From Actinomycetes bacterium (GTDB taxonomy: Bacteria > Actinomycetota > Thermoleophilia > Gaiellales > Gaiellaceae), in contig JAOPYY010000034.1 in assembly GCA_025964395.1 (NCBI GenBank), forward strand, positions 1-44,257: a stretch of DNA of 44,257 bases, read 5' to 3'. The position numbers and the translations under genes are program-made. The notes beneath the pieces were generated by a model. That model searched no databases and was not told where the DNA came from. It saw only the letters and a list, made by a program, of their open reading frames with translations. Below, one piece after another: positions 1 to 44,257 of this stretch. The number at the start of each line of letters is the position of its first letter. The first letter of the stretch is position 1.

Positions 1-1
1 G

Positions 2-574
2 ACGGCGGCACGAGGCGCCGCCTACACGGCGGCAAGAGGCACCGCCCGTCCGAGTGTGGCCATGGGCGCGGGCGGGCAGCCCACGCCACCCCCGCCGCAG
101 CTCGCGCCTGCCCCGGCTACACCTGCGCCGAGCACAGCTCCCCCGCCGGCACCGACTCCGAGGACGCCTGCGCCGCCGGCGGCCCCGGTTCCGGCGACGC
201 CTGCGCCGATCGCCACGCCGACCACCGTGCCGAGTGCGCCGGCTCAGCCCTCCGAGCCGCAAGGCGGCGACGAGAACGGCCACGGGCACGGGCACGGCCA
301 CGGCCACGGGCACGACAACGGGCACGGCCACGGGCACGACAACGGCGACGCGCAGAGCCAACCGGGAGCCGTGCCTGCTCCGAGCGTCCAGACACAGGGC
401 GGCGACGGGAACGGAAGCGGCGACGGGGGCGGGAGCTGGAACGGCAACGGCGACGGGGGCGGCAACGGGAACGGGAACGGCGACGGGAACGGCGACGGGA
501 ATGGGAACGGCAACGGCGACGGGAACGGCAATGGCGACGGGAACGGCAATGGCAACGGCGACGGCGGAGACTGA
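2..574 (+). CDS. Pro/Ala-rich then Gly/His/Asn/Asp low-complexity protein, 5' truncated by window edge (track ORF starts at 56 but the frame is open to position 2)
   Basis: Frame open to window start; PTPPPP...PAPAT linker, (GH)n and (GNGD)n tail, stop at 572-574. Confidence 0.5.
   Translation, partial: TAARGAAYTAARGTARPSVAMGAGGQPTPPPPQLAPAPATPAPSTAPPPAPTPRTPAPPAAPVPATPAPIATPTTVPSAPAQPSEPQGGDENGHGHGHGHGHGHDNGHGHGHDNGDAQSQPGAVPAPSVQTQGGDGNGSGDGGGSWNGNGDGGGNGNGNGDGNGDGNGNGNGDGNGNGDGNGNGNGDGGD
277..573 (+). repeat. Low-complexity GGCCAC/GGGCAC (Gly-His) and GGGAACGGCGAC (Gly-Asn-Gly-Asp) repeat tract
   Basis: Directly visible hexamer/dodecamer reiteration; encodes GHGHGHGHGHGHDNGHGHGHDNGD and GNGDGNGNGNGDGNGNGDGNGNGNGDGGD. 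Confidence 0.85.
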
Positions 575-636
575 GAGGCGCGTGCGGTGGTGATCTGCAC
601 CTGTCTGCCGCGGCGATCGGTGAGCGTGGGTCGCCC

Positions 637-1923
637 GTGAGCGAGGGCCGGAGGCCGCGCGGCTCGGACGGCAGCGGTCTGCGCGGTCGCATCGTCTCGG
701 TCGTGGTGGCACTGGCGCTGGTCCTGATTGCGCTCGTTCTGTACGGCGCGTTCCGCAGCGCTACGACGGCGGCAAACAGCAAGCTCCGGGCGCACACGAC
801 CTTGCAGCTGGCCGGAGCCCGCGTCGACCTCGGCAGCCACCTGAGTCAGTCCGACTCGCAGCTGTACCTATCGGGGAAGCTCCTGCGGCCGCAGGCGCCG
901 GGGCAGGCGCGTGTGTTCGTGACCCGCCTGGGCGCGCTGAAGCTCGTGCGGGTCGGCAACGCCTACCGGCTCGAGCGGGAACTCGCCGTCGGCAGCAGTG
1001 CCGCGCCGCTTGTGCGACTGCACCAGCAGCTTCCGGTGAGCGCCGCCCTGCTCGACGGACTCGGCGAGCCCAAGGTCGACGCGCGAGCGCTGAGCGTGCT
1101 GTCGCGCCACGGCGTCGTGATCGCCGGCGATCAGGCGCTGCTCAGGCGCCGGCTTCCGACGAGCGGCAGCGTCACGATCGCCGGCCAGAGCTATTCGGTT
1201 GGGTCCTCGCCGCTCGCCACCAACGCCTCGCTGCAGGTGCTCGTCCCGGAGGCGAAGATCCACGCGCAGCTGGCGTCGACGCGCTGGAAGCTGCTTGGCG
1301 GCGGCGTGCTCGTCTTGCTTGCGCTCGGCGTCTGCCTCTACCTGCTCGGCCGTCCGCTCTGGCGTTCGCTCGGGGAGGTGATCGAGGCCACAGACGACAC
1401 CCCGACCGACGAGCTGACGGGGCTCGTCCCGCGGCGTGCATTCCGCGTCGCGCTCGCGGTCGAGCTCGAGCGCTCAACGCGCCACCAGAAGCCGCTCTCG
1501 CTCGTGCTGCTCGACCTGGACGACTTTGAGCAAATCGACGACAGCCTCGGGCGTCCCGCCGGCGACTCGGCGCTGCGTTCACTGGCGGGCTTGGTCAGCG
1601 GCGCGCTCCGCGCGGACGGCCTCGCGGCACGCACCGGTCGCGACGAGTTCGCGCTGCTGTTGCCGGACACCGATCTCACCGGCGCCGCCGAGGTGGCCGA
1701 GCGGGTGCGCGTTGCTCTGGAAGAAGCCGATATCCGCTACGGCCACGCCGTATTTCGCAGGACCGCTTCCCTCGGCGTCGCGACGAGCGGCGCGACGACG
1801 GTGCCACAGGAACTGCTGCGGGCAGCCGAGGACGCGCTCTACCGGGCGAAGGCCGCGGGCAAGAATCGGGTCGAGCTGGCCGTGCCGGGGCCGTTGAATG
1901 CCCCCGCGTTCGTGGACGTCTGA
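637..1923 (+). CDS. Membrane-anchored GGDEF-domain protein (degenerate GRDEF signature)
   Basis: Two hydrophobic helices flank an extracytoplasmic region; DELTGLVPRRAF...VLLDLDDFEQIDD...RTGRDEFALLLP...ALYRAKAAGKNRV; GTG start. Confidence 0.85.
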   Translation: MSEGRRPRGSDGSGLRGRIVSVVVALALVLIALVLYGAFRSATTAANSKLRAHTTLQLAGARVDLGSHLSQSDSQLYLSGKLLRPQAPGQARVFVTRLGALKLVRVGNAYRLERELAVGSSAAPLVRLHQQLPVSAALLDGLGEPKVDARALSVLSRHGVVIAGDQALLRRRLPTSGSVTIAGQSYSVGSSPLATNASLQVLVPEAKIHAQLASTRWKLLGGGVLVLLALGVCLYLLGRPLWRSLGEVIEATDDTPTDELTGLVPRRAFRVALAVELERSTRHQKPLSLVLLDLDDFEQIDDSLGRPAGDSALRSLAGLVSGALRADGLAARTGRDEFALLLPDTDLTGAAEVAERVRVALEEADIRYGHAVFRRTASLGVATSGATTVPQELLRAAEDALYRAKAAGKNRVELAVPGPLNAPAFVDV

Positions 1924-2074
1924 CCGGGAAGGGAGCCGGTGGCGCGGCGGCCCCGGCCGGGTCGAGATCCGAGGACGCCGCGCAACGCGAACAGAGCAGC
2001 CACCTTGGCGGGATGGCAACAGCAATTGGCCGGCGCGGGTGGGGCCCCGCGCTCTAGGAACGAAGGAACTACGA

Positions 2075-2551
2075 CTAGTGGTGCGCCCGAACCGTGTGCT
2101 TGGTTCGACGACCGCTCTTCGCGTGCTTCGCGCGCGAGGCGTGCGCTTTCTTGGCCGTTGGTGCCTTCGGCGTCACTTTCTTGGCCGTCGGTGCCGTCGG
2201 GGTGGCGGCATTGCCCTTAGCCGGTGCGGCGCTCGGGCACGCTTGAGGTGCAGAGCTCCCGTCAGCGCCGAGGGGACCGTTCGGGCCAAGTGGACCATCA
2301 GGGCCGAGCGAGCTTGGGTTGACGTTCGGCCCGACGCAGCCGCCGCCCTTCAGCGGGCCTGACGAGCCCAGCGGCCCGTCGGGGCCGAGGACGCCAGACT
2401 TCTGAAGGATGCTGACGACGGTGACCGGCGGTGGCGTGGCATTCGCAAGGGTTGCGGCACTTGCGGCCGCCGGGGCACCAACCGAGATCGCGCCGGCGAC
2501 CGCCAGAACCGCACTGAGTTTTATCGGGGACATTGGTCTTATCGGGGACAT
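2075..2551 (-). CDS. Small secreted protein with GPLGPNGPLG core and basic C-terminal tail
   Basis: AGGAGG SD before ATG at 2551; signal peptide ending APAAASA; core GVLGPDGPLGSSGPLKGGGCVGPNVNPSSLGPDGPLGPNGPLGADG; K/R/H-rich tail. Start trimmed from track ORF 2075..2776. Confidence 0.75.
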   Translation of the reverse strand: MSPIRPMSPIKLSAVLAVAGAISVGAPAAASAATLANATPPPVTVVSILQKSGVLGPDGPLGSSGPLKGGGCVGPNVNPSSLGPDGPLGPNGPLGADGSSAPQACPSAAPAKGNAATPTAPTAKKVTPKAPTAKKAHASRAKHAKSGRRTKHTVRAHH

Positions 2552-2657
2552 TGCGTCGCACCTCCTGTTACTGGGCTCATGTCTCGAAAATGCTCGCAGC
2601 GTCCACCGCGTCGGTCGTCGGGCGGGAGGCGGCTCTTTCGCATACCTCCCGGGCGGG

Positions 2658-3767
<1,110 letters not shown>

Positions 3768-3992
3768 TCACGACCAGGGCCCAGGCGGAAGCGGCGGGCG
3801 GGCGCACAGCCGACCTTGCGCTCCGCTCCTTAGAGTCGGCTCGGCCGCTCCGCGAAGAATCGAGTTGATCGAGGCCCTGAACATCACTAGGAATGATCGC
3901 GAACTCGACGTCTCACGGCCACACGGCGGGTGTCCATCTCGTCTCCCCGCCTCCCGCAAACCTCGTCTACCCGCTGGCGGGAACCGCCGAGG

Positions 3993-5384
3993 CTACAGGG
4001 CCTTCGCCGCTGCGATCAGCTCGTCGATGGAGTCCTTCGCGTCGCCGAAGAGCATCACCGTCTTGGGGTTCTGGAAGAGCGGGTTGTCGATGCCGGCGAA
4101 GCCGGGGTTCATCGAGCGCTTGAGCACGACGACGGCGGCGGCCTGGTCGACGTTCAGGATCGGCATCCCGTAGATCGGGCTGCCGGGGTTGTTCCGCGCG
4201 TCGACGTTGACGACGTCGTTTGCGCCGATGACGAGCGCAACGTCGGTCTGCGGGAACTCCGGGTTGATCTCATCCATCTCCTTCAGCTGCGGGTAGGGCA
4301 CGTTGGCCTCGGCGAGCAGCACGTTCATGTGGCCGGGCATGCGGCCGGCTACCGGGTGGATCGCGTAGGAGACGTTGACGCCCTTTCCCTCGAGCAGGTC
4401 GGCGAGCTGGCGCACGTCCTGCTGCGCCTGTGCGACGGCCAGACCGTAGCCGGGCACGATGATGACGCGGTGCGCGTACGCGAGCATGACGGCGACGTCG
4501 TCGGCGGTCGCCGAGCGCACCGTTCCGCCGTTCGATGCCGCTGCTGCGGCGCCGCTCGCGGCGACCGTGCCGAACGCGCCGAAGAGGACATTCGCGATCG
4601 AGCGGTTCATCGCGCGCCCCATCTTCACGGTGAGCAGGGTGCCCGAGGCGCCGACGAGCATGCCGGCCACGATCAATACATTGTTCTCGAGCTCGAAGCC
4701 GGTGGCCGCCGCGGCGAGTCCCGTGAACGCGTTGAGCAGCGAGATCACAACCGGCATGTCTGCGCCGCCGATCGGCAGGACGAACAGGATCCCGAACAAG
4801 CCCGCGCCGAGGCAGAGGGCGACAAGCAGCCACTGGTGCTCGAAGCCGGCGACGATGACGACGCCGGCTGCGACGCAGGCGCCGAAGAGCAGCAGGTTGC
4901 CGACCTTTTGGCCGGGATACGTGATCGGCCGGCCCCGAACGAGCTCCTGCAACTTCGCGAACGCCACCATCGAGCCGGCGAACGAGATCGAGCCGATCAG
5001 TGCCGAGAGGACGAGCGAGATCGAGATGTCCCGCTGCAGGTGCCCGGCAGCCGGTGCGAGGATGTGGAACTCGGCGAGCGAGATCAGGGCCGCAGCCCCG
5101 CCGCCGACGCCGTTGAACAGCGCGACCATCTGCGGCATCGCCGTCATCTTCACGCGCCGTGCCGCCACCGCTCCGCAGGCGCCGCCGACGATCATCCCGA
5201 CGACGATCTCCCAGTAGCTCACGACGGTCGTGTTCGCGAACGTGACTGCGATCGCGACGAGCATCCCGACCGCGCCGATCTGGTTGCCGCGCCGTGCGGT
5301 CGCCGGATGGGAGAGGAACCGCAGCGCCAAGATGAAGCTCACGATCGTGACGATGTACGCCAGGTTGGTGGCGTCTCTACCCAC
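3993..5384 (-). CDS. pntB: NAD(P) transhydrogenase subunit beta
   Basis: Multi-TM N-terminus and conserved C-terminal domain IVPGYGLAVAQAQ...HPVAGRMPGHMNVLLAEANVPY...IGANDVVNVDARNNPGSPIYGMPIL...KRSMNPGFAGIDNPLF. Confidence 0.95.
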   Translation of the reverse strand: MGRDATNLAYIVTIVSFILALRFLSHPATARRGNQIGAVGMLVAIAVTFANTTVVSYWEIVVGMIVGGACGAVAARRVKMTAMPQMVALFNGVGGGAAALISLAEFHILAPAAGHLQRDISISLVLSALIGSISFAGSMVAFAKLQELVRGRPITYPGQKVGNLLLFGACVAAGVVIVAGFEHQWLLVALCLGAGLFGILFVLPIGGADMPVVISLLNAFTGLAAAATGFELENNVLIVAGMLVGASGTLLTVKMGRAMNRSIANVLFGAFGTVAASGAAAAASNGGTVRSATADDVAVMLAYAHRVIIVPGYGLAVAQAQQDVRQLADLLEGKGVNVSYAIHPVAGRMPGHMNVLLAEANVPYPQLKEMDEINPEFPQTDVALVIGANDVVNVDARNNPGSPIYGMPILNVDQAAAVVVLKRSMNPGFAGIDNPLFQNPKTVMLFGDAKDSIDELIAAAKAL

Positions 5385-5703
5385 CCTCGTCCTTCACGGT
5401 TGTCTCGGGTGTCTCGCGCTTCCTGAACATCTCGAGCATGCGATCGGTGACGACGAAGCCGCCGACGACATTCGCCGACGCGAGCACGACGGCGATGAGG
5501 CCGACCACGAGCGTGAGCGTGTCCTTGTGGCCCACGCCGGCAACGAGCATCGCTCCGACAATCACGATTCCGTGGATCGCGTTCGTGCCGGACATCAGCG
5601 GCGTGTGCAGCAGCGTCGGCACCTTCGAGATCACCTCGAAGCCGAGGAAGATCGCGAGGACCAGGATCGTCACCTCGAAGACGAGCAGCGTCGTGTGGCT
5701 CAT
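5377..5703 (-). CDS. pntAB: NAD(P) transhydrogenase alpha-2 (membrane) subunit
   Basis: About 108 aa with TM helices; VISKVPTLLHTPLMSGTNAIHGIVIVGAM...VVGGFVVTDRMLEMF; ATGAGC start overlaps the upstream stop. Confidence 0.92.
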   Translation of the reverse strand: MSHTTLLVFEVTILVLAIFLGFEVISKVPTLLHTPLMSGTNAIHGIVIVGAMLVAGVGHKDTLTLVVGLIAVVLASANVVGGFVVTDRMLEMFRKRETPETTVKDEGG

Positions 5704-6782
5704 GCTGCGAGCTCCTCGCGATTGGTGACGCACGTGCCGGCGGTGATCTCGTCGTCCCAGTCGAGCTCGAGCTTGCCCGCCGGCGCGAGGTGCTGCAGCA
5801 GTGCGATGACGTTGCGCGCGTACAGCTGGCTGGCGTGGTTCGGCATCGTCGCCGGCAGGTTTGTCAGGCCGACGATACGGACGCCGTCGCGCACGACCTC
5901 CTCGCCGGGCGCGGTCAGCTCGCAGTTACCGCCCGCCTCGGCGGCCAGGTCGACGATCACGGAGCCGGGTCGCATCGCCTGCACAGCGGCGGCGGGGATC
6001 AGCTTGGGCGCCGGTCGCCCGGGGATTAACGCCGTCGTGATCACCACGTCGTAGTCAGGCAGCTGCTGCTCCAGCGCGCGCTGCTGCGCCGCCTGTTGCT
6101 CGGCGCTGAGCTCCGTCGCGTAGCCGCCCGCTGTCTCCTCACCCCGAACACCGAGATCGAGGAAGGTCGCCCCCAACGACTCAACCTGCTCGCGCACGGC
6201 CGGCCGGACGTCGAAGCTTGCCACGACAGCACCCAACCGGCGCGCGGTCGCGATCGCCTGCAACCCGGCGACCCCTGCCCCCATGACCAACACCTTCGCG
6301 GGCGGGATCGTTCCCGCCGCCGTCATCAACAGAGGGAAGAACTTCGGCAACCGCTCAGCTGCGATCAGCGTCGCCTGGTAGCCCGAGACCGTCGCCTGTG
6401 ACGACAGCGCGTCCATCGACTGGGCTCGCGTGATGCGCGGCACCGATTCCATCGCAAACGCGACGACGCCCTGCCGTGCAAGGCGCTCGATGCCCACCGC
6501 GTCGCTCAGCGGCTCCAGGAACGCGATCAACACCGATCCGTCGCGCAGCCGCGCCGTCTCCTCCGCGCTCGGCTTTTCCACCTTGACCACTATCTCGGCC
6601 GACCACGGATCACCGATCTCCGCGCCAACGTCCACGTATGACTCGTCGCTGAACCCCGCTTCGACGCCCGCGCCGGACTCGACCACGACGTCGAAGCCGT
6701 CGAGCCGTCCGATTGCCTCGGGCACGAGCGCCACCCGCCGCTCGCCCGCAGCAAGCTCCTTCGGAACCCCGACGCGGCTCAG
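5700..6782 (-). CDS. pntAA: NAD(P) transhydrogenase alpha-1 (NAD-binding) subunit; probable CTG start at 6782
   Basis: [22 protein letters not shown]...[24 protein letters not shown]; in-frame upstream residues [16 protein letters not shown] match the family N-terminus. Confidence 0.9.
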
Positions 6783-7978
6783 CTTTGTGACCCGTTCATT
6801 CCGTTGCGAACCACGATCGCCTGACCCTCTCCGCCTCCGACGCAGAGGGCGGCGACGCCGCGCGTCGCATGCGCCCGCTTCAGCTCGTGAAGCAGGGTCA
6901 CGAGGATCCGCCCGCCGCTGGCGCCGATCGGATGACCGAGGGCGATCGCGCCGCCGTTCGGGTTGACGCGGCCGGGATCGACGCCGAGCTCGTTCTGCAC
7001 GGCCACGGCCTGCGCTGCGAACGCCTCGTTCAGCTCGAAGAGGTCGACATCGGCGAGCTGTAGGCCGGCCCGCTCGAGCGCCTTGCGAACCGCCGGGACC
7101 GGCCCGATGCCCATGATGCTCGGCTCGACGCCGACCGACGCATGGCCCTCCACGAGCGCGAGCGGCTCCAGTCCGAGCTCGCCGGCCTTGCGCGCCGACA
7201 TCAGCACGAGCGCCGCGGCACCGTCGTTCAGGCCGGACGCGTTGCCTGCCGTGACGGTTCCGCCATCGCGACGAAAAGCGGGGCGGAGGCGGCCGAGCTT
7301 CTCGACCGTCGTCGCAGGACGGGGATGCTCGTCCGTCGTCACGAGGACAGGCCCTTCCGACGAGGGCACCTCGATCGGAACGATCTCGTCGTCGAAGACG
7401 CCGTCGTCGAGCGCGCGGCCGGCCTTCTGCTGGCTCGTCGCTGCAAACTCGTCCTGCTCATCTCGACTGATCCCGAACTGCTCGGCGACGTTCTCGGCCG
7501 TGATGCCCATGTGGATGTCACCAAAGACGTCCCAAAGACCGTCGCGAATCATCGAGTCGACAAGCGTGGAGTCGCCCATCCGCGCGCCGAAGCGAGTCGC
7601 CGGGCTCAGGTAGGGGGCGCGAGACATGTTCTCCATCCCGCCGGCGACGACGATCTCGGCGTCCCCCACCCGGATCATCTGCGAGGCGAGCGTGACCGCC
7701 TTCAGGCCCGACCCGCAGACCATGTTCACGGTGGTCGAAGGTACTTCCTTCGGGATTCCTGCGAGCATCGCCGCTTGGCGCGCGGGGTTCTGTCCGAGGC
7801 CAGCCTGGAGGACGCAGCCAAACACGACTTCGTCGATTTCGTCGGCGGCGACCTGCGCGCGCAGGCGCGCTGCGTTGATGGCCTGCGCGCCGAGCTCCGT
7901 CGCGGGAATGTCTTTGAACTGACCGCCGAAGCTTCCGACCGGCGTCCGTACTGCACTGACGATAACGGCGTCTTCCAT
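6779..7978 (-). CDS. phaA: Acetyl-CoA acetyltransferase (thiolase)
   Basis: [12 protein letters not shown] active-site Cys, [36 protein letters not shown] at 7978. Confidence 0.93.
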
Positions 7979-8281
7979 CGCGAAGCACTCCCTCGGGTGG
8001 CGGGCAAAGATCGTCCTCGAAGCTATCCCCGGCCCGGCGCCACGGGGCCTGATCCGACGGCGCGGGCGAACCGTCCTGGCGGGCAGCCGCGCGAAGGCCG
8101 TCCGAGAGCGAAGGTCGAGCGGGGCGCGCGAACTCTTGCGACGCCCGATCGGCGCGCTCCGCCGCAGCCGCGATGCGGCGGAGCGCCCCACCCGAGCCGA
8201 CAGGAGGTGAGCCCTGCTCTGCGACACCATCGATCCGCCCGCTTTGCCTCTGCACTCCGATCCGCAGATGTACGCCCCGGG

Positions 8282-8473
8282 ATGCTGACGCCGGCGCACG
8301 AGTGCGTCCGCTGCGGCGACGGGGTCGGCGTGGGGGCGGTGTCGTACTGTCACCCCTGCCTTTGGGCCGTGCGCGCGGAGGTCGAGGAAGGCTTCGGCGA
8401 GCTCGAGGACTATCTGCGCAAGGCGGCCCGCTTCGAGGCGTGGCTCCGTGAGCATGAAGGGGGTCGCGAGTGA
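8282..8473 (+). CDS. 63-aa CxxC...CxxC zinc-ribbon-like small protein
   Basis: [63 protein letters not shown]. Confidence 0.55.
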
Positions 8474-8759
8474 AGCTCCGCGGCGAACGCGATCCCTCCG
8501 CGTGTGTGTGCACGCCGACGATCGACGGGTTAGCGCCGGCCTCCGTCTACTCCCGCCGCGGTAAGGCCCGTACCGAGACCTGCGGTATCGAAAAGAGTCG
8601 TCGCTCGGGCGACGTCAAGACCTCCGCCCGCGGTGACCATGTCGCAAGTGCGATCAACCAGACAACGTCAAGTTCGGCAGGGCGTGCTGAAAAACGGTGC
8701 TCCGATTTCGAGTTGCCCGGCGATGGCCCTGGTCGCCGAGGCGCAAGGAGGTACGACCG

Positions 8760-9137
8760 ATGTTCTCAAGCAAGCATAAGAGGGCGGTGCTGGCAGTGGC
8801 CGGAGCGCTCGCCCTCGGCGTCCCCGCAGCCTCGAGCGCTGCGATCGTCCTTCCCGGCTTCGGATTGGCGGGGGTCGGCGCGGCTCAGAGTGCGCCGGCG
8901 CTGACCCCCGTCACGAGCATCGTGGGCGCGAACGGGGGCGTCCTCGGCACGGCCGGCCCGCTCGGCGCGAACGGCCCGCTCCATGGCGCCGGCTGCGTGG
9001 GGTCGAACGTCAACCCGAACTCGCTCGGGATCGACGGTCCGCTCGGCCCAAATGGTCCGCTCGGTCCCGGTGGGATCGGAGCCAACCTCACTTGCGCGGC
9101 GAGCGGCATCGGGCTCGTGGGCCTGTTCGGCTTCTAA
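8760..9137 (+). CDS. Small secreted protein with GPLGPNGPLG core (paralog of 2075..2551)
   Basis: AAGGAGG SD then ATG at 8760; signal peptide; GVLGTAGPLGANGPLHGAGCVGSNVNPNSLGIDGPLGPNGPLGPGG. Confidence 0.8.
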   Translation: MFSSKHKRAVLAVAGALALGVPAASSAAIVLPGFGLAGVGAAQSAPALTPVTSIVGANGGVLGTAGPLGANGPLHGAGCVGSNVNPNSLGIDGPLGPNGPLGPGGIGANLTCAASGIGLVGLFGF

Positions 9138-9291
9138 CGGCTGAGATCGATCTGGCAGACGCGCGGCGGCATCGTCCGCCGCGCGGCTGCGTGTCCCGGA
9201 GTACCGCGCTACCTCCGGGAAGGCAGCGCAAAGAGCCACCCGGGGGCCGACGACCGGCGCGATGGTTGGCCGCCACCATCCAAAGGTGGCC

Positions 9292-10245
9292 ATGAGCGAT
9301 CCGTACGACGTCTACCACCAAGTGCCCGTTGCCGGCGGGACGCTCCGCGTAGCGCGCGCAGGCTTGCCGCCCGAGGAGGCTGACGGAGTCGTGCTCGCGG
9401 TGCACGGGATCACGTCCTCGCTGATGGCCTGGCGGACCGTGGCACGCGATCTGACCGGGCGCCTGGATATCTGCCTGCTCGCACCCGACCTGCGTGGGCG
9501 GGGCCAGAGTGCTCGCCTGCCGGGCCCGTACGGATTCGCCGCTCACACGGCCGACCTCCTCGCAGTACTCGACCACGCGCGCGTCGAGCGGGCGGTGCTG
9601 GTGGGGCACTCGATGGGGGCCTATGCCGTCGCCCGCCTTGCGGCGGAGCACCCGGAGCGTGCCGCAGCAGTGGTGCTCGTCGACGGTGGCATGCCGTATG
9701 CCGACGCGCCCGAGGGCGATCCCGACGCCGTCGTCGAGGACGCCGCCGCGCCTCTGACCGAGCGCTTGCACAAGACGTTCGCGTCCGTTGACGCGTACGC
9801 GGACCACTGGGCCGCGCACCCGGCATTCAAGTACGCGTGGGACGACGACGTGGAGGCGTACGCACGCTACGACGTGGAGGGGGAGCCTGGTTTGATGCGC
9901 TCTGTCGTCTCCGAGCCCGGCGTGGTGATCGACCTGCGCGAGTTCCTGTTCGACGAGGCGACTCGGACGGCGCTCGACCGGGTACGCGCGCCGATCCACG
10001 TCGTCCGCGCCGCACGCGGGCTGTTGGACGAGCCGGAGAAGCCGTTGATCGCGGCTGACTTCCTGACCGACTTCGCAGCCAAGCGGCTCGACGCATCCGT
10101 CGAATGCGTCCCGAGGGCGAACCACTACACGGTCGTGCTCGGCACGGGCGACGGCCCGCTCGTCGTCGCGGGCGCGATCGAGCGAGCCCTGCGCCAAACC
10201 GGATCGGAGGTGAACTTCAGTGCTGCATCTGAGCGATCCGTTTGA
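9292..10245 (+). CDS. Alpha/beta hydrolase
   Basis: LAVHGITSS...LVGHSMGAYAVARLAAEHPERAAAVVLVD; late ANHYTVVLG catalytic-His context. Confidence 0.88.
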   Translation: MSDPYDVYHQVPVAGGTLRVARAGLPPEEADGVVLAVHGITSSLMAWRTVARDLTGRLDICLLAPDLRGRGQSARLPGPYGFAAHTADLLAVLDHARVERAVLVGHSMGAYAVARLAAEHPERAAAVVLVDGGMPYADAPEGDPDAVVEDAAAPLTERLHKTFASVDAYADHWAAHPAFKYAWDDDVEAYARYDVEGEPGLMRSVVSEPGVVIDLREFLFDEATRTALDRVRAPIHVVRAARGLLDEPEKPLIAADFLTDFAAKRLDASVECVPRANHYTVVLGTGDGPLVVAGAIERALRQTGSEVNFSAASERSV

Positions 10246-11179
10246 GGCGCGCTTCGACGTACCGGTCGCAGGCGGCCAACTCCACGTCGCGCTCGCGGGC
10301 GCATCGCCCGACGAGGCGGACGCCGTCGTGCTGGCCCTCCACGGCCTGACCTCGTCGCTGATGGTTTGGCGGACCGTCGCGCGTGAGCTCTCGCGTCGCA
10401 CGCGCGTCTGCCTGATCGCTCCCGATCTACGGGGTCGAGGGCGTAGCGCCGCGCTCGCTGCGCCGTTCGGCTTCGACGCGCACCTCGCCGACCTCCTCGA
10501 CGTACTCGACTACTTCTCGGTTCAGCGCGTGGTGGTCGTCGGCCATTCGATGGGCGCCTACCTCGCCGGTTACCTCGCGGCCTGGTATCCGGAGCGTGTG
10601 GCGGCCGTCGTGCTTGCCGACTCCGGGTTGCCGTTCCGGCGTGTGCCGAAGGGGGACCCCGCGGAGGTGGTCGAGTTCGCGTTCGGCGCGGCGATCGGGC
10701 GGCTGCGGATGAGGTTCGACTCCGTGGAGGAGTACGTCGCACACTGGCGCGCTCATCCTGCGTTCGCGGCCGTCTTTCAGCCGGGCTTTGTACGACCGTG
10801 GGATGACGACCTCGAGGCATATGCGCGCTACGAGACCACCGGTGAGCCGGGGGCGATCCGCTGCGTCGTCTCCGAGGAAGCCGTGTTCGCCGACAGCGAA
10901 GTGATGCTGCTCGACGAGAGCACGCGCACGGCACTCGACCGCGTGCATGCGCCGATCGTCCTCCTACGTGCTTCGCGCGGCGTGAACGGCTACGACCTCC
11001 CCTTGATCGCGCGCCACCAGCTCCTCCGGTTGGCCGCCATGCACCCGGATGCGTACGTCCAGGACGTGTGGGGCGCGAACCACTACACGCTCGTCCTCGG
11101 ACCGACTCTCGGGTCGCGACGCGTCGCGACGGCGCTGGCGCGCGCTTCGCGCCTGGCCGAGACGCCGGCGTGGGCCTGA
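10220..11179 (+). CDS. Alpha/beta hydrolase (tandem paralog of 9292..10245)
   Basis: LALHGLTSSLMVWRTVARE...VVGHSMGAYLAGYLA...WGANHYTLVLG; GTG start overlaps preceding gene by 26 bp. Confidence 0.87.
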   Translation: MLHLSDPFEARFDVPVAGGQLHVALAGASPDEADAVVLALHGLTSSLMVWRTVARELSRRTRVCLIAPDLRGRGRSAALAAPFGFDAHLADLLDVLDYFSVQRVVVVGHSMGAYLAGYLAAWYPERVAAVVLADSGLPFRRVPKGDPAEVVEFAFGAAIGRLRMRFDSVEEYVAHWRAHPAFAAVFQPGFVRPWDDDLEAYARYETTGEPGAIRCVVSEEAVFADSEVMLLDESTRTALDRVHAPIVLLRASRGVNGYDLPLIARHQLLRLAAMHPDAYVQDVWGANHYTLVLGPTLGSRRVATALARASRLAETPAWA

Positions 11180-11206
11180 GCCCGATCTGCTGCACTCATT
11201 CCGCTG

Positions 11207-12475
11207 TCACGAGCCCGTGAGCGCGGCGTGCTTCAAGCTGAGGAGGAGGACCAGGAGGTCATTCGGGTCGTGAACGTCACGGCCCGTCAGCTGCTTGATG
11301 CGCCGGAGGCGGTAGGCGACAGTGTTCGGATGAGCGTGGAGAGCGGCGGCGCTCTTCGTGATGTTGAAGCCGGCATCGACGAAGGCTCGAAGCGTTCCGA
11401 CGAGCTTGGTCTGCCGTGCGAGGTCGTACTCGACGAGAGGGCGGAGCGTTTCGCTCAAGGCGCTCTCGATCGCAGGGCTCGAGCGCACGATGTGGTCGAT
11501 CAAAACCTCGTCGAACGTGAGCGCGTTCCCGCTGTCGCCGGTCGCCTCTGCTAGCCGCTCGGCCGCCCTCGCCTCCGCGTAACCGGCCGCGATCGCCCTG
11601 TCGCCCGGGTGCCAGCCGCTGATGCCGATGTCGATGCCTGGCGCGACCAGCGCCTCCGACAGCTCGGCGCACTCGTGCTTCACCAGTTCGACGCCCTCGC
11701 GGGTCTCGACCGGGTACGCCGCTACGACCTCGCTCTCCCGGACACCAACGAGCAGCGAGCCTTCGGCCGGCTGCAGGTGCGCGCGCGCACCTTCGACGAT
11801 CCTTCGGAGAGCCGCGTACCTCTCGGCGGAGAGATCGAGGCCGGCGGGCACCTGCGCGTGCGCATCGCGCATGACCACGACCACGTACGCGCCCGCGAGT
11901 CGGACGTGCTGCGACTGGGCGCGGCGCCGGACATGCTCGGGGTCGCCCCTGCCGGAAACGAGCGCCTCCAGGAGATCGCGTCGCAACAGCCCCAGATCGC
12001 TGAGAGGATTCTGCAGCTCGTCGAGGTACGCCTGAATGCCCGCCGTGGTCGCGGCGTCGATGTGGCGGAGGAGTCGCGCCGCCGCTTCGAGCGCCGCAGC
12101 ACTGTCCGCCGGGCTGTCGGCCCGGACGGCGTCGAGAACGGCGGCCCACGCCGTCTGGCCGAAGATGCGCCACCCACGGTCGAGCGCCTCCAGCGGAACC
12201 TCGTGCGCACGTCGTGCGGAGACCGCTCTGACCCGCTCGAACTCAGCTTCCGGGATCCCGTTCCCCGTCTCGAGGTCGTCGAGCAGTGAGTCGATGTTGG
12301 CCAACGTGAACGCGTAGACGTCCGTCTGCTGCTCATCGTCGACGAACCGGTAGTCGACGACCTCATCGCGGAGGCGGTCGACGAACTGTCTCGCGAGTTT
12401 CTCCCTACGCTCTCTGATCCGCGCGGCAACTTCCGCGAGCGCCGCGTTGGCCTCCGGCCGTTGCATCTGCTTCAT
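11207..12475 (-). CDS. PucR/CdaR-type transcriptional regulator with C-terminal HTH
   Basis: LRAFVDAGFNITKSAAALHAHPNTVAYRLRRIKQLTGRDVHDPNDLLVLLLSL. Confidence 0.85.
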   Translation of the reverse strand: MKQMQRPEANAALAEVAARIRERREKLARQFVDRLRDEVVDYRFVDDEQQTDVYAFTLANIDSLLDDLETGNGIPEAEFERVRAVSARRAHEVPLEALDRGWRIFGQTAWAAVLDAVRADSPADSAAALEAAARLLRHIDAATTAGIQAYLDELQNPLSDLGLLRRDLLEALVSGRGDPEHVRRRAQSQHVRLAGAYVVVVMRDAHAQVPAGLDLSAERYAALRRIVEGARAHLQPAEGSLLVGVRESEVVAAYPVETREGVELVKHECAELSEALVAPGIDIGISGWHPGDRAIAAGYAEARAAERLAEATGDSGNALTFDEVLIDHIVRSSPAIESALSETLRPLVEYDLARQTKLVGTLRAFVDAGFNITKSAAALHAHPNTVAYRLRRIKQLTGRDVHDPNDLLVLLLSLKHAALTGS

Positions 12476-12691
12476 GCCGTGCTCGAGTCACCGTGCTCGA
12501 TGGGTTCGCGGGCGCGGATCGACATGCTCCGTATCGTCGTCTCTGCGCGAAGCGATCCGCGTCGGCCGGCTGGCGGATTCTGGCTACCGCGTGCGCTGGA
12601 GCCACTCGGCGCCGACCTACGCCCTGGACGGTACGCGAAGGCAGGCCGGACAGACGATGCCCCGCAGGCGATCGGCCACCAAGATTGGCAC

Positions 12692-13426
12692 GTGCGTGCA
12701 GCACTCGTCACGGGAGCGGCCGGCGGCATCGGCCGCGCCGTCACCGAGCGGCTCGCGGCGGAAGGCGTCGGCGTGTTGGCGGTCGACCTGGCGGCCGACC
12801 CGACGGTGCCGGGTGAGCCCTTCGCCGCAGACCTCACGACGCGGGAGGGCAATCGCGCCAGCGTGGAGGCGGCGATCGAGCGCTTCGGCCGGCTCGACGT
12901 GGTCGTTGCGAACGCGGGATTCCAGCACGTCGCGCCGGTCGCGGATTTCTCCGAGGACAGCTGGGACGCTTTGCTCGCGCTGATGTTGACGAGCCCGTTC
13001 CTGCTCGCCAAGTACGCGTGGCAGCAGCTCCGCGCGACCGGCGCCGGCCGGTTCGTCGCTGTCGCGTCGGCGCACGGGGTCGTGGCCTCGCCGTACAAAG
13101 CGGGCTACGTCGCTGCCAAACACGGGGTGGTCGGCCTCGTCAAGACACTCGCGCTCGAGGGCGCCGCTGACGGGATCACCGCGAACGCCGTCTGCCCCGG
13201 CTACGTCCGCACGCCCCTCGTCGAGCGGCAGATCGCGGCTCAGGCGCAGGCGAACGGGATCACGGAGGAGCGGGTGCTCGAGGAAGTCATCCTTGCACCG
13301 CACGCGATCAAGCGGCTGATCGAGCCGTCGGAGGTCGCCGACGTGATCGCCTTCCTCGCCGGCCCCGCCGGCGCCACCATCACCGGCGTGCCGGTGCTGA
13401 TGGACGCCGGCTGGACGGCGCACTAG
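12692..13426 (+). CDS. 3-hydroxybutyrate dehydrogenase-like SDR
   Basis: ALVTGAAGGIGRAV, NAGFQHVAP, YVAAKHGVVGLVKTLALE, GITANAVCPGYVRTPLVERQI; GTG start at 12692 fits the SDR N-terminus. Confidence 0.85.
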   Translation: MRAALVTGAAGGIGRAVTERLAAEGVGVLAVDLAADPTVPGEPFAADLTTREGNRASVEAAIERFGRLDVVVANAGFQHVAPVADFSEDSWDALLALMLTSPFLLAKYAWQQLRATGAGRFVAVASAHGVVASPYKAGYVAAKHGVVGLVKTLALEGAADGITANAVCPGYVRTPLVERQIAAQAQANGITEERVLEEVILAPHAIKRLIEPSEVADVIAFLAGPAGATITGVPVLMDAGWTAH

Positions 13427-13431
13427 CTCAT

Positions 13432-14070
13432 CTAGTTCGTGTGCTTGGAGCCCCGGATGATCTCGCAGAAGTTGGCGCGGACGAAGCCGGGGAGCTTCTC
13501 GGCCAGCACGTCGTCATTCATCGTCCCGAAGGTTGTCTCGGGCCTGTCCGCCATGCCGTCGGCGAACGCTTGGATGATCGACTCCTTGAAGTCCACCCGC
13601 GGGTAGGCGGCGAGGACGGCTTCGCGGTCTTTGGCGTCGATGTCGTCGTAGCCGAGCCCGAGCACGTCGAGCTCGACCCCCGCCGTGACGAGGGCAACCT
13701 CGGGCTCCTTGTACGGCGGAATGCCGGGAGTGGTGTGGAGCGCGATCGCGTCCCACACGACGCGCACGGCGTCGGGGGCGACGCCGTGCGCGTTGAGGAA
13801 CTCCCGTGCGGCGTTGGCGCCGTCGACCTCGAAGCGATCGTGTTCGCTGCGATGCCCTTCGACGAGACCGATGTCGTGGAACATCGCACCGATGAACAAC
13901 AGCTCCGGGTCGTAGCTCAGGCCAAGGCGGTTGCCCTGCAGGGCGCCGAAGGAGTAGACGCGGAGCGAGTGGTTGTAGAGCAGGTCGGACTCCACACTCC
14001 GGATCAACTCGGTCGCATCGCGCGCCAGGCTGCTGTCAGGGACCGCGACGGGTGAGTGAGCGACGGCCAC
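13432..14070 (-). CDS. HD-domain hydrolase (cyanamide hydratase-like HD family)
   Basis: NHSLRVYSFG...LLFIGAMFHDIGLVEG...DAIALHTTPGI. Confidence 0.75.
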   Translation of the reverse strand: MAVAHSPVAVPDSSLARDATELIRSVESDLLYNHSLRVYSFGALQGNRLGLSYDPELLFIGAMFHDIGLVEGHRSEHDRFEVDGANAAREFLNAHGVAPDAVRVVWDAIALHTTPGIPPYKEPEVALVTAGVELDVLGLGYDDIDAKDREAVLAAYPRVDFKESIIQAFADGMADRPETTFGTMNDDVLAEKLPGFVRANFCEIIRGSKHTN

Positions 14071-14072
14071 GA

Positions 14073-15554
14073 TTACGCCGCCTTGCTCGCGGGGTTGCCG
14101 TACCCGAGCCCGGACGCGACGCGGCTGCCGAGCTCGGCGTCCACGTTCGTCCAGTAGGTGATGACCCGCGCCTGAATCTCGGGCGAGACGCCGGCGCTTG
14201 CGTGCGCGACGATGTTCGACGCGAGATGCTCGCGGTCCGTCGGGGTCATGACATTGCGGACGAGGGCCCCCGCCTGACCGAAGTCGTCATCCTCGGCATG
14301 CAGCTCGTAGGCATAGCGGCCGATCTCCGCCGCCTCCACCCACCACATCGGGATCTCCTTGCTCGCGTCGGCCTGCGGCCCGCCGTAAGAGTTTGGCGCG
14401 TAGACCGGGGTGGCGCCTGCGTGGCGAAACGCCATCGGGCCGTCCTTCGTGTACGTGTGCACCGGCGACTTGGCGGAGTTGATCGGCAGCTGCTCGTAGT
14501 TCGCGCCGATGCGGTGCAGGTGCGTGTCGTGATACGAGAAGACACGCCCCATCAGCATCTTGTCGGGGCTCAGTCCGATCCCCGGCACGAGGTTGCCCGG
14601 GGAGAAGGCTGCCTGCTCGACCTCGGCGAAGTGGTTCTCCGGGTTGGCGTTCAGGACCATGCGCCCGATCGTGATCGGCGGATAGTCCGCGTGCGGCCAA
14701 ACCTTCGTCAGGTCGAACGGGTTGAAGCGATAGTCCGCCGCTTCCTCGAACGGCATGATCTGCATCTCCAGGCGCCACTCCGCCGCATCGCCGCGGGCGA
14801 TCGCGTCCCACAGGTCACGCCGGTGGAAGTCCGGGTCCGCAACGACCATCGCGGCGGCCTCGGCGTCGGTGAAGTTCTCGACCCCCTGGACGGTCTTGAA
14901 GTGGTACTTGACCCAGAAGCGCTCGCCCTTCGCGTTCATCCACGAATAGGTGTGGCTCGAGTAGCCGTTCATGTTGCGCAAGGTGCGCGGCGTCCCGCGG
15001 TCGGAGAAGAGCGTCGTGACCTGGTGGGCGCTCTCGGGCTTCAGCGTCCAGAAGTCCCACTGCATGTCGTTCGAGCGGATGCCGGTATCCGGCATGCGCT
15101 TCTGCGAGTGGATGAAGTCCAGGAACTTCGACGCGTCGCGGATGAAGAACACCGGTGTGTTGTTGCCGACGAGGTCGTAGTTGCCCTCCTCGGTGTAGAA
15201 CTTCAGCGCGAAGCCGCGCGGGTCGCGAACGGTGTCCGCGCTTCCCAGCTCGCCGGCGACGGTCGAGAAACGCGCGAACATCGGCGTCTTCTTCCCGACC
15301 TCCGAGAGGAAGCTCGCAGACGTCCACTGCGTGACGTCTTCCGTCACCTCGAAGAACCCGTGCGCGCCGGTGCCCTTCGCGTGGACGACGCGCTCCGGGA
15401 CGCGTTCGCGGTTGAAGTGCTGCATCTTCTGGACGACGTAGGTGTCCTGCAGCAGCGTCGGGCCGTTGGGCCCGACGGTGAGCGAATTGTCGTCGCTCGT
15501 GGCCGGGATCCCGCCGTTCGTGGTCGTCGTGGGCGGGTTCTTCGCGTCGCTCAT
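14073..15554 (-). CDS. katA: Monofunctional heme catalase
   Basis: GPTLLQDTYVVQKMQHFNRERVPERVVHAKGTGAHGFFEVT...ARFSTVAGELGSADTVRDPRGFALKFYTEEGNYDLVGNNTPVFF. Confidence 0.96.
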   Translation of the reverse strand: MSDAKNPPTTTTNGGIPATSDDNSLTVGPNGPTLLQDTYVVQKMQHFNRERVPERVVHAKGTGAHGFFEVTEDVTQWTSASFLSEVGKKTPMFARFSTVAGELGSADTVRDPRGFALKFYTEEGNYDLVGNNTPVFFIRDASKFLDFIHSQKRMPDTGIRSNDMQWDFWTLKPESAHQVTTLFSDRGTPRTLRNMNGYSSHTYSWMNAKGERFWVKYHFKTVQGVENFTDAEAAAMVVADPDFHRRDLWDAIARGDAAEWRLEMQIMPFEEAADYRFNPFDLTKVWPHADYPPITIGRMVLNANPENHFAEVEQAAFSPGNLVPGIGLSPDKMLMGRVFSYHDTHLHRIGANYEQLPINSAKSPVHTYTKDGPMAFRHAGATPVYAPNSYGGPQADASKEIPMWWVEAAEIGRYAYELHAEDDDFGQAGALVRNVMTPTDREHLASNIVAHASAGVSPEIQARVITYWTNVDAELGSRVASGLGYGNPASKAA

Positions 15555-15786
15555 TCAGGTGCCTCCTCATTCGGTTCGTGTCTACGACAGATCGTCCCCG
15601 TGGGAGCCCCTCACGGCGTCGGCTGCCAGTCGGCTTTTTGCGCTGCCGCGTCAGGCGAATCGGCCCTGCGCTGTGAAGCGGACGCCGTACGTCGTGCGTG
15701 GTAGACCCACACCGTCGTTTGGTGCAGGCGAAGAGCCGACTCTGGGCGGACGACAAGCTCGGCTCCGGGGATCAGGATTGTCGGCG

Positions 15787-16203
15787 ATGACCTCACTCCC
15801 GCCGAGTGCAGATCAACCGAGTGCAGATGAACGGCCTGAGCTGAACGGCGACAGGCCTGGCCCCGGCCCCGATCTCCGCCGCTTCCTGGAGGAAGCCGAA
15901 TCCAGCTTCGCCCAAGCGCTCGAGAAGATGGTGGCCGGTCCGATGTTCGGCCTGCTGCTCGCGCAGACCACCGAGAACATGGTCGCGCTGAGCAAGATCG
16001 CGCGCGAGTCGGCCGATCTCGCAGTGTCCAACCTGCGAATCGCAGGCCGCCGCGACGTTATTCGCCTCGAGCGCCAGCTCGGGCGGACCGAGGACAAGCT
16101 CGAGACGCTGCTGCAGGAGATCGAAGGGGTGCGCAGCGAGCTGGCGAACGGTCATCGCGTCGCCGATCGCGCGCCGAGTCTCGCTCCGGCGAGCGACGAC
16201 TGA
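15787..16203 (+). CDS. Coiled-coil phasin/PhaE-like small protein
   Basis: MVAGPMFGLLLAQTTENM...AVSNLRIAGRRDVIRLERQLGRTEDKLETLLQEIEGVRSEL resembles the xxRxDVxxLxxxLxxxExKLxxL segment of PHA-associated proteins. Confidence 0.55.
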   Translation: MTSLPPSADQPSADERPELNGDRPGPGPDLRRFLEEAESSFAQALEKMVAGPMFGLLLAQTTENMVALSKIARESADLAVSNLRIAGRRDVIRLERQLGRTEDKLETLLQEIEGVRSELANGHRVADRAPSLAPASDD

Positions 16204-16328
16204 CGTCGTAGGAGTCGACGGTGGTCAGATCTCGGCGCGCGGGCCGAGCTCGCGCCGAACGGGTCGAAATCGCGGGTTTCCTGCTAGCTACCTTGCGCGC
16301 GGGCGTCTGGAATTGCGAGGCTGTCTAA

Positions 16329-16712
16329 GTGACGCTCCGCTGCTTGATCGTGGACGACAGCCAGCTCTATCTCGATGCAGCCCGGGCGCTGCTCGAGCGA
16401 GAAGGAATCGACGTCGCCGGCGTTGCCTCCCGATCAGCCGAGGCGCTGTTGCAAGCGGAGGCGCTGCGGCCGGACGTGATCCTGGTGGACATCGTGCTCG
16501 GAGAGGAGAGCGGTCTCGACCTCGTCCGGCGCCTGTCCGAGGACAGACGAGCCGCCGGCGCAGCGCTGATCCTGATCTCGACGCACACCGAAGCCGACTT
16601 CTCGGCGCTGATCGAGGAGAGTCCCGCGGCGGCTTTCATCCCGAAGCCGGAGCTCTCGGCCGAAGCGATTCGCCGTGCCCTCAACGGCGGCGCCGCCGGC
16701 GATCGCGTCTAG
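16329..16712 (+). CDS. Single-domain response regulator receiver
   Basis: CLIVDDSQLYLDAARALL...PDVILVDIVLGEESGLDLVRRL...ALILISTHT...AAFIPKPEL. Confidence 0.88.
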   Translation: MTLRCLIVDDSQLYLDAARALLEREGIDVAGVASRSAEALLQAEALRPDVILVDIVLGEESGLDLVRRLSEDRRAAGAALILISTHTEADFSALIEESPAAAFIPKPELSAEAIRRALNGGAAGDRV

Positions 16713-16732
16713 TCGGCCGCGCCGCACCGACA

Positions 16733-16942
16733 TCAGCGGACGATGTCGAGCGCCAGGTGCGGCGAGCAGCCGCGCTTGACCAGGTCGGCGATCTCATGCC
16801 AGTCGACGAGCCCGGCGCAGACGTCGGCGAGCGCCCACGAGAAGCCAAGCCGCTGCAGTTGTTCAGTCCGCCATGCGTTGACGGCCTGCTCTTCCTCGCT
16901 GCTCTCGACAAACTCGCCTGCGAAAATCTCAATTTGCTCCAT
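16733..16942 (-). CDS. 69-aa small protein of unknown function
   Basis: MEQIEIFAGEFVESSEEEQAVNAWRTEQLQRLGFSWALADVCAGLVDWHEIADLVKRGCSPHLALDIVR; fills the gap between two regulators. Confidence 0.6.
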   Translation of the reverse strand: MEQIEIFAGEFVESSEEEQAVNAWRTEQLQRLGFSWALADVCAGLVDWHEIADLVKRGCSPHLALDIVR

Positions 16943-17100
16943 CGCTTCGTCCCTCCGAATTCACGTTGCGCGGTCGCTTGTAACCATCGCTCCGCGGGGT
17001 GGCGCCGTCATCAAGGGCAGCCGCGATTCATGGGCGGGGGTAGCGGTACTCCTGCACGCCCGGTTAGCCGGAACGCACACCGGCCGGCCGCGACGCGTGC

Positions 17101-17793
17101 TCAGCGAGCGTCGAGATACGTGATCACTGCGCGCACCCGGCGGTTGTCGTCGGACGTCTCCTGCAGGCGGAGCTTGCCGAGGATGCTGTGCACATGCTTC
17201 TCGACCGTCGCTTCGGTGACCCAGAGCTGACGGGCGATACCGACGTTGGAGCGGCCCTCGGCCATCAAGGAGAGCACCTCGCGCTCGCGCCCGGTCAGCA
17301 CCTCGAGCGGATCGTCGATTGCCCGCGGGGAGACCAATTCCCGCACGAGCGCGGGGTCCACGACCGAGCCGCCTTTGAGGATCCGCTCGAGCGTGTCGAT
17401 GAACTCGACGATGTCGGTGACGCGGCTCTTGAGCAAATAGCCGACAGGGCTCCCACTGGCAAGCAAGTCCCTGGCGTGCTCGACCTCGACGTGAGCGGAG
17501 AACACTAGGATCGCGGTCTCCGGAGCCTCGGCCCGGATCGCACGCGCCGCATCCAGACCCTCGGTCGTGTGACTCGGCGGCATCCGGATGTCTACGACCA
17601 CGAGGTCGGGCCGGTGCTCCCGCACAAGCGCGACGAGCTCCGACCCGTCGCCGGATTGGCCGACGACGTCGAATCCGGAGCGCTCGAGGAGGCTCGCGAG
17701 ACCCTCGCGCAGGACGACATCGTCGTCCGCTACAACAACCCGTCCGCGTCTCTCCGAGGGCGGACCCTCTGGTTCTGCCGACACCCCATTCAC
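17101..17793 (-). CDS. LuxR/NarL-family response regulator
   Basis: VVVADDDVVLREGLASLLERSGFDVVGQ...LVVVDIRMPP...LTGREREVLSLMAEGRSNVGIARQLWVTEATVEKHVHSILGKL. Confidence 0.92.
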   Translation of the reverse strand: MNGVSAEPEGPPSERRGRVVVADDDVVLREGLASLLERSGFDVVGQSGDGSELVALVREHRPDLVVVDIRMPPSHTTEGLDAARAIRAEAPETAILVFSAHVEVEHARDLLASGSPVGYLLKSRVTDIVEFIDTLERILKGGSVVDPALVRELVSPRAIDDPLEVLTGREREVLSLMAEGRSNVGIARQLWVTEATVEKHVHSILGKLRLQETSDDNRRVRAVITYLDAR

Positions 17794-17938
17794 CTTATGC
17801 CCGCCCGCTGAGCGCGGCAAGGCTAGCTCTACGCCGGGTGCGGTAGGCGCCGGAACCCGGTCGTAGCGCCTCGCGGTACGCGAAGATTGGCCCCGCGCCC
17901 GACGACGGGAGCATCCCGAACGGCCACGCTTGTCGCAC

Positions 17939-19012
17939 ATGACTTCGGCGACGAGCATGCGCGGTGACGCTCCGTGGCCGGTGAGGCTGCTGCCCGCCGC
18001 GCTCGAGTTCTCGAACATCCTGCTCACGACGGATGACGCGGCGATCGGGACGACGGAGAAGGACGTCGTCTGGACGCACCGCAACACGACGCTGTACCGC
18101 TATCGCTCGGCAGGCCGTGACCGGCGGATCCCGATCGTGCTCGTGTTTGCGCTGATCAATCGGCCCGACATCTTCGACCTGCGACCGGGCAACTCGCTGG
18201 TCGAGTTCCTGCTCGACGAGGGCTTCGACGTGTACCTCCTCGACTGGGGAGTTCCGGACGAGGCCGACGGCGACACCGGCCTCGACTACTACGTTTGCGA
18301 CGCGCTCCCCTGGGCGATCCGCGAGGTCCTGCGGTCGAGCGGTGCCGACGAGGTGACGCTCACCGGCTGGTGCATCGGCGGAACATTGTGCGCGACCTAT
18401 TGCGCGTTGAACCCCGAAGCGCCCGTGCGCAACCTTGTGTTGCTGACGACGCCGATCGACGGTCGCGAGTCGCTCTACGCGACGTGGCTGGAGGACATCG
18501 ACGTGGAAGGGATTGCATCCGCCGCGCCGGTCATTCCCGGGCGTCTGATCGACGAGGCGAACAAGCTGATGAAGCCCGTCGCGAACCACTGGACGATTTA
18601 CCGGCGGCTCTGGCAAGGCGTGCTCGACGGCGCCCCTCGCCGTGAGGCCTACCAGTCGATGGCGAAGTGGGTCGGCGACACCCCGTCGTTTCCCGCGCGC
18701 GCCTGGCACGAGTGGACGACCTGGATGTACACGGAGGGACAGCTCGTGCGCGGCCGGGCCACCCTGCGCGGTCAGCGCGTCGACCTGCGTTCCATCGAAC
18801 AGAGCCTGCTCGTGGTCACCGCGCAGCAAGACCACATCACGCCTCCCGGGAACACGGCGCCGCTCTTCGAACTCGTCGCCAGCACTGACGTCACGCATCT
18901 CGATCGTCCCGGCGGCCACATCGGACTCATCGCAGGCTCGAGCGCGCGACGCCAGATCTGGCCGGCGATGGCCGGCTGGCTCGACGAGCGCTCTCAACCC
19001 CAGACCCATTGA
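17939..19012 (+). CDS. phaC: Poly(3-hydroxyalkanoate) synthase, short (class III/IV size) PhaC
   Basis: VYLLDWGVPDEADGDTGLDYYV, lipase-like box GWCIGG, VVTAQQDHITPP, GGHIGLIAG; about 357 aa. Confidence 0.88.
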   Translation: MTSATSMRGDAPWPVRLLPAALEFSNILLTTDDAAIGTTEKDVVWTHRNTTLYRYRSAGRDRRIPIVLVFALINRPDIFDLRPGNSLVEFLLDEGFDVYLLDWGVPDEADGDTGLDYYVCDALPWAIREVLRSSGADEVTLTGWCIGGTLCATYCALNPEAPVRNLVLLTTPIDGRESLYATWLEDIDVEGIASAAPVIPGRLIDEANKLMKPVANHWTIYRRLWQGVLDGAPRREAYQSMAKWVGDTPSFPARAWHEWTTWMYTEGQLVRGRATLRGQRVDLRSIEQSLLVVTAQQDHITPPGNTAPLFELVASTDVTHLDRPGGHIGLIAGSSARRQIWPAMAGWLDERSQPQTH

Positions 19013-19025
19013 AGGAGGACGACAG

Positions 19026-19856
19026 ATGTCGACAGTTGAAGCGAAGACAGACAACGAGGGGGTCGCACCGGAGCCCGGTTCGCTGCGCGGGCGCGTCGCG
19101 CTGGTCACCGGCGGCACGCGCGGCATCGGGGCAGCCATCTCCCGCAACCTCGGAATGGCGGGCGCCACGGTCGCCGCCGGATACAACACCAACCGCGAGC
19201 AGGCCGACGCATTCCTCGCCGAGTTGGCCGCGCTCGGCGCGGACGCCAGCGCGCACCCGGGCAACGTCGCGGACGCAGACGAGTGCCGGCGCACGGTCGA
19301 AGAGGTGATCGACCAGCACGGTCGCGTCGACGTGCTCGTGAACAACGCCGGCATCACGATCGACCGAACGGTGTCCAAGATGAGCTACGAGGACTGGGCC
19401 ACCGTGCTCGCCGTCAACCTGTCGGGAGCCTTCTTCGCCGCCCAGGCAGTCCTGCCGGACATGATCGAGCGGGGCTCGGGGCGCATCGTGAACATCTCGT
19501 CGATCATCGGCGAGCAGGGCAACATCGGCCAGGCGAACTACGCCGCGTCGAAGTCAGGGCTCTTCGGGCTGACCAAGACGCTGGCGCGCGAAGCCGCGTT
19601 CCAGCTGAAGCGTGCGGGAAGGCTCGACCCGTTCGGGCCGAACGTGACCGTCAACTGCGTCGCGCCCGGCTTCATCGCGACCGAGATGGTCGAGACGATC
19701 CCCCAGAAGGTCCTCGAGCGCATCACCTCGCAGATCCCGCTCGCACGGCTCGGTCGTACCGACGAGGTCGCGCGCGTCGTCCACTTCCTCTGCTCCGACG
19801 AGTCCGCCTACATCACGGGGCAGGTCTGGAACGTCAACGGCGGCATGGAGATGTGA
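19026..19856 (+). CDS. phaB: Acetoacetyl-CoA reductase (SDR)
   Basis: RVALVTGGTRGIGAAISRNLGMAGATVAAGYNTNREQ...NNAGITIDRTVSKM...YAASKSGLFGLTKTLARE...VNCVAPGFIATEMVE; directly after phaC. Confidence 0.9.
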   Translation: MSTVEAKTDNEGVAPEPGSLRGRVALVTGGTRGIGAAISRNLGMAGATVAAGYNTNREQADAFLAELAALGADASAHPGNVADADECRRTVEEVIDQHGRVDVLVNNAGITIDRTVSKMSYEDWATVLAVNLSGAFFAAQAVLPDMIERGSGRIVNISSIIGEQGNIGQANYAASKSGLFGLTKTLAREAAFQLKRAGRLDPFGPNVTVNCVAPGFIATEMVETIPQKVLERITSQIPLARLGRTDEVARVVHFLCSDESAYITGQVWNVNGGMEM

Positions 19857-19908
19857 GCAGCCGGCGGCATAGCCGCCCTCTCCCTCTCGCCACCGCACGA
19901 CTGCGACC

Positions 19909-21276
19909 GTGAATGCACGAGCGGTGGTCCCCGTCGCCGTACCGGAGGTCTCTCATGCGCAGGTTCACCCCGTGATGGAGTACGTGCGCCTCAACGCACT
20001 CGACGAGCTGTTCCTGCACCTGGACCACCGGGAGGAGCCGTGGGTCGTCCACTACGAGGTCCATATCGCGGGCCGGTTCGACGCGGATCGACTCGCCGCC
20101 GCGGTCGCCACGGCAGCAACGCGGCATCCGATCGCTCGAGCCAGGCTCGCGAGCTGGCACGCCGCAGACCTGGGGTATCGCTGGGAGATTGCCGACGTGG
20201 TCGACACGCCGGTGACAATTGTCGACTGCGCCGACGAGGCGGAACTGGCCGCCGTACGCGAGCGCCTCTATTGCGTCAGCCCGTCCCTCGACGTTGCGCC
20301 CCCGTTCATCGTCGTCCTCGCGCGGGCCGCCGCGGGCGATTCGTTGCTGCTCAACCTGCATCACGCGGCAGGGGACGGCATCGGCGCCGCTCGGTTCGTG
20401 CTCTCGATCCTCCGCGCGTACGCGGGCGTCGAGGATCGGCTCCCGCCGCTCGACCCACTCGAGGTCCGCGACGTCGACGCCCTTGCCGGCGCCGCCTCGC
20501 CGGCGGAACGCTTCGAGCGGAGGCGCGCCGTGTGGCTGCAGGCGGTTGACGACTGGCTGGCGGGACCGCCGGCTCGGCTCGCGACGGCGGGCGGTGCCGA
20601 CCGTCCGGGTTACGGCTTCGAGCTGCTCGTGCTCTCCGCGGAGGAGACGGACGTCTTCCGCGGCCACCGTACGGCGGACACGACCCTCAACGATGTCCTG
20701 CTGGCGGGCCTCGCGGTGGCGATCGAGCGTTGGAACCGGGCGCACGACCGGCCGGCGCGTCGAATCGCGTTGACCATGCCCGTCAATCTGCGGCCGCCCG
20801 AATGGCGTACCGAGGTCCTCGGCAACCTCGCCTCCTATACGACCGTCTCGGTCGGCCGTGGGCAACGCGACGATCTCGAGAGCGCCCTCGAGGCGGCTGT
20901 GAAAGGGACCCGGAGGATCAAGGAGCACGCGCTCGCCGGGTCGGTCGTGGACCAGCTGCGGCGCTTGAGCACGCTGCCCCTCTGGGTCAAGCGGATGCTT
21001 CCGGTTTTGATTCCGCTCACCGGCAACATCGTCGTCGACACCGCCTCGTTGTCGAACCTCGGCGTGCTCGAGGGCTTCCCCTGGTTGGGTGAGGACGCCG
21101 GTACGGTCGAGGCGGTGTGGTTCTCGCCGCCGAACCGCATGCCGCTCGGCGCCTCCTTCGGAGCCTCGACGTTCGACGGGCGGCTCCACCTCGCGCTGCG
21201 CTACCGCCGCGCGCAATTCGACAGCGATGCGGCGGCAGCGTTCGCGAAGCTCTACCGCGACGTCCTGTCGACCTGA
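19909..21276 (+). CDS. Condensation-domain / wax ester synthase-DGAT-like acyltransferase
   Basis: LLLNLHHAAGDGIGAARFVLSILRAY (HHxxxDG); LNDVLLAGLAVAIERWNR; MPVNLRPPEWRTEVLGNL. Confidence 0.75.
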   Translation: MNARAVVPVAVPEVSHAQVHPVMEYVRLNALDELFLHLDHREEPWVVHYEVHIAGRFDADRLAAAVATAATRHPIARARLASWHAADLGYRWEIADVVDTPVTIVDCADEAELAAVRERLYCVSPSLDVAPPFIVVLARAAAGDSLLLNLHHAAGDGIGAARFVLSILRAYAGVEDRLPPLDPLEVRDVDALAGAASPAERFERRRAVWLQAVDDWLAGPPARLATAGGADRPGYGFELLVLSAEETDVFRGHRTADTTLNDVLLAGLAVAIERWNRAHDRPARRIALTMPVNLRPPEWRTEVLGNLASYTTVSVGRGQRDDLESALEAAVKGTRRIKEHALAGSVVDQLRRLSTLPLWVKRMLPVLIPLTGNIVVDTASLSNLGVLEGFPWLGEDAGTVEAVWFSPPNRMPLGASFGASTFDGRLHLALRYRRAQFDSDAAAAFAKLYRDVLST

Positions 21277-21288
21277 GCTCTTGATCTG

Positions 21289-22143
21289 TTAGTGCTGGAG
21301 CAGAAACCTGGCGATCTCCTCGTCGGCGCGCGGCTCGTCGGTGACGTAGGCGTGGCCGGCGCCCGGCCATATCTGCAGCTCCGCGCCCGGGATCGCCTTC
21401 GCCATGATGCGGGCGTTCTCGGGCGACATGGTGCCGTCTTCCTCTCCATGCACGACGAGGGTCGGCGCGGTGATGCGCCCGATGTTGAGCAGCTGGTTGT
21501 GCGTCGCCGCAACGGACACCTGATGGATGTACGCGAGGGTGGCCAGCGGCATGTTCTCCGGACGGGAATCGAGGCGCCGCGCGATGTCCTCCGCGATCCG
21601 TTGCGCGTGCAGGCGGCGGGTCGCGAGGCCGTAGGTGTAGGGCACAGCCGCCCACTCGGCCTCTTCGGGCGCCATCGCACCGACGCGGGCGAAGAACGTG
21701 AGCGTCTGCGGGTCGTGCGGAATCGCGGTCGGGCCGCCCGGTGTCGTCGCCCCGAGGACGAGAGCGCGCACCCGATCGGGATGGCGCAGAGCGAGGTCGA
21801 GCGCGACGATCCCGCCGAGTGAGATCCCGTAGACGTGGGCGCTCTCCTCGTCGGCCGCGTCGAGCACGGCGACGGCGTCGTCTGCCATTTGCATCACCGA
21901 GTACGGCAAGGGCGTGAACGAGCTGCGCCCGGTGTCGCGATTGTCGAAGGCAAGCACGCGAAACGAGCGAGCCAGGACGTCGATCGTCCGCCAGGCCGAG
22001 TCGAGTGTTATGCCCTGGCCGTTGATCAACAGCACCGGCGTGCCCGTACCGGTCGACTCGTAATAGAGGCGGATCAACCCGTGCCGCGCGTACGGCATCA
22101 GGCCGGCGCCCTCCGGTTCGCGCGCATCGCGAGAAGCATTCAT
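21289..22143 (-). CDS. Alpha/beta hydrolase
   Basis: LLINGQGITLDSAWR...RVLAFDNRDTGRS...HVYGISLGGIVALDLALRHPDRV...TLVVHGEEDGTMSPENAR; start could be 22143 or 22098. Confidence 0.85.
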   Translation of the reverse strand: MNASRDAREPEGAGLMPYARHGLIRLYYESTGTGTPVLLINGQGITLDSAWRTIDVLARSFRVLAFDNRDTGRSSFTPLPYSVMQMADDAVAVLDAADEESAHVYGISLGGIVALDLALRHPDRVRALVLGATTPGGPTAIPHDPQTLTFFARVGAMAPEEAEWAAVPYTYGLATRRLHAQRIAEDIARRLDSRPENMPLATLAYIHQVSVAATHNQLLNIGRITAPTLVVHGEEDGTMSPENARIMAKAIPGAELQIWPGAGHAYVTDEPRADEEIARFLLQH

Positions 22144-22379
22144 CCCGTTGGCACCCAGGAGGCCTGGAACGTGGGTCAGCCCCGACCGCCCGCTCGGACA
22201 GCCGCGTGCCACGACCGGCGGAGGCATCGTGGTGGGATGCCTCGGGCCAGCTCCATCCTCCCCGGCGTCGGCCCGGGCGTCGCACCGCCGCTTCCCCGGC
22301 CGGCGGTTCTCGGTCCGCTCGTCGCCCGTCGACTGCGGACCGGGAACTGCCGCCGGGTGGCTTTCGGCAGCGGGAGCGC

Positions 22380-23393
22380 ATGACCAAGTTTCCCATGATC
22401 GTGACCCGCGGGCTTGGTAAGTCGTACGGCTCGAATGTGGCCCTCGCCGGAGTCGACCTCGTCGTCTCACAGGGGACCATCCTCTGCCTCCTCGGTCGCA
22501 ACGGCGCCGGGAAGACCACGCTGGTGCGCATCTTGGCGACGCTGTTGGCGCCCGATACGGGCTGGGCGCAGATCGCCGGCATCGAGGTCCGTCGCGACGC
22601 CGCGAGGGTGCGCCAGCTCATCGGTCTCGCGGGCCAGTTCGCCGCGGTGGACGACGGCCTCAGCGGCCGTGAGAACCTGGAGCTCGTCGCCGGCCTGTAC
22701 GGGCTGCGTCGGCGCGAGGCGCGCGCGCGGTCGCAGGAGGTGCTCGAGCGGCTCGGGCTGGCCCAGGTCGGCGGGCAGCTCGTCCGTACGTACTCGGGCG
22801 GCATGCGTCGTCGGCTCGACCTCGGGGCAAGCCTCGTGGGGAAGCCGGCCGTGTTGATCATGGACGAGCCGACCACCGGCCTCGACCCGGCCAACCGCAT
22901 CGAGCTCTGGAAGCTGATCGAGGATCTCGTCCGCGACGGCACCACGATGCTCCTGACGACGCAGTATCTGGAGGAGGCCGACCGGCTCGCGGATCAGATC
23001 GTCGTGATCGAGCGAGGACGGGTGATCGCGGGCGGCACCCCGGACGAGCTCAAGCAGCGCGTCGGCGGTGACGTTTTGGAGGTGCGCACGACGAACGCCG
23101 CCGACGTCGAGCGTGTCGTCCAGCTGCTCGACGGGCTCGGTTCGGGCCGGCCCGTCGCCGACATGCGCGACCAGCGCGTCACGTTGCCGACGACCGAACG
23201 GGTTCAGACGCTCCTGGCAGCCGCCCGCCGCATCGAGGAGTCGAACATCCCGATCGCCGATCTCGGTGTGCGGCGGCCATCGCTCGACGACGTCTTCCTC
23301 GCTCTGACGGCGCCAGGCGCGGAGTCGCGCGCCGCCGTCCCACTGCCCTCATCCCCTGGCCGCAGCACCGAGACCCGGACGGCGCCGGCGTGA
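22380..23393 (+). CDS. ABC transporter ATP-binding protein, drug-exporter (DrrA-like) type
   Basis: Walker A GRNGAGKTT, signature TYSGGMRRRLDLGASL, Walker B LIMDEPTTGLDP. Confidence 0.93.
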   Translation: MTKFPMIVTRGLGKSYGSNVALAGVDLVVSQGTILCLLGRNGAGKTTLVRILATLLAPDTGWAQIAGIEVRRDAARVRQLIGLAGQFAAVDDGLSGRENLELVAGLYGLRRREARARSQEVLERLGLAQVGGQLVRTYSGGMRRRLDLGASLVGKPAVLIMDEPTTGLDPANRIELWKLIEDLVRDGTTMLLTTQYLEEADRLADQIVVIERGRVIAGGTPDELKQRVGGDVLEVRTTNAADVERVVQLLDGLGSGRPVADMRDQRVTLPTTERVQTLLAAARRIEESNIPIADLGVRRPSLDDVFLALTAPGAESRAAVPLPSSPGRSTETRTAPA

Positions 23394-24202
23394 GCACGTT
23401 CCCGATCCCGGAGGGCATCAGGGTCGGCCGGTCCCAGAATCCGTGGACCTTCGTCGTGGACACGCTCCGGCTGACGCGACGCAGCCTCTTGCTTGCTGTG
23501 CGCATGCCGCAGCTGATCATTCTCGGCCTGCTCCTGCCGACCATGTTCGTATTGCTCTTCCGCTACGTCTTCGGCGGGGCGATCATCGTTCCGGGCTACC
23601 ACAGCTACGTCGACTACCTGATCCCGGGCATCGTCGTGCAGACCGCCCTCTTCGGAGGGTCGTCCTCCGCTGTCGGTGTCGCGGACGACCTCAGCAAGGG
23701 GGCCACCGACCGCTTCCGCTCCCTGCCGACGAGCCGAGGCGCGATTCTCGCGGCACGCACCCTGGCGGATCTGGTGCGGCTCGCGTACACGATCGCGTTG
23801 ATCATCGGCCTTGGCCTCCTCGTCGGCTTCCGCTTCCACAACGGCTGGCTCCAGGTCCTTGCCGGTGCCGGACTCGCCTTGCTCTTCGGCTACGCGGTCT
23901 CGTGGTTCTTCACCTTGCTCGGGCTCTTCGTGCGCAGTGCGGAGACCGCTGCGGTCGCCGGCTCGGTCATCGCCTTCCCACTCGTCTTCGCGGCCTCGAC
24001 GTTCACCGCGACGGCGTCGATGCCCCACTGGCTCAGGGCGTTCGCCGACCGACAGCCGGTCAGCTACACGGCCAATGCGATCCGCGCGCTGATGCTGGGA
24101 ACGGGACCGGTGCAGCGTCCGGCGCTCTACGCCGTCGCGTGGTCCTGCGGCATCATCGTCGTTTCGGCGACCCTCGCAACCTGGCGCTTCAAGAAGATCT
24201 AG
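23390..24202 (+). CDS. ABC-2 type transporter permease (DrrB-like)
   Basis: Multi-[46 protein letters not shown] start overlaps the ATPase stop. Confidence 0.92.
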
Positions 24203-24834
24203 CGCCGCTGGATCGGGGCGGCGGTGGCAGCCTCGACGTCGTCGAGCGTGACGCCGGGCGCGAGTTCCACGAGCTCCAGCCCACTGTCCGTCACGTCAAG
24301 GACGCAGAGGTCGGTGACGACACGATCGACGACGCCGGCCCCGGTGAGCGGCAGCGTGCACTGCGGCAGGATCTTCGGCTGCCCCTTGGCCGTGTGCTCC
24401 ATCAGCACAACGACGCGCCGACTGCCCGCGACGAGATCGATCGCACCGCCCATCCCCTTGACCATCTTGCCCGGGATCATCCAATTGGCGAGGTCGCCAC
24501 TGGCGGAAACCTGCATGCCGCCGAGGATCGCGAGGTCGACGTGGCCGCCGCGGATCATGGCGAAGCTTTCGGCGCTGCAGAAGGTGCTCGCTCCGGGAAC
24601 GGCGGTGATCGTCTGCTTGCCCGCGTTGATCAGGTCGGGATCGACCTCGTCCTCGCGTGGGAACGGTCCGATCCCCAGCAGGCCGTTCTCGCTTTGCAGC
24701 CAGACGTCGACCCCCTCGGGGATGTAATTGGCGACGAGAGTAGGGAGTCCGATACCGAGATTGACGTAGAAGCCGTCGCTCAACTCCTGTGCGGCGCGCT
24801 CCGCCATCTCGTCGCGGGTCCAGGCCATGGTCAC
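24199..24834 (-). CDS. scoB: 3-oxoacid CoA-transferase subunit B
   Basis: [19 protein letters not shown]...[14 protein letters not shown]...[14 protein letters not shown]...[10 protein letters not shown]. Confidence 0.93.
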
Positions 24835-25526
24835 TCCCTCACGGTGCGCTGCTCGACCCGCTTCTCGGGAGTCGGGTTCAGGACGACCCGGTCGACGTAG
24901 ATGCCCGGTGTGTGGATCTGGTCGGGGTCGAGCTCACCGGTGTCGACGAGTTGCTCGACCTCCGCCACGCATACACGGCCTGCAGCGGCGCAGAGCGGGT
25001 TGAAGTTCCGCGCCGTCCGCCGGTAGACGAGGTTTCCCGCACGATCGCCCTTCCAGGCCTTCACCAGCGACACGTCCGCGACGAGCGCCTCCTCCAGGAC
25101 GTGCCAGCGGCCGTCGAACTCCCGCGTCTCCTTTCCCTCGGCGACGAGCGTCCCGTAGCCCGTCGGTGTGAAGAAGGCCGGGATGCCCGCGCCCCCTGCG
25201 CGGAGCTTCTCGGCCAGGGTGCCCTGCGGCGTCAGCTCGACCTCGAGCTCGCCGGCGAGATACTGCCGCTCGAACTCCTTGTTCTCGCCGACGTAGGACG
25301 AGATCATCCTGGAGAGCTGTCGTGTCTCGAGGAGGAGCCCGAGGCCGAATCCGTCGACGCCGGCGTTGTTGCTGATCACTGTGAGGTCGTGCCGGCCGGT
25401 GTCGCGGAGCGCTGTGATCAGCGCCTCCGGGATGCCGCACAAGCCGAAGCCGCCGACGGCGAGCGTACTGCCGTCGTCGACCAGGTCCGCGATCGCGGCG
25501 TCAGCGCTCGGATAGAGCTTGCTCAT
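24831..25526 (-). CDS. scoA: 3-oxoacid CoA-transferase subunit A
   Basis: [22 protein letters not shown]...[15 protein letters not shown]...[11 protein letters not shown]. Confidence 0.93.
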
Positions 25527-25731
25527 CGCGGACGGGCTCGCGAGGCCCGCTCAAGCGTGGACATCCGCCCAGCGTAGGCATTGGGACGGGGAAGGGAAGC
25601 TGTCCCAGAGAGCAGGTCCGCCTGCCCCGCGTACCGCACCGGAGGTAAACAGCTACGTCGCGTGCCTCAATGGAAAGAGTCACCGGCCGGCCGACGACGG
25701 GGCCTCCGCCGCGGCGGATCATGTGTGCTCC

Positions 25732-27111
25732 ATGAGCGTGGACTTTGCCTCCCTCGATCTTGTCTCTCGGCCATCCGCCCCCGGCGCTGTGCAGCGCCGC
25801 TCGGCCGCCGAGGAGCTCGACGCCGGCGCGCTCGCCGATCTCGTGTGCGCGCCTCGCTCGGAGCTCGCAGACCGCGCACAGGCTGCGCTACGCCCCCTCG
25901 TTCCACACGACGCTCTCGTGCTGGTGACGCCAGGATCGCCGGCGTCGTCGGTGCAGGTCGCCGCTCCCCCCAACTTGAGCGAGCGGCTCGCCGGAGCCGA
26001 GTGGTGGAAGCTCTGCGGGAACGCGCAGCCGGCGCACGGCGAGGCGTGTCCGCTCGACCTGCCCGACGTCGTCGGTGGACTTCGCATCAGCGGCTGGGTG
26101 GCGAGCGTCGAAGGCTGCGACGCGGCACTGATTGTCGGCGCCACCGCGCCGGGGACGCTCGGCCCGCGCCAGGAGCGTGCCGCGATGCAAGTCGCGCTGC
26201 TCGCCGCGGCCCGTCTACGCGGCCTCGACGTCGACCCGGCTCCGGGAACGCTCGGGTTCGTGCGCGCGGTGAGCGCGGAGCGTGAGCGGATCCGCGTCGA
26301 CCTTTCCAGCCGCCACAGTGCGACCCTGTCGTCCCTGCTGCACACGTTGCGGGCCGCGACGGCGGCCTCAGGCCTACGCAACGCGCCGGCCGGTGTGGCT
26401 CAGGCGATCGATCTCGCCTCCGAGGCGTTGATGGAGCTCCGCGCGTCGGCGGAACACGAGCTCGCCGCCACGCAGGTCGCGCTCCAGACCGTCTACGACG
26501 AAGTCGCGACGGAGGCCGGAGGGCTCGCTCAGTCGGCAGGGCTTCGGCTCGTGGCCGGCCTCGACGATCCGGAAGAAGCGCGCGTGGACAGTTCGATCGC
26601 ACAGGCAGGGCGACTGGTCACCCGCGCGGCCGTGCTCAACGCGATCCGCCGCGCCGAGGCCACGAAGCTCCGGGTGCACTGGCGGCTCACCAAGGACGCG
26701 CTGACGGTGACGATCGCAGATGACGGCGCGGCGGCCGACGGAGGGGCCGATCTCGCGGCGGAAGCTGCCGACCTCCAGCGGATCGTCGCGCCACTGCGAG
26801 GGACCTCGGCGGTCGACTCCGCCAGGCACTGGGGAACGACATTGACCTGCGAGCTGCCTCGGCACGAGGCCGCGGCGCCGCCCGACACACCGGCTGTGAG
26901 ACGTCTGATCGGGCTCGGCGAGCGCGAGCGTGAGGTGCTCGAGCTGGTCGTCGCGGGCCTCAGGAACCGCGAGATCGCCGAACGGCTCTTCATCGCCGAC
27001 CGGACAGTGAAGTTCCACGTTTCGAACATCCTCCAGAAGCTCGAGGTGCGGTCGCGCACCGAGGCGATCGCCCTCGCTCACGCTGCGGGCATCACTGCCG
27101 CCGCGGCGTGA
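25732..27111 (+). CDS. LuxR-family regulator apparently fused to a degenerate histidine-kinase (DHp/HATPase-like) core
   Basis: LIGLGEREREVLELVVAGLRNREIAERLFIADRTVKFHVSNILQKL preceded by ERERIRVDLSSRHSATLSSLLHTLRAA and VLNAIRRAEATKLRVHWRLTKDALTVTIADDGAAADGG...WGTTLTCELP. Confidence 0.8.
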   Translation: MSVDFASLDLVSRPSAPGAVQRRSAAEELDAGALADLVCAPRSELADRAQAALRPLVPHDALVLVTPGSPASSVQVAAPPNLSERLAGAEWWKLCGNAQPAHGEACPLDLPDVVGGLRISGWVASVEGCDAALIVGATAPGTLGPRQERAAMQVALLAAARLRGLDVDPAPGTLGFVRAVSAERERIRVDLSSRHSATLSSLLHTLRAATAASGLRNAPAGVAQAIDLASEALMELRASAEHELAATQVALQTVYDEVATEAGGLAQSAGLRLVAGLDDPEEARVDSSIAQAGRLVTRAAVLNAIRRAEATKLRVHWRLTKDALTVTIADDGAAADGGADLAAEAADLQRIVAPLRGTSAVDSARHWGTTLTCELPRHEAAAPPDTPAVRRLIGLGEREREVLELVVAGLRNREIAERLFIADRTVKFHVSNILQKLEVRSRTEAIALAHAAGITAAAA

Positions 27112-27266
27112 CGCCCTAAGGCGTGCCCAACGGGGCGGCCCAGCCTGGTCCACGTGCCAGCCGACCGCGAGGGCTTGAATCTGCAGGCTAGGCCAGATGT
27201 TGTCGCCCTCGTCGCTGATCGACGGTGGGCGCGTGCCAGCGTAACTCGACCGGAGGTTTCGATCAG

Positions 27267-28070
27267 ATGAGCTCCCTACTAAGGCGGCGGATGGCGATGC
27301 TGTTCATAACCGCGGTGTCGGCCAGCTCAGGAATCGCCGCCGCGACGATCTCGTCCGCGGCCGCGGAGGGCAATAAGCCGACGACAACGTCGACAACGTC
27401 GACCACGTCCACCGCGCCGACGACGACGACGGGGACGACGACCTCCACCGATCCGGCGACGACGCCGACGATTACCTCCACCGATCCGGAGAGCAGCTCC
27501 AACACCGATTCGGAAAGCACTTCCACCGATTCGGAAAGCACCTCCACCAATCCGGACACCACCTCCACCGACCCGGCGACCGCGACCGGTCTGCCGTCGA
27601 TCGTTCCGCCGGTGTTGCCGGGCGGCTTCGCTCAGGCGGTCACGACGCTGACGACGGTCGTCGTCGGGGCTCCGATCACCGTGGCGGGCACGATCTCAAC
27701 CACCCCGGTGACCAACAACACAACCAACACCACGATCATCAACAACCCTCCACCCACGGTTGCGACTCCCGACATCTGCGTCAACTTGCCAGGGAGCCAA
27801 CCGTCCGTACCGGCAGGCCTCGTGCTCACCCTCGCAAAGAGCGGCGGACTCGTCTGCGTGACGCCGACGACCGCACGCGTTCTCCACCCGGCCGCCGCCT
27901 CCTACCAGGTGCCGGCAGGCAGCCGGATCATCTTCCCCAAGCGTGGCGGAGGACTCTGCATCGGTCGCGCCCGTTCGTCCGAGAAGCCGGTGATCGTGCC
28001 CGCGAACACCAGTGTCAAAAAGGTCATAGCCCTCGCTAAGACAGGAAAGCTCGTCTGCCTCGGCCCGTAA
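27267..28070 (+). CDS. Secreted Ser/Thr-rich protein with three Cys-terminated VPA...GGLVC modules
   Basis: Signal peptide MLFITAVSASSGIAAATISSAAA; T/S/D linker; VPAGLVLTLAKSGGLVCV, VPAGSRIIFPKRGGGLCIG, VPANTSVKKVIALAKTGKLVCL. Confidence 0.75.
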   Translation: MSSLLRRRMAMLFITAVSASSGIAAATISSAAAEGNKPTTTSTTSTTSTAPTTTTGTTTSTDPATTPTITSTDPESSSNTDSESTSTDSESTSTNPDTTSTDPATATGLPSIVPPVLPGGFAQAVTTLTTVVVGAPITVAGTISTTPVTNNTTNTTIINNPPPTVATPDICVNLPGSQPSVPAGLVLTLAKSGGLVCVTPTTARVLHPAAASYQVPAGSRIIFPKRGGGLCIGRARSSEKPVIVPANTSVKKVIALAKTGKLVCLGP

Positions 28071-28948
28071 GCCGTTGGCTGATAGCCGCAGTTGCTGCGG
28101 CCGTCCTGTTCGCAGGCGCAGCCGTTCTGCTCGCCGTGGTGGCCTTGCTGCAATCGAGGGGCTCCGGCGCCTCGCCCGCGGGGAGCGCCCCCGCCCCGAA
28201 GAGCGCCCCCGCCCCGAAGAGCGCGCCCGCCCCGAAGAGCGCCCCTGCCGCAAAGAACGCCGCCGGCGCCTCGTGCACGCCGAGCGCGCGCCATCCGTAT
28301 CCGGTGCTTCTCGTGCCCGGCACGATCGTCGTGACCACGTGGAACGTCCTCGGCCCTGCGCTCGTGAAGCGCGGCTACTGCGTCTACCGATTCGAGTACG
28401 GCAACGACGGCACCGCCGAGATCGGAGGATCGGCGCGGAGGCTCGCGAGCTTCATCGACGCCGTCCTGGCTCGCACGCATGCACACAAGGTCTCGATCGT
28501 CGGCCACTCCCAGGGCGGGATGTTGCCGCGCTACTACATCAAGTTCCTCGGCGGAGCCCACAAGGTCGACGACTTGATCGGCCTCTCGCCGTCGAATCAC
28601 GGGACGATGAATCCCGCGATCGCGGCCACGGGCACGGCCTGCGCGGCGTGCCTCGAGCAGCTCTGGGGATCTGCGTTCCTCACGAAGCTGAACCGCGGCG
28701 ACGAGACTCCGGGGCCGGTGGACTACACCGTGGTGCAGTCACTCGACGACGCGGTGCTCGTTCCATACACCTCCGCCTTCCTCACCGGCCCGTCCAATCG
28801 CGTGACGAACGTCACAATCCAGACCGACTGCCCGGCCGACTACGCATCCCATCTGTCGATCCCGTCCGATTCGGTCGCCCTGCAGTGGGTCGAGAACGCG
28901 CTGGCCCGCAAAGGTCCTGCGAATCCGAGCTTCACGCCCGTCTGCTGA
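28055..28948 (+). CDS. Membrane-anchored/secreted lipase (class 2-like alpha/beta hydrolase); start uncertain (first canonical start is GTG 28136)
   Basis: PVLLVPGTIVVTTWNVL...VSIVGHSQGGMLPRYYIKFLGG; upstream in-frame hydrophobic segment LIAAVAAAVLFAGAAVLLAVVALL. Confidence 0.8.
   Translation: MPRPVSRWLIAAVAAAVLFAGAAVLLAVVALLQSRGSGASPAGSAPAPKSAPAPKSAPAPKSAPAAKNAAGASCTPSARHPYPVLLVPGTIVVTTWNVLGPALVKRGYCVYRFEYGNDGTAEIGGSARRLASFIDAVLARTHAHKVSIVGHSQGGMLPRYYIKFLGGAHKVDDLIGLSPSNHGTMNPAIAATGTACAACLEQLWGSAFLTKLNRGDETPGPVDYTVVQSLDDAVLVPYTSAFLTGPSNRVTNVTIQTDCPADYASHLSIPSDSVALQWVENALARKGPANPSFTPVC
28190..28255 (+). repeat. About four tandem 18-bp units encoding (S/K)APAPK
   Basis: GCCCCGAAGAGCGCCCCC-type unit reiterated; SAPAPKSAPAPKSAPAPKSAPAAKN. 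Confidence 0.8.
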
Positions 28949-29055
28949 GTCGCATGCGGCTTGGCGCCGCCTTGTGAACCTACACCAGATGATGTAGTCG
29001 ATCTTCTCGTTGTTTCGGGATAGCCTGTATAGGAACTCACCCCTAGCGTGAAGAC

Positions 29056-30303
29056 ATGAGCAGATACGCACGAAACTCAGCGGCCGTGTGCGCAGCAGTT
29101 CTCGCACTGACGGCCCTCGTGGCAGGCGTCGCACGCGCCGCCTCGCCGACCCGGACAACAGCCGTTTCGACGGCACCGGGACTGGCCCTACCGTGGTCTT
29201 GGCTGACACTCGGGAGATCCACGCTCCCGGGCTGGACATTGCCGGGCTGGACGTTGCCGGGCTCGACGTTGCCGGGCTCGACGTTGCCCGGCTCGACGTT
29301 GCCCGTCTCGACGTTGCCCGGGTCCACGCTGCCGGGATCGACGCTGCCCGGCTCGCCAACGCCCGCCCCTCCGTCCGGAGGAACCTCCGGCTCGGCCTCG
29401 ACCGCCGTGGCCGGAACGGTCGCCAACGACAGCTACACGAACGCAGCCGGCACACGGCAGTACCAGGTCTACGTGCCGTCTACCTACAAGGTTGGAACGG
29501 CGGTGCCGCTGATCGTCGCTCTGCACGGTTGCACTGAGTCGTCCGACGTCTTCCGACAGCTCTCGGCGCTCGACACGATCGCGGAGTCGAAGGGCTTCAT
29601 CGTCGTCTATCCCGGACAGACGTCGAGCGCAAATCAACAGAACTGCTGGAACTGGTTCAAGTCAGGCGACATGGCGCGCGGCTCCGGCGAGGCCTCGATC
29701 ATCGCCGGCATCACGCAGCAGATCCAGCAGCAGTACTCGATCGACAAGAAGCGCACGTACGTCCTCGGCTTCTCCGCCGGAGGGGCGATGGCGAACGTCA
29801 TGGGTGCGAGCTACCCGGACCTCTACGCCGCAGTCGGCAGCGGCTCGGGCTGCGAGTACAACGGCCTCCCGTGCGTCGGCTCTCCGGGGCCTGACCCCGT
29901 GACCGCGGGCCAACAGGCGTACCAGGCGATGGGCGCCCAGGCGCGGCCGATGCCGGTCATCGTCTTCCAGGGGGACGCGGACACAACCGTCGTCCCGGCG
30001 AACGGCGATCGCATCGTACGCGAGTGGCAGGTGACAGACGACCTGGCCGACGACAGCTCGAACAACGGCTCGATCCCCGTCGCGGCGACCTCGACGGCCA
30101 ACAAGCAGGTGTCCGGTGGACGCTCGTACACCGTCACCTCCTACGGCAACGGCCACGGGGGCGAGTTGATCCAGTACTGGGTCATCCACGGAATGAATCA
30201 CGCGTGGTCGGGCGGATGCAGTTGCGAGTCCTACGCCGACCCCACTGGTCCGAACGAGAGCCAGGCCATGGTCGACTTCTTCCTGCAGCACACGCTGCCC
30301 TAG
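29056..30303 (+). CDS. Extracellular PHB depolymerase / LpqC-type esterase with STLPG repeat linker
   Basis: Signal peptide; VPLIVALHGCTESSDVFRQLSALDTIAESKGFIVVYPGQ...NCWNWF...RTYVLGFSAGGAMANVMGASYPDLYAAVGSGSG...VIHGMNHAWSGG. Confidence 0.9.
   Translation: MSRYARNSAAVCAAVLALTALVAGVARAASPTRTTAVSTAPGLALPWSWLTLGRSTLPGWTLPGWTLPGSTLPGSTLPGSTLPVSTLPGSTLPGSTLPGSPTPAPPSGGTSGSASTAVAGTVANDSYTNAAGTRQYQVYVPSTYKVGTAVPLIVALHGCTESSDVFRQLSALDTIAESKGFIVVYPGQTSSANQQNCWNWFKSGDMARGSGEASIIAGITQQIQQQYSIDKKRTYVLGFSAGGAMANVMGASYPDLYAAVGSGSGCEYNGLPCVGSPGPDPVTAGQQAYQAMGAQARPMPVIVFQGDADTTVVPANGDRIVREWQVTDDLADDSSNNGSIPVAATSTANKQVSGGRSYTVTSYGNGHGGELIQYWVIHGMNHAWSGGCSCESYADPTGPNESQAMVDFFLQHTLP
29229..29363 (+). repeat. 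Nine tandem 15-bp units (GGGCTCGACGTTGCC-like) encoding (S/W)TLPG
   Basis: Directly visible: gggctggacattgcc gggctggacgttgcc gggctcgacgttgcc (x2) cggctcgacgttgcc cgtctcgacgttgcc cgggtccacgctgcc gggatcgacgctgcc cggctcgccaacgcc. Confidence 0.95.
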
Positions 30304-30325
30304 CTAGAGAGGCTTGCGAACATCA

Positions 30326-30362
30326 GGCGGCGCCCGCGACCCGCGGGCGCCGCCGCGATTTT
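30326..30362. terminator. Intrinsic-type terminator hairpin between convergent genes
   Basis: 13-bp perfect stem GGCGGCGCCCGCG-ACC-CGCGGGCGCCGCC followed by GCGATTTT. Confidence 0.85.
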
Positions 30363-31249
30363 CAAGCGGCGGCCTCGAGCAACTCGCCCCGGTGAGCGAT
30401 CAGCACGTCGCGAAGCGGGCGCGGCGCCCTCCCGGTGAGCTGTTCGACGTCGGACTCGACCACGTCGTAGTACCCCTCGCGAATCGCTTTGCCGAACTCC
30501 ACGATCTCACGGGCGATCGGCTTCGGGAACCCCGACTTCGTCAGGCCCCAGCCGAGGATCCTGTCGGTCACGTTGTGCACCTTGACCGCACGGCCGCTGA
30601 CCTCCGAGAGCAGCGCCGCCAGGTCTTGCTGCGAGAGCCGATCCGGTCCGGTGATGTCGTAGGTCTTGCCCTCGTGCCCACCGTCCGTCAGCACCGCCGC
30701 CGCGGCCGCGGCACAGTCGCGACGCGAGACCGGGGCCACAAGACCATTCCCTGCGTTCGTGTACATCTTTCCGTGGGCAACCGCGAGCGACCCGGGCGGC
30801 ACCTGTACCTCCGAGTAGCTCCCGTTGCGCAAGATCGTCCACGCGGGCCCACTCGACCGCAGCAATTCCTCGGTCGCCCGGCTCTCGTCGGACACGACCC
30901 GCTGCGGGTTCCCCTCGGCCGGGTTGGAGATCGACGTATAGACGACGTGCTGCGCGCCGGCCGCCGCCGCAGCTTCGATCGCTGCGCGATGCTGGTCGAT
31001 GCGCCGCCCGAGGTTGTTCAGGCCGCTGCTGATCACGAGCACCCGCTGAGCGCCCTCGAACGCTTCGACCAGCGACGCGGGCTCATCGAAGTCGCCGCTG
31101 CGAACGGCGAGGCCACGGTCGCCAAGATCGCGCAGGCTCTCCGGTCGACGGCTGACGAGCACCACCTCTGCCGGCGAGACGCGCTCGAGCAATTCCTGCA
31201 CGACAAGGCGGCCGAGCTGCCCGGATGCTCCAGTGACGACGATGCCCAC
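30362..31249 (-). CDS. NAD(P)H-binding SDR-like oxidoreductase (NmrA/QOR2-like)
   Basis: MGIVVTGASGQLGRLVVQELLERV...VYTSISNP...ATEELLRSSGPAWTILRNGSYSE. Confidence 0.88.
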   Translation of the reverse strand: MGIVVTGASGQLGRLVVQELLERVSPAEVVLVSRRPESLRDLGDRGLAVRSGDFDEPASLVEAFEGAQRVLVISSGLNNLGRRIDQHRAAIEAAAAAGAQHVVYTSISNPAEGNPQRVVSDESRATEELLRSSGPAWTILRNGSYSEVQVPPGSLAVAHGKMYTNAGNGLVAPVSRRDCAAAAAAVLTDGGHEGKTYDITGPDRLSQQDLAALLSEVSGRAVKVHNVTDRILGWGLTKSGFPKPIAREIVEFGKAIREGYYDVVESDVEQLTGRAPRPLRDVLIAHRGELLEAAA

Positions 31250-31500
31250 GGCGATCTCCGTTCTCCTTGTTTACGGGGGTGCAGCCCAACGCTACGGCGG
31301 TCCCGCCGTGACGTGCCACTGACCTTCGTGACGGGAGAAGCTGCCCGACGGAGCCGTGCTTGGTGCTTCGAGCGGCGTATGCCTCGTCGTCTCGGGTGGT
31401 AAGCGAAAGAGCATCTCAACAGCTGATGACGTAGACGACCGTCACGGCAAGCATCTACGGCGTAGAAGTTCCGCACGATCGGATCGGAGGTCGAGACTCA

Positions 31501-31778
31501 TGACCATGAACATGACAGGCATGCACGACGCGCAGCAGCAGTACCTGGATTACCTCGACATGATGAAGAACGCCCAGGAGGCCTTCGCCGACGCGGTCCA
31601 GTCTTGGGGCGGAGCCTTCGACGGCGGAGTCGGCCAGCCTGGGTCGAGCTGGTTCCTCGAGCCGGTTCCGCCGAGAGAGCTCGTGGAGACGACGTTCGGC
31701 CTTTTCGAGCGCCTGCTCGACGCGCAGAAGCAGTTGGCCATTGCATTCGTCGACGCGGCAGGGGCCGACGCGGCGTAG
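31501..31778 (+). CDS. Phasin-like small protein
   Basis: AQQQYLDYLDMMKNAQEAFADAVQSW...PRELVETTFGLFERLLDAQKQLAIAFVDAAG; amphipathic helical pattern; GATCGGAGG SD. Confidence 0.6.
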
Positions 31779-31809
31779 GCCAACAGCCCGCCGGCGACGC
31801 AATCCTCTG

Positions 31810-31959
31810 ATGAACCCCGCATACGTCATGGCGTTCCTCCTGGCCAGCGTCGTCCTTTGGTCTCTCTACGAGCACGAGGGCGTGTGTCCGCGCTGCTTGG
31901 GTCGCGGCCGGCACCGGGCGGACTGCCCGCGCGGTGGGGACGACCACACGCACGGGTGA
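31810..31959 (+). CDS. 49-aa single-TM protein with CPRCLGRGRHRADC knuckle
   Basis: MNPAYVMAFLLASVVLWSLYEHEGVCPRCLGRGRHRADCPRGGDDHTHG. Confidence 0.5.
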   Translation: MNPAYVMAFLLASVVLWSLYEHEGVCPRCLGRGRHRADCPRGGDDHTHG

Positions 31960-32013
31960 GACTCGCCCGGCGCCGGCCGCCGCAGACGATCCGACCGGGG
32001 CTGAGCGCCTGAC

Positions 32014-32046
32014 GAGGTGCACCACCGGGTACGGATGAGGTGCACC
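32014..32046. promoter_or_regulatory. Two direct copies of GAGGTGCACC (palindrome GGTGCACC), 23 bp apart, upstream of malic enzyme
   Basis: GAGGTGCACC at 32014-32023 and 32037-32046. Confidence 0.5.
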
Positions 32047-32162
32047 GGCCAGGTAAGACAGTCCCGTCGACCACCTCGGCGCCCGCCCGTCGGAGCGACC
32101 ATCTCCATGCGACCGCTCCCACGGTCGCCCGGTAGTCACTCCACACGGAAGGAGGCGGAAGC

Positions 32163-33677
32163 GTGGACAGCATCCGTCCCGATACGAACGTCATCGCACC
32201 CTTCGGCGTCAGCCTTGCGCCGCCGGTCATCGTCGCCCCTCAGCCGTCGCCGGCCTACAGCATCACGTTGCGGATGCGCGTCCCGCGGCAGCCCGGATCT
32301 TTTGCACGGGTGGCCCGCGTGATCATGGACGGCGGTGCGATCTTGGGCGCGGTCGACCTCGTGCGCATCGAGAATGGCGAGGTCACCCGCGACATCACCT
32401 TCCAGTGCTCAGACGCCGCACACGGGGAGGCTGTGAGCGGCAAGGTGCGGGCGCTCGAGGGGGTGGAGGTCGACAACGTCTCGGACCGGACGTTCCTCTT
32501 GCACGCCGGCGGCAAGATCGAGATCCAGGGGCGGACGCGAGTCAAGACACGCGACGAACTTTCGATGGTCTACACCCCCGGGGTCGCTCGTGTCTGCACG
32601 GCGATCCACGAGGACCCGGCGAAGGCGTGGGCCCTGACGATCAAGGCCAACACGGTCGCGATCGTCAGCGACGGCAGCGCCGTGCTCGGCCTCGGCAATA
32701 TCGGCCCGGCTGCGGCAATGCCCGTCATGGAGGGCAAGGCGCTGCTCTTCAAGGAGTTCGCCGGTGTCGACGCGTTCCCGCTCTGCGTCGATTCGCAGGA
32801 CGTCGACGAGATCGTCCGATTCGTCCGGATGCTCGCGCCTACGGTCGGAGGCGTGAACCTCGAGGACATCTCCGCGCCCCGGTGCTTCGAGATCGAGCAG
32901 CGGCTGCGCGACGAGCTCGACATTCCCGTCTTCCACGACGACCAGCACGGGACTGCGATCGCCGTGCTCGCCGCGCTGGTCAATGCGCTACGTGTCGTGG
33001 GGAAGAGTGTCGAGGACGTGCGCGTCGTCATCGTCGGCGCCGGCGCTGCCGGGGTCGCCACCGCGGAAATCCTCCTCGCCGAGGGTATCGGCGAGCTGAT
33101 CGTCGCCGACGTCGACGGTGTGCTCTACGCCGGCCGGCCGGGCCTCGACCCGGTGCGCGCGAGGATCGCCGAACGCACGAACCCAGAGGGCAGGCGGGGA
33201 CGCGCCGACGACGTCATTCCGGGCGCCGACGTCGTCATCGGGCTGTCCGGGCCGCGCGCGATCTCCGCCGCGGCAGTACGCAGGATGGCACCGGACGCGA
33301 TCGTCTTCGCAATGGCGAATCCGGCCCCGGAGGTCTTGCCCGAGGAAGTCGCGCTCGACGTGGCGATCATGGCGACCGGCCGCTCGGACTACCCGAATCA
33401 GATCAACAACGTGCTGGCGTTCCCCGGCGTTTTCCGCGGCGCCCTCGCAGCGCGGGCGAGCACGATCAACGAGCAGATGAAACTCGCCGCTGCCGAGGCG
33501 ATTGCCGCCGTCGTCGGCGACCACGAGCTGCGCCCCGACTACATCGTCCCGAGCGTCTTCAACTCTGAGGTCGTAGACGCCGTCGCCCGAGCCGTCGCCG
33601 ACGCCGCCACGATGACCGGCGTTGCGCGCCGCGAGCTCCACGCCCACCAGGAGTGGGCCGAGCGAACAGCCGCGTAG
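32163..33677 (+). CDS. NAD(P)-dependent malic enzyme with N-terminal ACT-like domain
   Basis: LRMRVPRQPGSFARVARVIMDGGAILGAVDLVRI (ACT-like) then SMVYTPGVARVC, AGVDAFPLCVDSQDVDEIV, FHDDQHGTAIAVLAAL; SD GGAAGGAGG. Confidence 0.95.
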   Translation: MDSIRPDTNVIAPFGVSLAPPVIVAPQPSPAYSITLRMRVPRQPGSFARVARVIMDGGAILGAVDLVRIENGEVTRDITFQCSDAAHGEAVSGKVRALEGVEVDNVSDRTFLLHAGGKIEIQGRTRVKTRDELSMVYTPGVARVCTAIHEDPAKAWALTIKANTVAIVSDGSAVLGLGNIGPAAAMPVMEGKALLFKEFAGVDAFPLCVDSQDVDEIVRFVRMLAPTVGGVNLEDISAPRCFEIEQRLRDELDIPVFHDDQHGTAIAVLAALVNALRVVGKSVEDVRVVIVGAGAAGVATAEILLAEGIGELIVADVDGVLYAGRPGLDPVRARIAERTNPEGRRGRADDVIPGADVVIGLSGPRAISAAAVRRMAPDAIVFAMANPAPEVLPEEVALDVAIMATGRSDYPNQINNVLAFPGVFRGALAARASTINEQMKLAAAEAIAAVVGDHELRPDYIVPSVFNSEVVDAVARAVADAATMTGVARRELHAHQEWAERTAA

Positions 33678-33679
33678 AC

Positions 33680-33741
33680 GGTTGATGCCACGCGGCGTGG
33701 GTCTGGGCCGTTCCCAGGCGGGCGTAAGCGTGGCATCAACC
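33680..33741. repeat. 14-bp perfect inverted repeat with nested inner hairpin
   Basis: GGTTGATGCCACGC (33680-33693) / GCGTGGCATCAACC (33728-33741), inner GTCTGGG-CCGTT-CCCAGGC. Confidence 0.9.
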
Positions 33742-33831
33742 ATCTTCTATGGACGTGTGGACGGGATTGGTGGGGCAAGAGTTCCGGCTAGCGCGTAGTC
33801 CGAAACTCCGGCCGGTCGGGACGCGAGATAG

Positions 33832-34083
33832 GTGCTGACCGTGACGACGGCGAGGCGGGCGACCGCGATCCTGGACCTTGTGATTGCGAACCCTCTGATT
33901 GCGTGCTCCGTCTGCCTGCGCGTGCTGCGTGGGGAGGACTGGGTCGAAGCCGAACACGCGATCAGGGACCTTCGCTCCTTCGCGTTTCCGGCGCCACCGC
34001 GGCTTGAATCCGCGCTCTGCGACCACTGCACGGAATCGATCCGCAGTCGGCGAAGAGAGCCGAAGGAGACGCTCGCCGCGTGA
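33832..34083 (+). CDS. 83-aa CxxC...CxxC zinc-ribbon-like protein, first gene of MoxR/VWA cluster
   Basis: IACSVCLRVLRGEDW...ESALCDHCTESI; stop overlaps the moxR start (GTGA). Confidence 0.6.
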   Translation: MLTVTTARRATAILDLVIANPLIACSVCLRVLRGEDWVEAEHAIRDLRSFAFPAPPRLESALCDHCTESIRSRRREPKETLAA

Positions 34084-35165
34084 GCGACGACGTCGAGCGG
34101 CGCATTGTGGGAGCACCGAGCGATCCGGCCGCTTACCTGGGCCGGGCCGGGCGCTCCGCGAGGGGACCGCGCCTTCATTCAGTGCCGGCGGCCGAGCCAA
34201 AGGGGCGCGGATTCGATCGCGCCGTCGAGATCGCACAGCGCCTGACGGCGAACCTCGAGTCGGTTGTTCGCGGCAAGTCGGACCAGATCCGCCTCGTTGT
34301 GACCGCGCTGGCGTGCGAGGGCCACGTCCTGTTCGAAGACGTGCCGGGCACCGCCAAGACGATGCTCGCACGTACGATCGCCGGCTCGATCGAGGGCGCC
34401 GAGTGCTCGCGGATCCAGTGCAGCTCCGATCTGCAACCGATGGACGTGACAGGCATGTCGGTCTTCAACCAGGCCACCCGCGAGCTCGACTTTCGGCCCG
34501 GCCCGGTCTTCGCTCACGTCGTCCTCGTCGACGAGATCAATCGCGCCACCCCGAAGGCGCAGTCGGCTCTCTTCGAGGCGATGGCCGAACGGCAGGTGAC
34601 CGCAGACGGCAGGACGCGACAGTTGCCGCACCCGTTCTTCGTCCTGGCGACGGAGAATCCCATCGAGTACGAGGGCACCTTCCCATTGCCAGAGGCGCAG
34701 CTCGATCGCTTCTTCCTCCGCACGGCGCTCGGCTACCCCGGGCCGGAGGACGAGCTGCAGATCATTCGCGACCAGCGCAACGGGCACCCGCTCGACAACT
34801 TGCGTCCGTCGGTGACGATCGAGGAGGTGTGCGAGCTGCAGCGTGCAGTCGCGGACGTCTATATCGACCGTCTCCTGTTGAAGTGGATCGTCGATCTCGT
34901 CGGAGCGACGCGCGATCTCGAAATCGTCGAGCTCGGTGCTTCGGTGCGCGGCTCGCTCGCGCTCGAGCGCGCCGTGCGTGCGTTCGCGCTCCTGGACGGA
35001 CGCAGGCACGTCGAGCCGGAGGACATCGAGACGCTGTTCCTCTCCGTGCTCGGGCACCGCATCATCTTCACGAACGCCTTCGTCGCGGCGACGCGCTCGC
35101 AGCCCCGGGAAGAGTCCTTCGAGCAGTTCCGCGAGCTCTGCGTCTCACGCGCAGGACGTCCCTAG
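34080..35165 (+). CDS. MoxR-family AAA+ ATPase
   Basis: GHVLFEDVPGTAKTMLARTIA, VVLVDEINRATPKAQSALFEAMAERQVT, FFVLATENPIEYEGTFPLPEAQLDRF. Confidence 0.95.
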   Translation: MSDDVERRIVGAPSDPAAYLGRAGRSARGPRLHSVPAAEPKGRGFDRAVEIAQRLTANLESVVRGKSDQIRLVVTALACEGHVLFEDVPGTAKTMLARTIAGSIEGAECSRIQCSSDLQPMDVTGMSVFNQATRELDFRPGPVFAHVVLVDEINRATPKAQSALFEAMAERQVTADGRTRQLPHPFFVLATENPIEYEGTFPLPEAQLDRFFLRTALGYPGPEDELQIIRDQRNGHPLDNLRPSVTIEEVCELQRAVADVYIDRLLLKWIVDLVGATRDLEIVELGASVRGSLALERAVRAFALLDGRRHVEPEDIETLFLSVLGHRIIFTNAFVAATRSQPREESFEQFRELCVSRAGRP

Positions 35166-35183
35166 GAGGGCGTCCCGGAACCC

Positions 35184-35996
35184 GTGACGGCAGAGCCCGC
35201 TGTTCCGCTCGTCCCTCGACGGCGAGTCAACGCTTCTGCCCACGGCGCGCTTCGCTCGGCACGCCGGGGCCGCGGCGGCGACCTCGTCGGCACGCGGCCG
35301 TACCAGGACGGCGACGATGTACGGCGGATCGACCATCGCGCATCGGCACGGCTCTCCTCGGCCTCGGGGCGCAACGAGCTCATTGTTCGCGAGCACTTCG
35401 CCGAGAACGCCACGCGGGTCCTGGTCGTCCGCGACCGCCGCCCGTCGATGGCGCTCTTTCCGGACTGGTCGCCCTGGCTCAGCAAGCCGGACGCGTGTGG
35501 CGCGACGGGACGCTTGCTCGCCGCGAGCGCACGACGCGCGCGCTACGCCTTCCGTGAGGAGGACAACCACCTCGCACACGCGCTCGAGGCCCTCGCGATC
35601 GGGAGGCTCGGCAGGGGCAGCTTCGTCTTCTTGGTCTCCGACTTCCTAGTCCTGCCGCCGGAGGACGTCTGGCGGGAGGCGGTCGAGCGGGGCTGGGACA
35701 TCGTCCCGGTCGTGCTGCAGGACCCCGTGTGGGAACAGAGCTTCCCCGAGGCGGCCGGTCTCGTGCTGCCGATCTGGGACCCGGACGCTCGGCGGCTGCG
35801 CCCGACGCTTCTGACGCGGCGTGAGTGCGCTGCGCGGCGCAAGGAAAACGAGGAACGCTTCGTTGCGATCTCCGAGCAGTTCGACCGGATCGGCCTCGAC
35901 CCGATCCAGCTCGCGCACCACGACGACGCGTCGGTCTGGCGGGGCTTCCACGAGTGGTCGGAGGCGCGGAGCGTCGGCGTCCGAGGGCGCCTTTGA
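35184..35996 (+). CDS. DUF58-family protein
   Basis: GDLVGTRPYQDGDDVRRIDHRASARLSS...LIVREHFAENATRVLVVRDRRPSM; downstream of moxR. Confidence 0.85.
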   Translation: MTAEPAVPLVPRRRVNASAHGALRSARRGRGGDLVGTRPYQDGDDVRRIDHRASARLSSASGRNELIVREHFAENATRVLVVRDRRPSMALFPDWSPWLSKPDACGATGRLLAASARRARYAFREEDNHLAHALEALAIGRLGRGSFVFLVSDFLVLPPEDVWREAVERGWDIVPVVLQDPVWEQSFPEAAGLVLPIWDPDARRLRPTLLTRRECAARRKENEERFVAISEQFDRIGLDPIQLAHHDDASVWRGFHEWSEARSVGVRGRL

Positions 35997-36847
35997 AAGC
36001 GGCGGCGGCAGTGCTCACGCTGGCGGTTGCAGTCGCACTCGTCCCGCTGCTCGTGGGCCGCGGGAGCGGCGCGCGGCCGCAGCTGCCCCTGACCGTGACC
36101 GCGGCTGTGACTCCGCGTGCGTACCTCTTCGGCGACAGAGTTCGAGCCGACGTCACGGTCGCGCTCGACCCGCGCCGAGTGGATCCGCGAACCGTCGCGA
36201 TCGACGCGAGCTTCGGGCCGTACGAAACGGTTGGGAACCCTCGAGTCGTACGCGAGCCGACGTCGGTGCGGCTCGACGCAACGCTCGTCTGCCTCACGCT
36301 CTCGTGCGCTCCTGGAGCGCCTCAGAGCACGATCGCCTTCGCGCCGGCGCACGTGCGCTACCGCGACCGCAGCGGCCGACCGCAGTCGGCTGAGGCGGCG
36401 TGGCCGCCGCTCCTCGCCGCCTCGCGGCTCACGCCTGCGGATCGGCGCCTGTCGCAGATCCGCGTTGCCGCGGATGTGCCGCCTCCGTCGGGCGCCCTCG
36501 ATCCGTTGCTCGTCGGCCGGGCCTTCATCGTCGCTGCCGTTGCGCTGCTCGTCGCTGCGGCCGCGGGACTTGTCCGGCGGCGGCGGGGGAGACCGACGGC
36601 AGCAGTGCTCGCTCCGGTCGAGGTGCCCGCACTCCTGTCGGCGCTCGCCGGCGTCGAGCGCCTCGCCCTCGAGAGCGACGGCAAGCGACGCTCGGCGGTC
36701 GACCGGCTTGCGCGAGAGCTCGGTGAAGCCGGTCTCGCGCGGCTCGCACCGGCCGCACGCGAGCTGGCGTGGTCGTCCTCGGCTCCCTCCGCCGAGCCGA
36801 TGCTGCAGCTCTCGACCGAGGTGCAGAAAGCGGTCGGTAGCGTCTGA
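35993..36847 (+). CDS. Membrane protein of MoxR/VWA operon (BatD-like position), unknown function
   Basis: TTG start at 35993 overlaps upstream stop (TTGA); N-terminal helix, LVGRAFIVAAVALLVAAAAGLVRRRRG internal TM. Confidence 0.7.
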   Translation: MKAAAAVLTLAVAVALVPLLVGRGSGARPQLPLTVTAAVTPRAYLFGDRVRADVTVALDPRRVDPRTVAIDASFGPYETVGNPRVVREPTSVRLDATLVCLTLSCAPGAPQSTIAFAPAHVRYRDRSGRPQSAEAAWPPLLAASRLTPADRRLSQIRVAADVPPPSGALDPLLVGRAFIVAAVALLVAAAAGLVRRRRGRPTAAVLAPVEVPALLSALAGVERLALESDGKRRSAVDRLARELGEAGLARLAPAARELAWSSSAPSAEPMLQLSTEVQKAVGSV

Positions 36848-37710
36848 GCCCCCGGAGCGCACTGCCACTCGCCGACGCGGCTCTGCTCGGTCGCGCGGCG
36901 CGCCGCACCGCTGTTGTCCGGTCGACACTTGCGGTGGTGCTCGTGGCTGCGCTCGCCGCGGAGGTCTTCGTCTTTGCCCACGGCGCCCAGCGCGCTGCGG
37001 CGGGCGGCGCGCCCAAGAACACGATCGTCGTGCTCGATCTTTCCGGCAGCATCGAGGGTCCGGCGTACGCCCAGGTCGGCTCGCTCTTGGAATCGCTCGC
37101 CGCGAACACGGGTGACGGTCGGCGAGTTGGCCTCGTCCTCTTCTCCGACGTCGTGCAGGAGGCGCTCCCACCGGATACGAAACCGGCGGAGCTCCGCGCG
37201 TACGCGCGCTATTTCCGACCGCTGCGGACGGGACGACCACCCAAGTCGGACGGGGGGATCAGGATCGGCCCCACGTATCCGGACAACCCGTGGACGATCA
37301 GCTTCAGCGGCGGAACCAAGATCTCGAGTGGGCTCGCGCTCGCGCGGCACCTGGTCGCACGGGACCACTTGGGCTCGACCCGCGTGCTGCTGGTGAGCGA
37401 CCTCTTCGACAGCGTCGGTGACTACGGGCGGCTGAGATCCGAGCTGCTCGCCTATACGCGCACACCTCGGGTCGAGCTCCGCGTGCTGCCGATCGAGCCG
37501 CGCTCAAAGGAGACCATGCGCATGTTCGCCTCCTACCTCGGCGCGCCCCGAGTCGCCATGGCCGCCCTGCCGCCGAGGCGCGTCGAGGCGGCCGGCCGGG
37601 CGGCGGCGTTCCCGGTCGCATTCGTCGTGCTTCTCGGCGTCGCCGCAGTGGCGCTGGCCGGGAACGAGATCGTCGCGCCGCGCCTCCGGTGGCGGGAGCC
37701 GCAGCCGTGA
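36844..37710 (+). CDS. VWA-domain membrane protein; probable CTG start at 36844 (first canonical start GTG 36934)
   Basis: TIVVLDLSGSIEGPAYAQ (MIDAS DxSxS); upstream in-frame LSPRSALPLADAALLGRAARRTAVVRSTLA. Confidence 0.8.
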   Translation: MSPRSALPLADAALLGRAARRTAVVRSTLAVVLVAALAAEVFVFAHGAQRAAAGGAPKNTIVVLDLSGSIEGPAYAQVGSLLESLAANTGDGRRVGLVLFSDVVQEALPPDTKPAELRAYARYFRPLRTGRPPKSDGGIRIGPTYPDNPWTISFSGGTKISSGLALARHLVARDHLGSTRVLLVSDLFDSVGDYGRLRSELLAYTRTPRVELRVLPIEPRSKETMRMFASYLGAPRVAMAALPPRRVEAAGRAAAFPVAFVVLLGVAAVALAGNEIVAPRLRWREPQP

Positions 37711-38342
37711 GGCGGACAGTTGTTACGCGGGCAGTGATTAAGCAGGCAGTCATTAAGCAGGCCCTGCGCCTTTGGCCGGCGGTTGCCGTCACGGCCGCGC
37801 TCGTGCTCGCTCTGCTCGCCTACGGTGTCCTCGCCGCGGCGCGCGACCGGGGTTCCGGAACCGCGCCCGGCCCGCTGGCGAGGATCGGAGGCGCACTCGT
37901 CGGCGTGACCGACCAGTCCGAGCTCCGCCGGGGGCGCGCTCTCGTTGACGAGGCGTCCAGGCCCGGGCTGTCTCCCGGTGCGGCATTCAAGCGGCGCGGA
38001 CGTGCCGCGGCGTTGCTCGCTCAGGCGGCAGTGCACGGTCCGGCAGCCGATCGTGCGCGCGCCTCGCAGCTCCTGGCGGTGCTCGCCCTCGCCGACGCCG
38101 CCGCCGATCCGGGGGCCTCGGGGCAGTACCTGGCCGTGGCGCGGAGCGGGTTCGTGGCCGCGATCCGGCTCGACCCGCGCGACGATGCCTCGAAGTACGA
38201 CCTCGAGCTCCTACTCACCCTCGGCCGCAAGCGGCAGCAGGCGCGAGACGCGGCCGCCGCGCGCCCACGTTCGGGCACGAACCGTCCAGCCGGGAAGCCC
38301 AAGTCCGCTCCAGGATCAGGCAACGCGGGCAGCGGCTATTGA
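37707..38342 (+). CDS. Membrane-anchored helical (possibly TPR-like) protein of MoxR/VWA operon
   Basis: GTGA overlap; WPAVAVTAALVLALLAYGVLAAARD TM then Ala-rich helices AAALLAQAAVHGPAADRARASQLLAVLALADAAADPGASGQYLAVARSGF. Confidence 0.65.
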   Translation: MRRTVVTRAVIKQAVIKQALRLWPAVAVTAALVLALLAYGVLAAARDRGSGTAPGPLARIGGALVGVTDQSELRRGRALVDEASRPGLSPGAAFKRRGRAAALLAQAAVHGPAADRARASQLLAVLALADAAADPGASGQYLAVARSGFVAAIRLDPRDDASKYDLELLLTLGRKRQQARDAAAARPRSGTNRPAGKPKSAPGSGNAGSGY

Positions 38343-39424
38343 GCGGGCTCACCTTCCTGACCCCGCTCGCCGCGCTCGCCGGCGTAGCCGCGCTGGTGCC
38401 GCTCGCGGCGCTGGCCGCACGCGAGCGCCGAGCCGCCCGGCTGCGCCGAGCGCTCGGGCTCGCCCATCCACCGTGGAGCGCGCGGATTGCCCGCGCTCTC
38501 GCGGTCGTGACGGTGGTGGGCCTCCTCGCGGCCGCGGCGGCACAACCGGTGGTTCGCACGAGCCGCGCAGCCGTCCTGCGGCGCGATGCGCAGGCGTTCT
38601 TCGTCGTCGACGTCTCGCGCTCGATGGAAGCGGCACGAGGAGCGCACGCGCCGACGCGGCTCGCACGCGCCGTCGGAGTTGCCGAGCGCCTGCGGACACA
38701 GCTGCCGGACGTGCCGGCCGGGATCGCGACGTTGACGGACCGGCTGCTGCCGAACCTCTTCCCGACGGGAGACGCCGGCGGCTTCGCCCGAGTCGCAGAG
38801 CGCTCGCTCGCGATTGACCAGCCGCCCCCCGCACAGGTACGCAAGCGCTCGACCGACTTCGGTGCGCTCAACCAGCTCGTGCTCGGGGACTACTTCGGGG
38901 CAGAGACGTTCGGGGCAAAGACGTTCGGAGCACCGACTCGCCACCGTCTTGTGGTGCTCCTGACCGACGGGGAAAGCGGCGCCTTCGACGTCGGGAGCAC
39001 GGCGCGATCGCTCCGCGAGGCCCGGATCGACCTGATCGTCGTTCGCTTCTGGCACGCGGACGAACGGATCTACGCTGGCTCCCGCGCGGACGAGACCGGC
39101 TACCGGCCCGACCCGACGGCCACTGCGTGGGCCGACAAGCTCGGCCCGGCCGTCTCCGGGTTCGCGCCGTTCACCGAGCGCGACCTCGCCGGCGCTGGTG
39201 CAGCCGCGCGCAAGCTCTTGGGGCACGGCCCGACCGGCCCGGCCTCGAGAGCGGTGCGGGAGCGCCCGCTCTCGTCCTACGTCGCCGCCGCCGCCGGGCT
39301 CCCGCTCGCGTTGCTCTTGCTCGGGCGGGGCTTCCGCCTTCGTTGGCGGCCGACGACCTGGCGCCGAGGCCGCGCCCGACGGCCTACGGTCGGCGCTGAG
39401 GCCGGGGCACGGGCCCGCGGGTAG
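38339..39424 (+). CDS. VWA-domain membrane protein (BatA/BatB-like)
   Basis: TTGAGC start overlap; FFVVDVSRSMEAARG MIDAS, VVLLTDGESGAFD; TM helices at both ends. Confidence 0.85.
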   Translation: MSGLTFLTPLAALAGVAALVPLAALAARERRAARLRRALGLAHPPWSARIARALAVVTVVGLLAAAAAQPVVRTSRAAVLRRDAQAFFVVDVSRSMEAARGAHAPTRLARAVGVAERLRTQLPDVPAGIATLTDRLLPNLFPTGDAGGFARVAERSLAIDQPPPAQVRKRSTDFGALNQLVLGDYFGAETFGAKTFGAPTRHRLVVLLTDGESGAFDVGSTARSLREARIDLIVVRFWHADERIYAGSRADETGYRPDPTATAWADKLGPAVSGFAPFTERDLAGAGAAARKLLGHGPTGPASRAVRERPLSSYVAAAAGLPLALLLLGRGFRLRWRPTTWRRGRARRPTVGAEAGARARG

Positions 39425-39481
39425 CGGCCTGCGTTGTCGCCCCCGACGACGGTTGACGGAGCGACCGCGCGGGCCCGTCGT

Positions 39482-40207
39482 TCAGAGCTGGCCACCGGCG
39501 GCGAGCAAAAGGCCTGCGGGCACCGAGATGCCCGTCACCGGCGGTGCGAGGGCGTGGCCGGGGTAGACGAGGCCGGTCTCGTACGCAAGCACCACGAGCT
39601 GCGCGCGATCGTGAGCTCCGAGCTTGCGCATCGCCCGGCTGACGTGTGTCTTGGCTGTCGCGGGCGACACCACGAGGCGCGCGGCGATCTCACCGTTACT
39701 GAGCCCGGCGGCGACGAGTGCCATCACCTCGCGCTCGCGGTCGGTGAGCCGGTCGAGTTGCTCCGGGCCTGCGCCAGGCCGCTCGGGCCGAGCGGCGAAC
39801 TCGCCGACCAACCGGCGCGTGACACTCGGTGACAGCACGGCCTCGCCGGCGGCGATGACGCGAATCGCTCGCACGAGCTCCGACGGATCGGTGTCCTTGA
39901 GCAGAAAGCCGCTGGCGCCGCCACGTAGCGCGCCGTAGATGTACTCATCGAGCTCGAAGGTCGTCAGGATCAACACGCGCACCTCGGGAACCGCATCGAC
40001 GATCTGGCGCGTCGCCTCGAGCCCGTCGACCCCCCGCATGCGGATGTCCATCACCACGACGTCGGGGCGGAGCCGGGACGCCAGAAGGACAGCTTCGGCG
40101 CCGCCGTCCGCCTCGCCTGCGACTGCGATGTCGTCCTCGGCGTCGAGCAGCACGCTCAGGCCCGCGCGCACGAGCGGCTGGTCGTCGACCAGCAGAACCT
40201 TGGTCAC
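39482..40207 (-). CDS. NarL/LuxR-family response regulator
   Basis: KVLLVDDQPLVRAGLSVLLDAEDDIAVAGEADGG...VVVMDIRMRGVDGLEATRQI...LTDREREVMALVAAGLSNGEIAARLVVSPATAKTHVSRAMRKL. Confidence 0.95.
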   Translation of the reverse strand: MTKVLLVDDQPLVRAGLSVLLDAEDDIAVAGEADGGAEAVLLASRLRPDVVVMDIRMRGVDGLEATRQIVDAVPEVRVLILTTFELDEYIYGALRGGASGFLLKDTDPSELVRAIRVIAAGEAVLSPSVTRRLVGEFAARPERPGAGPEQLDRLTDREREVMALVAAGLSNGEIAARLVVSPATAKTHVSRAMRKLGAHDRAQLVVLAYETGLVYPGHALAPPVTGISVPAGLLLAAGGQL

Positions 40208-40902
40208 CGGCTGCCGCCGAGCGGAAGCGACGCGCGCACCCGGAAGCCGCCCTGAGGGAGGGCGCGCGCCTCGAGCTCGCCGCCGAGGGCTGCGGCACGC
40301 TCGCGCATGCCGAGGATGCCGTGACTGTGACTATGACCCGAGGGGGACGCGTCGTTGCCGACCCCGTCGTCTTGCACCTCCACCAGCAACCGGTCTGGCT
40401 CGTATGCGAGTCGAACGTTTGCGGAGGTCGCTTGCGAGTGGCGCAGGACGTTTGTCAGCGATTCCTGGACGATGCGGTACGCCGCGAGGCCGACCTCCGC
40501 CGGCAGCAGTTGCCGCTCGCCCAAGACGGTCAGGTCGGTCAAGACGCCGGCTTTCGTCGCCGCGGACGCGAGCGCCCCGATCCGCGTCGCTCCTGGAGCC
40601 TTCTCGGCTGCGCGGGAGTCCGCGGTGCGGAGGATGCCGAGGATCGTCTGAAGCTCGTCGAGCGCTTCGCGGCTCGTCCGCCTGATGTCGGAGAGCGCAA
40701 TGAGCGCTTGCGCCGGGTTTTCCGCCAGGACGCGCTCGGCGAGCGACGCCTGCAATGCGATCGTGGCCAGGCCGGATGCGACGACATCGTGTAGCTCCCG
40801 TGCGAGTTGCAGCCGGTCCGCAGGGAGGGCTTCCTGGCCGGCCCACGAGCCGGCCGGGATCCTGTTGCCGGCGGGCTCGTCGTACCTGGCTGGTTCACAC
40901 AT
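40204..40902 (-). CDS. Sensor-less HisKA_3-type histidine kinase
   Basis: LARELHDVVASGLATIALQASLAERVL; IVQESLTNVLRHSQATSANVRLAYEPDRLLVEVQDDGVGND...GILGMRERAAALGGELEA. Confidence 0.92.
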   Translation of the reverse strand: MCEPARYDEPAGNRIPAGSWAGQEALPADRLQLARELHDVVASGLATIALQASLAERVLAENPAQALIALSDIRRTSREALDELQTILGILRTADSRAAEKAPGATRIGALASAATKAGVLTDLTVLGERQLLPAEVGLAAYRIVQESLTNVLRHSQATSANVRLAYEPDRLLVEVQDDGVGNDASPSGHSHSHGILGMRERAAALGGELEARALPQGGFRVRASLPLGGSR

Positions 40903-41090
40903 GCGTTTCGCTACTCACCTCGGTCGGTCTCCTTCATCCGCGGGCACGACAGCGGGCTCGTATGTCCGCAGCTTGCGGCCAGCGGACCGGTATCGCATCA
41001 GTAAGGCCCCGGGTCCGGTCCCCTGGTCCTTGTTCGTGACGGCCCTAGTCGTCGTGTCGCACACCAGCTGCTGCACACGGCCAGTCATCA

Positions 41091-41108
41091 GGACAGCGTG
41101 ATCTGTCC
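41091..41108. promoter_or_regulatory. Candidate operator GGACAG-CGTGAT-CTGTCC upstream of aceE
   Basis: 6-bp perfect inverted repeat with 6-nt spacer about 85 bp upstream of the aceE ORF start. Confidence 0.35.
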
Positions 41109-41192
41109 GTTTGGCCGGGTGCCGAGTACGACGCGCGCTGAGAGCGTTCGCCGGTACCTCGAGTCCGCCGGCCTACAGCGCTGCCCTGCACG

Positions 41193-43913
41193 TTGCCCCT
41201 ACCCGATGTGGAAGGAGAGAGCGAAATCACGATCGACACGAAACCGGAGGCCGACGTCGACAAAGAGGAGACGCTCGATTGGCTCGAGGCGCTCGACGCG
41301 GTCGTGCAACGCGACGGCCCTGAGCGGGCGCGATTCCTTCTCGACCAGGTCCTTGCGCGAGCCGCGCGCCACGGCGCCGCGTCGCCGGTCGGCCTCGGCA
41401 CGCCCTACGTGAACACGATCCCGCCCGCGCTCGAGCCCCCATACCCCGGCGACCAGGCGCTCGAACGGCGGGTCGCGAGCCTGATCCGCTGGAACGCGAT
41501 GGCGATCGTGTTGCAAGCGAACAAGGACTCGTCGGAGCTCGGGGGGCACATCGCCAGCTACCAGTCGGCCGCAACGCTGTACGAAGTCGGCTTCAACCAC
41601 TTCTGGCACGCACCGACGGATGCGCACGGTGGCGACCTCGTCTTCATCCAGGGTCACTCGTCACCGGGCATCTACGCGCGCGCCTATCTCGAGGGTCGGC
41701 TAAGCGAAGAGCGGCTGCGGCGGTTCCGCCAGGAGATCGACGACCGCGGGCGCTTCGATGGAGCCGGCCTGTCGTCGTACCCGCACCCGTGGCTGATGCC
41801 GGACTTCTGGCAGTTCCCGACCGTGTCGATGGGGCTCGGCCCGTTGATGGCGATCTACCAGGCGCGCTTCATGAAGTACCTGCAGGGACGGGGCGTTGCG
41901 ACCACCGAGGGTCGCAAGGTGTGGGCCTTTCTCGGCGACGGCGAGTGCGACGAGCCGGAGTCGCTCGGCGCACTCTCGCTCGCTGCGCGTGAGCGGCTGG
42001 ACAACCTGGTCTTCGTCGTCAACTGCAACCTGCAGCGGCTGGACGGCCCCGTCCGCGGCAACGGCAAGATCATCCAGGAGCTCGAGACCGTCTTCCGCGG
42101 CGCCGGGTGGAACGTGATCAAGGTGATCTGGGGGTCAGGTTGGGATCCGCTGCTCGCAGCTGACCACGACGGCGCCCTGTTGCGGCGGATGGAAGAGGTC
42201 GTCGACGGGGAGTACCAGACGTACAAGTCGCGCGACGGCGCATACGTGCGCGAGCACTTCTTCGGCGCGGACCCGGAGCTGCGCGAGCGGGTCGCCGGCA
42301 TGTCCGACGACGAGATCTGGGCGTTGAACCGCGGTGGCCACGATCCGCAGAAGGTCTACGCGGCGTACGCCGCTGCAGCCGCTCACGTCGGCCAGCCGAC
42401 GGTGATCCTCGCCAAGACCGTCAAGGGGTACGGCATGGGCGAGGCCGGCGAGGGCCGGAACATCACGCACCAGCAGAAGAAGATGACCGAGCACGCGCTC
42501 GTCGAGTTTCGCGATCGCTTCGCGCTCGCCCTGACGGACGAGGAGGCGGCGGGGAAGGACTTTCACCGGCCGGACGACTCGAGCGAGGAGCTGCGCTACC
42601 TGCACGAGCGCCGCACCGAGCTCGGCGGCTACCTGCCTGCACGCCGGCGCGAGGCCGAGCCCCTCGTCGTGCCGTCGCTCGAAGCGTTCAGTTCGCAGTT
42701 GAAGGCGACCGAGGGTCGCGAGATCTCCACCACGATGGCGTTCGTTCGCATCCTCAACACGCTGTTGCGGGACAAGCAGATCGGCGATCGCGTCGTGCCG
42801 ATCGTCCCGGACGAGTCGCGCACGTTCGGGATGGAAGGGATGTTCCGCCAGTTCGGGATTTTCTCGCAGCTCGGGCAGCTGTATCAGCCCGAGGACAGTG
42901 ACCAGTTGATGTTCTACAAGGAGGACAAGCACGGCCAGATGATCCAGGAGGGCATCAACGAGGCAGGCGCATTCTCCTCGTGGATCGCCGCTGCGACGTC
43001 TTACTCGAATCACGGCGTGCCGATGATTCCCTTCTACATCTATTACTCGATCTTCGGTTTCCAGCGCATCGGCGACCTCGCCTGGGCGGCGGGCGACAGC
43101 CGGGCGCGCGGCTTTCTGCTCGGCGGCACGGCCGGCCGGACGACGCTGAACGGCGAAGGGCTGCAGCACGAGGACGGGCACAGCCATCTGCTGGCCTCGG
43201 CGATCCCGAACTGTGTGTCGTACGACCCCACATTTGCGTACGAGGTCGCGGTGATCGTGCAGGACGGGCTCAGGCGCATGTTCGCCGAGCAGGAGGACGT
43301 CTTCTACTACGTCACGCTGATGAACGAGAACTACGAGCACCCCGCCCTGCCGGAGGGAGCCGAAGAGGGGATCGTCAAGGGGATGTATCTCCTGCAGGAG
43401 AGCGCGCCCGAGGGGCGCCCGCGCGTGCAGCTGCTCGGCTCCGGGACGATCCTGCGCGAGGTGCTGGCAGCCGCCGACCTGCTCGAGGCCGAGCACGGCG
43501 TCGCAGCGGACGTTTGGAGCGTCACGAGCTTCACCGAGCTCGGACGCGACGGCGTCGAGGCGGACCGGTGGAACCTCCTGCATCCGACCGAGGTGCCGCG
43601 GCAGGCGTACGTCGAGCAGTGCCTCGCCGGCCACGGTGGGCCGGTCGTGGCGTCGACCGACTACGTGCGCGCGTTTGCGGAGCAGATCCGGCCGTGGGTC
43701 GACGGCAGCTACACGGTGCTCGGCACGGACGGCTTCGGTCGCAGTGACTATCGGGTGAATCTGCGACGGTTCTTCGAGGTCGACCGGCACTACGTCACCG
43801 TTGCCGCGCTCAAGGCGCTTGCCGACGACGGCCTCGTCGAACCGGCGACCGTGGCGCACGCGATCGAGTCGTATGCAATCGACGGCGAGCGGCCCGCGCC
43901 GCGCCTCGTCTGA
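41193..43913 (+). CDS. aceE: Pyruvate dehydrogenase E1 component (homodimeric type)
   Basis: GGHIASYQSAATLYEVGFNHFWHA, FLGDGECDEPESLGALSLAARERLDNLVFVVNCNLQRLDGPVRGNGKIIQELE; 906 aa. Confidence 0.97.
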   Translation: MPLPDVEGESEITIDTKPEADVDKEETLDWLEALDAVVQRDGPERARFLLDQVLARAARHGAASPVGLGTPYVNTIPPALEPPYPGDQALERRVASLIRWNAMAIVLQANKDSSELGGHIASYQSAATLYEVGFNHFWHAPTDAHGGDLVFIQGHSSPGIYARAYLEGRLSEERLRRFRQEIDDRGRFDGAGLSSYPHPWLMPDFWQFPTVSMGLGPLMAIYQARFMKYLQGRGVATTEGRKVWAFLGDGECDEPESLGALSLAARERLDNLVFVVNCNLQRLDGPVRGNGKIIQELETVFRGAGWNVIKVIWGSGWDPLLAADHDGALLRRMEEVVDGEYQTYKSRDGAYVREHFFGADPELRERVAGMSDDEIWALNRGGHDPQKVYAAYAAAAAHVGQPTVILAKTVKGYGMGEAGEGRNITHQQKKMTEHALVEFRDRFALALTDEEAAGKDFHRPDDSSEELRYLHERRTELGGYLPARRREAEPLVVPSLEAFSSQLKATEGREISTTMAFVRILNTLLRDKQIGDRVVPIVPDESRTFGMEGMFRQFGIFSQLGQLYQPEDSDQLMFYKEDKHGQMIQEGINEAGAFSSWIAAATSYSNHGVPMIPFYIYYSIFGFQRIGDLAWAAGDSRARGFLLGGTAGRTTLNGEGLQHEDGHSHLLASAIPNCVSYDPTFAYEVAVIVQDGLRRMFAEQEDVFYYVTLMNENYEHPALPEGAEEGIVKGMYLLQESAPEGRPRVQLLGSGTILREVLAAADLLEAEHGVAADVWSVTSFTELGRDGVEADRWNLLHPTEVPRQAYVEQCLAGHGGPVVASTDYVRAFAEQIRPWVDGSYTVLGTDGFGRSDYRVNLRRFFEVDRHYVTVAALKALADDGLVEPATVAHAIESYAIDGERPAPRLV

Positions 43914-44257
43914 TGGCGGTGGACGTTCTCGTACCGGACATCGGCGACTTCGCCGACGTGCCCGTGATCGAGGTGCTCGTGGCGCCGGGCGACACGATCG
44001 CGCCCGAAGACCCGCTCGTCACGCTCGAATCCGACAAGGCCAGCATGGACGTCCCGTCGCCGGTCGGCGGCGTGGTCCAGGAAGTCAAGCTGAGCGTCGG
44101 CGACACCGTCTCTGCGGGCTCGCTCGTGCTCACCGTCGCACCCGCGGGCGAGGTCGCGGCGGAGCCCTCCGGCCTGTCCGCGACGGCGCAGGCCGCGGCA
44201 CCCCCGAAGCAGGCCGCCGTTGAGGCGGCGCCCGCGGCACCCGCCCCGGCCCCGGCC
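43913..44257 (+). CDS. aceF: Dihydrolipoamide acetyltransferase E2 N-terminal lipoyl domain, truncated by window end
   Basis: TGATG overlap with aceE; MAVDVLVPDIGDFADVPVIEVLVAPGDTIAPEDPLVTLESDKASMDVPSPVGGVVQEVKLSVGDTV. Confidence 0.9.
   Translation, partial: MAVDVLVPDIGDFADVPVIEVLVAPGDTIAPEDPLVTLESDKASMDVPSPVGGVVQEVKLSVGDTVSAGSLVLTVAPAGEVAAEPSGLSATAQAAAPPKQAAVEAAPAAPAPAPA

What the first reader, a model, noticed from the sequence alone, without database searches (positions are those of the whole stretch)
8760..9137. Undescribed secreted protein family with GVLGxxGPLGxxGPLxGxGCVGxNVNPxSLGxDGPLGPNGPLGxxG core
Seen: this protein and that at 2075-2551, about 6 kb apart and in opposite orientation, share the core almost residue for residue. 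Both have two Cys in the mature region separated by exactly 32 residues (C-VGPNVNP...PQA-C and C-VGSNVNP...NLT-C). The region between the Cys contains five Gly-X-Y triplets (GPD/GID GPL GPN GPL GAD/GPG) and an earlier triplet run precedes the first Cys. Both have signal peptides and good SD sequences. Inference: a disulfide-closed loop carrying short collagen-like triplets, used at the cell surface. I do not recognise this as a named family.
Basis: partly seen in the sequence, partly recalled or inferred. Interest (0 to 1): 0.75.

Follow-up and report, generated by a model that had tools for sequence, protein, structure and literature searches.

The report
Secreted protein with pseudoknot-leader regulon
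The gene makes a small secreted, mostly unstructured glycine/proline-rich protein of an unnamed family, and it belongs to a set of at least nine small secreted-protein genes in the same genome that share an undescribed candidate RNA pseudoknot right before the start codon.

Summary
Two opposite-strand genes (8760-9137 +, 2075-2551 -) encode secreted proteins with a shared 53-residue core (70% identical, conserved at protein level) and two Cys with 32 residues between. No Pfam or NCBIfam family covers it.

The disulfide/collagen reading is only partly right. A third paralogue and ten relatives in Solirubrobacter-type genomes keep the Gly-Pro-Leu-Gly runs, but seven of the 13 members have no Cys, runs reach only 6-9 triplets, the Collagen model is missed by a wide margin and AlphaFold gives no fold (pLDDT 50).

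The larger finding lies upstream. The gene has an exact 16-base box (five copies in the genome, each before a small secreted-protein gene) and, against its ribosome-binding site, a candidate H-type pseudoknot with compensatory changes. A model of it gave 18 hits below E=0.001 in the five genomes carrying this protein family and none in 34 others; 17 of the 18 start a small secreted-protein gene, including dissimilar proteins never used to find it. Rfam has no match. I read this as a regulon of small extracellular, probably coat-forming, proteins under a new candidate leader RNA. The RNA's trigger and the coat role are inferred.

The parts
8760..9137 (+). CDS of P0001, 125 aa secreted GPLG-core protein, Cys79 and Cys112
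8760..8843 (+). signal peptide MFSSKHKRAVLAVAGALALGVPAASSAA, same type as the PGSN-repeat proteins of the regulon
   Evidence: sequence
8937..9095 (+). core GVLGTAGPLGANGPL...C(79)VGSNVNPNSLGIDGPLGPNGPLGPGG...C(112)
8585..8600 (+). 16-base box GTATCGAAAAGAGTCG; five exact copies in the genome, each about 172-176 bases before the start of a small secreted-protein gene
8675..8752 (+). candidate leader RNA (models R1/R2) ending in the Shine-Dalgarno AAGGAGGT (8745-8752)
8679..8683 (+). stem S1, 5' strand AGGGC (pairs with 8726-8730 GCCCT; GGGGC/GCCCC in most others)
8718..8723 (+). stem S2, 5' strand CGGCGA (pairs with 8733-8738 TCGCCG)
2075..2551 (-). CDS of P0002, 158 aa paralogue with the same core, Cys72/Cys105 and a Lys/Arg/His-rich tail
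2237..2395 (-). core of P0002
2616..2638 (-). degenerate copy of the 16-base box (GTATGCGAAAGAGCCGCC) before P0002; no pseudoknot match here
2658..3767 (-). ORF read as aquaporin/MIP channel, just upstream of P0002; a 73% identical relative lies near a GPLG gene in G394:C24
   Evidence: function read by eye
9262..10245 (+). ORF read as alpha/beta hydrolase, just downstream of P0001; relatives beside GPLG genes in G394:C24 and G295:C15
   Evidence: function read by eye

Best explanation
P0001 is a small exported, largely disordered Gly/Pro-rich protein, probably closed by one disulfide. It is one of a genome-wide set of small secreted proteins made together through a shared 5' leader. The leader has a 16-base box near its far end and an H-type pseudoknot (S1 GGGGC/GCCCC, an internal hairpin, S2 CGGYGR/YCRCCG) ending 5-8 bases before the Shine-Dalgarno. 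Proposed mechanism: the mRNAs are made from related promoters; folding of the pseudoknot, set by an unknown ligand, protein or condition, controls ribosome access; the products leave by the Sec route, oxidise, and assemble outside into a coat or matrix together with collagen-like proteins. Shown by computation: the family, shared leader, compensatory changes, and restriction of strong motif hits to small secreted-protein genes in the genomes that carry the family. Inferred: that the element acts as RNA, that it controls translation, Sec export, the disulfide, and the coat role.
For: The 16-mer box (up to 2 mismatches allowed) occurs exactly five times in the genome, all perfect, reversed control 0, each before a small secreted-protein gene. 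On six leaders all 66 cells of 11 pairs are paired, with double changes at three pairs; shifted registers pair 35-54%. On 20 leaders 93% are paired, six pairs have double changes, 0/500 shuffles reach the covariation score, shifted registers pair 41-59%. Model R2 in 39 genomes: 18 hits at E<1e-3, all in the five genomes with the GPLG family; the best hit in 34 other genomes is E=0.006. 17 of the 18 are followed 0-11 bases later by a start codon of a small signal-peptide-bearing protein, and six of seven hits not used to build R2 fit. Cys counts are even throughout. GPLG genes lie near collagen-like genes in three genomes.
Against: S1 is mostly invariant, so its covariation is weak; S2's outermost pair is broken in 7 of 20 sequences. 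The P0001 leader alone folds no better than shuffles (z=0.19), though pseudoknots are not modelled there. A9 and A10 were fitted to S2, and several leaders in this genome are recent duplicates. R1/R2 E-values are rough. One strong hit (G394:C409) precedes only a 14-codon ORF. P0002 and several GPLG relatives lack the pseudoknot, so family and regulon overlap but do not coincide. No expression, export or assembly data exist.
Confidence: 0.55

Rival explanations
1. The shared upstream element is a DNA operator or promoter, or a leftover of recent gene duplication, not an RNA structure.
For: Three of the five box-bearing leaders in this genome are close duplicates and upstream flanks also align. 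S1 and S2 are inverted repeats that a dimeric regulator could bind. Thermodynamic folding is not better than chance. The 16-mer box itself looks like a DNA site.
Against: The element keeps one orientation and ends at the Shine-Dalgarno, 0-12 bases before the start codon, in 19 of 20 cases. Changes in S2 are compensatory across genomes of two taxonomic families. It precedes proteins that are not alike, with only an architecture in common.
Confidence: 0.25
2. P0001 and P0002 are miniature collagens: three chains form short triple helices at the cell surface, with the disulfide as a staple.
For: Runs of 4-7 Gly-X-Y triplets with Pro at X; weak Collagen HMM similarity; clustering with collagen-like genes.
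Against: Runs reach only 6 triplets in the window proteins and are broken by a linker of about 18 residues; score far below the Pfam cut-off; no recognisable trimerisation domain; other regulon members have no triplets at all.
Confidence: 0.15
3. The proteins are secreted peptides with an activity (bacteriocins, signals) rather than structural coat parts.
For: Small size; one disulfide; several dissimilar sequences under one control; one class (CGGAAI tail) is predicted as a disulfide-ended helical hairpin (residues 41-80 pLDDT about 77-87).
Against: No immunity, processing or transporter gene recognised beside P0001 or P0002 (read by eye); long repeats such as PGSNGGATIGAG and GYGQH are typical of structural proteins; nine dispersed motif sites in one genome.
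Confidence: 0.15

Closest known systems
Bacterial collagen-like proteins (Pfam PF01391; Scl1/SclA NF038330; Lcl NF046116)
   Same: Gly-X-Y triplets with Pro at X, secretion, clustering with a genuine collagen-like gene on contig C29
   Different: 4-7 triplets per run instead of dozens, no anchor motif or globular trimerisation head, scores far below the curated cut-offs
Chaplins and rodlins of Streptomyces (hydrophobic coat proteins; background in PMC10117811)
   Same: A set of small secreted proteins made together, some with a Cys pair, and a proposed coat role
   Different: No sequence match in the Pfam scan; Gly/Pro-rich core instead of the chaplin motif; a different group of actinobacteria
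ydaO-type c-di-AMP riboswitch before actinobacterial cell-wall genes (PMC10117811) and other leader RNAs in Rfam
   Same: A structured leader before several genes for exported proteins
   Different: No Rfam match in the leader at E<=10 for P0001; different architecture (short H-type pseudoknot at the ribosome-binding site); no ligand known

Membership tests
Collagen triple-helix repeat (PF01391) | score above the curated cut-off (27.2 bits) | tested here: not met
   P0001 10.0, P0002 13.8 bits
Collagen triple-helix repeat (PF01391) | long uninterrupted Gly-X-Y stretch | tested here: not met
   longest runs: 6 triplets in both window proteins, 6-9 in the family
Collagen triple-helix repeat (PF01391) | three-chain helix | not testable with these tools
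   only monomers could be predicted; monomer pLDDT 50
Scl1/SclA adhesin (NF038330) | score above the cut-off (400 bits) and LPXTG anchor | tested here: not met
   26.8 bits for P0002, none for P0001; no LPXTG in either sequence
Chaplin (PF03777) | match to the chaplin model | tested here: not met
   no match at E<=10 for P0001 or P0002 (HMMER filters drop most matches above about 0.1)
Known Rfam leader RNAs | match to a covariance model | tested here: not met
   no match for the P0001 leader at E<=10, only a chance antisense match at E=1.5 for the C11 leader, none in five further motif loci at E<=1 other than a tRNA and one weak unrelated sRNA match

The most novel reading that the evidence does not exclude
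A new class of cis-acting leader RNA, an H-type pseudoknot at the ribosome-binding site, switches on a whole set of dissimilar small extracellular proteins in scattered soil actinobacteria, senses a still unknown ligand or state, and so defines a surface-coat programme not described before.
Probability: 0.4. Interest if true: 0.78.

Novelty: new variant of a known kind. Interest (0 to 1): 0.6.

Why it matters
Bacteria of this class are little studied, and nothing was found in the searchable literature about coat or matrix proteins in them. A sequence-defined regulon gives a direct handle: the leader finds members that protein similarity cannot, since the proteins are short and low in complexity. 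If the pseudoknot is a sensor, its ligand would be new to the field; if it is only a translational element, it still marks a set of extracellular proteins worth purifying. One carrier, 'Candidatus Solirubrobacter pratensis' URHD0082, is a named strain.

Tried and rejected
Genome-wide HMM hits with E about 1e-2 to 1e-4 in other genomes of the class: the ones read are ordinary collagen-like repeats, antisense frames or chance. A C150 hit looks like a frame shadow. G015 and G336 hits are ordinary or collagen-like sequence. Plasmid and phage records: no match. Solved structures: none. Literature for the motif strings, Solirubrobacter plus collagen-like, riboswitch or structured RNA: nothing relevant. 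A terminator after P0001: a strong hairpin at 9155-9190 but no U tract and no clear excess over shuffles. Weak R1 hits in genomes without the family lie inside or beside long unrelated reading frames. A thermodynamic-folding view of the leader was dropped as uninformative. Contamination of the window contig by a Solirubrobacter relative: not supported, since its pntB is 72-76% identical to same-genus genomes and about 60% to the f10 genomes.

Full report
Observation. Both genes are present as described. The shared core is 53 residues without gaps, 37 identical; substitutions are concentrated at third codon positions (10/10/24) and dN/dS is about 0.3, so the protein sequence is under selection. 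Two Cys with exactly 32 residues between are present in both. The GPLGxxGPL DNA pattern occurs six times in the genome against one for the reversed control: four times in these genes, twice in a third gene on contig C29 (7349-7780 +). In all three genes the two GPLGxxGPL blocks are exactly 27 residues apart, but the third gene has no Cys.

Family. Pfam and NCBIfam give no family. Searches with the core found members in a few genomes of the same class: one of 103 genomes of the window's own family (this one; the second hit, in G015, is an ordinary collagen-like repeat), and four of 146 genomes of the group holding 'Candidatus Solirubrobacter pratensis' (the fifth listed, G336, is weak and looks collagen-like). 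None of 12 same-genus genomes has it, and a sample of 396 further genomes of the phylum gave none at E<=1e-4. G436 is taken to be S. pratensis because its contig C4 has the same length (669,056) as the named record. Thirteen full members were collected. Types: GPTGPxGPLG...NLGPxGPLGPGGxLG at the C-terminus; the same followed by a basic tail (like P0002); a type with Cys on both sides of a GP-rich stretch (gap 40); and N-terminally anchored proteins ending in GPLGPNGPLG repeats. Cys: six members have two (gaps 32, 32, 32, 33, 40, 40), seven have none. The loop length is therefore not a family hallmark, although an even Cys number is.

Structure and collagen question. AlphaFold on P0001 with 11 sequences gives pLDDT 50. 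Collagen scores are 10-14 bits against a cut-off of 27. I conclude disordered Gly/Pro-rich chains, with a collagen triple helix possible but unsupported. The link to collagen that does stand is positional: in three genomes a GPLG gene lies within about 10 kb or less of a collagen-like gene with a conserved C-terminal domain (C29 in this genome, G394:C41, G414:C303), and the C29 gene passes the Collagen cut-off (37.5 bits).

Context. Next to P0001 is an ORF I read as an alpha/beta hydrolase, and next to P0002 one I read as an aquaporin. Relatives of both lie beside a GPLG gene again in G394:C24, 53% and 73% identical. The neighbourhood is thus shared between two taxonomic families, which suggests either old linkage or transfer; I cannot tell which. 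The window contig belongs with the own family by its pntB gene, but the genome bin holds a second pntB that is closer to one genus mate (84% to G011 against 76%), so the bin may mix two relatives.

The leader. Comparing upstream regions showed two shared blocks. The first, GTATCGAAAAGAGTCG, occurs exactly five times in the genome with up to two mismatches allowed, all perfect, reversed control zero; all five lie about 172-176 bases before the start codon of a small secreted-protein gene: P0001, three proteins made of PGSNGGATIGAG-type repeats or related sequence, and one ending in GYGQH repeats. P0002 has a degenerate copy. The second block ends at the Shine-Dalgarno and can form an H-type pseudoknot. 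In six sequences all 66 cells pair and three pairs show double changes; shifted registers pair 35-54%.

Testing the leader. A model built from six sequences with S2 only found, in 399 genomes, five additional hits in carrier genomes: the GYG gene (already seen by eye), G000:C127, G295:C55, G295:C15 and G394:C222. All five precede a small secreted protein at the right distance, whereas the hits in genomes without the family fall in or beside long unrelated reading frames. A second model with 11 sequences was run on 39 genomes including 34 without the protein family: 18 hits below 1e-3, all in the five carriers; the best in the others is 0.006. Six of the seven hits not used for building precede a small secreted-protein gene, among them one in S. 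pratensis. The exception, G394:C409, precedes a 14-codon ORF. On 20 aligned leaders, 93% of cells pair, six pairs have double changes, and no shuffle of 500 reaches the covariation score; shifted registers pair 41-59%. Most of the covariation is in S2; S1 is nearly invariant. Rfam has no match.

What the regulon encodes. The proteins share a signal-peptide style and Ala/Gly richness but are otherwise of several unrelated kinds: GPLG cores, PGSN repeats, a class ending in CGGAAI predicted as a helical hairpin with Cys at both ends, and Cys-rich short proteins. None of those scanned reaches a Pfam cut-off. Cys numbers in the predicted products are 0, 2 or 4. This is what one expects of exported proteins that are oxidised outside.

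Verdict. The protein family is real and unnamed; the Cys-loop collagen idea is partly supported. The stronger result is a candidate leader-RNA regulon. The RNA nature rests on compensatory changes in S2, fixed orientation and position at the ribosome-binding site, and correct prediction of new genes; the function of the proteins (coat or matrix) is inference by analogy and by gene neighbourhood.

Noticed in passing
L011 and L012 (contig C29 of the same genome), 6238-34540: Six small secreted-protein genes (PGSN repeats, GPLG, two with a shared SVFNGATVVQVDNG tail, GYGQH repeats, one more) lie within 30 kb, interspersed with genes I read by eye as a soluble di-iron monooxygenase cluster, GroEL and alcohol dehydrogenases.
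   Followed up: partly
L107, L108, L114, L122, L123, L129, L130: A second secreted family of the regulon (MS(Q/R)RKPLA... signal, CGGAAI-type end, Cys pair 29-34 apart), predicted as a disulfide-ended helical hairpin.
   Followed up: partly
upstream of the motif in L107, L108, L122, L123, L114, L124, L129: A palindromic box GGTCCCGCGGGACAGC lies about 40-60 bases before the pseudoknot of many of these genes; related GGACAG boxes precede some GPLG genes without the pseudoknot.
   Followed up: no
window 3993-5384 and G000:C50:838-2223: Two different pntB genes in one genome bin (74% identical to each other); the C50 copy is closer to a genus mate, so the bin may hold two relatives.
   Followed up: partly
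window 56-574: Low-complexity ORF rich in Asn, Gly, Asp and His (GHGHGHG, GNGDGNG) near P0002 at the contig start; possibly another exported repeat protein or a frame artefact.
   Followed up: no
L068 8081-8431 and L075 6930-7298: GPLG-type proteins with 40 residues between two Cys and a conserved hydrophobic C-terminal stretch; both carry the pseudoknot leader and lie near a collagen-like gene.
   Followed up: partly
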